Positions 1-64,000 of a stretch of DNA of 64,000 nt are shown one piece after another. A model generated the notes under the pieces. That model was given only the letters and a program-made list of their open reading frames with translations. It searched no databases and had not been told where the DNA came from. Within the stretch, counting starts at the first letter, position 1; each line of letters begins with the position of its first letter. The position numbers were made by a program, and so were the translations under genes. This DNA is from Cellulophaga sp. HaHa_2_95 (GTDB lineage: Bacteria; Bacteroidota; Bacteroidia; Flavobacteriales; Flavobacteriaceae): positions 248,001-312,000 of the forward strand of contig NZ_CP058988.1 of assembly GCF_019278565.1 (NCBI RefSeq). The letters run 5' to 3'.

Positions 1-527
1 CATTCCTCATAAGGATCTTTGTAAGAGATGGTTCTTAGTACATCTAATTTTCTAGGTTTAAATGTATTTACAAATTTTAAATACTCTCTCCCAACAGTTC
101 CATCAACATCCCCACTAACTGAAATTACAGCTTTTATATCTTCAAATTTTCCTTTTAATAAAGGTGCGTAAAACATATCTGGATAACTTATTATGCCATT
201 AATTCTATCGAGCAGAAGTGTTTTATTCTCTTTATTAACAGTAAAGCCATAAATTAAAAAAAATAAACCCGCAAAAATTACAAATACCGAAAAAGTGCCA
301 TAATACAAATCAATATCATCATGACTTAAAAACCATATACCACATATAATAGCTAAGCCACCAAAAATTTTACTTGAAAATGAAGTATAGTTCCGATCTA
401 CCCTATAAAATAAATCATTAGCTTCTATAATTATAGTTCCCTTATGTGGATATACCCTCTCTATGTCTATTGAAGGGGGTTTTGTGCTTATTACAAAAGT
501 TTGATGATTATTTAGATATTTACCCAT
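1..527 (-). CDS. Membrane protein of unknown function, paralog of the next gene (3' end cut by window edge)
   Basis: This reading frame starts at an ATG at 527 and stays open to the window edge, giving about 175 codons without a stop; the C-terminus lies outside. Two hydrophobic stretches (about residues 52-68 and 72-92) predict a membrane hairpin. A motif after the hairpin (LLLDRINGIISYPDMF, then KFEDIKA) matches the corresponding part of the neighbour at 642-1358 (LILDRMNGMITFPNYF, then FEDCLA). The two are therefore paralogs in tandem on the same strand. I do not recognise a named family or a catalytic motif, and no function is assigned. Confidence 0.75.
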   Translation of the reverse strand, partial: MGKYLNNHQTFVISTKPPSIDIERVYPHKGTIIIEANDLFYRVDRNYTSFSSKIFGGLAIICGIWFLSHDDIDLYYGTFSVFVIFAGLFFLIYGFTVNKENKTLLLDRINGIISYPDMFYAPLLKGKFEDIKAVISVSGDVDGTVGREYLKFVNTFKPRKLDVLRTISYKDPYEE

Positions 528-641
528 TTTCAGGAATATTAGTTTATAGATTTTCTAGCACTTAACGCTGAAAATGTTATGCTTATGATTTGTATGCGCC
601 TGACGAACTGTTTGGATATAATTTTAAAAATACCAAGAAAA

Positions 642-1358
642 TTACCAACCACCAATCTCTTTACGTTGTCTATGCTGTGATGGAGTACGTTCTGGTGTGT
701 GAAAAGTACCAGGAAATAAAGGTTTAGGAAAACCCTCAGCTTTTCTGCGTTCAAAATCTTGCAACCTGTATTCATCAAAAGCAGTGCCAGGTGGTAAGGG
801 TCTATTTTTATCCATATACCAATTCATAAAACACCAATCTTCCAAAATTTCTGCTCCCATAACGTCTGTACTTGTAAAACCATTAGGGTGCATTAATGAT
901 AATCTTGGTGCTGTAGGAGATACCCCTGAATTTTTAACGGACCATGCTGCTAAGCAATCTTCAAAAGGCATGGTGAAAGGTTTGAAATAAAAATAATTTG
1001 GGAACGTAATCATCCCATTCATTCTATCTAAAATTAATTCTTTCTTTGGGTGCTTGTAATAATAAAGAATTGATAAACTGCCGGCTAAAATAAGTAAGAA
1101 TGAAAATCCAAAACTTATCTCTTTATTAATGCTGAATCTTCCTATAATATAAAGTAATGAAATACCACAAAGTAAAAATCCAAAATATTTATTAGTATCG
1201 CTTCCGATTGCCTCATTTAGTATAAAAAACTGATCATCTACTCGAATATAATATTCAGGATTATTTGCCTCTTCTTTTTTTATGCGTAAAGTGATATCCC
1301 TGTCCACACAATGGGGTAAATAGCCACCATGTTTACCATATCTTTTTTTTATTTTCAT
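642..1358 (-). CDS. Membrane protein of unknown function, tandem paralog
   Basis: A 238-residue protein starting at an ATG. Two adjacent transmembrane segments lie near residues 58-75 and 80-100, followed by the LILDRMNGMI motif shared with the truncated gene on its left. The C-terminal third is soluble and charged, with a proline-rich end (residues 205-238). The gap to the neighbouring paralog is about 114 bases, so the pair may be co-transcribed, with this gene first. I do not recognise the family. Tandem duplicates of short two-helix proteins of this kind are often rapidly evolving accessory genes, but that is inference only. Confidence 0.75.
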   Translation of the reverse strand: MKIKKRYGKHGGYLPHCVDRDITLRIKKEEANNPEYYIRVDDQFFILNEAIGSDTNKYFGFLLCGISLLYIIGRFSINKEISFGFSFLLILAGSLSILYYYKHPKKELILDRMNGMITFPNYFYFKPFTMPFEDCLAAWSVKNSGVSPTAPRLSLMHPNGFTSTDVMGAEILEDWCFMNWYMDKNRPLPPGTAFDEYRLQDFERRKAEGFPKPLFPGTFHTPERTPSQHRQRKEIGGW

Positions 1359-1450
1359 TTAATGACGATTTAAAATGCCCTTAGCCCGCTTAGCGCTGCT
1401 GATCTCAATTACTAATTTTAAGCTTACTATTGTTGTTCCACTTCAACATC

Positions 1451-1490
1451 CCCCACCCTGCGGGCACCCCCTTCAAAGGGGGAATTATTG
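1451..1490. repeat. REP-like palindromic intergenic element
   Basis: This is a GC-rich island in a 247-base AT-rich gap. It contains CCCTGCGGG (a short palindrome), then CCCCCTT-CA-AAGGGGG, a perfect 7-bp inverted repeat at 1467-1482. Similar C-run/G-run palindromes scattered between genes are familiar in Flavobacteriaceae genomes. Only one copy is in this window, so its repetitive nature cannot be shown here. It could also act as a transcript-end hairpin for the upstream 1606-2061 gene. Confidence 0.5.
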
Positions 1491-1605
1491 GCGTTGAAAA
1501 TGTATCCTTTTTTGTTCTCAGTTGTCTATAGTTCCTTAAGTTTCTTGTTATAATTAATAATTACCACCTGCCAATTTTTGATAATCTTCTATCTTCAAAA
1601 AACTT

Positions 1606-2061
1606 CTACTTCAATAAATTTTTGAAAGACTGCGTTAAGAAAGAAATAATAAACATCCATATTATTAAACAAAATGGTATTAACATAATGATTAATAGCA
1701 AACTTGCACTCTCTGCATTCGTATAAGGAATATATTGTGAGTTAAAAAATAAGATAAAATATTCTACTATATAACTCCCAATACTAACACCAAAAATTAA
1801 TAACGTAAAAGCTATACCAAAGAAAATAAGACTACTCCCCGTACCTTCCTTTTCCATTATTTTTATAAGATTGTCGTTGGCAACATCTTCAGCTTCTTGC
1901 ACCTCCGCATTTAAGTTAAATCTAGATGCCTTTTTATATTTTGAAGCCTTTGGTGTTCTAACAATGAAAAAATAATATGACACAAGTAAAAAAAGTACCG
2001 CTATGACAATTAACGTACTAATGACGATATATGAGTTTAGTATATTAATTGAATACTGCAT
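1606..2061 (-). CDS. Small three-helix membrane protein, unknown function
   Basis: The ATG at 2061 gives 151 residues; a TTG 21 bases further upstream (2082) would add seven residues and cannot be excluded. Three transmembrane segments lie near residues 11-34, 77-105 and 119-142. A basic soluble loop sits between the first two (KASKYKKASRF, about residues 38-48). The gene follows the sensor kinase on the same strand by 36 bases (15 if the TTG is used), so the two may be co-transcribed. No family is recognised. It could be a membrane partner of the kinase, but only position suggests this. Confidence 0.65.
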   Translation of the reverse strand: MQYSINILNSYIVISTLIVIAVLFLLVSYYFFIVRTPKASKYKKASRFNLNAEVQEAEDVANDNLIKIMEKEGTGSSLIFFGIAFTLLIFGVSIGSYIVEYFILFFNSQYIPYTNAESASLLLIIMLIPFCLIIWMFIISFLTQSFKNLLK

Positions 2062-2097
2062 AAAAAGATTAGAAATTTTCAATTATCCTTAGTGCCA

Positions 2098-3555
2098 CTA
2101 AACCACTCTAGGGAATTTCACCGTAAAAACGGTTCCTTTGCCGGGTTGCGAGGTAAGGTCAATAGACCCGTTATAGGTTTCCACAATGGTTTTAACCATC
2201 CCTAAACCAAGACCCATTCCGCTAGATTTAGTCGTAAATTTTGGTTCAAAGATTTTTTCTTTAAACTCATCTGCTATCCCAATACCATTATCTGCTACCG
2301 CAATTTTTACATAATCACCTTCTGAAGATACGGTTACCAATATTCTTGGATCTACAACATCTGGAACAGCTTGGATGGCATTTTTAACCAAATTAGTAAG
2401 CACTCTAATTAATTGCGTACGGTCTAGTTTAGCGATAATTTCTTCTTCATCTGCAATAAAGTGAATATAGTTTTCATTAAATATATCTAAACCTAGCTTC
2501 ACGATTTTCACCACATTAAGGGTTTCATTTTGCTGTGCAGGCATTTCGGCAAAATTAGAAAATGCTCCAGCAATACTGCTCATGGTATCTATTTGCTGAA
2601 TTAATGTTTTTGAGTATTCCGTTAGCTTAGACCTAACGTCAGGATCTTCAGGATCAAACTTCCGTTCAAAGCTCTGCACGGTTAAACGCATTGGTGTAAG
2701 CGGATTTTTAATTTCATGCGCCACTTGCTTTGCCATTTCTCGCCATGCTTGCTCCCGTTCACTTTTTGCTAATTTTACAGCGCTAATCTCTAGTTCATCA
2801 ATCATCGCATTATAGGCATTAATTAATTTCCCGATCTCTTCTGATGGATTACCGACACTAATTCTTTTATTTTGTTTGGTTAAGAATGTGGCATTCATCT
2901 TATCAGAAACGGTTTGTAAAGATCTGGTGATATATTTTGAGATGACGTAGGATAAAAGAATTGCTATCAGCAACATAAAAATATAAACACCCCCTAAACG
3001 CAATAAGAACTCTTTTAATTCGTGATCATTAAAAGAATTGTCTTCAAAATACGGCAGATTTAAAATCCCAATAGGCTTAAATTTACCATCTGTAATATAG
3101 GTGTATGATGCTTGATATTTATCTCCTGCTGCAGATTTCTCCTCTAAATACCTAGAGTTTACACTATTCTTAAGGTTATTTAAAACCTCGGGCGTCAAAC
3201 ACATCGAAATAGAATCGTTTTGGAATTTAGATTTTGGCCTAGAACTTCTTATGAGTCCGCCTTCTAAATCATAAATATTGAAATTTACATTCAGCACATC
3301 GGCAATTTGATAAATTTCATCTTTGAAAATAAGATCTAAATTGTCTGTTGTAGGGACGTAGGTAGTACGCTGTAATGTATACCGTATATTTTCTTTGATT
3401 TGCTCCTCTTTGCGCTCTAAACGATCTTCATGGTAATCTTTAGATTGTTCCCCATATTGATAGATGGTAACCCCAGCAATTAGTACTGATGCCAATAACA
3501 CCAAAACAATCATTGAAATAAAAATACGGGACCTGAGAGAAACTTTATTGAACAC
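2098..3555 (-). CDS. Membrane sensor histidine kinase (HAMP, HisKA, HATPase), orphan
   Basis: A 485-residue two-component sensor. TM1 is about residues 12-32, followed by an extracytoplasmic sensor region to about 180, TM2 at about 187-207 and a HAMP region at about 208-260. The phospho-acceptor His280 sits in the H-box [14 protein letters not shown]. The ATPase domain has the N-box Asn392, the G1 box DNGIGIAD (422-429) and the G2 box GMGLGLGM (446-453). The layout resembles NtrY-type kinases. The first codon is GTG: the next Met (residue 15) lies inside TM1, so a later start would break the membrane anchor. No response regulator is adjacent, so the output partner is unknown. Confidence 0.9.
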
Positions 3556-3629
3556 GCTTTATTGTTTGAATTTGCTGAATTTTAAAGGTAACAATAATCA
3601 CACCAAAAGGCTTTTAAGGTCAAAACCAA

Positions 3630-4181
3630 TTAAGCATCTGGATTTTTAGCTCTAATACGTTTGTATAATTTAATACCCAACATAAGTAATACCCCTAAAG
3701 CTATAATTCCTACAACGCCATAAACCCAACTAATCGTACTTTTTAAGACCACTAAAAAAACCACAGCAAATAAAATAATAGTAGCCCCCTCATTCCAAAT
3801 ACGCATAAAGTTAGACGTATACTTTATATCGTCGCGCTGCAATTGTTTAAAAATTTGGTGGTTTTTAAGATGATACAAAATAAGCAGTACTACAAAAGCC
3901 AGTTTCACATGCATCCATGGTTGTTGTAACCAAGCCGGAAGGAGCACTAGCAACCAAATTGCGAATACTATGGCTAAAATGGCCGAAGGCCAGGTAATGA
4001 TATACCATAGCCTTTTGGTCATTAATTTAAATTCTTTTGTTAAGATTTCTTTTTCTGGAGAAGGTCTTAAGGAAGCTTCTATATGATTTATAAATAGTCT
4101 TGGGACATAAAAAAGCCCTGCAAACCATGTGATTACAAAAATTAAATGCAATGCTTTTATATAACCGTATAGTTCTGTCAT
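3630..4181 (-). CDS. hemJ: Protoporphyrinogen IX oxidase, HemJ family
   Basis: A 183-residue membrane protein with about five helices (near 7-28, 58-84, 90-106, 131-149, 153-172). The N-terminal signature around KALHLIFVITWFAGLFYVPR, including His12, is typical of HemJ (UPF0093), which oxidises protoporphyrinogen IX to protoporphyrin IX in the inner membrane. The HVK motif at residues 91-93 also fits the family. Its ATG overlaps the stop of the upstream beta-propeller gene by one base (TAATG), implying translational coupling. The call is strengthened by six other heme-synthesis genes in the window and no visible hemG or hemY. Alternative: a CopD-like membrane protein, less likely. Confidence 0.85.
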   Translation of the reverse strand: MTELYGYIKALHLIFVITWFAGLFYVPRLFINHIEASLRPSPEKEILTKEFKLMTKRLWYIITWPSAILAIVFAIWLLVLLPAWLQQPWMHVKLAFVVLLILYHLKNHQIFKQLQRDDIKYTSNFMRIWNEGATIILFAVVFLVVLKSTISWVYGVVGIIALGVLLMLGIKLYKRIRAKNPDA

Positions 4182-7100
4182 TATTCCTCTACAAATAAAT
4201 AGTTAAGTTTTAGCTGATTGAATTCTTCATTAAACTGTTTCATCTCCTTACTTATCAGCGCATCAAAAGTACTTAATTGTGCTTTTATTTCGGCAGTCAA
4301 TTCATTTTTAACTGCGATATCTTGCGCCGTAGGCGGAAAATCATCAATAGCCACCAAGCTATTTAAATGCCCAAGTTTATTGGTTAACTTAATTGGAAAG
4401 TTCAAAGGGTCTTGCCCGCTTCTGTTTTGCGTCTGATATAAGGCCTTTTCTACTTCGCCAAATTTCTCTTTCATTGCTTTTGCTTTCTCCAATAAAGCCT
4501 TTGTTTGCTCATTGCCTTTATATTGCTTTGAAAAAGCATCTAGCTGCTTCGTAATTGTTCTAATTTTTTCAATAGATGTATGCGCTCTATCAATAGTAGC
4601 ATTAATATCTGCTATAAAATTAAACTGCTCTTGCATAGCTGCTACGGAAGCTTCTGCTCTAGGATCGGGTAAAATTTTAAAGTCTTCCGTAGCTATTTTT
4701 CCATTCACCGATAGACTTACTTTATAGGTTCCAGGAACTGCTTTTGCTCCGTCTAAATTAGCCCACCATAAAATCATCCCGTCTAATTTCTTGGCTCCTT
4801 TTCCACGAGTATCCCAAACATGCGTATTCCCACCTTTTTTAGGATCTAATTTTTGCTCTTTTTCTTTTGTTGTATTGGAAAAAGAAGCAAGAGTATCACC
4901 TTTCATACTCAAATAGGTTAAAGCAATACTATCTTTTTCATTTAAACTATTTAAATAGAAATGTGTAATTACCCCGTTAGGATGGTTTTGGCCCGCAGTT
5001 TTAGATGGTTTTTTACTTGCACGCCCTTTAGTTCTGTAAGTATCTTTAGGCTGAAATAAAATAGTCGCTTTATCTTTATCTGAAGTATTGAGTTGGTGCA
5101 GTACGGTTAAGTCGTCAATGATCCATAAGCTTCTACCCTGTGTGGCCACTATTAAATTATCATCCTTGATCGCTAAATCTGTTATAGGCACAATAGGCAA
5201 GTTCATTTGAAACGGATTCCAGTTGGCCCCATCATCAAAAGAAATATACATTCCTGTTTCCGTGCCAGCATAGAGCAATCCTTTTCTTTTAGGATCTTCG
5301 CGCACTACTCTAGTGAAATGCTCTTCATCAATCCCATTTGTAATTTTACGCCACGTTTTACCGTAATCTGTAGTTTTATATAAGTAAGGTTCAAAATCGC
5401 CCAATTTATATCGTGTTGCCGCAACATAGCATGTACCGGCATCAAAAGCCGAAGGCTCAATGCTATTGATCATAGACCATTCTGGCATGTTCGCAGGTGT
5501 AACATTAGTCCAAGAAGTACCACCGTCTTTAGTTACATGCACCAAACCATCATCACTACCTACCCAAAGCAAGCCTTCTTTTAGCGGACTTTCATTAGCC
5601 GCAAAAATGGTGCAGTAATATTCTACACTCGTATTATCTTGTGTTATGGGCCCACCACTAGAACCTAGTTTCGTAGGATCATTTCTAGTCAAATCATCAC
5701 TCAAAAGCGTCCAACTTTGTCCTTCATTTTCCGAAACATGCACATGGTTAGAAAAAGTATATAATTTTTTGGGATTATGCTTACTAAATATAATAGGGAA
5801 GTTCCATTGAAAACGATACTTCATGGCTTCGGCCCCAGCACCCATAGGATTATCTGGCCACACATTTATACCTCTTACCGTTTTTGTTTTATGATTAACA
5901 CGCGTTAAAAAGCCATCATAACTACCTCCATACACAATATCATCATCGGCAGGATCTACGGCAATCCAAGCCGATTCTCCCCCTGCCGTTTCTTCCCAAT
6001 CATTGTCATCTATACTACGCCCATCACTTCTGTGATTGATGCGAAGTGTAGAATTATCTTGCTGCGCTGCATAAATCCGATAAGGAAAAGCGTTATCTGT
6101 TGTAACTCTATAAAATTGTGCGGTAGGTTGGTTGTAATAGGTACTCCATGTTTCACCGCCATCATAAGAAATTTGCGCACCACCATCATCTCCAATAATC
6201 ATCCGATTAGAATTTTCTGAAGCAATCCAAAGATCATGATGATCTCCATGTGGCGCATTAAACGTTGAGAACGATTTTCCGCCATCACTAGATTTATGGT
6301 AATTTACATTTAAAACATACACCACATCTTCATCTTCTGTATCCGCATAAAGACGCGTATAATACCAAGCACGTTGGCGTAATTTACGTTCATCATTAAC
6401 TTGCGTCCATGTACTACCCGCATCATCGCTGCGGTACAAGCCACCTTTTTCCTTATTTTCTACAATGGCCCATACACGATCAGAATTTTTCGGTGAAACG
6501 GTTACGCCGATAATCCCTAAAGTGTCTTTTGGGAAGCCTTCATTATTAGAAATCTCTATCCACGTCTCTCCACTATCTGTACTTTTCCACAACGCAGAGC
6601 CATCACCACCACTACTTAAACTATAAGGTGTACGTTCTGCACGCCAAGTAGAGGCATACAAAATTCTAGGATTATTAGGATCAAATACCAGATCTACCGC
6701 CCCTGCTTGGTCATTAACAAAAAGTGTTTTTTTCCAATTTTTACCACCGTCTATACTTTTGTAGATACCACGTTCTTGTGTCGGTTTATAAATATTACCC
6801 AAAACAGCAGCATAAACAATATCAGAATTTGTAGGATGCACTCGAAGTCTAGGCACATGCCTACTTTTTTCTAGGCCTACAGAGACCCAAGTTTTTCCTG
6901 CATTTTCGGTTTTCCAAACGCCGTATCCAGAAGATACATTACCGCGAAGTGTTTTTTCACCACCTCCAACATAGATCACATTTGGGTCGCTTTTAGAAAC
7001 CTCAATAGCCCCGATGCTCCCTCCAAAAAAGCCATCAGAAATATTCTCCCATTCCCGACCTCCATTTCTCGTTTTCCACACACCACCGCCTGTTGCTCCA

Positions 7101-7318
7101 AAATAAAACAAATTTGGTTGCCCTGGAACGCCGGTTACGGCAGCAGAACGCCCCCCACGAAACGGCCCCAACAATCTATATTCTAAGCTAGAATATAAGG
7201 TCTCTGGAATTTGAGTAGTAGCTTGTTTTGATTTTTTCTTTTTTTGCGCCAAGGCCGTAAGCGGCAGTACACAAAGTAATAGCAGGATCATGCTATTTTT
7301 GAGGTAGTTGGTTTTCAT
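4181..7318 (-). CDS. Exported beta-propeller protein (BNR/VPS10-sortilin-like repeats)
   Basis: A 1045-residue exported protein. A Sec signal peptide (about residues 1-24, ending LTALAQ) is followed by a lysine run. From about residue 45 to 740 there are many Asp-box style repeats of the form SxDxGxTW (for example KSTDSGETW and KTTDYGKTW), which fold as paired beta-propellers of the sortilin/VPS10 and xyloglucanase type. The C-terminal part (about 770-1045) includes a coiled-coil helical segment rich in Lys and Glu. Such proteins in Bacteroidota are annotated as glycosyl hydrolase-like or VPS10 domain proteins. No catalytic residue can be assigned, so enzymatic activity is unproven. It is the upstream gene coupled to hemJ. 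Confidence 0.8.
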   Translation of the reverse strand: MKTNYLKNSMILLLLCVLPLTALAQKKKKSKQATTQIPETLYSSLEYRLLGPFRGGRSAAVTGVPGQPNLFYFGATGGGVWKTRNGGREWENISDGFFGGSIGAIEVSKSDPNVIYVGGGEKTLRGNVSSGYGVWKTENAGKTWVSVGLEKSRHVPRLRVHPTNSDIVYAAVLGNIYKPTQERGIYKSIDGGKNWKKTLFVNDQAGAVDLVFDPNNPRILYASTWRAERTPYSLSSGGDGSALWKSTDSGETWIEISNNEGFPKDTLGIIGVTVSPKNSDRVWAIVENKEKGGLYRSDDAGSTWTQVNDERKLRQRAWYYTRLYADTEDEDVVYVLNVNYHKSSDGGKSFSTFNAPHGDHHDLWIASENSNRMIIGDDGGAQISYDGGETWSTYYNQPTAQFYRVTTDNAFPYRIYAAQQDNSTLRINHRSDGRSIDDNDWEETAGGESAWIAVDPADDDIVYGGSYDGFLTRVNHKTKTVRGINVWPDNPMGAGAEAMKYRFQWNFPIIFSKHNPKKLYTFSNHVHVSENEGQSWTLLSDDLTRNDPTKLGSSGGPITQDNTSVEYYCTIFAANESPLKEGLLWVGSDDGLVHVTKDGGTSWTNVTPANMPEWSMINSIEPSAFDAGTCYVAATRYKLGDFEPYLYKTTDYGKTWRKITNGIDEEHFTRVVREDPKRKGLLYAGTETGMYISFDDGANWNPFQMNLPIVPITDLAIKDDNLIVATQGRSLWIIDDLTVLHQLNTSDKDKATILFQPKDTYRTKGRASKKPSKTAGQNHPNGVITHFYLNSLNEKDSIALTYLSMKGDTLASFSNTTKEKEQKLDPKKGGNTHVWDTRGKGAKKLDGMILWWANLDGAKAVPGTYKVSLSVNGKIATEDFKILPDPRAEASVAAMQEQFNFIADINATIDRAHTSIEKIRTITKQLDAFSKQYKGNEQTKALLEKAKAMKEKFGEVEKALYQTQNRSGQDPLNFPIKLTNKLGHLNSLVAIDDFPPTAQDIAVKNELTAEIKAQLSTFDALISKEMKQFNEEFNQLKLNYLFVEE

Positions 7319-7470
7319 TGTATGTTCATTGAAATTAGTCGTTTCTAAATTAAGGAGATTTGAACGTAACTGAAAATATAATTTCCTTTATCGGTAACAA
7401 GACCGCTAAAAGATGTAACAATTGTGTACTTTTCACTACCTATATACTACATTAACAAATTACTGAACAC

Positions 7471-8289
7471 ATGTCAAAACTTATATCAAGCCATAAGCTC
7501 ACAGAAAACGATTTAAAAATTTTAACCAAGGCTAAGCAGCAGATGGAAGAAATTGGCTGGGCCATGAAAGGATTAAACAGTGTTGGAAATATCATTCAAA
7601 ATAAGGTAGAGCTGCTGCCACAAAAACAGCAAAAATGGTTACAAGAAGCAAGCTATAAGACCTTACAAAAAGTAGTTAAAACCAACTTGCTCTCTATGAA
7701 AACAAATAAACCGCTAACAACCCCGTTGAACAATACTTATAAAGCACTTGTTACTTCTTCGGGTATTTTAGGCGGCACTTTTGGCATCGTTGCCTTTTCT
7801 GCAGATTTAGCGGTTGCCACTAAATTTATGATGCGTTCCATTATGGATATTGCTCGTAGTGAAGGTGAAGACCTTATGGAGTTAGACACACAACTTGCCT
7901 GCTTACAAGTTTTTGCCTTAGGGGGAAAAAGTAAACATGATGACCACCTTGAAACGGGGTATTATGCCACCCGAATTACATTAAACTCTACGATAAAAGG
8001 AGCAACAAGTGGCGCTGGAAAATTAGTAGGCGGAATGTTAAAGGGTAGTTCTAATCCGTTGTTGCAAATTTTAGGAGCTATTGCCTCCCGATTTAGCATA
8101 CAAGTTTCTGAAAAGTTTGTAGCGCAGGCTATTCCCGTCTTGGGTGCTGCAGGTGGTGGTGCTATAAATTTAGCCTTCATTCATCATTTTCAACGGATGG
8201 CTCATGCACATTTTGCTATCCGAAAATTAGAACGTACCTACGGAGAGGGACTAATTAGACAATCTTACGAGCAAATTACCATCAGCTAA
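7471..8289 (+). CDS. EcsC family protein
   Basis: A 272-residue protein starting at an ATG. The central stretch, with alternating small and hydrophobic residues (ILGGTFGIVAFSADLAVAT, about residues 98-116) and the following MMRSIMDIARSEG helix, matches the EcsC family. A Gly/Ala-rich segment at about 165-245 completes it. The biochemical role of EcsC proteins is not established; the name comes from the third gene of the Bacillus ecs ABC transporter operon, but no ABC transporter is adjacent here. It ends two bases from the convergent MATE gene. Confidence 0.75.
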   Translation: MSKLISSHKLTENDLKILTKAKQQMEEIGWAMKGLNSVGNIIQNKVELLPQKQQKWLQEASYKTLQKVVKTNLLSMKTNKPLTTPLNNTYKALVTSSGILGGTFGIVAFSADLAVATKFMMRSIMDIARSEGEDLMELDTQLACLQVFALGGKSKHDDHLETGYYATRITLNSTIKGATSGAGKLVGGMLKGSSNPLLQILGAIASRFSIQVSEKFVAQAIPVLGAAGGGAINLAFIHHFQRMAHAHFAIRKLERTYGEGLIRQSYEQITIS

Positions 8290-8291
8290 AA

Positions 8292-9668
8292 TTAGCTCAA
8301 TTCTCGTTTCATCTCTTTTCTTAAGTAGTATCCTGTGATCACAGTGGCCAAGACATCTGCTATAGGAAACGCAAGCCACACGCCTAATTCCCCTAGATAA
8401 TTAGGTAAAATTATAATTAACGGTATAAAAAAGAAACCTTGCCTTGTTAAGGTTAATAAAAGCGCAGGAATAGCTTTCCCGATTGCCTGAAAATAGGCAG
8501 CACCAATTAATTGCAAGGCGATAATTGGCGTTGCAGCAAATACCAAACGCATAGCCGTTGGAGTGTGTTCCAAAACATAAGCATTAACAGCCAACTCACT
8601 AGCAGGAATACCCTCTTTAGAACTTAAAAATAGGGACGCTATCTCTCCTGGAAATATCATTAGACCAACAAACACAACGCTTGCCATAATTGCAGCATAT
8701 TTAATAGCCGTGACAATACTCTCTCGTACCCTTTGGTATTTTTTTGCACCATAATTGAACCCGGCAATCGGTAAAAAACCTTGTGTTACTCCAAATACTG
8801 GGAAGAGTGCGAACATCAACATTCTACCAATAATTGCATAAACAGCTACCATGGCTTCTCCTCCTAAACCAAACAGTATATTATTCATTAATAAATAAAC
8901 AATACTTGTGGTCGCCTGTCTTGCTAAGGTTACAAAACCTAGCGAACTGATTTCCTTTAAAACCGGAAAATCAAATTTTAAGTGATGCCAGCCAATTTTT
9001 AGTTCTGAGTTTTTCGAAATAAAGAAATAGAGAACATAGGAAAAGCATAATAAATACCCAATTGTTGTTGCCCAAGCAGCACCGGCCATGCCCCAATCAA
9101 AAATGTAAATAAAAACATAGTCCATCACTAGGTTTCCGATAGACGGTATGATCATGGCAATCATGGCAAATTTAGGCTTCCCTTCTGCCCTAATCACGGT
9201 ATTCCCCATCATACAAAGTGCCAAAAAAGGAACTCCGTATAAAACGATGGTATAGTAAATTTTTGCGGGTTCAAAGATACTGCCCTTGCCTCCAAACGCC
9301 GGGATAATGGCATCTACATACGTTAGGCCCAGTATAACCATACCGATAGTTATAAAAAGTGTCAACGCTATTTGATTCCCGAATGTTTTTAAAGCTTTTT
9401 CTTTACGATTACTCCCTAAAGCCCTAGAAATGATACTGGATCCGCCGATACCCACAGACATCCCGAGGGCGGCGATAAAGAATGAAACCGGTAAAACTAC
9501 ATTAATTGCAGCGATTGCAATTGATCCAATCCAATTACCTACAAAAATAGAATCAACCAGAACATTAAGAGACATCACCAAGATACCAATAGACGCAGGT
9601 ACGGCTTGCTTGATGAGTAATTTACCTATAGGTTCTGACCCTAACTGATCTGCAGATACATTTGCCAT
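8292..9668 (-). CDS. MATE family multidrug/Na+ antiporter
   Basis: A 458-residue inner-membrane protein with about twelve transmembrane helices. The N-terminal half opens with the MATE-type pattern PIGKLLIKQAVPASIGILVM and carries SIFVGNWIG. The internal duplication is visible, with a second half starting near residue 235. The length is normal for the NorM/DinF superfamily, which exports cationic drugs or metabolites in exchange for Na+ or H+. The ATG overlaps the hemH stop by one base (TAATG), so it is translated from the hemH transcript. The substrate cannot be inferred. Linkage to ferrochelatase could hint at porphyrin or heme export, but this is only positional. Confidence 0.9.
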   Translation of the reverse strand: MANVSADQLGSEPIGKLLIKQAVPASIGILVMSLNVLVDSIFVGNWIGSIAIAAINVVLPVSFFIAALGMSVGIGGSSIISRALGSNRKEKALKTFGNQIALTLFITIGMVILGLTYVDAIIPAFGGKGSIFEPAKIYYTIVLYGVPFLALCMMGNTVIRAEGKPKFAMIAMIIPSIGNLVMDYVFIYIFDWGMAGAAWATTIGYLLCFSYVLYFFISKNSELKIGWHHLKFDFPVLKEISSLGFVTLARQATTSIVYLLMNNILFGLGGEAMVAVYAIIGRMLMFALFPVFGVTQGFLPIAGFNYGAKKYQRVRESIVTAIKYAAIMASVVFVGLMIFPGEIASLFLSSKEGIPASELAVNAYVLEHTPTAMRLVFAATPIIALQLIGAAYFQAIGKAIPALLLTLTRQGFFFIPLIIILPNYLGELGVWLAFPIADVLATVITGYYLRKEMKRELS

Positions 9669-10699
9669 TATGCTGGCAGTTTATCTGTTTTTTCCCAGTC
9701 CTTTAACCATTCTGCCATTACAGACACCCACGAATCATCATCATTCAAGCAAGGAATGTGTTTATAGGTTTCACCGCCTGCTTCCTGAAACTGTTCTTTC
9801 CCTTCCATAGCAATCTCTTCAAGAGTCTCTAAACAATCGGATACGAATGCTGGTGTAATAACCGCCAAGCGCTTCTTCCCTTCTTTAGGAAAACGTTCAA
9901 ACTCAAAATCGGTGTAAGGTTTTAACCATGGATCATTAGGCAGCCTAGACTGAAAAGATACACTAACTTTATCTTCTGGTAAGCCTAAATATTTTTTTAC
10001 ACTTTCTGTAGTATCGTAACATTGATGGCGGTAACAAGTGTGGTGTGCTACCGAATTTGTCTGACAACAACTGCCATCTATTTTACAATGAAATTTTGTT
10101 GGATCAGATTTACGAATATGGCGCTCTGGAATACCGTGGTATGAAAATAATATATGATCGTACTCAAAGCCTTCTAAATGCTTAGCAATATTTTCTGAAA
10201 GTACTTTTATATACTCTGGATTTTTATAAAAAGCGGGTAGGGTGGTGATCTTCATTTCAGGAAAATACGCGTCCTTTACCTCCATAGTTTTAACTACAAC
10301 TGTTTCAAAAGAAGACATGGCATAATGAGGATAAAGCGGCACTAAAATCACATCATCCACACCTTTATCTTTCAGCTCCTGCATCGCATTTTTAATTGTC
10401 ATCTTACCGTATCGCATCCCAAGTGCTACAGGCATCTGAATTTGCTTACTTACTTTCTCTGCAAATCTTTCCGAGATAACAACTAGAGGGGATCCTTCTT
10501 CCCACCAAATTTTGGCATACGCTTCAGCAGATTTTTTAGGTCTTGTTTGAAGAATAATTCCTCGTACAATAATGTTTCTGAGAATATTATTAACATCAAT
10601 TACTCTTTCATCCATCAAAAACTCGTCTAAATACGGCTTAACATCTTTAGCAGTAGGACTTTCTGGTGAACCCAAATTAACCAATAAAACGCCTTTCAT
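9668..10699 (-). CDS. hemH: Ferrochelatase
   Basis: A 343-residue enzyme that inserts Fe2+ into protoporphyrin IX, the last step of protoheme synthesis. The N-terminus KGVLLVNLGSPESP and the motif SYHGIPERH with its catalytic His are diagnostic. After it comes a Cys-rich insert (CKIDGSCC, later CYRHQC), a pattern seen in several bacterial ferrochelatases and a possible [2Fe-2S] ligand set; the cluster is inference. Length is normal. It is the first gene of a hemH-MATE pair. An ATG start with a -7-like box about 30 bases upstream (CAAAAATA on the plus strand at 10726-10733) suggests its own promoter. Confidence 0.95.
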   Translation of the reverse strand: MKGVLLVNLGSPESPTAKDVKPYLDEFLMDERVIDVNNILRNIIVRGIILQTRPKKSAEAYAKIWWEEGSPLVVISERFAEKVSKQIQMPVALGMRYGKMTIKNAMQELKDKGVDDVILVPLYPHYAMSSFETVVVKTMEVKDAYFPEMKITTLPAFYKNPEYIKVLSENIAKHLEGFEYDHILFSYHGIPERHIRKSDPTKFHCKIDGSCCQTNSVAHHTCYRHQCYDTTESVKKYLGLPEDKVSVSFQSRLPNDPWLKPYTDFEFERFPKEGKKRLAVITPAFVSDCLETLEEIAMEGKEQFQEAGGETYKHIPCLNDDDSWVSVMAEWLKDWEKTDKLPA

Positions 10700-10725
10700 A
10701 ATTTTAATTTTTCTTTTTCAGACGA

Positions 10726-10733
10726 CAAAAATA
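10726..10733 (-). promoter_or_regulatory. Candidate -7 box for hemH
   Basis: Read on the minus strand this is TATTTTTG, matching the Bacteroidota TAnnTTTG element, 27 bases upstream of the hemH ATG. A TTTGAAAT upstream could serve as a -33 element, but the spacer is only about 14 bases, shorter than usual, so the call is tentative. Confidence 0.35.
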
Positions 10734-10876
10734 CTACATGCTGATTTCAAATCCTTTAAAACCATCAATTAGTTTATTTATGATATTATAGTTAAATTCA
10801 ATTTTCACATCGATTTAACATCAAAAAAGTATCATTTTCTTAAGTTGCAAGACCCGTAAATTAAACCTAAAAACTT

Positions 10877-11947
10877 ATGCTTAAAAACTTATTAGAAAAG
10901 CCAAACGCCTTAGTCTATATAGTTGTTGCCATTATAAGTCTATTTGCTTTACAATATATTACCATTAAAATATTACGCCATTTTGGCAAGAACCCTAAAT
11001 ACCTGCTAGACCGACAGAGTATTTCGAGAATTACGAAACCCATATTTCTTCTTTTTATAGGTATTTTAATTCGAATTAAGGTTATTCATCAAAACCTTGG
11101 CATAAGTGAGATAACTTTTGTGCTTCAAAAACTGAGCACTCTTCTTATTATTTTTTCCATTACGTGGCTGCTCATTGCCAGTATTAGAATTATCAAGAAA
11201 AAAGTAATTGAGAACTATGATGTTAGCGCATCAAACAACCTAAGAGCACGAAAAATATATACCCAGTTTAATATTTTAGAGCGAATTGTGATTTTCTTAT
11301 TAATCATCTTTGCAGTTGGCATTGCCCTAATGAGCTTTGATAGCATTCGCGAAATTGGAGTAAGTATTTTTGCTTCAGCAGGAGTTGCAGGAATTATTCT
11401 TGGTTTTTCTGCTCAAAAGATGCTCGCTAGCATATTAGCAGGAATTCAAATTGCCATAGCACAACCCATAAAAATTGATGATGTTGTTATAGTAGAAGGC
11501 GAGTGGGGCCGCATTGAAGAAATTACACTTACCTATGTGGTTGTCAACATTTGGGACAAAAGACGATTAATTGTCCCGACTACTTATTTCATTGAAAAAC
11601 CTTTTCAAAATTGGACCAAAACATCCTCAGATATTTTAGGAACCGTATTTTTATACACCGATTATAACGTGCCTTTTGATGAAATGAGGGCAGAGCTAAC
11701 TAAAATACTGCATAGTACGGAGTTGTGGGATGGTGAAGTGAATGTATTGCAAGTAACAGACTCTAAAGAACACTCGGTAGAAATTAGGGCTTTGATGAGC
11801 GCGAAAGACTCTCCTACTGCTTGGGATTTACGTGTATTGGTCAGAGAGAAACTTATTTCATTTTTACAAAAAAACTATCCAGATAGCTTACCTCATACCC
11901 GTGTCATTTTGAAAAATTTAAACGACTCAAAAATACAAATGGAATAG
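10877..11947 (+). CDS. Small-conductance mechanosensitive channel, MscS family
   Basis: A 356-residue inner-membrane channel. There are four or five hydrophobic helices: about residues 12-30, 50-67, 82-105, 135-155 and the pore-lining TM3 near 165-190, which is rich in Gly and Ala (SAGVAGIILGFSAQKMLAS). The beta domain follows with the typical PIKIDDVVIVEGEWGRIEEI stretch (about 195-215), then a C-terminal alpha/beta domain. MscS channels open on membrane tension and protect against hypo-osmotic shock. It stands alone, divergent from hemH; the next gene starts 55 bases downstream and may be co-transcribed. Confidence 0.9.
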   Translation: MLKNLLEKPNALVYIVVAIISLFALQYITIKILRHFGKNPKYLLDRQSISRITKPIFLLFIGILIRIKVIHQNLGISEITFVLQKLSTLLIIFSITWLLIASIRIIKKKVIENYDVSASNNLRARKIYTQFNILERIVIFLLIIFAVGIALMSFDSIREIGVSIFASAGVAGIILGFSAQKMLASILAGIQIAIAQPIKIDDVVIVEGEWGRIEEITLTYVVVNIWDKRRLIVPTTYFIEKPFQNWTKTSSDILGTVFLYTDYNVPFDEMRAELTKILHSTELWDGEVNVLQVTDSKEHSVEIRALMSAKDSPTAWDLRVLVREKLISFLQKNYPDSLPHTRVILKNLNDSKIQME

Positions 11948-12002
11948 TACCGTTATAAGTAGTAACCACAACGCTTACAAACCTTTTAAACCAAAACTAT
12001 CA

Positions 12003-15000
12003 ATGCGTTTACTCTTTAGTCTACTATTTCTTATCTGCTACATTACAAGTAATGCGCAAGAGAAAAATAGCCTTCTTTGGGAAATATCAGGAAATGGCTT
12101 AAAACAAAGCTCATATCTCTATGGCACCATGCACGTAAGTAAAAAAATAGCTTTTCGCTTAGATGACGTTTTTTACGAGGCTTTGAATAGTAGTGCAGTA
12201 ATTGCCTTAGAATCAGACCCAAATACATGGTTAGAAAATGAAGACAGCATGGGTTTTGGCTTTGGAGAAAGCTTTATGGCAAAAGGGTTTTATACCAATG
12301 CGTTTAAAATTGACAATCCTCAAAAAGCAGAAATCTCAAGTTACCTAGGCTTTGAAGATCAGATGATTAATAACATTTTGTACCGATCTGATGGGACATC
12401 TCAAAATTTTGAAGAGGACACGTATTTAGATATGTTCATTTATCAGGCAGGGAAAAAATTTAATAAACCTGTGATTGCTTTAGAAGATCTTGAAGAATCT
12501 ACAGCCCTTGTGGGCCGTGCGAGCTTTAACAGCTTAAAAGAAAAACCTGCAGAATGGCTTCAAAAGAAAATGCAACAACAAGAACCGCTGCAACTATTGC
12601 AGGATGCGTATAGAGAACGAAACATTAATTTACTAGATTCTATTGATAAAGGCATGTACACTCCGTATTATTTGGAAAATATGCTGTACACAAGGAATAG
12701 TAACATGGCTACCAAATTAGATTCTCTCATTACCCATTCTAAAGTATTTGCAGGCATTGGTGCAGCTCATTTACCCGGAGAACATGGTGTTCTCGCTTTG
12801 TTGCGTAAAAAAGGATACACGGTAAAAGCACTTACTTCTAAAACGAGCTCTAAGGGGACTACATTAAAAGAAGAATTTGAAGATAAAATCAAAGAAAATA
12901 ACTATATATACCAATCGGTAGATGATTCTTTATTTTCAGTATCGCTGCCTAATAAGCTATACCCAATAGCGGAGTTCTCAAATACGTTCTATGTCTCGCC
13001 AGATTTAGCCAACGGAAGTTTCTTTACGGTAAATAGAATTCCTACGTATTCTTATTTAAAAAAAGATGACCTCTACAGTATAGAAGATATTGACCAGCTC
13101 TTATTTGAAAATATACCCGGGAAAATTGTATCGAAAAGCAGAATTTCTAAAAATGGCTTCGAAGGGATTGATGTAAAAAATCTTTTAAAAAATGGCGAAC
13201 ACCAGCGGTACCAGATTTTTATAACTCCGTTAGAGATCATCATCTTTAAAATGGGGGGTCAAGGTACTTTTGTACAGCAGTATTCTGATACAATATTCAA
13301 TAGCTTACAGTTTAAAACAATCACCAATACATTTAAGAAGGTTTCTTCTGTTTATGATGATTTTGAAGTAGCGATGCCTTCTAATTACACGTTTACCAAT
13401 ACCAAAAGAACTGGCAATAGATTTATACAAGGTGTAGATCTTAAAAATAATACCTATCGGTTTCTAAAAAAAGCTACGCTTCATGACTACAATTATATTG
13501 AAGAGGACAGCTTTGAATTAAAGCAAATTCAACATCGTTTCTATCAGAATTTAGAACTAGAAGGAACTTACAAAAACTTTACTGAAAACAGTTTAAAATC
13601 TTTTGCCGCAACCGATACTTTAAGTGGAGAAAAGCTCCATTTAATGACAAAAATTAAGGGTGATGAATATTATTTATTGGGAATCTTAACTACAAAAGAT
13701 GAAGACGCTAGTAATTACTTTGACTCTTTTAAAATTAAACCTACCATATATAAAGAAACCTTTTCTAAAGTAAAAGATACAGCACTGTTTTTTACTACCA
13801 TTACTTCTATAAAGCCCCCTCTATTTGTAGTGAACAGCAATGGCTACAATAAAAAGGAGATTAAACCCTACAATGCATATACTAAACGAAGTGTATATCA
13901 GAATAAAAATAATGAAGCCATTACTGTTCAGTTAAATAAATCGCATGATTTCTTAATGTTCAGCAGTATTGACTCCGTTTGGTCTTTACGAAAAAAACTA
14001 TACGCCCATAAAAAATTTAATACCAGTCATGAAAAAATCACCCATGGTGAAAATGGATATAGTGAATTTGAGATAACTTTAACCGATACTGCCAGCACAC
14101 GCGGTATCTTAATCAAGAATGTTCTTAAAGGGGGAGCTTTATATGAAATGCAAGCTGTGGTAGACACTGTTAGTAAACCCAGCAAGTTCATTCGCGAGTT
14201 TTTTGACAATTTCAAACCCCTAGATACCATTCTAGGGAAAGATATTTTAGCCGATAAAACCAATCAGTTTTTTAAAGCCCTGAGAAGTAATGATAGCATT
14301 GTAATCAATGGCTATCCTTTTATTCAATTTGAGAAAAAGCATATTGATTCACTGAAGAATATCATAACCGAATTTGATTTCAAAGAAAGTCAGAAAAACA
14401 TCCAGAGTTACTTAATAGAACAACTTGCAGCCATTGATGAATCTGAAACTATTGATTTTTATACTAAATTTTATCAAAAATCGTACAACAACTCTTCTTC
14501 TCAGACTAAAGTGCTACAGGCCATAACCAAAAAAAGCACTACAGAATCTGCCGAGCAGCTCTTAGAACTCATGGCTGTAGACCTCCCATTAGTTTCTAGT
14601 TCTTATGAAATTTATCAAATATTTAAACCCTATATGGATAGCTTGCCACTAGCCAAAAAGCTGTATCCTGAAATTTTGGACTATAGTGCTATTGAAGAAT
14701 ACAAATCATCTATATTTTCTCTTCTAGCCAAATTAAAGGCAGAGGGCTTAATAAAGCCTAGCAGCTATAAAAAATACCGTAAGCAAATGTTGAATGATGC
14801 CAAAATTCAACTTAAAAGGGAACTAGGGAAAAGTAGCAAAAGAAATACCAATCAGTATTATGATAATTTATACGTCAGTTCTAAAAGCTCTGTCTTAGAA
14901 GACTATGTACAGCTACTACATCCTTTTTCCAAAGAAAAAGATGTGCAGTTGTTTTTTGAAAAGTTAGACTTATTGGAAGATGCAGACATACAAACCACTA

Positions 15001-15512
15001 AAGCCGCACTTTTAACCCATACCCCCAACGCTTTAGATAACGAAGCACTCAATGCGCTGGCAGAAAATATGGAGAGTAGAAACTTATTATTCACCAAATT
15101 AAAGGCAGTAGGAAAACTATCTTTATTTCCTTCTCCTTACAAAACTCAAAAACACTTAGCCGAAGCACAATTATTTGATAGAAAGAATATAGACAAAGAG
15201 AAAGACTCTGTCTTATTTATTGCTGAAAAAGAAATATCCTACCGAGACAAAGCCTATGTTGGATATCTATTTAAACATAGTGATGGTAGTGATTACGATA
15301 AGAATTTTAAAATGTATATAGCTGTATATGAACTTAGCGATCAATTAAAAGCGAAGCCATTTTATAAAAATAGCGGCTACCGTATTGAGGATACGGACAC
15401 CGACCAAGAAATTACAGCTGTTGTGATTGAAGAGTTTCTTTTAAGAGAGCGCCCGAGAGCAGAAGTGTACAGACCCAACCAAGGAAATAACTTTGGTTAT
15501 TATGATTATTAA
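12003..15512 (+). CDS. TraB/GumN domain protein with very long C-terminal extension
   Basis: A 1169-residue exported protein. A signal peptide (residues 1-18, ending TSNAQ) leads into a TraB/GumN domain (about 22-280) recognised by LLWEISGNGLKQSSYLYGTMH, the IALESDP strand and the closing AGIGAAHLPGEHGVLALL. Members of this domain family resemble Tiki-type metalloproteases; the YGTMH and GAAHLPG motifs contain the conserved His residues. Usual GumN proteins are about 300 residues, so the roughly 890-residue tail is unusual. The tail has no recognised domain; it contains repeated short strand-like segments up to about 760, then an alpha-helical part (about 770-1050) that could be HEAT-like. 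No membrane segments are apparent after the signal. Function is unknown. Confidence 0.75.
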   Translation: MRLLFSLLFLICYITSNAQEKNSLLWEISGNGLKQSSYLYGTMHVSKKIAFRLDDVFYEALNSSAVIALESDPNTWLENEDSMGFGFGESFMAKGFYTNAFKIDNPQKAEISSYLGFEDQMINNILYRSDGTSQNFEEDTYLDMFIYQAGKKFNKPVIALEDLEESTALVGRASFNSLKEKPAEWLQKKMQQQEPLQLLQDAYRERNINLLDSIDKGMYTPYYLENMLYTRNSNMATKLDSLITHSKVFAGIGAAHLPGEHGVLALLRKKGYTVKALTSKTSSKGTTLKEEFEDKIKENNYIYQSVDDSLFSVSLPNKLYPIAEFSNTFYVSPDLANGSFFTVNRIPTYSYLKKDDLYSIEDIDQLLFENIPGKIVSKSRISKNGFEGIDVKNLLKNGEHQRYQIFITPLEIIIFKMGGQGTFVQQYSDTIFNSLQFKTITNTFKKVSSVYDDFEVAMPSNYTFTNTKRTGNRFIQGVDLKNNTYRFLKKATLHDYNYIEEDSFELKQIQHRFYQNLELEGTYKNFTENSLKSFAATDTLSGEKLHLMTKIKGDEYYLLGILTTKDEDASNYFDSFKIKPTIYKETFSKVKDTALFFTTITSIKPPLFVVNSNGYNKKEIKPYNAYTKRSVYQNKNNEAITVQLNKSHDFLMFSSIDSVWSLRKKLYAHKKFNTSHEKITHGENGYSEFEITLTDTASTRGILIKNVLKGGALYEMQAVVDTVSKPSKFIREFFDNFKPLDTILGKDILADKTNQFFKALRSNDSIVINGYPFIQFEKKHIDSLKNIITEFDFKESQKNIQSYLIEQLAAIDESETIDFYTKFYQKSYNNSSSQTKVLQAITKKSTTESAEQLLELMAVDLPLVSSSYEIYQIFKPYMDSLPLAKKLYPEILDYSAIEEYKSSIFSLLAKLKAEGLIKPSSYKKYRKQMLNDAKIQLKRELGKSSKRNTNQYYDNLYVSSKSSVLEDYVQLLHPFSKEKDVQLFFEKLDLLEDADIQTTKAALLTHTPNALDNEALNALAENMESRNLLFTKLKAVGKLSLFPSPYKTQKHLAEAQLFDRKNIDKEKDSVLFIAEKEISYRDKAYVGYLFKHSDGSDYDKNFKMYIAVYELSDQLKAKPFYKNSGYRIEDTDTDQEITAVVIEEFLLRERPRAEVYRPNQGNNFGYYDY

Positions 15513-15564
15513 AAATACTTATCTTTAAAGCCCCAAAAGCAACGTATTGCTTAGCACCAACAAA

Positions 15565-17046
15565 ATGAACCAAGACCACGATACTATTACGCCTGAATTT
15601 ATAGATGTATTGAGAAAAGAAGGAAACAAAGCCTGGAGTATTTGTCTTTCATTAAATGCTGATCATAAATTTAAAAGCGCCTTAAAAGGAATTACTGATG
15701 AAAGTTTTTCTGGAACACAATACAAAGCAGAACATTTGGTTCTGAGAGATATTGTTACCTTATACAATACTTTCACCTTAACATATAATGCAAAATCAAG
15801 AATACCAAATAAGATAAAATTTACCCTTATTTTTCTTTATGAAAAACTTCAAGGAAAAGATCTTGCTCAGTCTTTTGATATTCAAAAATTAGCAAAGCTA
15901 CCCTTAGCGAAACATTTTGATGATAATGTGCAACTTATCCAGGACACCTCTTTTTTTCAACCTAAAGAAGCACTTAAAACAGAATACATTGCTACTTTAA
16001 TTTTAGATCAAATAAAAAGTAATGAGTTTGATGCCATAGCGTCCTTTTTAAATAGGATTGCGTTACTAATGGCACAAGCTGATGGCGTGGTCGCCGAAAA
16101 AGAAGAGCAGTTATTAAAGACTATTTCTAAAAAAATTACAAATCCAAAAAGAAGCTTAGACCATTCTAACTACATAGAAGTTCCTGAAGATGATACGATA
16201 GAAAAAGTCTTAGAAGAGTTAAACGAACTTGTTGGTTTAGAAGAGATCAAGAAAAATGTAAATGATCTTATCAATTTCTTAAAAGTTCAAAAAATAAGAG
16301 AAGAGAAGGGTTTAAAAGCCAATAAAACGTCACTTCACTTTGTTTTTATGGGACCTCCTGGAACAGGTAAAACTACGGTAGCAAGAATGCTAGGAAGAAT
16401 TTTCAAACATTTAGGATACTTAAAAAGGGGGCATCTAGTAGAAACAGATAGATCTGGTATGGTTGCAGGCTATGTTGGTCAGACGGCATTAAAGGCCGAT
16501 GAAATTATTAGCGCTGCTTCAGACGGAGTTCTTTTTATTGACGAAGCATACTCTTTGATCTCTGGGGGATTAAATGACTTTGGATCAGAAGCCATTGAAG
16601 TTCTTTTAAAACGTATGGAAGACTTAAGAGACAGCCTCGTTGTTGTGGTTGCTGGGTATCCTGATGAAATGGAGATTTTTATCCAATCAAATCCCGGACT
16701 ACAATCTCGCTTTAATCGCTATTTAAATTTTGATCATTACAAACCAGATGCTTTATTAGCCATTTTTAAGTTAATTACTAAGAAATCTGACTTTACACTT
16801 ACTCCTGATGCTGAAGACAAACTTTCTGAAATTATCATAAGCGTTTATAATAAAAGACATAAAAGTTTTGGTAATGCTAGAACCATGCGTAATCTATTCG
16901 AAAAAATAATTCAAAGGCAAGCCAATAGAATTGTCAATATTACTCCAATAACTGAAGAAATCTTAATTACGATTACTGAAGAAGATATTCCTGAAATAGC
17001 TGTCGCCGTAAAAGAGATTAGCGTTTTTGATACTGAAAATTCCTAA
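15565..17046 (+). CDS. AAA+ ATPase, CbxX/CfxQ type, with TerB-like helical domain
   Basis: A 493-residue cytoplasmic ATPase. I chose the ATG at 15565; the frame is open from a TTG at 15547, which would add six residues. An N-terminal region ends in a TerB-like helical segment (about 150-190, IALLMAQADGVVAEKEEQLL). The AAA+ core follows, with Walker A GPPGTGKT (about 263-270), Walker B VLFIDEA (about 322-328), the CbxX-type loop VAGYVGQTA between them and a C-terminal lid. CbxX/CfxQ ATPases remodel client proteins (the prototype is rubisco activase). No rubisco is here; the five-base gap to the next gene and the following genes place it in a membrane/ABC locus. Confidence 0.85.
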   Translation: MNQDHDTITPEFIDVLRKEGNKAWSICLSLNADHKFKSALKGITDESFSGTQYKAEHLVLRDIVTLYNTFTLTYNAKSRIPNKIKFTLIFLYEKLQGKDLAQSFDIQKLAKLPLAKHFDDNVQLIQDTSFFQPKEALKTEYIATLILDQIKSNEFDAIASFLNRIALLMAQADGVVAEKEEQLLKTISKKITNPKRSLDHSNYIEVPEDDTIEKVLEELNELVGLEEIKKNVNDLINFLKVQKIREEKGLKANKTSLHFVFMGPPGTGKTTVARMLGRIFKHLGYLKRGHLVETDRSGMVAGYVGQTALKADEIISAASDGVLFIDEAYSLISGGLNDFGSEAIEVLLKRMEDLRDSLVVVVAGYPDEMEIFIQSNPGLQSRFNRYLNFDHYKPDALLAIFKLITKKSDFTLTPDAEDKLSEIIISVYNKRHKSFGNARTMRNLFEKIIQRQANRIVNITPITEEILITITEEDIPEIAVAVKEISVFDTENS

Positions 17047-17051
17047 AATAT

Positions 17052-17552
17052 ATGAGCATACAAGATATTATTACCTGGTTTGACTCGCACCATGCTGCTG
17101 TTCTCTACTATTTCGGGATAGCACTGGCACTTGCGCTACTTTGCACCTACATCGTAAATGCAAAAAATATTAGTACGGTAAAATATGTCATGTCCTTTTT
17201 AGTATACGCAGTGACTATTCCTGGCGTTTTAGCCCTTTTCTTGTTATTATATAATATTTTATTTCTAGGCTCAAGCGTGCTTCAACTAGGTTTGGTTACC
17301 TATTTTTTACCCATAGTAGCCATGATATTAATTCTTCTAATTTTAAATAGAAAAATTAAAATGTCTAAATTACCAGGGTTTACGCGCTTATCTAGTTTAA
17401 TTATTATCATAGGAATATCATTTGTCCTATTATTCATACTCCAGAGGTCATACTTTGGAGTGATATTCTTAGGAGGCTTTACACAACTTTTACTAGTCTT
17501 TGCAGTTATAATGATAGTATTGAGAGTTGCTTGGAATAAATTTGCAAAATAA
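17052..17552 (+). CDS. Small polytopic membrane protein of the AAA/ABC locus
   Basis: A 166-residue, almost wholly hydrophobic protein with about five transmembrane segments (near 14-36, 43-67, 73-96, 113-131 and 137-160). It starts five bases after the AAA+ ATPase stop, so the two are surely co-transcribed. I do not recognise a family or a transport motif. It is likely a membrane anchor or partner for the AAA+ ATPase, inferred from position only. Confidence 0.75.
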   Translation: MSIQDIITWFDSHHAAVLYYFGIALALALLCTYIVNAKNISTVKYVMSFLVYAVTIPGVLALFLLLYNILFLGSSVLQLGLVTYFLPIVAMILILLILNRKIKMSKLPGFTRLSSLIIIIGISFVLLFILQRSYFGVIFLGGFTQLLLVFAVIMIVLRVAWNKFAK

Positions 17553-17623
17553 TTTGTAACAAAGTTGAAATACCGAATACCTATAAAAAGAGAAGAAAAT
17601 AGCATTTAATAAGTAGTAAATAA

Positions 17624-17656
17624 GCTATAATAGGTAAAATTACCTAATTTTATAGC
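17624..17656. repeat. Long AT-rich inverted repeat between two gene blocks
   Basis: The arms GCTATAA and TAGGTAA (17624-17637) are mirrored by TTACCTA (17640-17646) and TTATAGC (17650-17656), with a two-base centre and a three-base bulge. It lies in the 156-base gap between the small membrane protein and the coiled-coil gene. It may be an operator or an RNA hairpin; there is no T-run, so it is not a clear terminator. Confidence 0.5.
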
Positions 17657-17708
17657 CTGATACTGCCAACAGAACATATTTTAACAGTAAAAGATAACCA
17701 CCCTTGCC

Positions 17709-18407
17709 ATGGCAAAAGAAAAATTTAATTGGAAATCACTTTTTGTAAATGACGAAAATGCGTCAACGACCACTGCTTCTAAAGCAGAAGAAAAGATTGA
17801 TTTTCCGAATGAACCAACACCAACATCAACTAGCACTCAGTTTCCACAAAGCAGTGCTCCTCAGCGCAGCCAAGTAACATCTTCTAACATTGATAACGCT
17901 ATCTTAAATAGTGTTATTGAAATGTATGAATCTGGATTTGAATCATTAAACCTACCGGGATATGATTTTTATGAATTTTTTAAAGCGATAAAAGCCGTAG
18001 GTTCTAACGATCCTAATGTATATAAAATGGCGTTTACTATGGCCCAAAGTGTTGATGCTAAAGTAACCAAAGCGTCGCTTTTAGATGGTGCAAATTTCTA
18101 TATTAAAGAAATTAATGATGTACATGAGCAGTACCACACCAAGGGAAATGCCAAAAAAGAAGAATTTCAATCTAGCTTATTACAACAGAAAGAAACCTTA
18201 TCTACCGAGGTAGCTGAATTGGAAAAACAAATTCTTCAATTACAAACTCAGGCTAGTGATAAAAAAAATCAGTTGAATGCGCTGGAAAATGGAACTTCTA
18301 GCGAGATGACAGATATAGAACAAAAAATTACTGCGAATGATATCGCGAAAACAAAAATTCTGGAGATTATTACAACAGTAGCAGACGGAATTAAAATCAA
18401 CCTATAA
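17709..18407 (+). CDS. Soluble coiled-coil protein of the AAA/ABC locus
   Basis: A 232-residue protein with no signal or membrane segment. The first 60 residues are Ser/Thr/Pro-rich and probably disordered. Residues 60-135 form a helical domain (MYESGFESLNLPGYDFYEFFKA), and about 140-215 is a coiled coil rich in Glu, Gln and Lys. The family is not recognised. Ten bases separate it from the next gene, a membrane coiled-coil protein, so the two are likely co-made and may interact through their coiled coils. Clusters of this general type elsewhere carry TelA/XpaC-like coiled-coil proteins in similar positions; whether this is a distant relative cannot be decided by eye. Confidence 0.7.
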   Translation: MAKEKFNWKSLFVNDENASTTTASKAEEKIDFPNEPTPTSTSTQFPQSSAPQRSQVTSSNIDNAILNSVIEMYESGFESLNLPGYDFYEFFKAIKAVGSNDPNVYKMAFTMAQSVDAKVTKASLLDGANFYIKEINDVHEQYHTKGNAKKEEFQSSLLQQKETLSTEVAELEKQILQLQTQASDKKNQLNALENGTSSEMTDIEQKITANDIAKTKILEIITTVADGIKINL

Positions 18408-18417
18408 ATACCCTTAA

Positions 18418-19539
18418 ATGAATACTGAAGAATCAAAAAGTCATGTATTAGACTTACCTATTTTAAAGCATTTTGATGACGAAAAGGGTGAAATTTCATT
18501 AAACCCTAACAACTGGAGAAATGGTGAAAAAGGGTTAAATACCGCTATAAAACTAGCCTTGTTTGCTGCCGTTGGTTATGGCGCTTGGGTGTACATTTTA
18601 CCACCGCTTTTCACTGCCTTAGGACAAATCATTGCCCTAGCCGGTGTTGCTATCTTTGTCGTATTCTTTATCTTAATGCTTCCTGTAATTTTCAAAGGGT
18701 TGCGTAGGCTAACAAGAGCGTTACATAAATCGCTAATAAAATACGATCCGTTTGGGGAGCTGCACGAGCAAAAGCAGAAGATGCTTAGAAACCGAAAAGT
18801 TTTTAAAGAGTCTAAAGCAAAAATAAAAGCATTAAAAAGCAATATGGAAGCAGAGTCTTTCAAAGCTGAGAAAGAAGCAAAAGACTATCAAGACCGTGTT
18901 GTAACCTTACAGAAACAAGCTCAGAAGATTAAAACTGAGATGGAACGTTTAGTGGGAGAGAAAGGTTCTGCAGGAAAAGATACCGATGAGTATGTGGAAT
19001 TACATAGTGCATTAGCTAAGAAATTATCTGAATCACAACGTGTAACTCATCAATTAGAACAAAGCAAAAGCTTTATTCAAAAATATGGAAGCCGTGCTAA
19101 TGTAATGGGAAAGCTAGACCGTAAACTTACTTTAGCAGGAACAGCCATAGATATTAAGATATCAGATTTTGAAGTTACCATTCAGATGCTAGAGAAAGAA
19201 TATGCTTTTGCTAAATCTGCAAGAGAAGCTACAGAAGGAGCAAAATCTGCCATGCATTTCACCAAAGACTGGGAACTAGAATATGCTTTAGACGTGATTA
19301 CAGAAACTATTGCTATGGATATAGCTAGAACGCAAGAGAACTTATCAGATATAGATATGCTTACTAGCAAGTATGATATTGATAATGATGAATTGTATTC
19401 TCAATTAGACACTTTAGCTGATAAAATAAAAACAGGAAAAGATTATGTTCCTGATTCTAAGAAATACAAGAATCCAAATTACAAACTAACACAAGAAGAC
19501 AAGCAAGAGAGTGGCGGTTTTGGAAATATGTTTGATTAA
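18418..19539 (+). CDS. Membrane-anchored coiled-coil protein of the AAA/ABC locus
   Basis: A 373-residue protein. A short soluble N-terminus is followed by two hydrophobic segments (about 42-62 and 66-93) forming a hairpin. A basic stretch and a long charged coiled coil follow (about 110-240), then another helical region (about 240-345, TIQMLEKEYAFAKSAREA). The tail is Gly-rich and ends with FGNMFD. The helical body brings PspA/IM30-like proteins to mind, but the transmembrane hairpin and the lack of clear PspA motifs argue against a firm assignment. It lies between the soluble coiled-coil protein and the binding-protein/OmpA fusion in one operon. Function is unknown. Confidence 0.7.
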   Translation: MNTEESKSHVLDLPILKHFDDEKGEISLNPNNWRNGEKGLNTAIKLALFAAVGYGAWVYILPPLFTALGQIIALAGVAIFVVFFILMLPVIFKGLRRLTRALHKSLIKYDPFGELHEQKQKMLRNRKVFKESKAKIKALKSNMEAESFKAEKEAKDYQDRVVTLQKQAQKIKTEMERLVGEKGSAGKDTDEYVELHSALAKKLSESQRVTHQLEQSKSFIQKYGSRANVMGKLDRKLTLAGTAIDIKISDFEVTIQMLEKEYAFAKSAREATEGAKSAMHFTKDWELEYALDVITETIAMDIARTQENLSDIDMLTSKYDIDNDELYSQLDTLADKIKTGKDYVPDSKKYKNPNYKLTQEDKQESGGFGNMFD

Positions 19540-19573
19540 CTTTTTAAATACTAAATAACTAAACACAATAACA

Positions 19574-21388
19574 ATGGGTAAGATTTTACGAACAAAAAAA
19601 CTCACCACCTTATCAGAATTATTAATCGTAGTCGTCCTACTAGGGGGTATACTAGGTGCTGTCTATTATTTTGCACCAGGATTGCGAGTTGGTGAAGCTA
19701 AAACACTAGATGAGCTAAATGTAGATAAGAATGAAGTAAACAATGTAATTACTTCTGCAAAACTACCATTACCATCTACTAGCACCTCTAGTGATGTTAA
19801 GAACAAACCACTAGTGCGTATTGCCGCTTATGCATGGAATGCACAATCTGGTATTATTGTAGCTAACGGAGGACCTAAAACTACCAAAGGTTCTTTAATG
19901 GAACGTAATGGGGTTAATCTTGAAATTATTCGTCAGGATTGGTTGTCAGAATTACGTAACATGCAGATGAAATTCGTTGAAGAATTTGATCGAGGTGAAG
20001 AGTATCCTGATGCCGATAAAAGTGCTTTTGCTATTATCATGATGGGAGATGGTGCTCCATTTTACATCAGTACTATGCAACAAGCATTAGATGATAAATT
20101 TGGAAAAGACAAATACCACGTACAAGTAGTTGGTGCAGTAGGTATCAGTTATGGTGAAGATAAATTAATTGGTCCACCAAGTTGGAAAGTAGATCCTAAA
20201 AGCATGAAAGGTGCTTTAATTTCAACTGTTCTAGGTGATGGTGACTGGGTTACAGCACTTAATTATGCTTTTGCAAACGGACTTAAAGTAAATCCAGATT
20301 CTAATACGTATGATCCTGAAGCGGTAAACTTCTACCCTTCTCAAGATGATGATTATATAAAATCTGCTGAAGAACTTATTAAATCTCAAAAATCTGGATG
20401 GACAGTTCCTTTAAAAGAGGTTAAAAACGGAAAACTTACCGGAAAAACAATCAATAAAAAGATTGATGGTTGCGCTACGTGGACCCCTGGTGATAAAATG
20501 GTTTTTGATGCTTTAAGCGGATTTACCGATGTTGCTTCTACCAAAGAATTTAATAATCAAATGGCTACTACAGTTATTGCGGTTAAAGAATGGTCTACAC
20601 AACATCCACAAATTGTAAGTAACATATTGAAGTCGGCCTTAACAGCTTCAAACCAAATGAAACAATATGATGAGTGGCAGGTAAGAGCTTCTGAAGCTGT
20701 TGCAGATACTTATGATCTTGAAAATGCTAAATACTGGTATGATATGTTTAAAGGTCAGAAAGGAAGTAAAAACGGAATTGACTACAACATGGGTGGATCA
20801 AGAGTTTTTAACTATTCTGATGTAATGCAATATTACGGGATTACAGATGGTACCAACCGTTACAAGGCAGTATACAACCAAGTATCTACCTACTTAAAGG
20901 AATTAAATCCTTTTGGTTTCAATGAATCTGTAAAACGTATTGTTCCTTACGAAGAAGCGGTAAACTTGTACTTCATTAAAAACATTAATGATATTGAGTC
21001 TGGTACAGCGTACAAAGCAGATTATACGAAAGAAGCTAGTGAAGTAATGGCCTCTGGAGAATGGAATATTAGTTTTGATACGGGTAGCGCAAATATTTCT
21101 GCGTCTTCTCAAAGCACTTTAGAGACCATTTACAACCTTTTAATCCAAGCAGAAGACACCAAGCTTAGCTTAGAGGGCCATACAGATGATACAGGTTCTA
21201 GTGAAGCTAACTATGACTTATCACAACGAAGAGCACAAGCTGTAGTAAACTTCTTAAGAAGTAAAGGCATTCCTCAGTCCCGTTTTCAAAACGTAATTGG
21301 AAAAGGAGAAGATGAGCCTGTTGAAAGTAATACAACAAATTCTGGAAGAGCTAAAAACCGTAGGGTAGTTATTGTTCTTTTAAAATAA
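19574..21388 (+). CDS. ABC solute-binding-like protein fused to OmpA peptidoglycan-binding domain
   Basis: A 604-residue protein. It is anchored in the inner membrane by one N-terminal helix (about 13-34) and not by a lipobox. Residues 60-450 look like a periplasmic binding protein of the phosphate/nitrate/taurine ABC class, with segments such as GVNLEIIRQDWLSEL and FAIIMMGDGAPFYIS. Residues 487-604 are an OmpA C-terminal domain (LEGHTDDTGSSEANYDLSQR), with the Asp and Arg pattern that binds peptidoglycan. The fusion would tie the binding module to both membrane and cell wall. It is followed by a terminator-like hairpin and then the permease and ATPase. Substrate is unknown. Confidence 0.85.
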   Translation: MGKILRTKKLTTLSELLIVVVLLGGILGAVYYFAPGLRVGEAKTLDELNVDKNEVNNVITSAKLPLPSTSTSSDVKNKPLVRIAAYAWNAQSGIIVANGGPKTTKGSLMERNGVNLEIIRQDWLSELRNMQMKFVEEFDRGEEYPDADKSAFAIIMMGDGAPFYISTMQQALDDKFGKDKYHVQVVGAVGISYGEDKLIGPPSWKVDPKSMKGALISTVLGDGDWVTALNYAFANGLKVNPDSNTYDPEAVNFYPSQDDDYIKSAEELIKSQKSGWTVPLKEVKNGKLTGKTINKKIDGCATWTPGDKMVFDALSGFTDVASTKEFNNQMATTVIAVKEWSTQHPQIVSNILKSALTASNQMKQYDEWQVRASEAVADTYDLENAKYWYDMFKGQKGSKNGIDYNMGGSRVFNYSDVMQYYGITDGTNRYKAVYNQVSTYLKELNPFGFNESVKRIVPYEEAVNLYFIKNINDIESGTAYKADYTKEASEVMASGEWNISFDTGSANISASSQSTLETIYNLLIQAEDTKLSLEGHTDDTGSSEANYDLSQRRAQAVVNFLRSKGIPQSRFQNVIGKGEDEPVESNTTNSGRAKNRRVVIVLLK

Positions 21389-21406
21389 AATAATTTTAAA
21401 ACTCAC

Positions 21407-21447
21407 AAAACCGCTCCAATTTTGCAATAGTATTTTGGCGCGGTTTT
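21407..21447 (+). terminator. Hairpin between the OmpA-fusion gene and the ABC permease
   Basis: The left arm AAAACCGC-T-CCAA (21407-21419) pairs with TTGG-C-GCGGTTTT (21435-21447): eight base pairs, one mismatch and four more base pairs, with a loop of about 15. The stem ends in TTTT. It looks like an intrinsic terminator or attenuator that would lower expression of the permease and ATPase relative to the binding protein. Confidence 0.65.
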
Positions 21448-21472
21448 ATGTTTATACTAACTTGTAATCATC

Positions 21473-22243
21473 ATGAAAAATATATTCACACCCTTTGAAA
21501 ATGTAAGCAAGAACACCCGGCTTATGATTATTCTTGTTTGGGTTTTAGCACTTTTTGGAGTTTGGTTTGCCTCAAGCATGGGCGATAGGCATTTATTCCC
21601 TTCTCCTCAACAAGTTTTACAGGGTTTTATAGAACTTTATAATGAAGGTCTGGTGGTACATATCGGAAGTTCACTTCTATTGTGTTTTTCGGCTATTATT
21701 ATCGCCATCCTTATCTCACTAACATTTAGCTACCTGTCTACCGTTCCGGTAATTCAACCCGTAGCAAAGGCCCTGAGTAAATTAAGATATTTACCGCTTA
21801 CTGGTATCACATTTTATCTAGCGATACTAATTAGTGACGCTAGAACCATGCAAATATGGGTTTTAGTCGTGTTTATGAGTACCTACCTAACCACCTCACT
21901 TTTGAGTATGGTAAATAGCATTCCCCAAGAAGAGTTTGACCATGCTAGATCTTTAGGGTGTAACCGCTGGGAAGTATTATGGGAAGTTGTGGTTAAAGGA
22001 AGAATAGATTATGTAATTGATGTTATCCGTCAAAACCTAGCTATTGTTTGGATGATGTTAGTTACGGTAGAATCTATATTGGTTGCCGCAGGAGGATTAG
22101 GTTTCCTCATTAAAAACTCTGATAAATTCATGAATCATGGAAGAATTATAGCCCTACAAATTGTGATTCTAGCCGTAGGTCTTTCTATTGATTTTGTATT
22201 AAACTATTTAAGAAAAAGCTTTTTCAGATATTCAAAAATATAA
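21473..22243 (+). CDS. ABC transporter permease, SsuC/TauC/NrtB-like
   Basis: A 256-residue inner-membrane protein with about six helices. The EAA-type cytoplasmic loop is clear (residues about 142-170: PQEEFDHARSLGCNRWEVLW), as expected of the nitrate/sulfonate/taurine permease family. It is followed six bases later by the matching ATPase. A terminator-like hairpin precedes it, so it may be read through from the OmpA-fusion gene at a reduced level. Typical homologs import oxyanions such as nitrate, sulfonate or taurine, but the unusual binding protein of this locus makes the substrate uncertain. Confidence 0.85.
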   Translation: MKNIFTPFENVSKNTRLMIILVWVLALFGVWFASSMGDRHLFPSPQQVLQGFIELYNEGLVVHIGSSLLLCFSAIIIAILISLTFSYLSTVPVIQPVAKALSKLRYLPLTGITFYLAILISDARTMQIWVLVVFMSTYLTTSLLSMVNSIPQEEFDHARSLGCNRWEVLWEVVVKGRIDYVIDVIRQNLAIVWMMLVTVESILVAAGGLGFLIKNSDKFMNHGRIIALQIVILAVGLSIDFVLNYLRKSFFRYSKI

Positions 22244-22249
22244 TTAGAG

Positions 22250-23080
22250 ATGAATTACAGCAGTGAAAATACATTACTCTATGTTGAAAACCTAAGCGTT
22301 GCTTATGGTGATAAAACAATCATAAAGGATATTAACCTTGTTGAAAAAGATGTTATTAGAACAGGTGAAGTCACAGGGCAAGTTATTGCCGTTGTAGGCC
22401 GCTCTGGAACAGGAAAATCTACCTTCTTCAAAGCTTTAACAGGTTTAGTAAAGCCTACTTCCGGAAAAGTATTAATTGCAGATACGACCACCGAGAATGC
22501 CCAAAATGATGCTAAAGAGGTGCATGAAGGAGATATTGGTTTTGTAGATCAAAAATATACCTTGTTTAGAAACAAAACAGTCTATGAAGCCTTACTTTTT
22601 GCTTTGCGTAATAAGGAGATGCCTAAAGAAGCTAAACATGAGCAAATTGTTACCTATTTAAAAGACTGGGGACTTGAAAAAGCAAAGGACCAATACCCTT
22701 GTGAGCTTTCTGGTGGGCAACGCCAAAGAACCGCTATTATAGAACAGATATTTTCATCGGGGCACTACATGGTCTTAGACGAACCTTTTTCTGGTTTAGA
22801 CGTTGGTAATATTGAAGATGTGAAAAATGCCTTTAAATTGATTACTAAGAGTCATGAATACAACACAATCATCTACTCTACCCATGACATTGAACTAGCG
22901 GTAGAATTAGCAGACAGTATTTACGTGATAGGATACCCAGAAGTAGAAGGTAAAAAAATGACGTACGGAAGTATCGTAAAGCATTTTGACATGAAAGAAA
23001 TTGGATTAGCTTGGAAAGAATTTGGACTAGGACATCTAGACATTGTTAAGCAAATAAAAACTATTATGCTTCAATCTTAG
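22250..23080 (+). CDS. ABC transporter ATP-binding protein
   Basis: A 276-residue ABC ATPase. Walker A is GRSGTGKST (about residues 50-58), the Q-loop is GFVDQKYTLF, the signature is LSGGQRQR, Walker B is MVLDEPFSGLD and the switch His is in STHD. All catalytic residues are present, so it should hydrolyse ATP. Length and sequence fit the SsuB/TauD-type partner of the preceding permease, from which it is separated by six bases. It ends the AAA/ABC block. The 3' flank (23081-23340) has no transcript terminator that I can see. Confidence 0.9.
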   Translation: MNYSSENTLLYVENLSVAYGDKTIIKDINLVEKDVIRTGEVTGQVIAVVGRSGTGKSTFFKALTGLVKPTSGKVLIADTTTENAQNDAKEVHEGDIGFVDQKYTLFRNKTVYEALLFALRNKEMPKEAKHEQIVTYLKDWGLEKAKDQYPCELSGGQRQRTAIIEQIFSSGHYMVLDEPFSGLDVGNIEDVKNAFKLITKSHEYNTIIYSTHDIELAVELADSIYVIGYPEVEGKKMTYGSIVKHFDMKEIGLAWKEFGLGHLDIVKQIKTIMLQS

Positions 23081-23148
23081 CATAGCGCAATGAAGGATGT
23101 TTCAGCGCAAGCAGAACGGATTACATAGGACAACCGAATATTGTGGCC

Positions 23149-23304
23149 ATGGAAAAATTTGCCATCCATCTTACAGTATTGAAAACGTACTTAGTAAACA
23201 ACATGGATGATTTTTTTATCTTAGATCAAGCCAAGAAAATTACAGATTTAAAACTAGAAGCAGCTAAAGGACGTATCTTTAGCGGTATGCTTCTGCATCG
23301 GTAA
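23149..23304 (+). CDS. Possible small ORF, 51 residues
   Basis: A 52-codon frame from ATG to TAA in the gap between the ABC ATPase and the DUF1460 gene. The translation, MEKFAIHLTVLKTYLVNNMD and onward, has plausible composition and ends SGMLLHR. I do not recognise it; it could be a small protein, a decayed fragment or chance. Nothing else was found in this gap. Confidence 0.3.
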   Translation: MEKFAIHLTVLKTYLVNNMDDFFILDQAKKITDLKLEAAKGRIFSGMLLHR

Positions 23305-23340
23305 TGTTGAACAATTATTTTGAATAAATCATATTTCATT

Positions 23341-24177
23341 ATGAGGATACTACTTCTTATTACGCTATTATTTGCAAACTTCAGTTTTGCACAACAAATT
23401 ACGTGCTCTCCTAAAAGCAAAGAAGCGGCTCATACGAAGATTAAAGAAGTGAAGGCGCTTGAAAAATTAGAAATGGGCAATACAATAGTAGCTATTGGAA
23501 AAACATTTTTAGGAACTCCGTATGTTGCCAAAACATTAGAAATTGGAATCACAGAATCCTTAGTGGTGAATTTAGAAGGTTTAGATTGTACCACCTTTGT
23601 TGAAAATGTTTTAGCCTTCTCGCTCTTAAAGAGAAGCGAGAGAACAAGTTTTGACGCATTTACCAAAGCTCTTGAAACCATTCGGTATAAAAATGGAACA
23701 CTAAATGGTTACTCATCACGTTTACATTACTTTACAGAATGGATAGCAAACAATCAGTTTAAGGGATTGGTAACAGATATAACTGCTAAAATTGGTGGAA
23801 CTCCTGTGCAAAAGGACATAAATTTCATGAGCACACATCGAGAACTGTACCCTTTTTTAAAAGATGATAATGCCAACCTAGCGCAGATACAAGCTTCAGA
23901 ACAGTATTTAAATAATCAGGAGTTTTGCATTTTAGAAAAGAACACTATTGCAGCCAATGAACACCTCATACAATCTGGAGATATCATAGCCCTGACTACT
24001 TCTATAAAAGGTTTAGATATTACTCACACCGGAATAGCTACTAGAGAAAAAGATGGTCGTATTCACTTATTACACGCTTCTACTTCAGGAGCGGTTAAAG
24101 TATCTGAAAAGCCTTTAGTAGATTATTTAAAAGGGATTAAGAGCAATACTGGGATTATGGTTGTTCGGGTCAATTAA
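23341..24177 (+). CDS. Exported DUF1460 protein (NlpC/P60-like amidase)
   Basis: A 278-residue exported protein. I chose the ATG at 23341, where a clean signal peptide begins (MRILLLITLLFANFSFAQQ); an in-frame TTG 21 bases upstream would add seven residues in front of it. The motif LEGLDCTTFVENVLAF carries the probable catalytic Cys, and the C-terminal DITHTGIATREKDGRIHLLH gives the His residues of a papain-like fold. DUF1460 proteins resemble N-acetylmuramoyl-L-alanine amidases that act on cell-wall peptides. The gene is monocistronic in appearance, with a hairpin downstream. Confidence 0.85.
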   Translation: MRILLLITLLFANFSFAQQITCSPKSKEAAHTKIKEVKALEKLEMGNTIVAIGKTFLGTPYVAKTLEIGITESLVVNLEGLDCTTFVENVLAFSLLKRSERTSFDAFTKALETIRYKNGTLNGYSSRLHYFTEWIANNQFKGLVTDITAKIGGTPVQKDINFMSTHRELYPFLKDDNANLAQIQASEQYLNNQEFCILEKNTIAANEHLIQSGDIIALTTSIKGLDITHTGIATREKDGRIHLLHASTSGAVKVSEKPLVDYLKGIKSNTGIMVVRVN

Positions 24178-24281
24178 CGCTCATATTCAGAGTTACTTTA
24201 ATTCTTCCGTACACAAGAAAATTTAATTAATCCTTTTAGTTACTTACCCTTAAAAGAACTAACAAATCTTCCTAAAAAACA

Positions 24282-24321
24282 AAATTCGGTATACTAATCA
24301 AGAGATGAGCACACCGAATTT
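24282..24321. terminator. Hairpin between convergent genes
   Basis: AAATTCGGT (24282-24290) is perfectly mirrored by ACCGAATTT (24313-24321), with 22 bases between. It sits in the 170-base gap between the converging DUF1460 and ThuA genes and probably ends both transcripts. The loop is long and the T-run is short. Confidence 0.5.
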
Positions 24322-24347
24322 ATATATAGTATTAAACCGTTAATTGT

Positions 24348-25142
24348 TTATCGCTTCAAACACCATTCTATACCACCTAATAAATGTTGTCTAAAATTAA
24401 CGTCATCAAAAGCAGCATTGGTATGACCTAATCCGGTATAAAAAGCTCTACCGCCATCAAATTCATGAAACCAGGCAATAGGATGATTATCTCCATTTTT
24501 ACCACCTTCATAACTTGTTTCATCTAACTTAAGTAACACATTTAAAGATGGATTTATATTTTTAAAATTATACCACTCATCAAAATGGCTCCAAGTGCTC
24601 TCTAAATGCTTTGTAGCTGAGTGATTTCCATTAATAATATCTAATGTTGCTTGCTGTTGTTTTGGATGATTTAAAAAATATGCCCCCACCAATTCACCAT
24701 ACCAAGGCCATTCATATTCCGTATCGGTAGCAGCATGAATACCCAAGTAACTACCGCCGTTTTTGATATAATTCTCAAAAGCTACTTGCTGCTCATCACC
24801 TAAAACATCTCCAGTAGTACTAAGAAATAAAACTAATTGGTATTTTTTAAGATTTGCAGCATTAAACTGCAATGAATCCTCGGTTTGGTACACCTCAAAT
24901 TTATTGGCTAGACCTAATTCTCTAATGGTAGCTACTCCTTTTTCTATAGATCCATGCCTAAAGCCAGCGGTTTTAGTAAATACTAAAACTTTAGACTTTA
25001 ATGCTTCTAATTTAGTTTTTGAAATTTTTAAAGGTTCCGGGTGATTTAACACCACTTGCTGATCTACAACCTTCGTTGTAGCGCAAGAACCTAAGGTTAA
25101 AAATAGAGCCCCCAGAAGAATCCCAGAAAAAACAGATTTCAT
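24348..25142 (-). CDS. ThuA-domain lipoprotein
   Basis: A 264-residue protein with a lipoprotein signal peptide (lipobox LGSC, Cys20), so it is likely anchored to a cell-envelope membrane. The body is a ThuA domain: KVLVFTKTAGFRHGSIEKGV (about 50-69), then the GSYLGIHAATDTEYEWPWYG segment and the closing GRAFYTGLGH. ThuA-like proteins adopt a glutamine-amidotransferase fold and occur with trehalose or other sugar use genes, but no sugar genes are adjacent here and the catalytic role is not established. It is transcribed alone, with the AraC regulator upstream on the same strand. Confidence 0.85.
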   Translation of the reverse strand: MKSVFSGILLGALFLTLGSCATTKVVDQQVVLNHPEPLKISKTKLEALKSKVLVFTKTAGFRHGSIEKGVATIRELGLANKFEVYQTEDSLQFNAANLKKYQLVLFLSTTGDVLGDEQQVAFENYIKNGGSYLGIHAATDTEYEWPWYGELVGAYFLNHPKQQQATLDIINGNHSATKHLESTWSHFDEWYNFKNINPSLNVLLKLDETSYEGGKNGDNHPIAWFHEFDGGRAFYTGLGHTNAAFDDVNFRQHLLGGIEWCLKR

Positions 25143-25228
25143 AATGTGTATATTTAATGAACTCTAAATATCGGTATTTCTAAGACACAAGACTATAACT
25201 AGTGTCCCAAAATGGAACAAAATTGTGT

Positions 25229-26116
25229 TTATCCGGCCAATGCCATTAAATATTTCTTTGGCGTAGTACCATACTTCTTCTTAAAAGCCGCTATAAAGTG
25301 ACTCGAAGTACTGTACCCCACCTTAAGACCTACTTCATTTACATTATGCTGACCGCTTTCTAACATCTTACGCGCATACTCCATTTTATAATCGAATAAA
25401 AAACTAAAAACAGAATCACCATAAATTTGTTTAAAGCCTTCTTTTAATTTTTTTATAGGCAGCCCTATTTCATCCGAAAGTTCGGTGAGCGTAGGTGGCT
25501 CTGCCATTCTGGAAATAATAATTTCTTTTGCCTTACGGATTCTCCGTACATTGTCCTCGTCCACCAAGAAAGGACATTGTTCTAAATCTGCATCTGAACT
25601 TTTATTAAAATAGAGAGAAATAAGCTCATAAACCTTTCCTTTTATATATAGTTCTTTTATAGAAGGATGAAGATTGTAATTCATCATCTGACTAAGAATT
25701 ACCGCTATTGCAGGACTAAAACCTTCTTGACTGTAATATTTTTTGTCTTTATTATCTTTATTTAAGAACGGAATGTAATCTGCCTCTTTAGAGAATAGAG
25801 AATGAAACTTACGAATAGTCATTACTACAGATACAATCCATGAATTTGGACTCAGTTCTAAATTAAGAGGTAAATCTATTTGCGTGTTATAGAGCAAAAG
25901 CGAATTCTCCTCAGGCACTTCTAATGCATAGCGCCCATCATTAAAAATAAACTTAGCACTACCCTTCAAACAAAAATGAAACTGAATGAAGGAACTGTCT
26001 ATTTGCTTGCTAACTTTTTGAATATCAATACTATCATTCTGAATTTTTAATGCGAAAAAACCTTCATCAATCAACACCTCTTCAAATGAACCTTGAGCGT
26101 CATTTATTTCCTCCAT
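25229..26116 (-). CDS. AraC family transcriptional regulator
   Basis: A 295-residue regulator. The frame is open to a TTG at 26143, but I chose the ATG at 26116 because it leaves the inverted repeat at 26140-26164 outside the coding region. The N-terminal part (about 1-180) is a beta-rich sensor domain. The C-terminal 100 residues hold two helix-turn-helix motifs (LTELSDEIGLPIKKLKEGFK, then VNEVGLKVGYSTSSHFIAAF) of the AraC/XylS type. It is divergent from hemA and shares a short intergenic region with it, so it may control hemA or itself. The effector is unknown. Confidence 0.9.
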   Translation of the reverse strand: MEEINDAQGSFEEVLIDEGFFALKIQNDSIDIQKVSKQIDSSFIQFHFCLKGSAKFIFNDGRYALEVPEENSLLLYNTQIDLPLNLELSPNSWIVSVVMTIRKFHSLFSKEADYIPFLNKDNKDKKYYSQEGFSPAIAVILSQMMNYNLHPSIKELYIKGKVYELISLYFNKSSDADLEQCPFLVDEDNVRRIRKAKEIIISRMAEPPTLTELSDEIGLPIKKLKEGFKQIYGDSVFSFLFDYKMEYARKMLESGQHNVNEVGLKVGYSTSSHFIAAFKKKYGTTPKKYLMALAG

Positions 26117-26139
26117 ACCCGTATAAATTATATTTATAA

Positions 26140-26164
26140 CCAATTTAGAAGTATTCTAAATTGG
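26140..26164. promoter_or_regulatory. Perfect inverted repeat in the araC-hemA divergent region
   Basis: CCAATTTAGA (26140-26149), spacer AGTAT, then TCTAAATTGG (26155-26164): ten base pairs with no mismatch. It lies 24 bases upstream of the regulator's ATG and about 155 bases before hemA. It is a good operator candidate for a dimeric regulator, or a hairpin in the regulator's leader. Confidence 0.55.
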
Positions 26165-26291
26165 AAGACCTATGGTCACATATTGCCTATAAAATTAAGC
26201 TAAATAGTAGAATTACCATGCAAAAAGCCGCAAAATTCTTGAAACGACACTAATTGTTCCGCTAGCGTTACTTTTATCAAAACCATGGAAG

Positions 26292-26299
26292 TACTTTTG
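26292..26299 (+). promoter_or_regulatory. Candidate -7 box of hemA
   Basis: TACTTTTG matches the Bacteroidota consensus TAnnTTTG exactly, 19 bases before the hemA ATG. No TTG lies at the usual distance upstream, so either the -33 element is weak or an activator is needed. The neighbouring AraC protein would be an obvious candidate. Confidence 0.45.
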
Positions 26300-26318
26300 C
26301 CAGGATTGCAAAGATTAC

Positions 26319-27575
26319 ATGAAAGATTATCACATTTCTAAACACAACTCGTTTTATACGATTGGACTCAACTACAAAAAGGCCGATGCCGAAATTCGTG
26401 GTAAGTTCAGTTTAAACGAATTAGCTATAGACAGTTTACTGACACAGGCTAAAGGCCAAGGCATAGATGGACTCTTAGTTACATCAACATGTAACAGAAC
26501 GGAACTATACGGTTTTGCACAACACCCTTTTCAACTTATAAAATTACTTTGCGACAATACCTTAGGTACTGTTGAAGAATTTCAAGAAGTAGCTTACGTG
26601 TATAAAAATAATGATGCCATTAGTCATTTATTTAAAGTAGGTACAGGCTTAGATAGTCAGATTCTTGGAGATTTTGAAATTATAAGTCAATTACGACAGA
26701 GCTTTAATCGCTCTAAAAAATTAGAAATTGCAAATCCGTTTTTAGAACGCCTTTGCAACTCAGTGATACAAGCTAGTAAAAAGATAAAGAACGAAACCGA
26801 AATTTCTTCAGGAGCTACTTCCGTATCCTTTGCTTCAGTTCAGTACATCATGAGAAATGTGCCAGAAATTTCAACAAAGAATATTTTATTATTTGGAACA
26901 GGTAAAATAGGAAGAAACACCTGTGAAAACTTAATTAAACATACAGCAAACTCTCACATTACACTTATCAACAGAACAAAAGATAAAGCAGAGAAAGTTG
27001 CAGGAAAATTTAACCTAGTCGTAAAAGACTACGGAGATTTACAAACAGAAATTAGAAATACTGATGTATTAATTGTCGCTACAGGCGCACAATCACCCAC
27101 AATTTCTAAGGAGTTAATATACACAAAGAAACCTTTATTAATTTTAGATTTATCTATTCCGAAAAATGTTTCTGATGATGTTACTGAGTTACCAAACGTA
27201 ACGCTAATACATTTAGATCATCTTTCGCAAATGACTGATGAAACGCTAGAAAAAAGAAAGCAGTTTATTCCTGAGGCAGAAGCTATTATTGAGCAAATAA
27301 AAGAAGAATTTATCCAGTGGTTAGAAACTAGAAAATTTGCTCCCGTTATAAAAGCATTGAAAAAGAAGCTTAAAGTAATGAAAGATGAAGAACTCAACTT
27401 TCAAAGTAAGAAGTTATCTGATTTTAATTCCGTTCAAGCAGACATTGTTTCTGAACGTATTATTCAAAAAATTACCAAACAATTCGCAAATCACTTAAAA
27501 GGCGATGATATTGATGCTGATAACAGTTTGGCATTAATTCAAAAAGTGTTTCAATTAGAAGTAGAAAGTAAATGA
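26319..27575 (+). CDS. hemA: Glutamyl-tRNA reductase
   Basis: A 418-residue enzyme that reduces glutamyl-tRNA to glutamate-1-semialdehyde, the first committed step of C5 heme synthesis. The catalytic Cys58 is in LLVTSTCNRTELYG. The DSQILGDFEIISQL segment and the NADPH-binding LLFGTGKIGRNT (about 189-200) follow, then a C-terminal dimerisation helix region. The length is normal. Its stop overlaps the hemC start (ATGA), so hemA and hemCD are translationally coupled. The aminotransferase HemL that would take the product is not in this window. Confidence 0.97.
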   Translation: MKDYHISKHNSFYTIGLNYKKADAEIRGKFSLNELAIDSLLTQAKGQGIDGLLVTSTCNRTELYGFAQHPFQLIKLLCDNTLGTVEEFQEVAYVYKNNDAISHLFKVGTGLDSQILGDFEIISQLRQSFNRSKKLEIANPFLERLCNSVIQASKKIKNETEISSGATSVSFASVQYIMRNVPEISTKNILLFGTGKIGRNTCENLIKHTANSHITLINRTKDKAEKVAGKFNLVVKDYGDLQTEIRNTDVLIVATGAQSPTISKELIYTKKPLLILDLSIPKNVSDDVTELPNVTLIHLDHLSQMTDETLEKRKQFIPEAEAIIEQIKEEFIQWLETRKFAPVIKALKKKLKVMKDEELNFQSKKLSDFNSVQADIVSERIIQKITKQFANHLKGDDIDADNSLALIQKVFQLEVESK

Positions 27576-29146
27576 GTAAGATAATCCGCATTGGAACACG
27601 TGATAGTGAATTGGCACTATGGCAAGCAAAAACCGTACAGAAACAATTAAAAGAACAAGGATACCAATCGGTATTAGTTCCTGTTAAATCTATAGGTGAT
27701 TTGGTTTTAGACAAGCCACTTCATGAATTAGGCATTACTGGTGTGTTTACAAAAACATTAGACATTGCAATGCTTAAAGGCGAAATTGATATTGCTGTAC
27801 ATTCTATGAAAGATGTACCAACAGTATTGCCAAAAGGTATTGTACAAGCTGCTGTTTTAAAGCGCGGTAATTACATGGATATTTTAGCTTTTAAAAATAA
27901 CGAAGAGTTTCTTGGACAGAAAGAAGCGGTTATTGCCACCGGAAGCTTACGAAGAAAAGCACAATGGCTTAATAGATACCCAAGTCATAAGATTGTAGAC
28001 TTACGTGGTAACGTTCAAACAAGAGCAGAGAAACTAGATAACAATGACTGGAACGGCGCCATATTTGCGGCAGCTGGTCTAGAACGTGTTGGTTTAGAAT
28101 TTGAAAATACTATAGGATTAACATGGATGGTTCCTGCCCCTGCTCAAGGCGCAGTGGTTGTCGTTGCCTTGGAGGACGATGAGTTTTCTAAAAATGCGTG
28201 TAAGGAATTAAACCATAAAGAAACTGAAACCTGTACCACTTTAGAACGTAAGTTCTTAAACCTTTTAGAAGGCGGTTGTACCGCTCCTATTGGAGCCTTA
28301 GCTATAATTAAGGATACCAACATAAGTTTAAAAGGAGTTCTACTAAGTGTTGACGGAAAGAAAAAAATTGAAGTAGAATTTACCTCAAAATTAGGCAAAC
28401 ACGAAAACTTAGCCGAAGCATGTGTAGAACGCATATTTAGCCGTGGTGGAAAATTATTAATGAGTGAAATTGCAGGAATCACGAAAGAACCTGTTGTTTT
28501 TTCTACTAAAAAATTAACTACGGAACAAGCAGAGCGTTTTGATTCCAAAATAGCGGTAGCTTCAGAAGATTTCATTCAAATTAGTTTAAATAGAATTCCA
28601 AGACTTACTCTAAAGGCAGCGCATAAAAACGTAATAATTACAAGCCAAAATGCTGTTGAGGCGTTGATTGCTAGCATTAATCCTGAAGAGCTCAAGTTTG
28701 AAAATATCTATTGCGTGGGTCGTAAAACCAAACGTTTAATAGAAAGAAGAATTGGAAAGGTTACTCATTTTGAAAATAGCGCAAAGGAGCTAGCAGAATA
28801 TCTTGTAGAACACATAGACGGTACTACGGCAAGCTATTTCTGTAGCAACATACGCTTAGATGAATTACCTAGCATCTTAGCGGCTCATAAAATTGAACTT
28901 ACCGAGATAGAAGCATATAGCACCAAAAAATCACCCGTTAAAGTAGCAAAATCTATAAAAGGCGTGCTCTTTTACAGCCCTTCTACCATAGAAAGCTATC
29001 TTCAAGAAAATACCTCTGATGTAGTTGCCTATTGTATTGGAGACACTACTGCTACGGAAGCTAAAAAACATTTCTCAAAAGTTCACATCGCTAAAATGCC
29101 TACCTTAGAGTATGTTATTGACTTAGTCAATAAAGACTACGAGTAA
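27572..29146 (+). CDS. hemCD: Fused porphobilinogen deaminase and uroporphyrinogen-III synthase
   Basis: A 524-residue fusion. Residues 1 to about 300 are HemC: IRIGTRDSELALWQA, HSMKDVPT and the dipyrromethane-cofactor Cys236 in LEGGCTAPIGA are all present. Residues about 315-524 match HemD, with the loose fold typical of uroporphyrinogen-III synthases (VIITSQNAVEAL, IYCVGRKT and a late LFYSPSTIESYL). The protein would convert four porphobilinogens into uroporphyrinogen III without releasing hydroxymethylbilane. The start overlaps the hemA stop by four bases. Separate hemC and hemD genes are more usual in bacteria. Confidence 0.93.
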   Translation: MSKIIRIGTRDSELALWQAKTVQKQLKEQGYQSVLVPVKSIGDLVLDKPLHELGITGVFTKTLDIAMLKGEIDIAVHSMKDVPTVLPKGIVQAAVLKRGNYMDILAFKNNEEFLGQKEAVIATGSLRRKAQWLNRYPSHKIVDLRGNVQTRAEKLDNNDWNGAIFAAAGLERVGLEFENTIGLTWMVPAPAQGAVVVVALEDDEFSKNACKELNHKETETCTTLERKFLNLLEGGCTAPIGALAIIKDTNISLKGVLLSVDGKKKIEVEFTSKLGKHENLAEACVERIFSRGGKLLMSEIAGITKEPVVFSTKKLTTEQAERFDSKIAVASEDFIQISLNRIPRLTLKAAHKNVIITSQNAVEALIASINPEELKFENIYCVGRKTKRLIERRIGKVTHFENSAKELAEYLVEHIDGTTASYFCSNIRLDELPSILAAHKIELTEIEAYSTKKSPVKVAKSIKGVLFYSPSTIESYLQENTSDVVAYCIGDTTATEAKKHFSKVHIAKMPTLEYVIDLVNKDYE

Positions 29147-29161
29147 TTTAGACCGTTAATC

Positions 29162-30910
29162 ATGTGGAATAAAGTCAGGTTATCTAGCCTTGCCGTTCTA
29201 TTCTTAGATCTTGGCTTGGTAATCTTTTTAATTTACGACTTTGGTTTTAAAGACTACCAAGATTTAAGACAGTACAAATTAATTGTGCTGCCCACTTTAG
29301 TATTAGCACTAATCCTATTTAATCTCTATAAGTATAGGCTTTTTAAAAGGCAGCGCAAATCAAACATTAGCCCTAAAATAAATCTTTATTACCTCTCCCT
29401 ACTCGTCATAGTAGAAGTGGTTACTATCATTAGCGATTTTGAAATCTCTTTGTTTGATAGTTTTTTTAATGTGCGTTATGTTATCGAGTACGGCCTTTTA
29501 TTTTACTTTTTTATTCGTATCTCATTTTTAGTACGAAAAATATATGCCATCTACTTTAATCCTGCCATTTTGTTTGTTGGGAGTTTTGCCATCATCGCAC
29601 TAGGAGGGACATTTTTGTTGATGTTACCAGCCTCTACTACTCACGGTATATCATTCATAAACGCTTTGTTTACCGCCACGAGCGCCACTTCTGTTACCGG
29701 ATTAATTGTAGTAGATACTGCCAAAGATTTTACGCCTTTTGGGCAAACGGTTATCATGGTAGTCTTTCAATTAGGAGGCTTGGGGATGTTAACGTTTACC
29801 TCGTTTTTTGCTTATTTTTTTAAAACAGGATCGTCGTTTAGAGAAAGTCTTTATATGAAAGACATTATGGGAAATAATGATGAACTAGGCGGAATCATGA
29901 AAAGAGTAATGCAAGTTGTTGCTTTTTCATTACTAGTTGAAGCATTGGGCGCTGTTTTGATCTACACCTCCTTACCCGATTCTGATACCATACCTAATCA
30001 AGGATTTTTTGCCGTATTTCATGCCATATCAGCATATTGCAATGCAGGCTTCTCCTTAAAATCAATGGGCTTGTATGATATTAATCTTAGGTATAATTAC
30101 TATTTACAATGGATACTAATGGCCCTCATCATTTTTGGAGGATTAGGGTACCACATTGCCCTTAATGTCATACAATATGTAAAAAGGTTTATCACCAACC
30201 TCTTTAGATCTAAAAATAAAATTTTTATATCTAGAGTCATTCTACTGAATACCAAAATTGTATTATACACTTCCGCTCTACTAATTGTTTGCGGAACTGG
30301 ATTTTTCTTAATCTCTGAGCAACATACTAATTTAGTAGAACATACCAATTGGTTTGGAAAATTAACCACCTCATTATTCTCTTCTGTAACCGCAAGAACA
30401 GCTGGGTTTAACACCGTAGACTATGCTAATTTTAGTATTCCAGGCATCCTATTTATGATATTTCTAATGTGGATAGGAGCATCACCCGCCTCTACCGGTG
30501 GGGGAATTAAAACCACCACCTTTGCCATTGCCACATTGAACGTATTTTTCGTCGCCAAAGACCAACCATATATAGAAATAGGAACACGAAGAATCGCAGC
30601 ACAATCTGTACGTAGAGCTTTTGCTATTATAGCCATTTCATTAGCTAGTATTGGAACAGGTATCTTATTTTTGCTCATATTTAACCCAGAATTTAGTTTG
30701 TTACAAATAGCCTTTGAAGTATTTTCTGCCTTTAGTACCGTTGGCGTCTCTATGGGAATTACCGCTGCACTTTCAGACCTAAGTAAGGTGGTCTTAATTT
30801 TATTGATGTTTTTAGGAAGAATAGGCCTCTTAAATCTAATGATTGGATTATTGAAAAATGTGAGTCAGGCAGACTACAGTTATCCTGAAGAAAATATATT
30901 AATTAATTAA
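29162..30910 (+). CDS. trkH: Potassium uptake transporter TrkH/KtrB family
   Basis: A 582-residue inner-membrane protein with about ten to twelve hydrophobic segments. The four selectivity-filter-like loops of the SKT superfamily are visible (SATSVTGLIVVD, YCNAGFSLKS, TARTAGFNTVDY, FSTVGVSMG). The N-terminal extension of about 130 residues before the first P-loop holds several helices and is common in Bacteroidota TrkH. It is 15 bases after the hemCD stop and 14 bases before trkA, so it belongs to a mixed heme/K+ transcription unit. It moves K+ with the TrkA regulator. Confidence 0.93.
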   Translation: MWNKVRLSSLAVLFLDLGLVIFLIYDFGFKDYQDLRQYKLIVLPTLVLALILFNLYKYRLFKRQRKSNISPKINLYYLSLLVIVEVVTIISDFEISLFDSFFNVRYVIEYGLLFYFFIRISFLVRKIYAIYFNPAILFVGSFAIIALGGTFLLMLPASTTHGISFINALFTATSATSVTGLIVVDTAKDFTPFGQTVIMVVFQLGGLGMLTFTSFFAYFFKTGSSFRESLYMKDIMGNNDELGGIMKRVMQVVAFSLLVEALGAVLIYTSLPDSDTIPNQGFFAVFHAISAYCNAGFSLKSMGLYDINLRYNYYLQWILMALIIFGGLGYHIALNVIQYVKRFITNLFRSKNKIFISRVILLNTKIVLYTSALLIVCGTGFFLISEQHTNLVEHTNWFGKLTTSLFSSVTARTAGFNTVDYANFSIPGILFMIFLMWIGASPASTGGGIKTTTFAIATLNVFFVAKDQPYIEIGTRRIAAQSVRRAFAIIAISLASIGTGILFLLIFNPEFSLLQIAFEVFSAFSTVGVSMGITAALSDLSKVVLILLMFLGRIGLLNLMIGLLKNVSQADYSYPEENILIN

Positions 30911-30924
30911 CCAAAATTACTCGT

Positions 30925-31605
30925 ATGAAAATTATAGTTATCGGACTTGGAAATTTTGGAATGTCGGCTGCCATCAACCTATCAAACACCAACAATGAAG
31001 TAATTGCGGTAGATGTGGACCCTGAGAAAATCAGTCAAATAAAAGATCAAGTAGCACATGCAGTAGCCTTTGATGCCAAAAAAGAATCTGCATATAATTC
31101 ATTACCCTTAAAAAATACAGATTTAGTTGTTATTGCTATTGGAGATAGAAATGGCACAGCTATTATGAGTACTGCCATTATAAAGAAATTAACCAATGCT
31201 AAAATAATTGCAAGAGCGTCTTCCCCTATTGAAGACACCATCTTACAAGCCATGGGTGTAGATCAAATTATACATCCTGAAAGAGAATTTGCAGAGAAAT
31301 TCACAAAAACCATTAATTTAGATGGGAGCATTGATAATTTTGAAGTAGATGAGGACCATTTAGTTTCAGAAATTGAAGTCCCAAAAGACCTGATAGGCAC
31401 AACTATACTAGCCTCAAAATTTAGAGAAAATTACGATGTAAATATTATCACAATCATACGGCAACAAAAAAAGAAAAACATTTTAGGAAGTACTTACACA
31501 AAGAAAGACGTACTAGGGACACCAGATCCTAACACCGTCTTACAAAAAGGAGACATCCTAGTTGTGTTTGGTAAAGACAAAAACATTAAAAGAATATTAA
31601 AATAA
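30925..31605 (+). CDS. trkA: TrkA/KtrA-type regulatory subunit of K+ uptake
   Basis: A 226-residue cytoplasmic protein with one RCK-N domain (Rossmann motif VIGLGNFGMSAAINL near residue 4, then VDVDPEKISQI) and one RCK-C domain (about 140-226). The size fits the single-unit KtrA form and not the double TrkA of about 458 residues. NAD(H) or ATP binding here gates the TrkH/KtrB pore. It follows trkH by 14 bases. The downstream 408 bases carry a decayed VOC gene and no intact gene. Confidence 0.93.
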   Translation: MKIIVIGLGNFGMSAAINLSNTNNEVIAVDVDPEKISQIKDQVAHAVAFDAKKESAYNSLPLKNTDLVVIAIGDRNGTAIMSTAIIKKLTNAKIIARASSPIEDTILQAMGVDQIIHPEREFAEKFTKTINLDGSIDNFEVDEDHLVSEIEVPKDLIGTTILASKFRENYDVNIITIIRQQKKKNILGSTYTKKDVLGTPDPNTVLQKGDILVVFGKDKNIKRILK

Positions 31606-31650
31606 TTTATACCCATTGTTTTATTTTAAAAAATTAAAAGTATACTAAAC

Positions 31651-32012
31651 ATAGTTCATCCTAAATTACTTATGCGCAATAAAACTGCAACGAAACGATA
31701 TTACATAGACCAATTAGGATTTAAAGCATTGAGTACAGTAACCTATGACGATTACCATATGATTAGAAAGATGACCTAGAAATTCACCTCTTTAAGTTTG
31801 AAGCACTTAAACCTAAAGAAAACAACGGACAAGTATACATAAGAACAACTAACATTACTGAATTATACCAAACGTTTTTAAATAAGAAAATTTCAATTCA
31901 CCCTATGGGTTCCTTAAATTTGAAACCTTGGGGCCTAAAAGAATTTTCAATCTTAGATCTAGATCATAATTTAATAACCTTTGGAGAACAACTATTAAAA
32001 AATAGCTTATAA
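31651..32012 (+). pseudogene. Decayed VOC (glyoxalase/bleomycin-resistance-like) gene
   Basis: The 408-base gap before hemE encodes a VOC-family protein in two frames. The first part reads IVHPKLLMRNKTATKRYYID and then QLGFKALSTVTYDDYHMIRK, before the frame ends at ATGACCTAG. The second part, LEIHLFKFEALKPKENNGQV onward, closes with FSILDLDHNLITFGEQLL and a TAA two bases from the hemE ATG. One missing base near 31771, in AGAAAGATGACC, explains the break. The likely start codon appears as ATA at 31651. Two lesions suggest a real pseudogene and not one sequencing error. Confidence 0.7.
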
Positions 32013-32013
32013 C

Positions 32014-33039
32014 ATGATAAAAAACGATTTATTCTTACGCGCATTAAAAGGAGAAACTGTAGAACGTCCACCTGTATGGATGATGCGCCAAGCAGGTAGG
32101 TATTTACCTGAATTCATGGAAATTAAAAAAGAATATGATTTCTTTACAAGATGTCAAACTCCAGAATTGGCCTCTGAAATCACAGTACAACCCATTCGCA
32201 GATATGGCATGGATGCCGCTATTTTATTCTCTGATATCTTAGTGATCCCGCAGGCCATGAATATAGAGGTACAAATGAAGCCAGACTTTGGCCCGTATTT
32301 ACCAAACCCTATTCGCACACAAAAAGATGTAGACGCTGTTATTGTTCCGGATGTAGAGATAGCCTTAGACTATGTAATGAAAGCTATTAAGGCCACTAAG
32401 GAGAAATTGAATGACGAGGTACCTTTAATTGGATTTGCAGGCTCTCCGTGGACTATTTTATGTTATTGCGTTCAAGGCCAAGGAAGCAAGAATTTTGATA
32501 AAGCCAAAGAATTTTGCTTTATGCAACCTCTTGCTGCACACCAATTGCTACAAAAAATAACAGATACCACTATAGCCTACTTAAAAGCTAAAGTAAAAGC
32601 GGGTGTTAATGCCGTTCAGGTATTTGATTCTTGGGGCGGAATGCTATCGCCTACAGATTATACCGAATTTTCATGGAACTATATTCAACAAATCATAGAT
32701 GCTTTAAAAGAAGAAACACCAGTGATCGTTTTTGGTAAAGGTTGTTGGTTTGCCTTAGGTGATATGGCAAAATCTGGTGCAGCTGCTTTGGGTGTTGACT
32801 GGACTTGCTCTGCCAGAAATGCACGTTACTTAACAGGTGGTAATATAACCTTACAAGGAAATTTTGATCCTGCACGTTTGCTTTCACCACCAGCGGACAT
32901 CAAGAGAATGGTTACCCAAATGATTAATGAATTTGGTAAAGATAAATATGTAGTGAATCTTGGTCATGGTATTTTGCCAAATGTTCCTGTAGATAACGCT
33001 AGAGCATTTATAGATGCCGTTAAGGAATATAAAGGATAA
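32014..33039 (+). CDS. hemE: Uroporphyrinogen decarboxylase
   Basis: A 341-residue cytoplasmic enzyme that removes four carboxyl groups from uroporphyrinogen III to give coproporphyrinogen III. The signature [17 protein letters not shown] (about 17-33) and the internal VQVFDSWGG motif are present, along with the C-terminal [13 protein letters not shown]. The length is normal and the start is an ATG one base after the decayed VOC gene's stop. It may head a unit with the EI24 protein, the acetyltransferase and hemF, all on the same strand with short gaps. Confidence 0.97.
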
Positions 33040-33098
33040 ACTATTAGTTACTATTATAATTGTTAGATTTATAGTTCTGAATCTTAAAAGGTAAGCTT

Positions 33099-33839
33099 AT
33101 GTTCAAAAATATTCTAGTAGGTATAAAATCATATTCAGGCACATTTAAACTCATGAAAGAGCTTAAATTATGGAAGTATTTTTTTATACCGATGGTTATT
33201 AGTCTAATTACAGCATCGCTTATAGGAGTAGCTGCTTGGAGCCTATCAAGTAGTTTTGGAGAATTTATAGCTACTTTGTGGATTTGGGATTTTGGTAAAG
33301 ACACCTTCACCTCTATCTCAACATTATTTAGTGGGCTTATAATTCTAGTAGTGGGCTTTATCCTTTACAAACATATTGTAATGGCGCTTTCTGCACCATT
33401 TATGAGCCCTGTTTCTGAAAAAATTGAAGCACATTTAACAGGTGTTGAAAACCATGATCATAAAAAGACATCATTTAATGAACAATTATGGCGCGGAATA
33501 AAAATCAATATTAGAAACTTAGGGAAAGAATTATTATACACCCTTCCGTTGCTATTGTTGAAACTCATTCCGGTAGTCAACATATTTTCAGCAATAGCGC
33601 TCTTTCTGTTACAAGCCTATTATGCAGGCTTTGGTAGTATGGATTATACTCTAGAACGTCATTTTAATTATAAAGACAGTATAGATTTTGTACGCAAAAA
33701 CAGAGGTGTTGCCATAGGAAATGGAATAATTTTTATGCTGTTTTTATTTATACCTGTAATTGGCATCATCATTGTGCTACCGCTTTCTGTTACTGCGGCA
33801 TCAATAAAAACTATCGGTATTATAAAAAAAACCAATTAG
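33099..33839 (+). CDS. EI24/CysZ-like membrane protein
   Basis: A 246-residue protein with about four to five membrane segments (near 28-50, 72-92, 155-178 and 208-238). The pattern, with a middle stretch HIVMALSAPFMSPVSEKIEA and a later LKLIPVVN hairpin, matches the EI24 (etoposide-induced 2.4)/CysZ-like family. Members include a sulfate permease, but CysZ function cannot be assumed here because no cysteine genes are near. It sits between hemE and the acetyltransferase in a heme-centred cluster. Confidence 0.75.
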   Translation: MFKNILVGIKSYSGTFKLMKELKLWKYFFIPMVISLITASLIGVAAWSLSSSFGEFIATLWIWDFGKDTFTSISTLFSGLIILVVGFILYKHIVMALSAPFMSPVSEKIEAHLTGVENHDHKKTSFNEQLWRGIKINIRNLGKELLYTLPLLLLKLIPVVNIFSAIALFLLQAYYAGFGSMDYTLERHFNYKDSIDFVRKNRGVAIGNGIIFMLFLFIPVIGIIIVLPLSVTAASIKTIGIIKKTN

Positions 33840-33902
33840 AACAAAGTATTATAAAAACTTAAAATATAGCATATTACACACATTTAATTAAATAATTAAA
33901 TT

Positions 33903-34442
33903 ATGATAATTGATTGCGAAACATATACTATTGAAAGCATTTCAATTAAGGATAATTGGAGAATTTGTAATTTTGCAGTAACGAATACGGACCGGTTGAA
34001 GCGCTATTTTCCGAAAACCTTAGAACAAAATTTAACACCGACCCTTTCAGAAATATTTGTTTCCCAAAAAGTCAAAGACTTTGAAGACAAAACAGAATTT
34101 TTATTTACATTAAAAGAAAAAGAGAAGAGAACCATTATAGGTTTAGTTTACGTAAAAAATATAGATTACGAAATAAAGCGTGCAGAATTGGCTTATGGTA
34201 TTGATTATGAATACGAAGGCAAAGGAATTACCTCTAAAACCGTACGGTATATTTCTGACTGGGCTCATAAAGAATTAGGAATAAAAACATTACAAATCAT
34301 TACCCACAAAACAAATACAGGTAGTGTAAAGGTGGCAGAAAACAACAACTATGTTTGGGTAAAAACACTGCCAAAAGAGCACACACCACCAAATGAAGCT
34401 CCGTTAGATATGGAACTATATGAATTACATTATGAAAGATAA
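33903..34442 (+). CDS. GNAT family N-acetyltransferase (RimJ/RimL type)
   Basis: A 179-residue acetyltransferase. The N-terminal half has the extended strands of RimJ/RimL-like enzymes. The acetyl-CoA site is around YGIDYEYEGKGITSKTVRYI (about 99-118), although the usual Q/RxxGxG/A loop is loose (YEGKGIT). The C-terminal helix and strand (KTLQIITHKTNTGSVKVAEN) complete the fold. The substrate is not predictable; ribosomal proteins, peptides or antibiotics are possible. It overlaps the start of hemF by 11 bases, so it is part of the same transcript. Confidence 0.8.
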   Translation: MIIDCETYTIESISIKDNWRICNFAVTNTDRLKRYFPKTLEQNLTPTLSEIFVSQKVKDFEDKTEFLFTLKEKEKRTIIGLVYVKNIDYEIKRAELAYGIDYEYEGKGITSKTVRYISDWAHKELGIKTLQIITHKTNTGSVKVAENNNYVWVKTLPKEHTPPNEAPLDMELYELHYER

Positions 34443-35334
34443 GTTTTACGCATATATTCAAACATTACAAGATACCATTACCTCAAAATTAGAAGAAGTA
34501 GATGGGGCTGTAAAATTTCAAGAAGATATTTGGGAACGTCCAGAAGGTGGTGGCGGTAGAACACGTGTCATAGAAAACGGCGCTGTTTTTGAAAAAGGAG
34601 GTGTCAATATCTCTGGCGTACATGGCGACCTACCCGAAAGTATGCAACAATATTTTGGCGTAAAAGACGCCGACTTTTTTGCTTGTGGACTAAGTTTAGT
34701 ACTGCATCCTAAAAACCCAATGGTACCAACAGTGCATGCCAATTGGCGTTATTTTGAAATGTATGATAAAGAAGGTACTATTGTAGATCAATGGTTTGGC
34801 GGTGGTCAAGACCTAACACCTTATTATCTTTTTGAAGAAGATGCCGTGCATTTTCATTCGACATGCAAGAAGGCATGTGATGCTCATAATCCTGAATTTT
34901 ACAGCAAGTATAAGAAACGATGCGACGAATATTTCTGGAATACCCATAGAGATGAAGGGCGTGGTCTAGGCGGACTCTTTTTTGATTACTGCAAAGCTAC
35001 CGATGAGATGAAAATGCAAGACTGGTATAACTTTGTAACCGAAGTGGGCGATAGCTTCCTAGAAGCATATGTACCAATCGTTATAAAAAATAAAGAAAAA
35101 GCGTACACCCCGGAACAACGTACGTGGCAAGAAATTCGCCGCGGCCGTTATGTTGAGTTTAATCTAGTGCACGATAAAGGCACCTTGTTTGGACTAAAAA
35201 CAAACGGGCGCATTGAAAGTATTTTAATGAGCCTACCACCACACGTTCAGTGGGTGTATGATCATCAACCCGAGAAAGGTAGTGAAGAAGAAAAATTATT
35301 AGCTGTGCTCAAAAATCCTAAAGACTGGATTTAA
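34432..35334 (+). CDS. hemF: Oxygen-dependent coproporphyrinogen III oxidase
   Basis: A 300-residue enzyme converting coproporphyrinogen III to protoporphyrinogen IX with O2. I chose the ATG at 34432 (MKDKFYAYIQTLQ); an upstream in-frame ATG at 34420 would add MNYI. The signatures GGGGRTRVIENGAVFEKGGV and WFGGGQDLTPYY are clear, and WQEIRRGRYVEFNLVHDKGT closes it. The length is normal. It shows an aerobic heme route; no oxygen-independent hemN is seen here. Its 5' end overlaps the acetyltransferase gene by 11 bases. Confidence 0.95.
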   Translation: MKDKFYAYIQTLQDTITSKLEEVDGAVKFQEDIWERPEGGGGRTRVIENGAVFEKGGVNISGVHGDLPESMQQYFGVKDADFFACGLSLVLHPKNPMVPTVHANWRYFEMYDKEGTIVDQWFGGGQDLTPYYLFEEDAVHFHSTCKKACDAHNPEFYSKYKKRCDEYFWNTHRDEGRGLGGLFFDYCKATDEMKMQDWYNFVTEVGDSFLEAYVPIVIKNKEKAYTPEQRTWQEIRRGRYVEFNLVHDKGTLFGLKTNGRIESILMSLPPHVQWVYDHQPEKGSEEEKLLAVLKNPKDWI

Positions 35335-35361
35335 CCTATTCATATATCAAAATAAAATTAC

Positions 35362-36678
35362 ATGCTTGAAAGTTTATTAGAAGCCTTAAAGTTTTCCCCG
35401 AATAATGTTGCTCTTAAATTGCAAATTGCCAAGTTGTATGCGCAAAACGGTGATTATACCAATTGTGAGAAACAACTTTATGAATGTATTGATCTAGATA
35501 GTACGCACAAAGATGCTAAATATGAATTAGCCAATTGTTTTTACAAACAAGGAAAAACCTCAGCAGCAGAAGTCCTATTAGAGGAAATTACCAAAAACTC
35601 CAATAACATTAAATACTTAGAGCTACTTTGCTATTGCCAATTAAAACAGGACAATTATAATGATGCTCAAGACACTTATAAAGACATTTTAACCATAGAT
35701 CACTCCTACATCAACGAAGATTTTGATCGAAAACTCAAAATCACCACCACTTCCTCTTTTGATGACGATGACGATGACGATGATGATTTTGCAGACGAGG
35801 ATGCTATTTCTTTTATGAAAAAGCCAGATGTTAGCTTCAAAGATATTGGAGGCATGCAAAATGTGAAAAAAGAAATCTCCCTTAAAATCATTAAACCTTT
35901 AGAGCACAAAGATTTATACAAAGCCTACGGAAAGAAAATAGGAGGCGGTATATTACTTTATGGCCCTCCAGGATGCGGTAAAACCCACTTAGCTAGAGCT
36001 ACGGCAGGTGAAATCAATGCTAACTTCATCAACGTAGGAATCAATGATATCTTAGATATGTGGATCGGGAGCTCAGAGCGTAATCTACACGAGATATTTG
36101 AGACGGCACGAGAGAACACTCCTTGCGTAATTTTTATTGATGAAATTGACGCGCTAGGCGCCAATAGAAACGATATGAACAAAAATTCTGGCAGAACAGT
36201 AATCAATCAGTTTTTAGCAGAATTAGATGGTATTGACGCGGATAATGACGGAATTCTAGTGATTGGTGCTACGAATGCCCCGTGGTATCTAGACCCTGCG
36301 TTTAGAAGACCAGGACGTTTTGACCGTATTATATTTGTTTCGCCTCCAGATACCGAAGCTCGTGAAGAGATATTTACCATTCAGCTAAAAGACAAACCTA
36401 TTGAGACTATTGATTATTCTTCATTAGCAAAAGTAACCAAAGAGTTTTCTGGTGCCGACATTAAAGCTACCATAGACGTGGCCATTGAGAGCAAATTAGA
36501 AGAGGCTTTCAAAGACGGCATCCCAAAACCATTATCAACAAAAGATATTTTGAAGGCAGCAAAAAAAATGAAGGCAACGACTAAAGAATGGTTTAGTTCT
36601 GCTAAAAATTACGCATTATACTCCAATGATAGCGGTCTATATGACGAAATACTGACGTACTTAAACATCAAAAAATAA
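35362..36678 (+). CDS. AAA+ ATPase with N-terminal TPR and polyaspartate linker
   Basis: A 438-residue protein. Residues 1-125 are TPR-like helical repeats. Residues 134-142 are an unbroken run of nine Asp. The AAA core follows: Walker A GPPGCGKT (201-208), Walker B VIFIDEID (256-263), and the second region of homology with Arg315/316 as arginine fingers in DPAFRRPGRFDR. The core resembles the Cdc48/FtsH class. Its stop shares a base with the next ATG (TAATG), so the TPR membrane protein downstream is coupled. The TPR and acidic parts suggest a protein-binding chaperone or unfoldase; clients are unknown. Confidence 0.85.
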   Translation: MLESLLEALKFSPNNVALKLQIAKLYAQNGDYTNCEKQLYECIDLDSTHKDAKYELANCFYKQGKTSAAEVLLEEITKNSNNIKYLELLCYCQLKQDNYNDAQDTYKDILTIDHSYINEDFDRKLKITTTSSFDDDDDDDDDFADEDAISFMKKPDVSFKDIGGMQNVKKEISLKIIKPLEHKDLYKAYGKKIGGGILLYGPPGCGKTHLARATAGEINANFINVGINDILDMWIGSSERNLHEIFETARENTPCVIFIDEIDALGANRNDMNKNSGRTVINQFLAELDGIDADNDGILVIGATNAPWYLDPAFRRPGRFDRIIFVSPPDTEAREEIFTIQLKDKPIETIDYSSLAKVTKEFSGADIKATIDVAIESKLEEAFKDGIPKPLSTKDILKAAKKMKATTKEWFSSAKNYALYSNDSGLYDEILTYLNIKK

Positions 36679-37901
36679 TGGAATCTGTTCATAAAGATAG
36701 AGGAATTCAATTATTTGAATTAGGACGCATTAAGGATGCCATTGATTACTTTAAAAAAGCAATTTCTGAAGATCATCAAGATTGGACGAGTAAGTTTTAT
36801 TTGGCCATTTGTTACTTAAACGAAAAGCAACTAGAAGAAGCTGAAAAAATTACAGAACGCCTTTTAGAAGACACACCTAATGATGCCAATGTATTTTATT
36901 TAAAAGCAAAAATTAAGTTACAAAAAGATGAATACGACGCATCTCGCAAATTTATAGACATGGCCATTGCCATAAACCCTTATGATGCAGATTACTTTGG
37001 GCACAAAGCAGGCTTATTACTACAAAAGAAAAAATTTGAAGAAGGTTTAGAAGCAGTTAATGAAGGTTTAAGGATTGATGCAAAAAATGCCTATTGTCTA
37101 AACCTAAGAGCACAGATCTTAACCAAACTTAATAGAATACCAGAAGCAGACCAGACGGTAGAAGACATATTATATGACAATCCAGAAGACAGTTATTCTC
37201 ACGCCAATATAGGCTGGGTGCAATTAGAAAATGGCAATCATAAAAAAGCTTTAGATCATTTCAAACAAGCCCTACAGTTTGACCCTAACTTCGAGTATGC
37301 CCGCGAAGGGATGACTACCGCCTTAAAAAGCAAGAATTTTATATACAGATGGTATCTAAAATATTCTTTTTGGATGGCCAAGCAGTCATCAAAAAACCAA
37401 TGGGTATTTATTATCGGCTTATACATTGCATATCGTGTAGCTGTTAAATTATTGGATAGCGCGGGACTTTCGTACGTAGCTATTCCGCTTATCATAGCTT
37501 ATCTGCTTTTTGCCCTGGGCGGGTGGATTATGGAACCACTTTCCAACACCATTCTTAATTTTGATAAGTATGGCAAATTCCTTTTAGATAAAAATGAAAA
37601 AAGAAGTGGCTTTATTTTTGGAAGTTTAGCACTATTGGGAATTATCTCCATTACCCTCTTTTATGCCTTTGGCTTTCCATACGGCTTAACTTTAGCCATA
37701 GCTTTCATCTGCACCTTAATACCGCTTCCAGGAGCGTTTTTAATCACAAAAAAGAAGCCAAGAGTATTTGGCATTGCCTATGGCAGCACTATGCTAGCAA
37801 TTGCCTTTATAGGCCCCTTATTTACCACCCTTATGATCACACAACTCATCATATTTTTTATGATGGTTGGCTATACTTGGATTGGTAATATTGGAAAATA
37901 A
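36678..37901 (+). CDS. TPR protein with C-terminal membrane domain
   Basis: A 407-residue protein coupled to the AAA ATPase by a one-base overlap. Residues 1-215 are about six TPR repeats (for example HANIGWVQLENGNHKKALDH, about 174-193). The C-terminal part (about 238-400) has four to five membrane helices. The topology suggests a membrane platform that presents TPR arms to the cytoplasm. Both members of this pair carry TPR units, so they may bind each other. No family name can be assigned with confidence. It is the last gene before the convergent EamA transporter. Confidence 0.75.
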   Translation: MESVHKDRGIQLFELGRIKDAIDYFKKAISEDHQDWTSKFYLAICYLNEKQLEEAEKITERLLEDTPNDANVFYLKAKIKLQKDEYDASRKFIDMAIAINPYDADYFGHKAGLLLQKKKFEEGLEAVNEGLRIDAKNAYCLNLRAQILTKLNRIPEADQTVEDILYDNPEDSYSHANIGWVQLENGNHKKALDHFKQALQFDPNFEYAREGMTTALKSKNFIYRWYLKYSFWMAKQSSKNQWVFIIGLYIAYRVAVKLLDSAGLSYVAIPLIIAYLLFALGGWIMEPLSNTILNFDKYGKFLLDKNEKRSGFIFGSLALLGIISITLFYAFGFPYGLTLAIAFICTLIPLPGAFLITKKKPRVFGIAYGSTMLAIAFIGPLFTTLMITQLIIFFMMVGYTWIGNIGK

Positions 37902-37927
37902 TAAAATGACCCTGCCTAAAGCAACTA

Positions 37928-38821
37928 TTACTTCTTTGCTTTAGGCTTCAAATTAATGTAAACTACAGAGATTAATATTATCAGAATTCCTAACCACTGC
38001 AGAGAACTAATCTCTTCCTGCAAGATGATGTAAGCACTCATTACAGAAATTGGAATTTCTAAAGCAGATATAATACTTCCTAAACCAGTGCCAATAACGG
38101 GGATGCCTTTATTGAATAATATAGGCGGTAAAATTGTACCAAAGAAACCTAGGAAAGCTCCCCATTTTAAATATACCCACCAATCAAATTCGTAAAAAAT
38201 TTGAACATTCCAAAACAACATCGTAACCATCAAACCACCCAAAATTAAATACTTACTCCTAGTAAATAACGGAAGCTCTAGCGCAATGCTACTCGTAGCA
38301 TACAAAGTACCGGTATAACATATAGCAGCAAGTAAACCAAAAGCTAAACCCTTGAAATTTAAAGCGGCATCTACTTCAAATATTTTTGCAGCCAATAAGG
38401 TTCCAATAATAACCGCTATAGCACCAATAATTTTCTTTTGAGTAACTAAATGTCGCTTTATAAAAAACTCTAACACCACACCCATCCATATGGTTTGCAT
38501 TAAAAGTATGATTCCCACAGATACAGGAATGTATTGTATAGACAGGTAGTAGAAACTACTAGTAAGTCCTAAAAAGCTACCAAATGCGACAAGTTTAAGC
38601 TTATCCTTCCTTGTTTCTTTTTTGTCCGTAGGCGCCACATTCTTTTTAGAAAATAAAAAAGACAACAAGCTAAGCACCACCACTCCAACAAAATATTGGG
38701 CAAAAGCAAGACCTGCAGTTCCAGATCCATTATTGTTAGCAAACTTTACAAAAGTGGCGAGTATTCCATAACTTGCAGCTCCAATACCAACATACAAAAC
38801 CCCTTTTAAATGATTATTCAT
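37928..38821 (-). CDS. EamA/DMT family transporter
   Basis: A 297-residue membrane protein with about ten helices in two EamA repeats (start GIGAASYGILATFVKFANN, and a second repeat after about residue 155, GLAFGLLAAICYTGTLYA). The family exports amino acids, nucleotides or other small metabolites. The substrate is not predictable. The gene is transcribed alone and converges with the TPR protein; its divergent neighbour is the SEC-C protein. Confidence 0.85.
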   Translation of the reverse strand: MNNHLKGVLYVGIGAASYGILATFVKFANNNGSGTAGLAFAQYFVGVVVLSLLSFLFSKKNVAPTDKKETRKDKLKLVAFGSFLGLTSSFYYLSIQYIPVSVGIILLMQTIWMGVVLEFFIKRHLVTQKKIIGAIAVIIGTLLAAKIFEVDAALNFKGLAFGLLAAICYTGTLYATSSIALELPLFTRSKYLILGGLMVTMLFWNVQIFYEFDWWVYLKWGAFLGFFGTILPPILFNKGIPVIGTGLGSIISALEIPISVMSAYIILQEEISSLQWLGILIILISVVYINLKPKAKK

Positions 38822-38887
38822 TTTAAATTTTTAAGGCTGCAAATCTCTGAATAATTAACCAATTACGACTGCAACAAAACAACTATT

Positions 38888-39280
38888 ATGATAAATTGTC
38901 CATGCGGGTCTAACCAGGCTTATAGTAACTGTTGTGAAATAGCACACCAACAACTTTCTGCAGTAGAAACGGCAGAACAATTAATGAGATCTAGATATAC
39001 GGCTTTCACTCTAGCCGATGGAGACTATTTAATGAAGAGTCACCACAGTAGTACACGCCCCGTAAAAGAAAAAAAGGCTATTGAAAAATGGGCTAAATCC
39101 GTAAATTGGATACGACTTGAAATCATCGCCAGCTCTAAAGGAAAGACGACCGATACCGAAGGAACTGTAACGTTTAATGCCTACTATTTTGATCAAGGAA
39201 CTGTTGAAGTAATCCATGAAAAATCTGCATTTGTGAAGGAAGAAGGCAATTGGATGTATTTAGGCTTAGCTGAAAACTAA
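38888..39280 (+). CDS. SEC-C/YchJ-like zinc-motif protein
   Basis: A 130-residue protein. The N-terminal CPCGSNQAYSNCC is a SEC-C zinc-binding motif of the kind in YchJ and SecA tails; four Cys are available. The body resembles a SnoaL/NTF2-like cone (YTAFTLADGDYLMKSH, then KSVNWIRLEII), as in the YchJ family. Function is unknown. It ends at a strong bidirectional hairpin, facing the ABC/M1 gene. Confidence 0.85.
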   Translation: MINCPCGSNQAYSNCCEIAHQQLSAVETAEQLMRSRYTAFTLADGDYLMKSHHSSTRPVKEKKAIEKWAKSVNWIRLEIIASSKGKTTDTEGTVTFNAYYFDQGTVEVIHEKSAFVKEEGNWMYLGLAEN

Positions 39281-39310
39281 TAAAAGCAAGGAACCTGTCC
39301 TTGCTTTTAT
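39280..39310. terminator. Strong bidirectional terminator
   Basis: AAAAGCAAGGA (39282-39292), loop ACCTG, then TCCTTGCTTTT (39298-39308); two more A/T pairs extend the stem to 13 bp with no mismatch. It ends the SEC-C gene on the plus strand and the ABC/M1 gene on the minus strand. Confidence 0.85.
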
Positions 39311-39334
39311 GAGACTATAACGATAATACTTCTA

Positions 39335-42300
39335 CTATTCTTCTACAGGTAATAAATTGTCATCTGAATTACGATCTATTAATTTATTATAAGGATCAAT
39401 ACCGGCCTTTAAAGGCTTTTCATCTGTAATAGCCCTAATAGTATTATCACCAGCTTTTAACCAATCTAACTTAAAATAAAGTGGATTCTTAATGGTCACC
39501 CCTTCATCATTGGTCGTGTCTTCTCCAAACAAACCAACATCAACAAGGTTCTTTTTGTCATCTACACTTTTTTCTTTACCATTGTCATCATAATAGATTT
39601 TTTTAGAATTAACGGTAAACGTTGTTTCCCACTTACCTGTCTCTAATTTTTTAGTTTTAGCGCTCATCACCCTATTTTCATATAAGACAATTTCTTTAAA
39701 TCCATCATCAACTTTATACTTTAAGGAATCTGGAGTAACAGCATATAACGCATTGTATAAATCTTCCGAAGTAGCATAATACCCTTTTTGATTGTATTTA
39801 TACGCTTCTAAAAAAGACTTAAGACCTCTGTTCACAACGTCTTCACCTAAAACATCCTGCAAATCATACATCACCATTGATCCTTTTTCATACCAAATAT
39901 ACTGACCGGTTTCTACATTCATTAAAGAGCGTTCTGGTTTAAAACTAAACTGCCTACCTCGCAAATACGTATCTAAAGAATTTTTCAAGAAAGATTTAAT
40001 TCCGTTTTCCCCATACTCTTGCTTCATTGTCATTAAAGAAGCGTATTCTGCCAAGGTTTCAGAAATAATGTTCGCACCTGATGTTTTACTAGGCGTTACA
40101 ATATGACCCCACCATTGGTGCGCCACTTCATGAGAAGTAACTCTAAAAGCATAATTATAGGTCTGCGCTCCAGAAAAATCTGCTACAAAACCAAAATCTT
40201 CAGAATATGGTATGGTCGTCGCAAAAGATTGCGCGTAATTAGAATGAGCCGGAAATTCAATAATTCTCAACACGGAATAGGGATATTCATAAAAATTCTC
40301 TGAATTATAGTCCAAAGCAACTTTTGCTCCTTTTATAAAATAACTCAAATTCTTCTTGTGCTCAGGAGAATGATAAATTTCAATAGACACTTCTTTTCCA
40401 CTAGGAGCAGTCCATGTATCCTTTTCTATGGCGTAAGCAGCAGATACAAAACTGAAGAAATAATCTGTTTTATCTTCTAACTTATAATTGTAATAAGCAC
40501 GCTCTCCTTTGTCCCATTTTTTTATCAAGGTACCTGGAGCAATAGCAATCTGATCTTTGCTCGTACTTACCGTTGCCTCAAAACTCATATAATCACCATC
40601 TTCATTAAAAAGATTCTTCTTTAAAGCAATACTATCTGTTCGTGGTGCATTTAAATAATCTAATTCTTCTAAACCATATTTTTTTCGTACTCCATTATCA
40701 GTTAGAGCACGATCATAATGAAAGGAAGGAAAAATGGCATCTGTAAAAAAGGACCCATTATCTAAAATTGCTGTTTCCCTATCATTAGAAAAACCATGCG
40801 TACTAGCAGACGTTTTGATAACTAATTGTGCGGTATCTTTTGGTTGTAATGTAGCCGGCAACTTATACATAAATAAGCGGTATGCTTCATCTTTTAGAAA
40901 TGGTTTTAGCTCTTGTCCGTTATACAATACCTGTTCAATTTTTGTGTCAGCAATCGGGAATTTCAATTCCATTAAGAGCGTATCAATAGGCACGTTAAAT
41001 TTATTCGTCACGGTAAACTCTCCCTTAGCGCTAACACTTCGCTCCTTAGGATAAATATCTATAAATGCTTTTAAAGCGATAACCTGAAGATGTGGCTTAT
41101 CTATATACTTACCATATTTCTTTTCAGCTTCAGCATTAAGCTTTTCTGCATAATTACCATCCTCTAATTGGTTCAACACTTTTAGGTTGTAATAAGCATA
41201 CCCCCCAACAGAACAAAAAGCCAATAAAAAGAATATTGCAAGCGCAATAATTTTTCCTGAAAAGCGCGACTTTGCTATTTTTAAGCGTTCTTTTGCAGAG
41301 GAATAGAACCCTCTATTCCAAAACACAATACCTATAGTAGCTAAAATACACGTAAACAAAATCCAGTATAAGTTTAACCAAAACTCTCCCACCATGTAAT
41401 GACCAAAGCCATTTAAATCGCTTAAGAACCCTCCTGGTGTTTCTCCAAAAATTACTAATGGATTGGAGGTTTTAAAGGCTAAGCCAAACAAGAGCGGCAA
41501 CCCAATGTAAATTACAATGACTAAAAAGTGTCCTAAAAATTTATTATTCACTAGTACATGAATAAAAAAGGCCAACAACAAAGTCATCAAATAACTCGGG
41601 AATATATTGCTAAAATTATAGGTCAAATACATTCCCAACTCATAGTTAAAATAACCACTAAACGTTTGGTATAACATACCTACCACTACATTTAATAGCG
41701 TTAACACAACAGCCACACCTATTAGTGCCACAATTTTAGAAACGTATAAGGTTAAGTTACTTACCGGTAAGGCGTCATAAAATTCAAAAGTTTTATTTTT
41801 TCGTGTTCGATGAACCGCCTCGCCTGCATAAAGAACCAGTATAATTACCGAGAATAATGAGATACCTCCAGAAATTTGGGATACCATATACCGTGTTAGT
41901 GGTAGAGATGGCGTACCATAAGTCTGGTTAGATTGATAGGTAATAAAGCCTGCAACAATTACCCCGATTACAATTAAAATTACAAAAACAGTTTCTTTTA
42001 CTATAGAAAGAAATTCTATTTTACTCAAAGACAAAAGATTTTCCCAACGTGATTTTTCTGTAAAAACTTGAGTAATTTTTTCTGAAATAGCAGCGGGTAC
42101 ATATGCCTCGTTACTTTCAACAGATTTCTTCTTTTTTGAAGAATTTAAAAATCCTTTATATGAAAATCGGAATAAGGTGGTAAAGAAAATAACTAATGAA
42201 ATCCCCAACCAAAGTAATCTGTTGATTGCTAATTTTCCTGCTAATGATAATTGCGTTGTATTTAGTTCATCAATAGACCAGTATTTGGTCAAATACCCAT

Positions 42301-42940
42301 GTGCAGTTTCCCCAAACGGATCTACATAAACACTTAACCATTCCGTATCTAAGCTAGCTAATAACTGAGAAGAAGCAATCGTTAAAATAAGTAATATAAT
42401 ACCGCCCAAGTATAAAATAGACATCCGCTTAAAAAAGGTCATCAAAGAGAAGAATAAGCTTCCTATGAAAAACGCGTTAAACATCATAAAATATAAGAAA
42501 GGCCAAAAATAAGAGGCAAAATTAAACGACGTATACGTACCATAATCTGGCCTATCTAGTAAGGCTCCAAGAACAAAACCAATTATTGCACCTACCATGG
42601 CAGCAACATTCATAAGAGTAACAATGGCAAAACTACCAAAGAAACGACCTAAAATATAGCTCTTCTCCGTAATAGGAAATGTAAAATAGGTTTGTGCAGT
42701 TTTATGATCTTCATCTCTATACACCGCTACTCCCATTATCGCTGCATAAAAAAATAGCCCCAACATACTCATCCCTCCAAGAACACCTATAATTGCGTTT
42801 GGACTATTGGTGAACTGGGCAGTTGATGAATCTGAAAATACCGCTAATAATAACGGAATTACAAACATTAAAAAGATATAGATATAGGTAGCCGGTCTTC
42901 GCAATCTATATTTGAGTTCAAATAAGAATATCTCTTTCAT
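39335..42940 (-). CDS. ABC transporter permease fused to M1-like metallopeptidase domain
   Basis: A 1201-residue inner-membrane protein. The N-terminal part (about 1-580) is a duplicated ABC-2-like permease with about twelve helices, starting MKEIFLFELKYRLRRP. From about 630 to 1190 it resembles M1 peptidases. The zinc motif is HEVAH (His937, His941) with a third ligand Glu in ISETLAEY about 20 residues on. The M1 hallmark GxMEN, which shapes the N-terminal amine site, is not seen; the equivalent segment reads around SNYAQS. Peptidase activity may be lost or changed. The ABC ATPase lies two bases upstream. This fusion type recurs in Bacteroidota. Confidence 0.85.
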   Translation of the reverse strand: MKEIFLFELKYRLRRPATYIYIFLMFVIPLLLAVFSDSSTAQFTNSPNAIIGVLGGMSMLGLFFYAAIMGVAVYRDEDHKTAQTYFTFPITEKSYILGRFFGSFAIVTLMNVAAMVGAIIGFVLGALLDRPDYGTYTSFNFASYFWPFLYFMMFNAFFIGSLFFSLMTFFKRMSILYLGGIILLILTIASSQLLASLDTEWLSVYVDPFGETAHGYLTKYWSIDELNTTQLSLAGKLAINRLLWLGISLVIFFTTLFRFSYKGFLNSSKKKKSVESNEAYVPAAISEKITQVFTEKSRWENLLSLSKIEFLSIVKETVFVILIVIGVIVAGFITYQSNQTYGTPSLPLTRYMVSQISGGISLFSVIILVLYAGEAVHRTRKNKTFEFYDALPVSNLTLYVSKIVALIGVAVVLTLLNVVVGMLYQTFSGYFNYELGMYLTYNFSNIFPSYLMTLLLAFFIHVLVNNKFLGHFLVIVIYIGLPLLFGLAFKTSNPLVIFGETPGGFLSDLNGFGHYMVGEFWLNLYWILFTCILATIGIVFWNRGFYSSAKERLKIAKSRFSGKIIALAIFFLLAFCSVGGYAYYNLKVLNQLEDGNYAEKLNAEAEKKYGKYIDKPHLQVIALKAFIDIYPKERSVSAKGEFTVTNKFNVPIDTLLMELKFPIADTKIEQVLYNGQELKPFLKDEAYRLFMYKLPATLQPKDTAQLVIKTSASTHGFSNDRETAILDNGSFFTDAIFPSFHYDRALTDNGVRKKYGLEELDYLNAPRTDSIALKKNLFNEDGDYMSFEATVSTSKDQIAIAPGTLIKKWDKGERAYYNYKLEDKTDYFFSFVSAAYAIEKDTWTAPSGKEVSIEIYHSPEHKKNLSYFIKGAKVALDYNSENFYEYPYSVLRIIEFPAHSNYAQSFATTIPYSEDFGFVADFSGAQTYNYAFRVTSHEVAHQWWGHIVTPSKTSGANIISETLAEYASLMTMKQEYGENGIKSFLKNSLDTYLRGRQFSFKPERSLMNVETGQYIWYEKGSMVMYDLQDVLGEDVVNRGLKSFLEAYKYNQKGYYATSEDLYNALYAVTPDSLKYKVDDGFKEIVLYENRVMSAKTKKLETGKWETTFTVNSKKIYYDDNGKEKSVDDKKNLVDVGLFGEDTTNDEGVTIKNPLYFKLDWLKAGDNTIRAITDEKPLKAGIDPYNKLIDRNSDDNLLPVEE

Positions 42941-42942
42941 AA

Positions 42943-43818
42943 TTACACGGCTTGAGGTTGATTAATACTGTAAAAATAGAAGTCTTCTAAATCATTATTT
43001 ACTGGCTCAAACCCATCAGCTAAAGGTATATCACTAAACACATTTACATTCATATTACCGCTACGCAAGTAGGAGGACAATACAGTATATTCCGATTGGT
43101 ATTTTTCAACCTCACTTTTATCAATACTCTTTCTAAAAACTTTTCCGTTTAACGAATTTGATAACTCTTGCGGATGCCCTTGCACCACAACAGACCCCTC
43201 ATTAAAGACAGCCATGTTAGTACATAAGTTTACCACATCATCTACAATATGCGTAGACAAGATAACAACCGCATCTTCACCTAATTCACTCAATAAATTA
43301 TGAAAACGGTTACGCTCTAATGGATCTAAACCTGCAGTAGGTTCATCTACAATAATAAGCTTTGGATTCCCAATTAAGGCCTGAGCAATACCAAAACGTT
43401 GGCGCATACCTCCAGAATAATCTCCCAAATTTCGCTTTCTAAACTTATAAAGGTTTACTTTATTTAATAAGTCCGATACGTAGGCTTTGCGATCGCTTGT
43501 ATTATGAATTCCTTTAATTTTAGCAATATGATTTAGCATCATCTCTGCAGAAACCTTAGGATATACTCCAAAATCTTGTGGTAAATATCCAAGAACTTTT
43601 CGCAACTCTTCCGGTTGATTAAAAACATTTATCCCATCAAATTCTATCGTCCCACTATCTGCAACTTGCAAGGTAGAAATGGTACGCATTAAGGTAGATT
43701 TTCCCGCACCATTTGGCCCTAGCAAACCAAACATACCCTTACTAATTTCAAGGTTTACATTATTAAGCGCCTTTGTACCGTTGGGGTAAGTTTTGTTCAA
43801 ATCTTTGATAGAAAGCAT
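42943..43818 (-). CDS. ABC-2 type transporter ATP-binding protein
   Basis: A 291-residue ABC ATPase of the CcmA/NatA class. Walker A GPNGAGKST (about residues 34-42), the Q-loop GYLPQDFG, signature YSGGMRQRFG, Walker B LIIVDEPTAGLDP and the switch His in LSTHIVDD are all intact. The gap to the fused permease/peptidase is two bases, so they form one operon and one exporter. The substrate is unknown; linkage to a peptidase-like domain suggests a peptide or protein-related role. Confidence 0.92.
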   Translation of the reverse strand: MLSIKDLNKTYPNGTKALNNVNLEISKGMFGLLGPNGAGKSTLMRTISTLQVADSGTIEFDGINVFNQPEELRKVLGYLPQDFGVYPKVSAEMMLNHIAKIKGIHNTSDRKAYVSDLLNKVNLYKFRKRNLGDYSGGMRQRFGIAQALIGNPKLIIVDEPTAGLDPLERNRFHNLLSELGEDAVVILSTHIVDDVVNLCTNMAVFNEGSVVVQGHPQELSNSLNGKVFRKSIDKSEVEKYQSEYTVLSSYLRSGNMNVNVFSDIPLADGFEPVNNDLEDFYFYSINQPQAV

Positions 43819-43915
43819 AAGATATTGGTTTAAGTTAGTATTCTAATTATGTATCGTTAGTATCCTCTATGACAAAATTGTTACAGAAAAAATGCTTTTT
43901 TTAAAACCACGTATC

Positions 43916-43948
43916 TTGAGATTTATACTATTGGTTACTTTATCTTTG
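43916..43948 (+). promoter_or_regulatory. hemB promoter (TTG-N22-TATCTTTG)
   Basis: TTG at 43916-43918 and TATCTTTG at 43941-43948 are spaced by 22 bases, a good match to the Flavobacterium consensus TTG-N17-23-TAnnTTTG. The hemB ATG is 24 bases downstream of the box. Confidence 0.6.
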
Positions 43949-43972
43949 TAGCTGTTTTAAAATTATCAGATT

Positions 43973-44959
43973 ATGTACCCATTAATAAGAAATAGAAGAC
44001 TTAGAACATCTGAAGCGATACGCAGTCTAGTTCGTGAAACCATCTTAACTCCAAGTGATTTTTTAGTACCACTTTTTGTTACGGAAGGAAAAGGTATAAA
44101 AGAAGAAATTTCATCCATGCCAAATTACTTTAGACTAAGCTTAGATCAATTAGAAAAAGAAGTAAAAGAATTATGGAGCATGGGCTTAGGTTCCGTGTTA
44201 CTTTTTGTGAAAGTACCTGAAAATTTAAAAGACAATAAAGGTACAGAAGCATTAAATGCTGAGGGATTGATGCAACGCGCTATTAAAACCGTTAAAAATG
44301 CATGTCCAGATATGTTGGTAATGACTGATGTAGCTCTTGATCCTTATTCTTCTTACGGCCATGACGGAATTGTTGCTAACGGACAGATATTAAATGATGA
44401 ATCTGCCGAACTATTAGCAGAGATGAGTGTTTCTCACGCAGCAGCAGGGGCAGATTTTGTAGCCCCTAGTGATATGATGGATGGTAGAATACTAACTATT
44501 CGTGAAGCTTTAGAAGATGAAGGTTTTATAAATACGGGAATTATGAGCTATAGTGCAAAATACGCTAGTGCTTTTTACGGTCCGTTTCGTGATGCTTTAG
44601 ATTCTGCTCCTGTAGATCAAATAGATGTTCCTAAAGATAAGAGTACCTATCAAATGGATTATGCCAACCGTTTTGAAGCCATCAGAGAAACGCAAATGGA
44701 TATTGAAGAGGGTGCAGATATTGTCATGGTAAAACCAGGATTGTGCTACTTAGATATTGTTCGTGAAATAAAGAATGAAGTAGATGTTCCTGTGGCAGTG
44801 TACCAAGTAAGTGGTGAGTATGCCATGCTAAAAGCGGCTGCCGAAAAAGGTTGGTTAGACCACGATGCGGTCATGATAGAACAATTAATGGCTATGAAAA
44901 GAGCTGGTGCTAACATAATAGCGAGCTATTTTGCAAAAGATGCTGTTAAGTTAATGTAG
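43973..44959 (+). CDS. hemB: Porphobilinogen synthase (delta-aminolevulinate dehydratase)
   Basis: A 328-residue enzyme that condenses two 5-aminolevulinates into porphobilinogen. The motifs DVALDPYSSYGHDGIV (about 120-135), MSYSAKYASAFYGPFRDA and MVKPGLCYLD, with the Schiff-base Lys residues, are clear. The metal site reads without the three Cys of the zinc type, so this is a Mg2+-dependent form. The length is normal. It has its own promoter and is not joined to the other hem genes. Confidence 0.96.
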   Translation: MYPLIRNRRLRTSEAIRSLVRETILTPSDFLVPLFVTEGKGIKEEISSMPNYFRLSLDQLEKEVKELWSMGLGSVLLFVKVPENLKDNKGTEALNAEGLMQRAIKTVKNACPDMLVMTDVALDPYSSYGHDGIVANGQILNDESAELLAEMSVSHAAAGADFVAPSDMMDGRILTIREALEDEGFINTGIMSYSAKYASAFYGPFRDALDSAPVDQIDVPKDKSTYQMDYANRFEAIRETQMDIEEGADIVMVKPGLCYLDIVREIKNEVDVPVAVYQVSGEYAMLKAAAEKGWLDHDAVMIEQLMAMKRAGANIIASYFAKDAVKLM

Positions 44960-45062
44960 TATAGTATCGGCAATGCTAATTGCGATAAAATCAATTTTAT
45001 CCTAATTAAAGCACAATTGAGTTTTTAAATAAATGGTATCTTAGTCTTTCAAATATAGTTTT

Positions 45063-46181
45063 ATGGGTTTATTGATTTTTTATGCAGTAATATCAATCTT
45101 CTTTTCTTTTTTATGCTCTATTCTAGAAGCGGTGTTGTTGAGCATCACACCTACGTTTATTAACGTAGCAAAAAAAGATGGTAAGTCATACGCAGAAACC
45201 TTTGAAGAATTAAAGAAAGACGTAGATAAGCCACTGATTGCCATTCTTACGATAAATACTATCGCCCATACCGTGGGTGCCATTTTAGTGGGGGTACAGG
45301 CAAAAGTTGCTTATGCTGAACTCTACGGTAATACACAACGTTCTTTTTTAGGCATTACATTTACTGAAGACCTAATGGTAGGTATTGTTTCTACCGTCAT
45401 GACCATACTAATTTTAATTGCCTCAGAGATTATCCCAAAAACTATAGGGGCAACCTATTGGAGACAATTAGCAAACTTCACTGCAAAGAGTTTAAAAGTA
45501 ATGGTCTTAGGATTAAAATGGACGGGCCTTCTTTGGATTCTTCAACTGTTCACCAAGTTAGTAGGAGGTAAAGGGCATCACGGCAGTGTATTGAGTAGAG
45601 AAGATTTTACAGCGATGACCGATATTGCCCATGAAGAAGGGGTGTTTCAAAAATCAGAATCTACCATTATCAAAAATTTATTACGTTTTGATGAAGTTTT
45701 GGTAAAAGACGTAATGACCCCACGCGCAGTGATGAAAATTGCTTCAGACCAAAAAACAATTCGCACCTTTTTTGAGGAGAATCCTAAATTAAGATTTTCA
45801 CGTATTCCGGTGTATACAGATAAGGTAGATAATATTACTGGTTTTGTTCTTAAAGATGTTATTCTTGAGGAGATTATTAATAAGAATGACGATATTCCTT
45901 TAGCTGAGATCCGCAGAGATCTATTGATTACGAAAAGAGATACACCTATTCCGGAGCTTTTTGAGACCTTTATTGCGAAAAGAGAGCACATAGCTCTAGT
46001 AGTGGATGAATACGGTTCTGTAAGCGGTTTAGTAAGTATGGAAGATGTTATTGAGACTTTACTAGGGCTTGAAATTATGGACGAAAGTGATAACGTCGCA
46101 GATTTACAATCTCTCGCTCGAAAAAATTGGGAAAATAGAGCAAAACAAGCCGGCATATTAGATGCTGAAAACAATAATTAA
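45063..46181 (+). CDS. CNNM/CorB-like protein (DUF21 and CBS domains)
   Basis: A 372-residue inner-membrane protein. A DUF21 (CNNM) membrane domain (about 1-185) with four hydrophobic helices is followed by a CBS pair (about 200-335), with MTPRAVM in the first unit and VDEYGSVSGLVSMEDVIE in the second. The C-terminal CorC_HlyC domain seen in many relatives is missing; the protein ends soon after the CBS pair. Related proteins handle Mg2+/Co2+ efflux. The stop abuts the ATG of ogt, so they are co-translated. Confidence 0.88.
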   Translation: MGLLIFYAVISIFFSFLCSILEAVLLSITPTFINVAKKDGKSYAETFEELKKDVDKPLIAILTINTIAHTVGAILVGVQAKVAYAELYGNTQRSFLGITFTEDLMVGIVSTVMTILILIASEIIPKTIGATYWRQLANFTAKSLKVMVLGLKWTGLLWILQLFTKLVGGKGHHGSVLSREDFTAMTDIAHEEGVFQKSESTIIKNLLRFDEVLVKDVMTPRAVMKIASDQKTIRTFFEENPKLRFSRIPVYTDKVDNITGFVLKDVILEEIINKNDDIPLAEIRRDLLITKRDTPIPELFETFIAKREHIALVVDEYGSVSGLVSMEDVIETLLGLEIMDESDNVADLQSLARKNWENRAKQAGILDAENNN

Positions 46182-46655
46182 ATGGAAACTGCCTACATCA
46201 AAACCCCATTGGGAATAGCAAAGTTAGTAGGCGATGAAAAAGGGATATCAGAATTTATAGTTTTAAATGCGGATGAGCCCCTTACGGATGTAATTCCGGA
46301 AGCATTGGAAGATGCGGTTTATCAGGTCAATGAATATTTTGAAGGTAAACGCGAGCATTTTAATTTAGATTTAAACCCAGAAGGAACCGATTTTCAAAAA
46401 CGAGTTTGGAAAGGCTTACAGGATATTCCTTTCGGAAAAACTACCTCCTACTTAGAATTATCAAAAACTTTAGGAGATGCAAAAGCTATAAGAGCCGTGG
46501 CTAATGCCAATGGTAAAAATCCACTGTGGATTATTGTGCCTTGTCATCGTGTAATAGGGAGTAATGGTTCGCTCACTGGTTATGCAGGAGGATTATATCG
46601 AAAACAGTGGCTTTTGGAACATGAAAGTCCGTTTAAACAAACCTCTCTATTCTAA
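46182..46655 (+). CDS. ogt: Methylated-DNA--[protein]-cysteine S-methyltransferase
   Basis: A 157-residue repair enzyme that transfers O6-methyl groups from guanine to its own Cys121 in the diagnostic IVPCHRVIGSNGSLTGYAGG. The DNA-binding helix (KAIRAVANANGKNP) precedes it, and the N-terminal ribonuclease-like domain is present. The length matches Ogt and is shorter than Ada. It directly abuts the CNNM gene (stop TAA then ATG), so it shares its transcript. A transcript-end hairpin (46784-46805) lies downstream. Confidence 0.95.
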   Translation: METAYIKTPLGIAKLVGDEKGISEFIVLNADEPLTDVIPEALEDAVYQVNEYFEGKREHFNLDLNPEGTDFQKRVWKGLQDIPFGKTTSYLELSKTLGDAKAIRAVANANGKNPLWIIVPCHRVIGSNGSLTGYAGGLYRKQWLLEHESPFKQTSLF

Positions 46656-46783
46656 ACGAAACAAACTAATTAGTTGGTGCTTTCTAAAATAATACCTCTG
46701 GAAATACAAAAGATGTAGTTCATCGATACACAGCAGTAAACTAGCGATGTCAATAGCACAAATTAATCTATTTAAAAAACAAA

Positions 46784-46805
46784 AAACCGACTACCAAGTC
46801 GGTTT
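46784..46805 (-). terminator. Terminator of the 46837-47592 lipoprotein gene
   Basis: AAACCGACT (46784-46792), loop ACCA, then AGTCGGTTT (46797-46805), a perfect nine-pair stem. On the minus strand the stem is followed by a T-run, so it ends the lipoprotein gene; it may also stop the ogt transcript. Confidence 0.75.
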
Positions 46806-46836
46806 CTATCGTTACAATACTTTAACCCGAATTTTT

Positions 46837-47592
46837 TTAATTTTTACACGTAATAATACTTTTACTAGCGGTATCTGAGGTAGCATCCGCCAAAGAAATG
46901 GCATCCGTAAACAACACGAACTCATCAATTGCATGTCCGGAAGAACGTGCAGAAATTTCCATGGTATAGGTTCCAGCAGCACTAAAAGTCACGAAAATAT
47001 CATGTGCATTATTATCAAATGTACTAGACTGCCATTTGAAATCTAGATTACTCCCACTTCTGTAAATCTTAAACCATCCGTCTTTAGTTGCCCCTTCAGG
47101 ATTAGGCGTTTTTCCAGAATCTCCAGGATACACAATACTTTCTCCTTTTTGAGCAAAGAAATCACTTGCATCATTAAAACGCAACCATGTATCATTATGA
47201 TCAGAGCCACTATCGCCTGTTTTCACGGCAGACTTCCAAACGAATCTATAGGTGCCTGGCACAGTAACTTGAAGTGCATAAGTAGCTAAACCCATTCCAG
47301 GTGTACCCAAAGATTGGTCGCCCTCCCATACCATATAACCTTCACCAGAAGTTGCAGCATCATCGTTCTTTAATTTCCAATCACTGTCAAAAACAGCGTC
47401 TTCGAATTCAACTCTCAGTAAGCCCCCATTTTCATTGAAAACATACTTAGCTACATCTGTACAATTCGTTGCACTTTCTCCAGGACCTTCCGGTGAAATA
47501 ATATCAATATCTTCCTCGTTATCAGAAGAGTCATTAGTGCATGAAAAAAGGCCCATCGCTAAAAAAACAAAGGCAATATTCTTAAATTTCAT
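46837..47592 (-). CDS. Lipoprotein with carbohydrate-binding-like beta-sandwich
   Basis: A 251-residue predicted lipoprotein. I chose the ATG at 47592, which gives MKFKNIAFVFLAMGLFSC with a lipobox and Cys18; an upstream ATG at 47619 would add nine basic residues. An acidic linker (DSSDNEEDIDII) follows. From about 60 to 235 the sequence is rich in Gly, Asn, Trp and short strands, with an Asp-containing loop (SGSDHNDTWLRF), suggesting a CBM6/galactose-binding-like fold. It is probably surface exposed. Ligand and enzyme partner are unknown. A bidirectional hairpin follows the stop. Confidence 0.65.
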   Translation of the reverse strand: MKFKNIAFVFLAMGLFSCTNDSSDNEEDIDIISPEGPGESATNCTDVAKYVFNENGGLLRVEFEDAVFDSDWKLKNDDAATSGEGYMVWEGDQSLGTPGMGLATYALQVTVPGTYRFVWKSAVKTGDSGSDHNDTWLRFNDASDFFAQKGESIVYPGDSGKTPNPEGATKDGWFKIYRSGSNLDFKWQSSTFDNNAHDIFVTFSAAGTYTMEISARSSGHAIDEFVLFTDAISLADATSDTASKSIITCKN

Positions 47593-47771
47593 TATAATAG
47601 ATTTAGGTGTTTTCTTCATAACTTAAATCTTAATGAAATATTGAATTGCAGCTGCTGTTTTCGATAAAATGCTATAAATTAATCATTTTTGAGTTACATT
47701 ACTATAAAAGATAATAGTAAGAACACTATAGAAACCCCCTATTCAGGGTAGTCGTCTACTATCAAGATTCA

Positions 47772-47779
47772 TAATTTTG
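47772..47779 (+). promoter_or_regulatory. Candidate -7 box of the DUF4153 gene
   Basis: TAATTTTG matches the TAnnTTTG consensus, 19 bases before the ATG at 47799. No clear -33 TTG at the usual distance. Confidence 0.4.
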
Positions 47780-47798
47780 ACTTATATTTAACTGAATT

Positions 47799-49598
47799 AT
47801 GCTTATGAAAATACCTTCTATCTCCGAAATTACTTCTAAAGCACAAAATGCGATTCTTCGATTTCCATTAGCCCTTCTTTGGGCAGTTGTCGGAACCACA
47901 TTTTTTATAAAGATTATAGAAGACGATAAGTATGATTATTTAAGAAATCATAACGATGAGATATTAACGTTAATCGTAGGATTAAGTTGGCTCATAGGCA
48001 TACAGTTTTTTATAGAACAGTTTAAAAACCCAAGAAAATGGCAATGGCTAAAGCTTATAGTCCTAGCATTATTAGGCCTGTTTTATTGGTACCTGCCGGC
48101 CATACAGTATTACGGAGATTCTCCCATTTACCTCGTCAGATTTTTTCTTTATTTAATTGCGGGGCATTTATTTTTGCTGTTTGCACCCTTTATATTTAAA
48201 TGGGATAAAAATGCCTACTGGAACTACTTAAAAAATACAAGTGTCGCTATTATACGCAGCTTATTTTATTCTGGAATTCTCTACTTGGGTTTAATATTGG
48301 CCTTAGCTGCAATTAGTGCTTTATTTGATGTTCATATTAAAAGTAGTAGATACGGACAACTCTATATTTTCTGTCTAGGTACAGTAAACACTTGGATTTA
48401 TCTTTCTGATTTCCCTAAAGACATTTATCAAGAAACTACAATTTATTTTGAAAAAGCACTAGAGGTATTGGTTAAGTTCATTCTAATTCCCTTAGTTATT
48501 CTTTACCTATTAATTCTGTATGCCTATAGTGCCAAAATAATCATAGAATGGGAACTTCCTAAAGGATGGGTATCCTATCTGGTCATTGCCTTATCATTTT
48601 TGGGTTACATTATTCAAATTATTATAAACCCAATACAGAAAGAATTAAAATCCTGGACGATTAATAAATTTTACCCTTGGTTCTATATACTTCTAATTCC
48701 TTTAAACATTCTATTGTTTATTGCAATTTTACGAAGAGTAAGCGATTATGGCATTACAGAAAATAGGTATTTTGTATTAGCCATTGCCTTGTGGAATGTA
48801 GGGATTATCTTTTATTTGTTGTTCAGCACTAAAAAAGCATTAAAAGTACTTCCTATCTCTTTATTTATTATAGCCATAGTATCCTCGGTGGGCTTCTGGA
48901 GTGCCTTTTCGGTTTCAAAAGAAAGCCAAATACAGCAATTTGAGGAGATCTTTACCCAAGTTAAGAATAAGAATAATGTTGCCACAAATGAGGAAATAGG
49001 ACGCTTACAAGATATTCTAGATTATTTAGAAAAACGTAAACAAGTGTCTAGCTTAAATAGTATTACAAAATTAGATTTAGAAAGTTTCAGAGATCCTGCG
49101 GTAGACGAAGATTACAAAGCCGGCTGGCTAAATACTACAAAAATATGGGATAGCATCGCTTTTGAAGTGGATGCCTCCTCTATACCAGAAAATGAGCATG
49201 ATTCCTATTACAGCTTATACTCATCTGACCAAAGAAATACCTATACCGCTATAAGCGATTTTGACTCTTTTGCTTACTTAAGCTTTTACATGAATTCTGA
49301 AAAGCGCATCGCATTGGATTCCCTTTATCTAGAACTTTATCCAAAAAAAAATAGTTTAAAAATTTACTTCACAAAAGATGATACGGTAGCCTTAGAGATC
49401 CCTTTGACAGAAAAGCTTACGGAACTATCTAAATACGGAAATAATTTAAACAACGCTTCTTTAGACGACTTAACAATAGAAATTACAGGAACTACACACT
49501 CCTGTAAATTAGTATTGTCTGAGTTAAGTTTTAGAAAGACTAAGGAGGGTATCGAATTACAAAATATTAATGCCTTTTTATTTTTAAAGCAAAACTAG
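47799..49598 (+). CDS. DUF4153-type polytopic membrane protein
   Basis: A 599-residue membrane protein with about eleven helices in the first 370 residues, then a soluble helical/strand C-terminal part (about 375-599). The pattern of closely spaced helices, including PLALLWAVVGTTFFIKII at the start, fits the DUF4153 family, whose function is unknown. The next gene starts one base after the stop, so they are co-transcribed. A second ATG six bases on could also be used. Confidence 0.7.
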   Translation: MLMKIPSISEITSKAQNAILRFPLALLWAVVGTTFFIKIIEDDKYDYLRNHNDEILTLIVGLSWLIGIQFFIEQFKNPRKWQWLKLIVLALLGLFYWYLPAIQYYGDSPIYLVRFFLYLIAGHLFLLFAPFIFKWDKNAYWNYLKNTSVAIIRSLFYSGILYLGLILALAAISALFDVHIKSSRYGQLYIFCLGTVNTWIYLSDFPKDIYQETTIYFEKALEVLVKFILIPLVILYLLILYAYSAKIIIEWELPKGWVSYLVIALSFLGYIIQIIINPIQKELKSWTINKFYPWFYILLIPLNILLFIAILRRVSDYGITENRYFVLAIALWNVGIIFYLLFSTKKALKVLPISLFIIAIVSSVGFWSAFSVSKESQIQQFEEIFTQVKNKNNVATNEEIGRLQDILDYLEKRKQVSSLNSITKLDLESFRDPAVDEDYKAGWLNTTKIWDSIAFEVDASSIPENEHDSYYSLYSSDQRNTYTAISDFDSFAYLSFYMNSEKRIALDSLYLELYPKKNSLKIYFTKDDTVALEIPLTEKLTELSKYGNNLNNASLDDLTIEITGTTHSCKLVLSELSFRKTKEGIELQNINAFLFLKQN

Positions 49599-49599
49599 T

Positions 49600-50313
49600 A
49601 TGCTCCAAAAACTAAACTTAGAACATATTTTGTTTTTAGACATTGAAACTGTTCCTGAAAAACAAAATTTTAATGATTTAGACGACGAAAAAAAAGACTT
49701 ATGGGATCACAAATCTCAATACCAGCGCAAAGGAGAATTCACCGCTGAAGAGTTTTATGACCGCGCAGGAATTTGGGCAGAGTTCGGTAAGATAGTATGT
49801 ATCTCTGTCGGATATTTTAAAATCAACGGCGAGACTAGGACTTTTAGGGTTACCACATTTCACGGAGATGAGGCGGAGCTTCTAAATGAATTTAAAAATT
49901 TATTGGATGGTCATTTTAGTGCTTCAAAATATATGCTTTGTGGCCACAATGCTAAAGAGTTTGATTTTCCATATATTGCTAGAAGAATGCTAATCAACAG
50001 CATAGATCTACCCTACCAGCTAAACCTGTTTGGAAAAAAACCATGGGAAATTACCCATTTAGATACTATGGAATTATGGAAGTTTGGAGATTTTAAACAT
50101 TATACCTCTCTAAAACTTATGGCGAATGTTTTAGGGATACCCTCACCTAAAGGAGATATTGACGGAAGTATGGTTAAAAGTGTTTATTATGAGGATAAAG
50201 ATTTAGACCGTATTGTAACCTATTGTGAGTTAGATGTCGTAACCACGGCACAGGTATTCTTACGTTTAAGAAATAATGACTTATTAGAAGATAAAGAGAT
50301 CAAAAAAATCTAA
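49600..50313 (+). CDS. 3'-5' exonuclease, PolB-like DEDD type
   Basis: A 237-residue protein. The first catalytic motif is LFLDIETVP (Asp14, Glu16). Motif II is GHNAKEFDFPYIARR with its Asp, and motif III has the C-terminal CELDVVTTAQ. The spacing matches the DnaQ/PolB-proofreading-like exonuclease family found as stand-alone genes in Bacteroidota. All acidic residues are present, so it should degrade DNA or RNA 3' ends. It sits one base after the DUF4153 gene. A terminator follows the stop. Confidence 0.85.
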   Translation: MLQKLNLEHILFLDIETVPEKQNFNDLDDEKKDLWDHKSQYQRKGEFTAEEFYDRAGIWAEFGKIVCISVGYFKINGETRTFRVTTFHGDEAELLNEFKNLLDGHFSASKYMLCGHNAKEFDFPYIARRMLINSIDLPYQLNLFGKKPWEITHLDTMELWKFGDFKHYTSLKLMANVLGIPSPKGDIDGSMVKSVYYEDKDLDRIVTYCELDVVTTAQVFLRLRNNDLLEDKEIKKI

Positions 50314-50317
50314 ATAG

Positions 50318-50351
50318 AAAAGGGAAGCATCTTACTAAAAAGCCTCCCTTT
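50318..50351. terminator. Terminator between exonuclease and subtilase genes
   Basis: AAAGGGAAGC (50319-50328) is mirrored by GCCTCCCTTT (50342-50351), ten pairs with one mismatch and a 13-base loop. It lies between the convergent exonuclease and subtilase genes and may end both. Confidence 0.6.
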
Positions 50352-50376
50352 AACTCCAAATCTAATTTAATCTAAT

Positions 50377-52593
50377 CTAATTTTTTATAAACTTTACAGA
50401 TTGTTGTTCACCGTCTTCAAAAATGGTTAACGAATAAAAACCAGAAGACAAATCATCTACCTTAATATCGTTATACGCTGCTCTACCTTTTTTAAGCAAT
50501 GTTCCTGTGCTAGACACAATGCTGTAATAAGCGTTATCTCCTAGTGGACCATCAATAGTAATTTGATCTGTTGTTGGGTTAGGATGTACTGAAAATTTTA
50601 ATTTATCTGCGGCAACCACAACATCTTCTTTTTCCGCTTCTTGAAAAGGATCATCTGTAAGCACGCCATCAAAAATAAATTTGAAGGTATCAGAATATTC
50701 AGAAAAAATATTTGAAGTACAATTAGTTCTAAGTTGTACCATGTATGTGCTTCCCGCTGCCAAATTATCTAATGCCACCGTATTTGTTTCAGAGAATGTA
50801 GTATTCCATTCTACATCATTCTCTTTTTTGTATTGCACTTCAAAGAAAGAATCTTCAATACCGTCCCAACTAATAGTTATAGCAGCTTCAGAAGTAGCAT
50901 CCATTGTTAATCCTGAAGGAATAGCTGCTTTACATTTAGAAGTAGATGCCCCTGATACAATTAAGGAAAACATTTGATTTTCATTAGTTAAACTCCCTTT
51001 ATGAGAGATCGTAATGGTATAGGTACCCGATGCATTTGGAATTTGTATTTGTTCAAACGGATCTACAAGATTATCTCCTTTTACTGCAGGTGCATTAGCA
51101 TTTCTTGGATCTAATTTCCATGGCAAAGAAACCACGTTATCTTTAGTTACTCTGATATCCAAGTCATTCACCAAGGCCGAAGTCATATCATTTAAACTTC
51201 CTTTATTTACAAAATTTCCTGCTGGGTCTGTCCAAGAAACAGATGCTAAAAACTCTTCTCCACTCCTAGCATCAACAGTAATACTATAGGTTTCCCCTTG
51301 CGCTAAACTTTCTTCAATAATTAAAGAAGAATATTCATCATTCACAATTAGTTCCGCTGCTTTTTTAGTATTCATAACACCCCATCCCATTTTATAATCA
51401 GGACCCGGTGCCGCAACATCATCTGCACTATGTAACACTAAACCTTTTAAAGTTGCTGCCTTCATAAAAGAACCATTTATTCTATCATAATATTCTTGCA
51501 ATAAAAGCATTGCACTTGTAATACCTGGTGCCGCCATAGAAGTCCCAGAATACGTGTCATAATTCTTTTCTCCTGTAGATTGTGTTGATAAAATGTTTGC
51601 TCCGCAACCTGCAATGTCTGGCTTAATACGACCATCATCTGTAGGACCATGACTACTATAACTTGCTACAGCAGCATTTTCTAAATTTCCGTCCATATCT
51701 ATTTCAGACTCTACTGCCGCTACATTCATTCCGTTTTTAGAAGTAGAAAAACCTAATAACAAATCAAACCCATCTGCAGATTTTCCAGAAATAGGAGCGT
51801 CATTAAATTTTAATTTTTGTGAGTTTCCGGCTGCTGTCACCATTAAGTAGTAAGGTGCATTGTACATGATCCGATCCCAATCTTTAGAAACTTGTATATA
51901 AGCTCCAAAATACCAGTCTGGAACAAAGTCTGGTCTTATACCATACGAATGATTAGATAATAATAATCCGTTTGCTGCAGCATCTATTACTTCCACTTTA
52001 TCTGCTTTCCAGTCGCTAGAAATTGCTGTAGCATTGTAAGCCACTCCTTTAGCTTCCGTTTTAATTCCTTTGGCAATCATGCTTCCTAATACCATAGTGG
52101 CATGAGGACTTACAGATGCCGTGTGATCTCCTTGCGTTGCTCTTGAATTATATTCTTGATGTGTAAGTAGTGCTTTCCCGGAATCCCATACCCCAACTTT
52201 CATTCCTTGCCCACTGATTCCTAAATCTAGTGCACCACCCGTATACAATGTATTTGCTCTAGAAACCATACTTGCGTTATCACTAAACGTACTATAATAC
52301 AAAGGGGTACCGTCTGTTCCTATATCTACAAGTTCTATTTGATTGCCATCTTCTAAAGTACTAGATACCTCTAACCCTCTTTCCTTGGCAAATGCTTTTA
52401 GCGTAATACTTTTTTTTGCAAAATCTTTAGAAAATTCTTCTTGTACGGTGGTTAACGTACGTGCATCATACTTAGATTGAATATGTTGGATTTTAGACGT
52501 TGACTGTGCTTGAATTGTTGAAAGACTCAACATAGCGATGGTCATTAAAACACACGAATAAACCCGGTTTGGGAAAAGTTTACTGTAGTCCAT
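50377..52593 (-). CDS. Secreted subtilisin-like serine protease with T9SS tail
   Basis: A 738-residue secreted peptidase, counted from the ATG at 52593, which is preferred because a promoter (52622-52655) places transcription start downstream of the alternative TTG at 52635. A signal peptide (about 1-30, ending IQAQ) leads to an S8 domain with Asp137 (VGVWDSG), His164 (SPHATMVLGS), oxyanion Asn257 and Ser352 (SGTSMAAP). A beta-rich domain and an FnIII-like domain follow. The last 70 residues (KFSVHPNPTTDQITI onward) are a type IX secretion C-terminal domain. It should be exported across the outer membrane. No T9SS machinery genes are in this window. Confidence 0.93.
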   Translation of the reverse strand: MDYSKLFPNRVYSCVLMTIAMLSLSTIQAQSTSKIQHIQSKYDARTLTTVQEEFSKDFAKKSITLKAFAKERGLEVSSTLEDGNQIELVDIGTDGTPLYYSTFSDNASMVSRANTLYTGGALDLGISGQGMKVGVWDSGKALLTHQEYNSRATQGDHTASVSPHATMVLGSMIAKGIKTEAKGVAYNATAISSDWKADKVEVIDAAANGLLLSNHSYGIRPDFVPDWYFGAYIQVSKDWDRIMYNAPYYLMVTAAGNSQKLKFNDAPISGKSADGFDLLLGFSTSKNGMNVAAVESEIDMDGNLENAAVASYSSHGPTDDGRIKPDIAGCGANILSTQSTGEKNYDTYSGTSMAAPGITSAMLLLQEYYDRINGSFMKAATLKGLVLHSADDVAAPGPDYKMGWGVMNTKKAAELIVNDEYSSLIIEESLAQGETYSITVDARSGEEFLASVSWTDPAGNFVNKGSLNDMTSALVNDLDIRVTKDNVVSLPWKLDPRNANAPAVKGDNLVDPFEQIQIPNASGTYTITISHKGSLTNENQMFSLIVSGASTSKCKAAIPSGLTMDATSEAAITISWDGIEDSFFEVQYKKENDVEWNTTFSETNTVALDNLAAGSTYMVQLRTNCTSNIFSEYSDTFKFIFDGVLTDDPFQEAEKEDVVVAADKLKFSVHPNPTTDQITIDGPLGDNAYYSIVSSTGTLLKKGRAAYNDIKVDDLSSGFYSLTIFEDGEQQSVKFIKN

Positions 52594-52621
52594 AATAATT
52601 AGTTTAGTAAGATTTGGACTA

Positions 52622-52655
52622 CAAACATACATCAAACCAATTGAACTATCGACAA
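52622..52655 (-). promoter_or_regulatory. Promoter of the subtilase gene
   Basis: On the minus strand TTG (from 52655) is followed by a 23-base spacer and TATGTTTG (52629-52622), fitting the flavobacterial consensus. It lies about 29 bases upstream of the chosen ATG at 52593 and supports that start over the TTG at 52635. Confidence 0.6.
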
Positions 52656-52709
52656 GTAACGCATTTTATTCGACGAAATGCATTAATCAAATTTTAGTAC
52701 TTTATCTTC

Positions 52710-53687
52710 TTATTTATTGAATTTTAATTGTAAGTACACCGGAAAGTGATCACTATAACCGCCCATATATCGCCTACCCACATAGGTCCTAAAAGGGCTA
52801 CCTTTAAATTTACCTTTAAATTCTGTTAGAAAATGATCATCAAAAATATTGGACGAGTTATAACTATGGGTCTTCTTCTCGTAATTCAAAAAACTATGAG
52901 ATATAAGGATTTGGTCAAACAGAGACCATTTAAATTTGTAATTGGCACTACCTCTTTTAGGAGTTAAAAGCTTCTCCATAGGATTAAAAAGATGCTTTTC
53001 TCCTACAAGTTTTTTAACGCTTGCGGTGTGGGGTCCATCATTAAAATCGCCCATAACAATATAATTAGGATTTGCATAAGTTTCCTCAAGCACATTCATA
53101 AACGCTACGATGGTATCTGCAGCTTTTATTCTTTTATATTCTGTTTCATCCCCACCATCACGACGGGAAGGCCAATGGTTCACAAAAAGGTGAACTTCCT
53201 CTCCGTTTAATACGCCTCGAACATATAAGATATCTCGTGTCATATCTTGTTGCCCATCCAAATTAAATACTTCAAGGGGTATCGCTTCCGAATGCAAAAC
53301 CTTAAAAAATCGCTTATCAAAAATTAATGCGTTATCAATTCCACGCTCATCCGGAGAATCATAATGTATGAAATCATATTCACAGGACGTCAACACAGGC
53401 TCCGCTAACAAGTCTTTTAAAACCTTCTTATTTTCTACCTCTACAACACCCACTAATACCGGAGGTTTACCAATAGTATCTACGCCAATTTTCGAAATAG
53501 TAGAGGCTAGTTTAAAAAGCTTGGATTTGTAGCGCTTAGGCGTCCATTGCAGTTTCCCATTGGGTGTATAATCACTATCTAATTTATCGGGATGGTCTTC
53601 GGTATCAAAAAGATTTTCTAAATTGTAGAATGCAATCGTGTGCATACTATCCTGTACTTTTTTCTTGAAGAATTTTGAGAAGAACAT
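52710..53687 (-). CDS. Endonuclease/exonuclease/phosphatase family protein
   Basis: A 325-residue EEP superfamily enzyme. The motifs FYNLENLFDTED, VGVVEVENKKVL, VNHWPSRRDGGDETEYKR, MGDFNDGP and the final YSDHFPVYLQ carry the acidic and His residues that bind the metal and catalyse. Members cut DNA, RNA or phosphoesters; which is not predictable. There is no clear Sec signal (the first residues are basic, then a hydrophilic stretch), so it is probably cytoplasmic. It is divergent from hflX and lies upstream of the subtilase on the same strand. Confidence 0.85.
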   Translation of the reverse strand: MFFSKFFKKKVQDSMHTIAFYNLENLFDTEDHPDKLDSDYTPNGKLQWTPKRYKSKLFKLASTISKIGVDTIGKPPVLVGVVEVENKKVLKDLLAEPVLTSCEYDFIHYDSPDERGIDNALIFDKRFFKVLHSEAIPLEVFNLDGQQDMTRDILYVRGVLNGEEVHLFVNHWPSRRDGGDETEYKRIKAADTIVAFMNVLEETYANPNYIVMGDFNDGPHTASVKKLVGEKHLFNPMEKLLTPKRGSANYKFKWSLFDQILISHSFLNYEKKTHSYNSSNIFDDHFLTEFKGKFKGSPFRTYVGRRYMGGYSDHFPVYLQLKFNK

Positions 53688-53824
53688 AAAAAGAAATGAT
53701 GTTTTGTCTGCCTAGTGCAGTATCCTGTTATTGTATAGTTAAAGACATCATACAAAAGAGAATAGCAATTAATAATTTAATAGGCTCTTTTTCAAAAATA
53801 CAAAATAGCTACACTAGTATTCCG

Positions 53825-53832
53825 TAAATTTG
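53825..53832 (+). promoter_or_regulatory. Candidate -7 box of hflX
   Basis: TAAATTTG matches TAnnTTTG 16 bases before the hflX ATG. No TTG lies at the usual upstream distance. The leader would be very short. Confidence 0.35.
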
Positions 53833-53848
53833 TACTTTAATTTGACAT

Positions 53849-55060
53849 ATGTTAGAACAAAAAGAAATAGATTATGAAAGAACGGTACTTATTGGTGTTA
53901 TCAATAAGGATCAAAATGAACTTAAGGTTAAAGAATATCTAGACGAACTAGAATTCTTGACCTATACTGCCGGTGGCGAAGTTTATAAAAGATTTGTTCA
54001 AAAAGTAGACTTGCCTAATCCTAAGACGTATATAGGAAGCGGTAAGATGAATGATGTAGAAGCTTATGTGGAAGAACACCAAATTGGTTGCGTTATTTTT
54101 GATGACGAACTATCTCCTGCACAACAACGAAATATAGAAAAACAACTGAAGTGTAAAATTCTAGATCGTACACACCTAATTTTAGATATTTTCTCACAAA
54201 GAGCGCAGACTAGTTATGCTAGAACTCAAGTAGAATTGGCGCAATATGAATACTTACTACCTCGCTTAACTGGTTTATGGACCCACTTAGAACGACAAAA
54301 AGGGGGTATTGGTATGCGTGGACCTGGTGAGACAGAGATTGAAACAGATAGGCGTATTGTGCGTGACCGTATCACTTTATTAAAGAAGAAGCTCCTAAAG
54401 ATAGACCGTCAAATGGAAACCCAAAGAGGTAACCGTGGCGCGCTTGTCCGTGTAGCTTTAGTAGGATATACCAATGTTGGTAAATCTACCTTAATGAATG
54501 TAGTGAGTAAAAGTGATGTATTTGCAGAAAACAAATTATTCGCAACTTTAGACACTACTGTTCGTAAAGTAGTTATTGGAAACCTTCCGTTTCTTTTAAG
54601 TGATACTGTTGGATTTATTCGTAAGCTACCTACCCAATTAGTAGAAAGTTTTAAAAGTACCTTAGATGAAGTAAGAGAGGCAGATTTACTGCTCCATGTG
54701 GTAGATATCTCTCACCCTCAGTTTGAAGAGCACATTGCTTCCGTAAATAAAATTTTAGGGGAAATTGGAAGCGGAGATAAAAAAACTATTATGGTTTTCA
54801 ATAAGATTGATCAATTTACACATGAAACTATTGATGATGATGATCTTATTACAGAAAGAACAGAAGAGCATTTTACCTTAGATGAATGGCGAAAAACTTG
54901 GATGCGTAAAGTAGGAGACCGCGCCTTATTTATCTCCGCATTGAATAAAGATAATTTAGACGAATTTAGAAAAAGAGTCTATGACGAGGTAAGAGATATT
55001 CATGTGACGCGTTTTCCGTATAACAATTTTCTTTACCCAGAACATTTGGACGAATATTAG
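53849..55060 (+). CDS. hflX: GTPase HflX
   Basis: A 403-residue ribosome-associated GTPase that splits stalled 70S ribosomes. The N-terminal HflX domain (about 1-190) ends with the glycine-rich GGIGMRGPGETEIETDRRIV. The G domain has G1 VALVGYTNVGKSTL, G3 LSDTVGFIRKLP and G4 VFNKIDQ, all in normal spacing. The length is normal. It is transcribed alone; the 670-base gap downstream holds two apparent RNA genes. Confidence 0.96.
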   Translation: MLEQKEIDYERTVLIGVINKDQNELKVKEYLDELEFLTYTAGGEVYKRFVQKVDLPNPKTYIGSGKMNDVEAYVEEHQIGCVIFDDELSPAQQRNIEKQLKCKILDRTHLILDIFSQRAQTSYARTQVELAQYEYLLPRLTGLWTHLERQKGGIGMRGPGETEIETDRRIVRDRITLLKKKLLKIDRQMETQRGNRGALVRVALVGYTNVGKSTLMNVVSKSDVFAENKLFATLDTTVRKVVIGNLPFLLSDTVGFIRKLPTQLVESFKSTLDEVREADLLLHVVDISHPQFEEHIASVNKILGEIGSGDKKTIMVFNKIDQFTHETIDDDDLITERTEEHFTLDEWRKTWMRKVGDRALFISALNKDNLDEFRKRVYDEVRDIHVTRFPYNNFLYPEHLDEY

Positions 55061-55186
55061 TGTAATTTTCCTACTTCATAAAAGTATGGAAACTGGTATT
55101 TAATCGAAGAAATGATACCGTTTACATTTTCGCAACAAAATAGTAGGGGTTGACAACATAAAAGTGGCACTTACGGTATTTGCTTC

Positions 55187-55194
55187 TATCTTTG
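55187..55194 (+). promoter_or_regulatory. Candidate -7 box of the first tandem sRNA
   Basis: TATCTTTG is an exact TAnnTTTG match. No TTG lies at the usual distance. A start about 6 bases later, near 55200, would put the predicted RNA ends in place. Confidence 0.5.
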
Positions 55195-55199
55195 ACCTG

Positions 55200-55375
55200 T
55201 AGTTAACATGTAGTGTTTACCCCAAGTTACACTTAATGAATTAACCGAAAAGCATTGAGATTCCCAAATCGTGTGCTTGACCTACAAAAGCTTATAAAAA
55301 ATAATTAGTCCCCCAAGACTAGCTAAAAATGTAGCCTGTTTCGTTTAAGAAATTAAACGAAACAGGCTTTTTTGT
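55200..55375 (+). ncRNA. Putative small RNA A of a tandem pair (possible 6S-like or Flavo-1-like)
   Basis: About 175 bases with no ORF, bounded by a -7 box and a 16-bp terminator. Internal elements are CCCCAA (55220-55225), the small stem TTAAT-GA-ATTAA (55233-55244), and the nested hairpin AGCA-GATT-loop CCCA-AATC-TGCT (55251-55277). The 5' TGTAG (55198-55202) can pair with CTACA (55282-55286). RNA B downstream repeats the same order of elements with compensating changes. The size matches 6S RNAs, but no search was possible, so family membership is open. Confidence 0.55.
55333..55373 (+). terminator. Terminator of small RNA A
   Basis: A perfect 16-bp stem (55333-55348 with 55353-55368), loop GAAA, followed by a T-run. 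It lies 270 bases after the hflX stop, too far to be its natural terminator unless the RNA is part of the hflX 3' UTR. Confidence 0.85.
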
Positions 55376-55496
55376 ATCCTAACATTTTAATACTACCCTT
55401 TTGGTCTGTAGGAAAAAAGACGCCATCATACCGCTTGTCGGAAAAAATAAACCATTCATATGTTTTACAACAAAATAAGATAGCTTCACAACAAAA

Positions 55497-55530
55497 TTTG
55501 CTCAAAATCTTAGCCTCCTCACTACCTTTA
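55497..55530 (+). promoter_or_regulatory. Candidate promoter of small RNA B
   Basis: TTTG at 55497-55500, a 22-base spacer, then TACCTTTA at 55523-55530, one base off the TAnnTTTG box. The spacing matches the flavobacterial consensus. Confidence 0.5.
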
Positions 55531-55536
55531 CATCAT

Positions 55537-55703
55537 ATTTAATAGCGGAGTTTTTCCCCAAATTAATGAAGTTATTAAATTAAAAAACCCGTGTAACGGT
55601 TCCCCAATCGAAGCACAGAATTAACAATAAATATAATTCCAAATCACCAAAGACCTACTTTACAAAGCAAAAAAAACGCCCTTCGAAAGAAGGGCGTTTT
55701 TTG
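55537..55703 (+). ncRNA. Putative small RNA B of a tandem pair
   Basis: About 167 bases, no ORF. It repeats the element order of RNA A: CCCCAA (55556-55561), the stem TTAAT-loop-ATTAA (55563-55578), then a nested hairpin GTG-GGTT-loop CCCC-AATC-CAC (55591-55616). The outer stem changes from AGCA/TGCT in A to GTG/CAC here, and the inner from GATT to GGTT, both keeping base pairs. An alternative CCGT/ACGG pairing (55589-55599) could compete with this hairpin. Its terminator (55671-55702) also serves the converging DUF3078 gene, so that hairpin alone is not evidence for B. Confidence 0.5.
55671..55702. terminator. Strong bidirectional terminator (RNA B and DUF3078 gene)
   Basis: A perfect 14-bp stem AAAAAACGCCCTTC (55671-55684), loop GAAA, then GAAGGGCGTTTTTT (55689-55702). 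T-runs on both strands; it lies 28 bases after the DUF3078 stop on the minus strand and can end RNA B on the plus strand. Confidence 0.9.
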
Positions 55704-55730
55704 TTATATAACGCTTTACGAAATTCGTGT

Positions 55731-56660
55731 TTAGAACGAGTAGTTCAAACCAGCCATCCAGTACGTTTGTAGTTTATTGTCAACATCATCAAAACTAGTT
55801 GCTGTTGCAGGATCTTGATTTAAAGCATAATTAAGTGCTTCTTGTTTATTGCTTCTTAAACCAAAGTCAAAACCAACTCCAATACCTTTCCATAATGTGT
55901 AACCAAAAGAGTTTGTCCAAGTTACGTTAGACAAATCACTACTCTTGTAGCTTTGGAACATTGATAGGTTAGTCTTAAAGTTTATAGCACCAATTTTTCT
56001 AGTATAATCTGCTACTATTTTAGCACCTAAAGAAGATTCAAAAACAGAATCATCACCTTTACTAAATACAAAATTGTAGTTTAAAGGGTGAATTACCACT
56101 ATTAAATCTTGAATTGGAGTCCATGTAGCACCAATACCTAGGTCTAAGTATCCTGGATCGTTAAAGTTGTTTAAAACCGTAGTTCTATACTCTGCTAATC
56201 CTGAAGCTGCTAAAGTTTTTGTAATGTTACGACCATATAATGACGTAAGTTGAAACACATCTGTAGTCGCTTCAAAGTTATCACTATCTGTTGGGTCATT
56301 CTTATCATCTAATTTTACCCAAGCAAAATTTACGTTTGCAGAGTTTCTCCAGAAGAATTTTTCTTCTTTAAGGTTTGCGAATGCATTAACTGTAAAGCCA
56401 ATATTTCCTGAGCTATTGTCTGGCGTTCCTTGTGCGTACCAGTTGCTAAAGCTAGAAATACTACCACCGATAGTACCAAAGGCACCAATTTTCCAACCTG
56501 GCATGGCATCAATTTGAGCTTGAAGGGCATCTACTTTACCTTGAAGGGCAGCAATAGAATCTTTTTTTGGAGCCTGTTCTGCTTTAAGCTCTTCAACAGT
56601 TTGCGAAAAACCTGCTGTGATTGCAAAACTTGCAACCAATGTGAATACTAATTTTTTCAT
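55731..56660 (-). CDS. DUF3078 outer-membrane beta-barrel protein
   Basis: A 309-residue exported protein. A Sec signal (about 1-19, ending AGFSQ) is followed by a short coiled-coil stretch (about 22-52, KDSIAALQGKVDALQAQIDA) and then beta strands rich in Asn, Asp and aromatic residues ending with the C-terminal Phe of an outer-membrane protein (AGLNYSF). This fits DUF3078, a family of predicted outer-membrane barrels in Bacteroidota with no known function. It has its own -7-like box upstream and ends at the shared terminator. Confidence 0.85.
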   Translation of the reverse strand: MKKLVFTLVASFAITAGFSQTVEELKAEQAPKKDSIAALQGKVDALQAQIDAMPGWKIGAFGTIGGSISSFSNWYAQGTPDNSSGNIGFTVNAFANLKEEKFFWRNSANVNFAWVKLDDKNDPTDSDNFEATTDVFQLTSLYGRNITKTLAASGLAEYRTTVLNNFNDPGYLDLGIGATWTPIQDLIVVIHPLNYNFVFSKGDDSVFESSLGAKIVADYTRKIGAINFKTNLSMFQSYKSSDLSNVTWTNSFGYTLWKGIGVGFDFGLRSNKQEALNYALNQDPATATSFDDVDNKLQTYWMAGLNYSF

Positions 56661-56693
56661 AATTTAATGTTTAGTGTTTAAAATTTTGAAGCG

Positions 56694-56730
56694 CAAATTT
56701 ACTAATAGAATCGATAAATCAGCGCTCAAA
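56694..56730 (-). promoter_or_regulatory. Candidate promoter of the DUF3078 gene
   Basis: On the minus strand TTTG (56730-56727), a 25-base spacer and TAAATTTG (56701-56694). The -7 box is exact; the spacer is slightly longer than usual. It is 33 bases before the ATG. Confidence 0.45.
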
Positions 56731-56733
56731 CAC

Positions 56734-57237
56734 CTATTTTCTTTTAAATAATGGCACAGAAGAGCATGCCTCACCATACATTATACTCCTTGCAACCGTC
56801 TGTATTTTTGCAGTTGCTTGCAAGTATGCATTGGCAGGAACAGGTTTTTTACTACATCCTTTTATAATCACCGGAAGGTCTTTAAAAGGAGTAACATCGA
56901 TATGCTCTATAATGGTTTGATAGAGTGAAGTTTCTAAATCTTCCAAACTACCTACCACCACTTTTTTAGCAAAGGGCTGAAGTCTCGTGGTAATTAGCAT
57001 ATAAGCCCAGCCAGGAATAATGGCGTCTGTTGAGCAGGTTAGTGCTACGAATACATCTTGATATTGGTTCCAATCATGCTGTTCTATTGCTGCCCTAAAA
57101 TCTTTCTCACGAAGAATAAAACCTTCGTAAAGCCAATCTTTAATATCTAAAAGTACGCGCTCTCCCTTTGGATAGAAATCTTCTAAATCAAAAGTTACAA
57201 GCTTACTCTCAGAAACCTTATTTATTATTTCATCCAT
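56734..57237 (-). CDS. DUF2480 family protein
   Basis: A 167-residue protein with no signal or membrane segment. The sequence, with FDLEDFYPKGERVLLDIKDW near the start and PVIIKGCSKKPVPANAYLQA near the end, matches DUF2480, a Bacteroidota family of unknown function that accompanies SUF genes. A single conserved Cys (in KGCS) could be a ligand or active-site residue. It follows the DUF59 gene by 56 bases on the same strand, so it probably sits in the SUF transcript. Confidence 0.8.
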   Translation of the reverse strand: MDEIINKVSESKLVTFDLEDFYPKGERVLLDIKDWLYEGFILREKDFRAAIEQHDWNQYQDVFVALTCSTDAIIPGWAYMLITTRLQPFAKKVVVGSLEDLETSLYQTIIEHIDVTPFKDLPVIIKGCSKKPVPANAYLQATAKIQTVARSIMYGEACSSVPLFKRK

Positions 57238-57293
57238 AACACTGTATTTTAGACTATCAAAAGTGAAAAAAAAGAATTAAATGCTTCGTATTC

Positions 57294-57623
57294 TTAAAGC
57301 ATTCCTAATTCTAATTTAGCTTCTTCACTCATTAATTCTTGCGTCCATGGTGGATCAAAAGTAATTTCTACCTCTGCATCTTTAACAGCATCTAAAGATT
57401 TTACCTTCTCTTCTACCTCGGCAGGCAATGATTCTGCCACAGGGCAGTTTGGAGAGGTTAAGGTCATTAGAATTTTAACTTCATTATCTTCATTTACAAA
57501 AACATCATATATTAATCCTAATTCGTAAATGTCTACTGGTATTTCAGGATCATAGATTGTTTTTAACACAACGACTATTTGTTCTCCTAATTCTGCTGTA
57601 TCTATTGTTGCTTCTTCGCTCAT
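57294..57623 (-). CDS. DUF59/MIP18-like Fe-S assembly factor (SufT-like)
   Basis: A 109-residue protein. The motif IYDPEIPVDIYELGLIY and the conserved Cys in TSPNCPVAESLP are diagnostic of the MIP18/PaaD/SufT family, which helps mature Fe-S proteins. Sits between sufE and DUF2480 with short gaps (24 and 56 bases), consistent with a SUF role. No extra domain is fused. The exact client is not predictable. Confidence 0.9.
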   Translation of the reverse strand: MSEEATIDTAELGEQIVVVLKTIYDPEIPVDIYELGLIYDVFVNEDNEVKILMTLTSPNCPVAESLPAEVEEKVKSLDAVKDAEVEITFDPPWTQELMSEEAKLELGML

Positions 57624-57647
57624 CTTTAAAATTTTAAGGTTTTATAA

Positions 57648-58070
57648 TTAACCTACTTGCGTTTGATACGCAATTGCGTATAATTTTATTTGTTTTATCA
57701 TGCTTACTAATCCATTGGCTCTCGTAGGGGACAAATGCTCTTTCAACCCTATTTCATCAATAAATGCAGTGTCTGCGTCGATAATATCTTTAGGCTTTTG
57801 GTTGCTAAATGCTCGGATTAGAATAGCAATGATCCCTTTGGTTATAATAGCATCACTATCTGCCGTAAAAACGAGTTTATCGTCCTCTAAATCTGCATGC
57901 ACCCAGACTTTACTTTGACACCCTTTGATAATATTATCCTCTGTTTTGTATTGTGATTCAATCAGGGGTAAAGATTTCCCTAAATCTATCATATACTCAT
58001 AACGTTGCATCCAATCATCAAACATTGAAAACTCATCTACGATATCGTCTTGTATTTCTTTAATGCTCAT
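57648..58070 (-). CDS. sufE: SufE sulfur-acceptor protein
   Basis: A 140-residue protein that takes persulfide sulfur from SufS on Cys51 (IIKGCQSKVWVHAD). The length and motif match SufE. It is 24 bases upstream of the DUF59 gene and 121 bases downstream of sufS. A -7-like box (TATTTTTG on the minus strand, 58130-58123) lies in that gap, so it might also have its own weak promoter. Confidence 0.95.
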   Translation of the reverse strand: MSIKEIQDDIVDEFSMFDDWMQRYEYMIDLGKSLPLIESQYKTEDNIIKGCQSKVWVHADLEDDKLVFTADSDAIITKGIIAILIRAFSNQKPKDIIDADTAFIDEIGLKEHLSPTRANGLVSMIKQIKLYAIAYQTQVG

Positions 58071-58191
58071 GTTTTAATATTTAATTTGCCTTACCCCGAA
58101 AAGGGTAGCTTAAACTATTGTACAAAAATACAATAAGTATTCATTGGTTTCAGTTGCTTAAGAAAATGATTAAAGTATTGCTACAGGCGCA

Positions 58192-59406
58192 CTACTCCAA
58201 CATAGACTTCGCTTTTTTAACGGCTGCTACCAAAACATCAACCTCTTCTTTGGTGTTATAAAAACTAAAGCTGGCTCTCACAGTGCCAGGTATTTTATAG
58301 AAGTCCATAATTGGCTGTGCACAATGATGCCCTGTACGAACTGCAACCCCTAATTTATCTAATATTGAGCCTATATCATAAGGGTGTATTGCCCCTACAT
58401 TAAAAGAGATAACCGCTGTTTTTTCTTTGGCAGTACCATAGATTTTTAATCCGTCAATCGCTAACAATTCTTCTGTAGCATATTCTAAAAGCTCCTGCTC
58501 ATAAGCGGCTATTTCGTCAAAACCAATGGCATTCATATAATCTAAGCCTGCTCCCATTGCAATACCTCCACAGATATTAGGAGTGCCTGCCTCAAACTTA
58601 TGCGGAAGATCTGCATAGGTTGTTTTTTCAAAAGTTACCTCAGCAATCATTTCCCCACCTCCTTGATATGGTGGTAATTTATTTAGCCACTCTTCTTTTC
58701 CGTACAATACTCCTGCGCCCGTTGGTCCACAAATCTTATGAGCAGAAACCGTATAAAAATCTGCGTTTAATGCCTGCATATCTGCTTTAATATGTGGTGC
58801 CGCTTGCGCCCCATCTATAAGCACCGCTGCACCCACTTTATGTGCTGCATCGATAATTTCTTTAATAGGATTTACGGTTCCCAAAGCGTTAGAAACGTGG
58901 TTACAGAATACTAGCTTTGTTTTATCTGATAATAACTCATGATAAGCACTCATAATAAGCTCTCCATCCAAGTTCATAGGAATCACTCTTAAAATGGCCC
59001 CAGTACGCTCACACAACATTTGCCAAGGCACAATATTAGAGTGATGCTCCATAGCAGAAACAATAATTTCGTCTCCTTTTTTTATTAGCGATGAAAAACC
59101 ATTGGCTACAATATTAATACTGTGGGTGGTTCCTGAAGTAAAGATAACCTCATATGATTTTGCCGCATTAAAATGCTTTTGAATCTTTATTCTTGCTTGC
59201 TCATATTTATCCGTAGCTTCCTGAGATAAAGCGTGAACACCACGATGAATATTTGCATTATAGTTGCTGTAATAATCTACAATCACATCAATCACCTGTT
59301 GCGGTGTCTGTGATGTTGCTGCATTATCAAGATAAACCAAGGGTTTTCCATTGACTTCCCGTTTTAAAATTGGAAAATCTTTACGAATTTTAGTAACGTC
59401 TATCAT
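58192..59406 (-). CDS. sufS: Cysteine desulfurase SufS
   Basis: A 404-residue PLP enzyme that releases sulfur from cysteine for Fe-S assembly. The PLP Lys224 is in the SAHKICGPTG motif and the persulfide Cys361 is in RTGHHCAQP. The length is normal for group II desulfurases. It is separated from the sufBCD block by an outer-membrane protein gene and two terminators, and it has an exact -7 box (59432-59425) just before its ATG, so it is transcribed from its own promoter with sufE, the DUF59 gene and DUF2480. Confidence 0.97.
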   Translation of the reverse strand: MIDVTKIRKDFPILKREVNGKPLVYLDNAATSQTPQQVIDVIVDYYSNYNANIHRGVHALSQEATDKYEQARIKIQKHFNAAKSYEVIFTSGTTHSINIVANGFSSLIKKGDEIIVSAMEHHSNIVPWQMLCERTGAILRVIPMNLDGELIMSAYHELLSDKTKLVFCNHVSNALGTVNPIKEIIDAAHKVGAAVLIDGAQAAPHIKADMQALNADFYTVSAHKICGPTGAGVLYGKEEWLNKLPPYQGGGEMIAEVTFEKTTYADLPHKFEAGTPNICGGIAMGAGLDYMNAIGFDEIAAYEQELLEYATEELLAIDGLKIYGTAKEKTAVISFNVGAIHPYDIGSILDKLGVAVRTGHHCAQPIMDFYKIPGTVRASFSFYNTKEEVDVLVAAVKKAKSMLE

Positions 59407-59424
59407 AGCTCAAATAATTGAACA

Positions 59425-59432
59425 CAAAGATA
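59425..59432 (-). promoter_or_regulatory. Candidate -7 box of sufS
   Basis: Minus-strand TATCTTTG, an exact match, 18 bases before the sufS ATG. No -33 TTG at the usual distance. It lies after a terminator, so it would drive sufS separately from sufBCD. Confidence 0.5.
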
Positions 59433-59490
59433 CCGACTATAGCTTAGATAACATTAAAAATTGACTGGTTTCTAAGGAATATGGCCACAA

Positions 59491-59523
59491 AAAAAGGCTC
59501 GAGGATATACCTTGAGCCTTTTT
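59491..59523 (-). terminator. Terminator after the outer-membrane protein gene
   Basis: A 14-bp stem with one G-T wobble (59491-59504 with 59510-59523), loop ATATA, and a run of seven T on the minus strand. It ends the 59545-60117 gene before sufS. Confidence 0.85.
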
Positions 59524-59544
59524 AAGTAATTGTATTGATTGTGG

Positions 59545-60117
59545 TTAAAACCTAAAACCTACACCTAATTTTAAGGTACTAAATTCATTTATTTTATATT
59601 CTTTAGCATCTTCAAGAAAAATAACATCATATTGAATTTGAGCAAAAAATGATTTCGTAATGTCATAGCTAGTACCTAGTACAAAATTGAAGCCCTTATT
59701 GTCAACATCATAATCAAAATCACCAAAATTACTACTAGTACCCTCAATCTTGGTATTTACAAAAGAATAGCCAAGTCCGACACTAGGCCTAAGTTTTTCA
59801 AGCCCCGGAATACTTACCTCTCCAAAAATCTTAGGTTGTATAAAATAATTTTTAGTTTTAGAGGGTCTTCCAAAGGCATTATCTTCATCGTTTTCTGTAA
59901 AGAGGCTACCATTAATACCGACGCCTATTTTTACTATTTGTAAATCAAGAAAACGATACTTTAAACCTATATCTAAAATACCATCACTAAGAAATCCATC
60001 ATTTAGGGACGTTGGGTAACTAGCCTCCACACTAAATTTTTGATCAGAATCATCTTGCGCGGTTAATGAAATTGAAACCAATGCAAACGAAATTAGTAGT
60101 AATAATTTTTGTTTCAT
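59545..60117 (-). CDS. Small outer-membrane beta-barrel protein between SUF blocks
   Basis: A 190-residue exported protein with a Sec signal peptide (about 1-20, ending LTAQ). The body is a series of beta strands ending with the terminal Phe of outer-membrane proteins (GVGFRF), as in OmpW/OmpX-like barrels (beta-barrel porin family protein). It sits between sufD and sufS but is fenced by a terminator on both sides. It is unlikely to be a SUF component. Function is unknown. Confidence 0.75.
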   Translation of the reverse strand: MKQKLLLLISFALVSISLTAQDDSDQKFSVEASYPTSLNDGFLSDGILDIGLKYRFLDLQIVKIGVGINGSLFTENDEDNAFGRPSKTKNYFIQPKIFGEVSIPGLEKLRPSVGLGYSFVNTKIEGTSSNFGDFDYDVDNKGFNFVLGTSYDITKSFFAQIQYDVIFLEDAKEYKINEFSTLKLGVGFRF

Positions 60118-60227
60118 GTTTTTTGTATTTAAGTTGTTTTTATAGTTCCCAAATTTGGATAATAAAACAACACAAATAGACTATATGCGCTATAAAAAAT
60201 TGTTAATTGGCTAATTTTAAGAAAAAA

Positions 60228-60257
60228 GCCTCGCATCTTAATAATAAGATACGAGGC
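60228..60257 (-). terminator. Terminator of the sufBCD block
   Basis: GCCTCGCATCTTA (60228-60240) pairs with TAAGATACGAGGC (60245-60257), 13 pairs with one mismatch, loop ATAA, and six T on the minus strand. It lies 28 bases after the sufD stop. Confidence 0.85.
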
Positions 60258-60284
60258 CTATAATGTATTATCTATTAAATCTAA

Positions 60285-61601
60285 TTACAAATCAAATCCG
60301 AGATTAACTCCCAATTTGTTGGCAATTAGTTTATTAATTCTTGTTTTAAGCTCTGGAATACGAACGCTTTCTAAAACATTATTTGCGAACGCATACATTA
60401 ATAAAGCCCTAGCCTCCTTTTTAGGAATACCACGAGACTGTAAATAAAATAACGCATCTTCATCTAACTGACCAATAGTACAGCCGTGAGAACACTTAAC
60501 ATCATCTGCAAATATTTCTAGTTGCGGTTTTGTATTGATAGAGGCCTTATCACTAATTAAAATATTGTTGTTTTGCTGAAAAGCATTGGTTTTTTGAGCC
60601 AATTTTTCTACGATAATTTTACCGTTAAAAACTCCCGTAGAACTGTCTCCATAAATACCTTTATAATCTTGGTGACTTTCGCAGTTTGGCTCTATGTGAT
60701 GTACCAACGTATGGTGATCTACATGTTGTTTATCTCCTAAAATAGTCACCCCTTTCATGGTAGAATCTAAGTATTCACCATTTTGATAAAAGTTAAGATT
60801 ATTTCTAGTCAACTTTCCACCAAAGCTAAAAGTATGAAACTTCACATCACTCTTATCTTTCTGATCTACATAGGTATTATCAATCAATGAAGCATTTGCT
60901 GCATCATTTTGAACTTTGTAATAATCAACAATAGAACTTTTAGCTGCAAATATTTCTGTAACACAATTGGTTAAAACTTCGTTTGAAGTTAAACTCTGGT
61001 GACGCTCAATAATTTGAACCTCAGCATTTTCTTCTACGATAATTAAGTTACGTGGTTGCAACATTAAAGAAGCTTCATTACCGGTTGCAAAATGCACAAT
61101 CTCAATGGGCTTCTTCGGCATTTTATTCTTAGGAATATAAATGTACGCCCCTTCTTTACTAAATGCTGTATTTAAAGTAGTAAGTGATTCATCTTTAGAA
61201 GCCACTTTATTAAAATACACATCGATAATTTGCTTGTACATTGGCTTATTTAAAGCAGAACTCATTAAGCAAATATCTACACCGTCATGCGTGGTTTCCG
61301 ATAAATTTGAGCTAAAAATACCATCTATAAAAACAATTTTATAGGTATCAATTTCATTGATAAAGTACTTTTTTACTTCTTTGTATTCAAGCGCATTTAA
61401 TTCTTTAGGAAAAATACTGAAATCTACTTTCTGTAAACTATTTAAAGAAGTGTATTTCCAAGCTTCTTCTTTTTTAGAAGGGAAGCCTTTTATCTCGAAA
61501 TTCTTCATAGCCTCCATACGCACTTCATGAACAGGATGATCTACATCAACATTGTTCTCAAAGGCCATGAATGAAGAAATTAATTTATCTTTTAAATCCA
61601 T
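60285..61601 (-). CDS. sufD: SufD Fe-S scaffold subunit
   Basis: A 438-residue protein of the SufBD family. The C-terminal half has the right-handed beta-helix pattern (DKSDVKFHTFSFGG, HQDYKGIYGDSSTGVFNGKI) and the typical SHGCTIGQLDEDALFYLQSR motif. It has the Cys (CSHGCT) but no full ferrous-ligand set, as usual for SufD. It works with SufB and SufC as a scaffold for [4Fe-4S] cluster assembly. It is the last gene of the sufBCD transcript, 75 bases after sufC. Confidence 0.96.
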   Translation of the reverse strand: MDLKDKLISSFMAFENNVDVDHPVHEVRMEAMKNFEIKGFPSKKEEAWKYTSLNSLQKVDFSIFPKELNALEYKEVKKYFINEIDTYKIVFIDGIFSSNLSETTHDGVDICLMSSALNKPMYKQIIDVYFNKVASKDESLTTLNTAFSKEGAYIYIPKNKMPKKPIEIVHFATGNEASLMLQPRNLIIVEENAEVQIIERHQSLTSNEVLTNCVTEIFAAKSSIVDYYKVQNDAANASLIDNTYVDQKDKSDVKFHTFSFGGKLTRNNLNFYQNGEYLDSTMKGVTILGDKQHVDHHTLVHHIEPNCESHQDYKGIYGDSSTGVFNGKIIVEKLAQKTNAFQQNNNILISDKASINTKPQLEIFADDVKCSHGCTIGQLDEDALFYLQSRGIPKKEARALLMYAFANNVLESVRIPELKTRINKLIANKLGVNLGFDL

Positions 61602-61676
61602 TATTATAAGTATTAAGTATGGAGTATTAGGGTAATAAATGATAAGGACATTTACTAAGTAATACTATTTACTTCT

Positions 61677-62429
61677 TTAAACTACAGCTTCATTTTTAAT
61701 CCAATCGTATCCTTTTTCTTCCAATTCTAGCGCTAATTCTTTACCACCAGATTTTACAATTTTTCCGTTGTGTAAAACATGAACAAAATCAGGAACGATA
61801 TAATCTAACAAACGTTGGTAGTGTGTAATTAAAATTACAGCGTTGTCTTTACTCTTTAATTTATTCACCCCATTTGCTACAATACGCAATGCATCAATAT
61901 CCAAACCAGAATCAGTCTCATCTAAGATGGCTAATTTTGGCTCCAACATTGCCATTTGAAAAATTTCATTACGTTTTTTCTCTCCACCAGAAAAACCTTG
62001 ATTTAGCGAACGAGATAAAAACTTACGGTCTATTTCTAGCATTTCAGACTTCTCACGAATTAATTTCAGCATGTCTTTTGCTGGCATATCTTCTAATCCT
62101 CTTGCCTTACGCCCTTCATTAATAGCTGTTTTCATGAAGTTAGTTACAGATACTCCAGGAATTTCTACAGGATATTGAAAAGAAAGAAAAATACCTTTAT
62201 GAGACCTTTCTTCTGGAGAAACATCTTCTAAATCTTCCCCTTCTAATATAACTTGACCTTCAGTAACATCAAACTCTTCTTTCCCTGCAATTACAGAAGA
62301 TAAGGTGCTCTTACCAGAACCGTTAGGCCCCATAATTGCATGAACTTCTCCTGCTTTAACTTCTAAGTTAATTCCTTTTAAGATTTCTTTACCTTCTACA
62401 CTTGCATGTAGGTTTTTTATTTGTAACAT
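61677..62429 (-). CDS. sufC: SufC ATPase
   Basis: A 250-residue ABC-type ATPase of the SUF scaffold. Walker A GPNGSGKST, signature FSGGEKKR and Walker B LAILDETDSGLDIDAL are intact. The length is normal. It sits between sufB (37 bases) and sufD (75 bases). It powers conformational change of SufB and SufD; it is not a membrane transporter. Confidence 0.97.
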   Translation of the reverse strand: MLQIKNLHASVEGKEILKGINLEVKAGEVHAIMGPNGSGKSTLSSVIAGKEEFDVTEGQVILEGEDLEDVSPEERSHKGIFLSFQYPVEIPGVSVTNFMKTAINEGRKARGLEDMPAKDMLKLIREKSEMLEIDRKFLSRSLNQGFSGGEKKRNEIFQMAMLEPKLAILDETDSGLDIDALRIVANGVNKLKSKDNAVILITHYQRLLDYIVPDFVHVLHNGKIVKSGGKELALELEEKGYDWIKNEAVV

Positions 62430-62466
62430 CCTGATTGTGATTTAATATCTTTTCCTAATTATTTTT

Positions 62467-63912
62467 TTATCCTACTGAACCTTCTAAACTAATTTCCAAT
62501 AATTTCTGTGCTTCAACAGCAAACTCCATTGGTAGTTTATTTAAGACCTCTTTACTAAAACCATTTACGATTAACGCAATAGCCTTTTCTGTAGGAATAC
62601 CTCTTTGATTGCAATAGAAGATTTGATCTTCACCAATTTTACTAGTGGTAGCCTCATGTTCTATTTGCGCCGTTTTATTTTTAGCTTCAATGTAAGGGAA
62701 CGTATGTGCACCACATTCATTACCCATCAATAGTGAATCACACTGCGAGAAGTTACGCGCATTGTCTGCTCTACTATTAATTTGAACTAAACCACGATAG
62801 CTATTTTGAGATTTACCCGCTGAAATACCTTTAGAAATAATTGTACTTCTCGTGTTCTTCCCTAAGTGAATCATTTTTGTACCCGTATCTGCCTGTTGGT
62901 AGTTATTAGTAACGGCTATAGAATAAAACTCTCCAATAGAATTATCTCCTTTTAAAATACAAGAAGGATATTTCCATGTTACGGCAGAACCCGTTTCTAC
63001 TTGCGTCCAAGAAACCTTTGCATTTTTCTCACACAACGCTCTTTTGGTTACGAAGTTATACACCCCACCTTTACCTTCTTTATTTCCAGGGAACCAATTT
63101 TGCACAGTAGAATATTTAATTTCAGCGTCATCTAAAGCAATAAGCTCTACAACTGCTGCATGCAATTGGTTTTCATCACGAGATGGCGCCGTACAACCTT
63201 CTAGGTATGATACATAACTACCTTCATCTGCAATTACTAGAGTTCTTTCGAACTGACCCGTACCTGCTTGATTAATTCTAAAATAAGTGGATAATTCCAT
63301 TGGGCAACGAACACCTTTTGGAATGTAACAAAAACTACCATCTGTAAAAACAGCAGAATTTAAGGCTGCATAAAAGTTATCTGTTGTGGGAACGATGGAA
63401 CCCATGTATTTTTTCACCAATTCTGGATGCTCTTGAATAGCTTCTGATATTGGCATAAAAATAATTCCTTTTTCCCCCAAGGTCTTTTTAAACGTAGTTG
63501 CTACAGAAACAGAATCTACAACGATATCTACTGCAACATTTTGAAGCTTCTTTTGCTCATCTACAGAAATCCCTAGTTTTCTGTACATCTCCAATAATTC
63601 AGGATCTACATCATCCAAAGATTTATTGGGATCATTTTTTTTGGGAGCAGAATAATACGATATAGCTTGAAAATCTGGCTTTTCATAATGAACATTTGCC
63701 CATTCTGGTTCTTCCATTTTTTCCCAAACACGATATGCTTCAATACGCCAATCCGTCATCCATTCTGGTTCGTTCTTCTTTTTAGAAATAGCACGAACAA
63801 TATCTTCATTTAATCCGATTGGGAATGTATCTGACTCTATATCTGTATAAAAACCGTATTCATATTCTTTGGTTTCTAATTCTTTTTTTAGCTCTTCTTC
63901 TGTATATGCCAT
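62467..63912 (-). CDS. sufB: SufB Fe-S scaffold subunit
   Basis: A 481-residue SUF scaffold protein. The body has the SufB-type segments [40 protein letters not shown] and the C-terminal [15 protein letters not shown], with the conserved Cys residues. The length is typical. It is the first visible gene of the sufBCD unit; upstream genes (often sufA or an Rrf2-type regulator) lie beyond the window. A 14-base perfect palindrome lies between 14 and 27 bases before its ATG. Confidence 0.97.
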
Positions 63913-63925
63913 AAGCCCATTTTAC

Positions 63926-63939
63926 TTCCCCTAGGGGAA
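63926..63939. promoter_or_regulatory. Perfect palindrome TTCCCCTAGGGGAA upstream of sufB
   Basis: Fourteen bases, fully self-complementary and GC-rich in an AT-rich leader, starting 14 bases before the sufB ATG. It might be an operator for an iron or Fe-S-responsive repressor, or a leader hairpin blocking translation. No match to a known site is claimed. Confidence 0.5.
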
Positions 63940-64000
63940 ATTTAATTTTCTATTCTATCTATTCTACACTCAGTTTATAATGAAAAACTTTCGCCGCAAC

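Follow-up and report, generated by a model that had tools for sequence, protein, structure and literature searches.

The window, a 64,000-nucleotide stretch of Cellulophaga sp. HaHa_2_95 (contig NZ_CP058988.1, positions 248,001 to 312,000), contains seven plus-strand open reading frames (ORFs) that run head to tail at the positions where an initial annotation had placed them. The first gene encodes an AAA+ ATPase of the SpoVK/CbxX/EccA type (15547..17046, plus strand), which is 499 amino acids long from a TTG start at 15547, with an alternative in-frame ATG at 15565, and is accessory by lineage; its first 200 residues have no assigned domain. The protein has the Pfam domains AAA and AAA_lid_6, and its best NCBIfam models are SpoVK, CbbX, and EccA, in agreement with the CbxX type assigned earlier, all of them below their equivalog cut-offs (for SpoVK and CbbX, 293.4 against 422.95 and 241.1 against 459.25 bits). 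The TerB-like region of the initial annotation was not upheld, as the PF05099 match in the N-terminal region (window 16060-16137) covers 26 of 118 positions and scores 13.2 bits (E 0.29) against a cut-off of 24.4, and TerB is absent from the 25 of 62 families listed for 20 relatives. This short motif is what would favor a Ter-type (TerB/TelA) stress system, which the initial annotation had hinted at; however, a scan of ten genes gave no match to TelA, TerC, or TerD at E 0.1, and the N-terminal region of the AAA+ protein is poorly conserved at three loci (L039, L081, and L087), so that this explanation is regarded as highly improbable.

The second gene is another accessory one and encodes a small membrane protein of 166 amino acids (17052..17552, plus strand), with approximately five helices by hydropathy, as anticipated, and no Pfam or NCBIfam match at E 0.1. 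The next two genes belong to the core: CC1, a soluble helical or coiled-coil protein of 232 amino acids (17709..18407, plus strand), and CC2, a protein of 373 amino acids with an N-terminal membrane hairpin, two transmembrane (TM) helices by hydropathy, followed by a long helical hairpin (18418..19539, plus strand). Both had been described as unrecognized coiled-coil proteins, one soluble and one in the membrane, and both gave only sub-threshold coiled-coil matches in Pfam and NCBIfam. The full pattern of a Bacteroidetes-type promoter was absent from the six intergenic gaps inspected.

The three remaining core genes are those of an ABC transporter. The binding protein (604 amino acids; 19574..21388, plus strand) has one N-terminal TM helix by hydropathy and a C-terminal OmpA domain (E 1.5e-21), consistent with the proposed anchoring at both ends. 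Its middle domain is a putative substrate-binding protein, as suggested by an alpha/beta AlphaFold model of fair confidence (pLDDT 81, pTM 0.77) and by weak matches in a minority of relatives, namely, SsuA_fam in 3 of 21 (best E 7.6e-6), a taurine-binding model in 7 of 21 (best E 0.0062; 0.022 for the window protein), and NMT1_2 in 2 of 26; a sequence comparison with solved structures gave no relative (best E 0.41). The permease (256 amino acids; 21473..22243, plus strand) carries BPD_transp_1 (E 1.1e-8) and is closest to the SaoP and TauC models, while the ATPase (276 amino acids; 22250..23080, plus strand) carries ABC_tran (E 1e-26) with Walker A, LSGGQ, Walker B, and the switch histidine. 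The nitrate/taurine type reported for this pair stands at the level of Tau/Ssu-type domains, with the NCBIfam equivalog cut-offs not reached.

PspA and ESCRT-III are ancient membrane-remodeling proteins. PF04012 (PspA_IM30) did not exceed the Pfam gathering score in CC1 or CC2 of the window, was not among the 25 families listed for 28 CC1 and 27 CC2 relatives, and had no match in this genome, and neither did Snf7/ESCRT-III (PF03357) above its gathering score. When CC2 alignments of types A and B were pooled, profile comparison with eight Bacteroidota PspA proteins gave a match probability of 77.5% over 179 columns, and 69.6% over 105 columns when phage rows were added, whereas reversed PspA controls gave 0.7% and 0.4% and the best of 40 heptad-block shuffles gave 5.5%. 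The similarity belongs to the pooled alignments, as type A, the close relatives, alone reached 15.3%, with CC1 in effect no lower at 14.6%, and type B alone reached 1.5%. With single PspA sequences, the median PspA score was reached by none of 147 unrelated coil-like ORFs and by two of 150 other ORFs. CC2 is probably a remote relative of PspA. Its AlphaFold model, weak overall (pLDDT 68, pTM 0.47), has helices at residues 37-109, 113-188, and 190-272, and the charges flanking the CC2 helices favor a coiled coil on the cytoplasmic side; the long helical hairpin is probably cytoplasmic. CC1 shows no clear match to PspA, its scores of 3-15% being at background level (18 of 147 coil-like ORFs), and its sequence matched only coiled coils among solved structures.

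In Cellulophaga, the seven genes lie between traB and amiA. Among 12 congeners, this site is empty in seven, holds the seven genes in three, and holds a different AAA+/coiled-coil cassette in two, so that within the genus, the seven genes are one unit gained and lost jointly at one site. The flanking chromosomal genes at this locus resemble housekeeping genes. The possibility that the core and the alternative cassette exclude each other was also considered and set aside, as they occur in 7 and 3 of 18 genus genomes with none having both, which is not significant (chance 0.20).

Across Bacteroidota, 45 of 62 named loci have CC1, CC2, the binding protein-OmpA, the permease, and the ATPase side by side in a fixed order, all on one strand, a clustering that exceeds chance, and the divergent loci L082 and L083 keep this order. 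The conserved unit is these five genes; two others are add-ons, the AAA+ gene occurring in 24 of 62 loci and the five-helix gene in 19. The grouping of all seven as one set in the initial annotation holds inside the genus, whereas across the phylum its AAA+ member proved optional and its ABC/OmpA genes proved to be paired with CC1-CC2. The refutation that the initial annotation had set for itself is thereby half borne out. This pairing is not obligatory, since 11 loci have the ABC triad with no CC1/CC2 nearby (at least 8.9 kb of upstream sequence covered) and 6 of 9 genomes with such a triad gave no CC2 match. CC1-CC2 or CC2-five-helix pairs also occur away from ABC genes, as at L085, where a relative of the five-helix gene adjoins the CC2 gene. 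The lone triads, together with the apparently intact permease and ATPase, the TauC/SaoP similarity, and the weak SsuA-like signal, would suit a conventional nutrient importer whose binding protein is tethered, one that CC1-CC2 only position and that phages carry as auxiliary metabolism. We find this unlikely, as the triad has CC1-CC2 beside it at 45 of 62 named and 49 of 78 viral loci, and no pathway partner is visible, given that no ORF family beyond the seven genes is common to more than 7 of 68 loci.

The core has moved horizontally, as judged from Fulvivirga, where identity is 66% in an RpoB region and 87% in the binding protein. Plasmid carriage was rejected, as a tblastn search of 72,556 plasmid records gave nothing for the binding domain at E 0.01, and the matches of the whole binding protein, among the 20 listed, were all to OmpA domains. 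A CC2 match in one genome (G291, L019/L086; E 6.5e-4) was also dismissed, as no core gene was found there.

The core is also present on phage contigs, including those of very large phages. A total of 78 loci were found in IMG/VR, in 49 of which the five core genes are complete and in order, and the 462-kb phage record LR756500.1 carries all five; AAA+ was found in none of the 78 within the flanks covered. The terminase model phrog_2 matched 18 of 32 records tested, nine of these with the full core, S12 was found in 0 of 33, and 4 of 10 flank ORFs matched PHROGs at E 0.001, one only just. It has been suggested that membrane proteins of huge phages may change susceptibility to other phages (Al-Shayeb et al., 2020; PMC7162821). 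Taken with chromosomal copies that are patchy in occurrence, have moved horizontally, and share their site with another cassette, these observations would fit a machine of phage conflict, carried by huge phages to guard the host envelope or exclude other phages, with chromosomal copies serving in defense or being domesticated cargo. We consider it possible yet rather unlikely: 14 of 32 records lack phrog_2, and a phrog_2 match alone is no proof of a virus, since 11 of 14 cellular genomes used as controls also have one; PADLOC gave no specific match among eight proteins, only ATPase, coil, and OmpA/MotB-type matches; and the chromosomal flanks do not look like a defense island. In a binding-protein tree of 144 tips, chromosomal and viral proteins form largely separate clades, with six label changes against a shuffled mean of 47.8, so recent phage-to-host transfer is unsupported.

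The envelope-linked machine of the initial annotation is retained as the best reading, based on the five-gene order, the cassette with its empty-site counterparts, the CC2-PspA profile similarity, the helices and charges of CC2, and the proposal of Ravi et al. (2024). In this reading, for which we see about an even chance, the locus is a mobile envelope cassette in which a wall-tethered importer is coupled to a PspA-like membrane scaffold. The core would be an ABC importer belonging to the taurine/sulfonate/nitrate class, direction and substrate both being presumptive, with a binding protein that its TM helix anchors in the inner membrane and its OmpA domain attaches to peptidoglycan. It would be joined to CC1 and CC2, the latter probably a membrane-anchored, PspA/Snf7-like hairpin on the cytoplasmic side. 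The tethered binding protein would keep the importer at the junction of membrane and wall, and CC1-CC2 would assemble there to support or remodel the inner membrane according to the state of the transporter, perhaps with some role in stress. The AAA+ and five-helix proteins would be additions made in Flavobacteriaceae and some Cytophagales, with the AAA+ recycling the scaffold in the way that Vps4 recycles ESCRT-III. A more speculative version, which we offer with considerable doubt, is that the five-gene core is a traveling envelope-control machine serving both sides of phage-host conflict: huge phages would bring the wall-tethered ABC complex and PspA-like scaffold to stabilize the inner membrane of the cell they infect or to seal it off. 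Bacteria would retain versions on the chromosome, some supplemented with an AAA+ recycler, and in Cellulophaga these would take turns with the second AAA+/coiled-coil cassette at an exchange site. A mobile cassette that couples a PspA-like protein to a wall-fastened importer, and that very large phages carry as well, would bring together three questions that now stand apart: how membrane repair senses the wall, the reason for tethering some binding proteins, and the control of the host envelope by huge phages. Because the site is empty in some close relatives and occupied in others, this can be tested directly.

The layout had been called undescribed, but it is already mentioned, in one sentence with the example OGG56892.1, by Ravi et al. 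(2024; mSystems, PMC11237479), who reported a single operon in which an AAA+ ATPase, an ABC ATPase, a permease, and PBPB-OmpA accompany TM-bearing homologs of PspA and Snf7, and proposed a link between membrane remodeling and solute transport from gene neighborhoods. The present locus likewise unites an ABC ATPase, a permease, PBPB-OmpA, a TM-bearing, probably PspA/Snf7-like coiled coil, and AAA+, but differs from those operons in that CC1 has no clear PspA match, the AAA+ is single-domain, of SpoVK/CbxX type, and optional, and a five-helix gene is added; the passages of that paper on these operons do not mention phages, whereas the core described here is also on phage contigs, for which no mention was found in the open-licence literature, supplements aside. 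The Jug huge phages (PMC12363816) similarly have a pspA-like gene, there beside terD, while the terms ABC and OmpA have zero occurrences in the main text of that report. CC2 resembles PspA/Vipp1 in its helical hairpin and remote profile similarity and differs in having a membrane hairpin and staying below the Pfam threshold. The idea of a membrane polymer with an AAA+ recycler is shared with ESCRT-III/Vps4, although the AAA+ here is of SpoVK/CbxX type and the genome has no PF03357 match. TauABC/SsuABC share the class of permease and ATPase and a weak similarity in the binding domain, whereas the binding protein here is fixed to both membrane and wall and has coiled-coil partners.

The seven ORFs occupy 15547-23080 of the window on the plus strand, and by their coordinates, the intergenic gaps are small, save for 156 bases separating the five-helix gene from CC1 (the soluble coiled-coil protein) and 84 bases separating the binding protein gene from the permease gene. 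An MscS-like channel gene and a TraB/GumN protein of 1169 aa are the upstream neighbours, and an AmiA-like gene is the downstream one. Pfam and NCBIfam assign the AAA+ ATPase (SpoVK/CbxX/EccA type), OmpA domain, permease, and ATPase, while the five-helix protein, CC1, CC2 (the membrane coiled-coil protein), and the binding domain are placed by neither. The TerB region that the initial annotation attributed to the AAA+ ATPase fails the Pfam test. A domain that passes the Pfam cut-off for TerB is located approximately 13 kb ahead of the window start (G000:C1:235036-235380, same genome).

The binding protein is composed of a TM helix, a domain of approximately 400 residues, and OmpA. This domain is strongly conserved, with a mean column identity of 72% even with the divergent copies (type B) included, and is weakly recognised by the SsuA_fam (3/21), taurine-binding (7/21), and NMT1_2 (2/26) models; its AlphaFold model is good. 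The two hydrophobic helices of CC2 carry positive charges on their outer sides, and AlphaFold predicts helices at 37-109, 113-188, and 190-272 (pLDDT approximately 70-90 within the hairpin and 68 overall; pTM 0.47). In profile comparison with eight Bacteroidota PspA sequences, CC2 scored 15.3% for type A alone (the copies not classed as divergent) and 1.5% for type B alone, 77.5% over 179 columns when both were pooled, and 69.6% over a shorter stretch of 105 columns when 68 phage rows were added. Controls gave 0.4-0.7% for reversed PspA and 5.5% for the top of 40 block shuffles; with PspA sequences taken singly, their median score was reached by none of the 147 unrelated coil-like ORFs and by 2 of 150 other ORFs. 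On these profiles, CC2 is probably a member of the PspA superfamily; CC1 reached 3-15% against PspA, which is background level.

Among 296 sampled genomes of the phylum, the binding domain was found in seven, counting the window genome and three type B copies, and CC2 in six, one being a false coiled-coil match. A scan of named genomes yielded 62 loci, with the binding protein in 62, permease in 61, ATPase in 60, CC2 in 47, CC1 in 46, AAA+ ATPase in 24, and five-helix protein in 19. The best named match was C. baltica DSM 24729, which probably places the window genome near C. baltica within Cellulophaga. The core (CC1, CC2, binding protein-OmpA, permease, and ATPase) is complete, contiguous, and in one order on one strand at 45 of them; two others are partial, and at 15 neither CC1 nor CC2 was seen. 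Four of these 15 are short contigs and 11 have at least 8.9 kb of upstream sequence; of nine of these 11 genomes searched for CC2, six gave no match and three have a remote copy elsewhere. CC1-like genes adjoin remote CC2 copies in three loci (L090, L091, and L092), while CC2 is alone in L094. L085 has CC2 and the five-helix gene side by side, with no ABC genes nearby; adjoining this pair on the divergent strand is an ORF that resembles a lipoprotein and, judged by eye, may contain a VWA motif (L085:8498-9328). Type B loci L082 and L083 carry the full core in unchanged order, L082 having an opposite-strand ORF between permease and ATPase, and four of the five were seen in L084; type A and type B profiles joined at 98.7% for CC2 and 99.2% for CC1. 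The AAA+ ATPase and five-helix protein would be partners added to the core later.

Within the genus, CC2 is present in 7 of 18 genomes (G000-G017). At the traB-amiA site, compared in 12 congeners, amiA directly follows traB in seven, whereas the two are separated by precisely the seven genes in three and by approximately 8 kb of different genes in two; thus, in this genus, the seven genes act as a single cassette at a site that takes other cassettes. The alternative cassette (L109:3073-11070 and L111:3347-11417, both minus strand) is the same in both loci and, with families assigned on the L109 copy, encodes a coiled-coil protein, a protein of 352 aa, an AAA+ ATPase, and a DUF6638 protein, with two membrane proteins in addition. 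The ATPase of this cassette occurs in 3 of the 18 genomes of the genus and in two other sampled genera (G022 and G023); the term DUF6638 was not found in the open-licence papers searched.

Movement was assessed by comparing identity to the window genome in the RpoB region and in cassette proteins. Fulvivirga has 66.1% in the RpoB region vs. 87% in the binding protein and 84% in CC2 and permease, and Marivirga 67.0% vs. 85%, 79%, and 80%, respectively; for Aquimarina and Lacinutrix, the other Flavobacteriaceae compared, the RpoB value is 85-87% and that of the binding protein 89%. Cassette identity so far above RpoB identity fits a transfer between Cytophagales and Flavobacteriaceae. The core operon is also found in a MAG contig labelled Absconditabacterales (L077:8120-14149), where TGA makes up 98 of 148 glycine codons in flank genes and 0 of 117 in the five core genes. 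This may be a recent import or, because the core ends approximately 350 bases short of the contig end, a chimeric contig end.

The binding-domain alignment, used to scan IMG/VR, found 96 relatives, of which 78 loci were retained, and the core operon was found on these viral contigs (L159-L236) and on LR756500.1 (L241), contigs of 5 to 578 kb. The five core genes are complete in the same order and strand at 49 of the 78 IMG/VR loci, 17 are without a recognised CC1, and 12 are shorter sets; within flanks of up to 6 kb a side, none of the 78 has the AAA+ or five-helix gene. The terminase model phrog_2, applied to 32 of the 78 records (chiefly the longest), matched 18, one at just E 5e-5, and nine of the 18 have the full core; since it also matches 11 of 14 control genomes, it is supportive of a viral origin rather than proof. 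Ribosomal protein S12 was found in 0 of 33 records, weak support for viral origin since the records include fragments. Viral flanks have many short ORFs, and 4 of 10 scanned match PHROGs (one at merely E 7e-4). Internal stops were seen in the terminase frames of G362 (L190; 8 TGA and 3 TAG) and G378 (L225; 1 TGA and 1 TAA), which are either recoded or broken. LR756500.1, an uncultured phage in GenBank of 462,018 bases and the sole match among 50,697 phage records, has all five core genes, with identities to the window of 35% (CC1), 53% (CC2), 66% (binding protein), 57% (permease), and 62% (ATPase). On a FastTree phylogeny built with 65 bacterial binding domains and 79 from viral collections (144 in total), viral and bacterial labels change 6 times vs. 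47.8 with shuffled labels, suggesting mostly separate lineages with few exchanges; support for the main viral clade is low (0.42).

The core keeps its gene order, is mobile, and occurs on phages. The favoured reading is that of an importer tethered to the wall and coupled to a PspA-like membrane scaffold, spread horizontally and used by phages too, each functional step of which we infer. The core on phages was not found in searches of open-licence papers or in excerpts of PMC7162821, PMC7824862, and PMC12363816, the last of which describes a pspA-like gene adjoining terD in Jug phages. The layout, initially considered unfamiliar, is already covered by Ravi et al., 2024 (PMC11237479), who describe longer operons that combine homologs of PspA and Snf7 bearing a TM segment with an AAA+ ATPase, an ABC ATPase, a permease, and a PBPB-OmpA protein, and propose membrane remodelling tied to solute transport.
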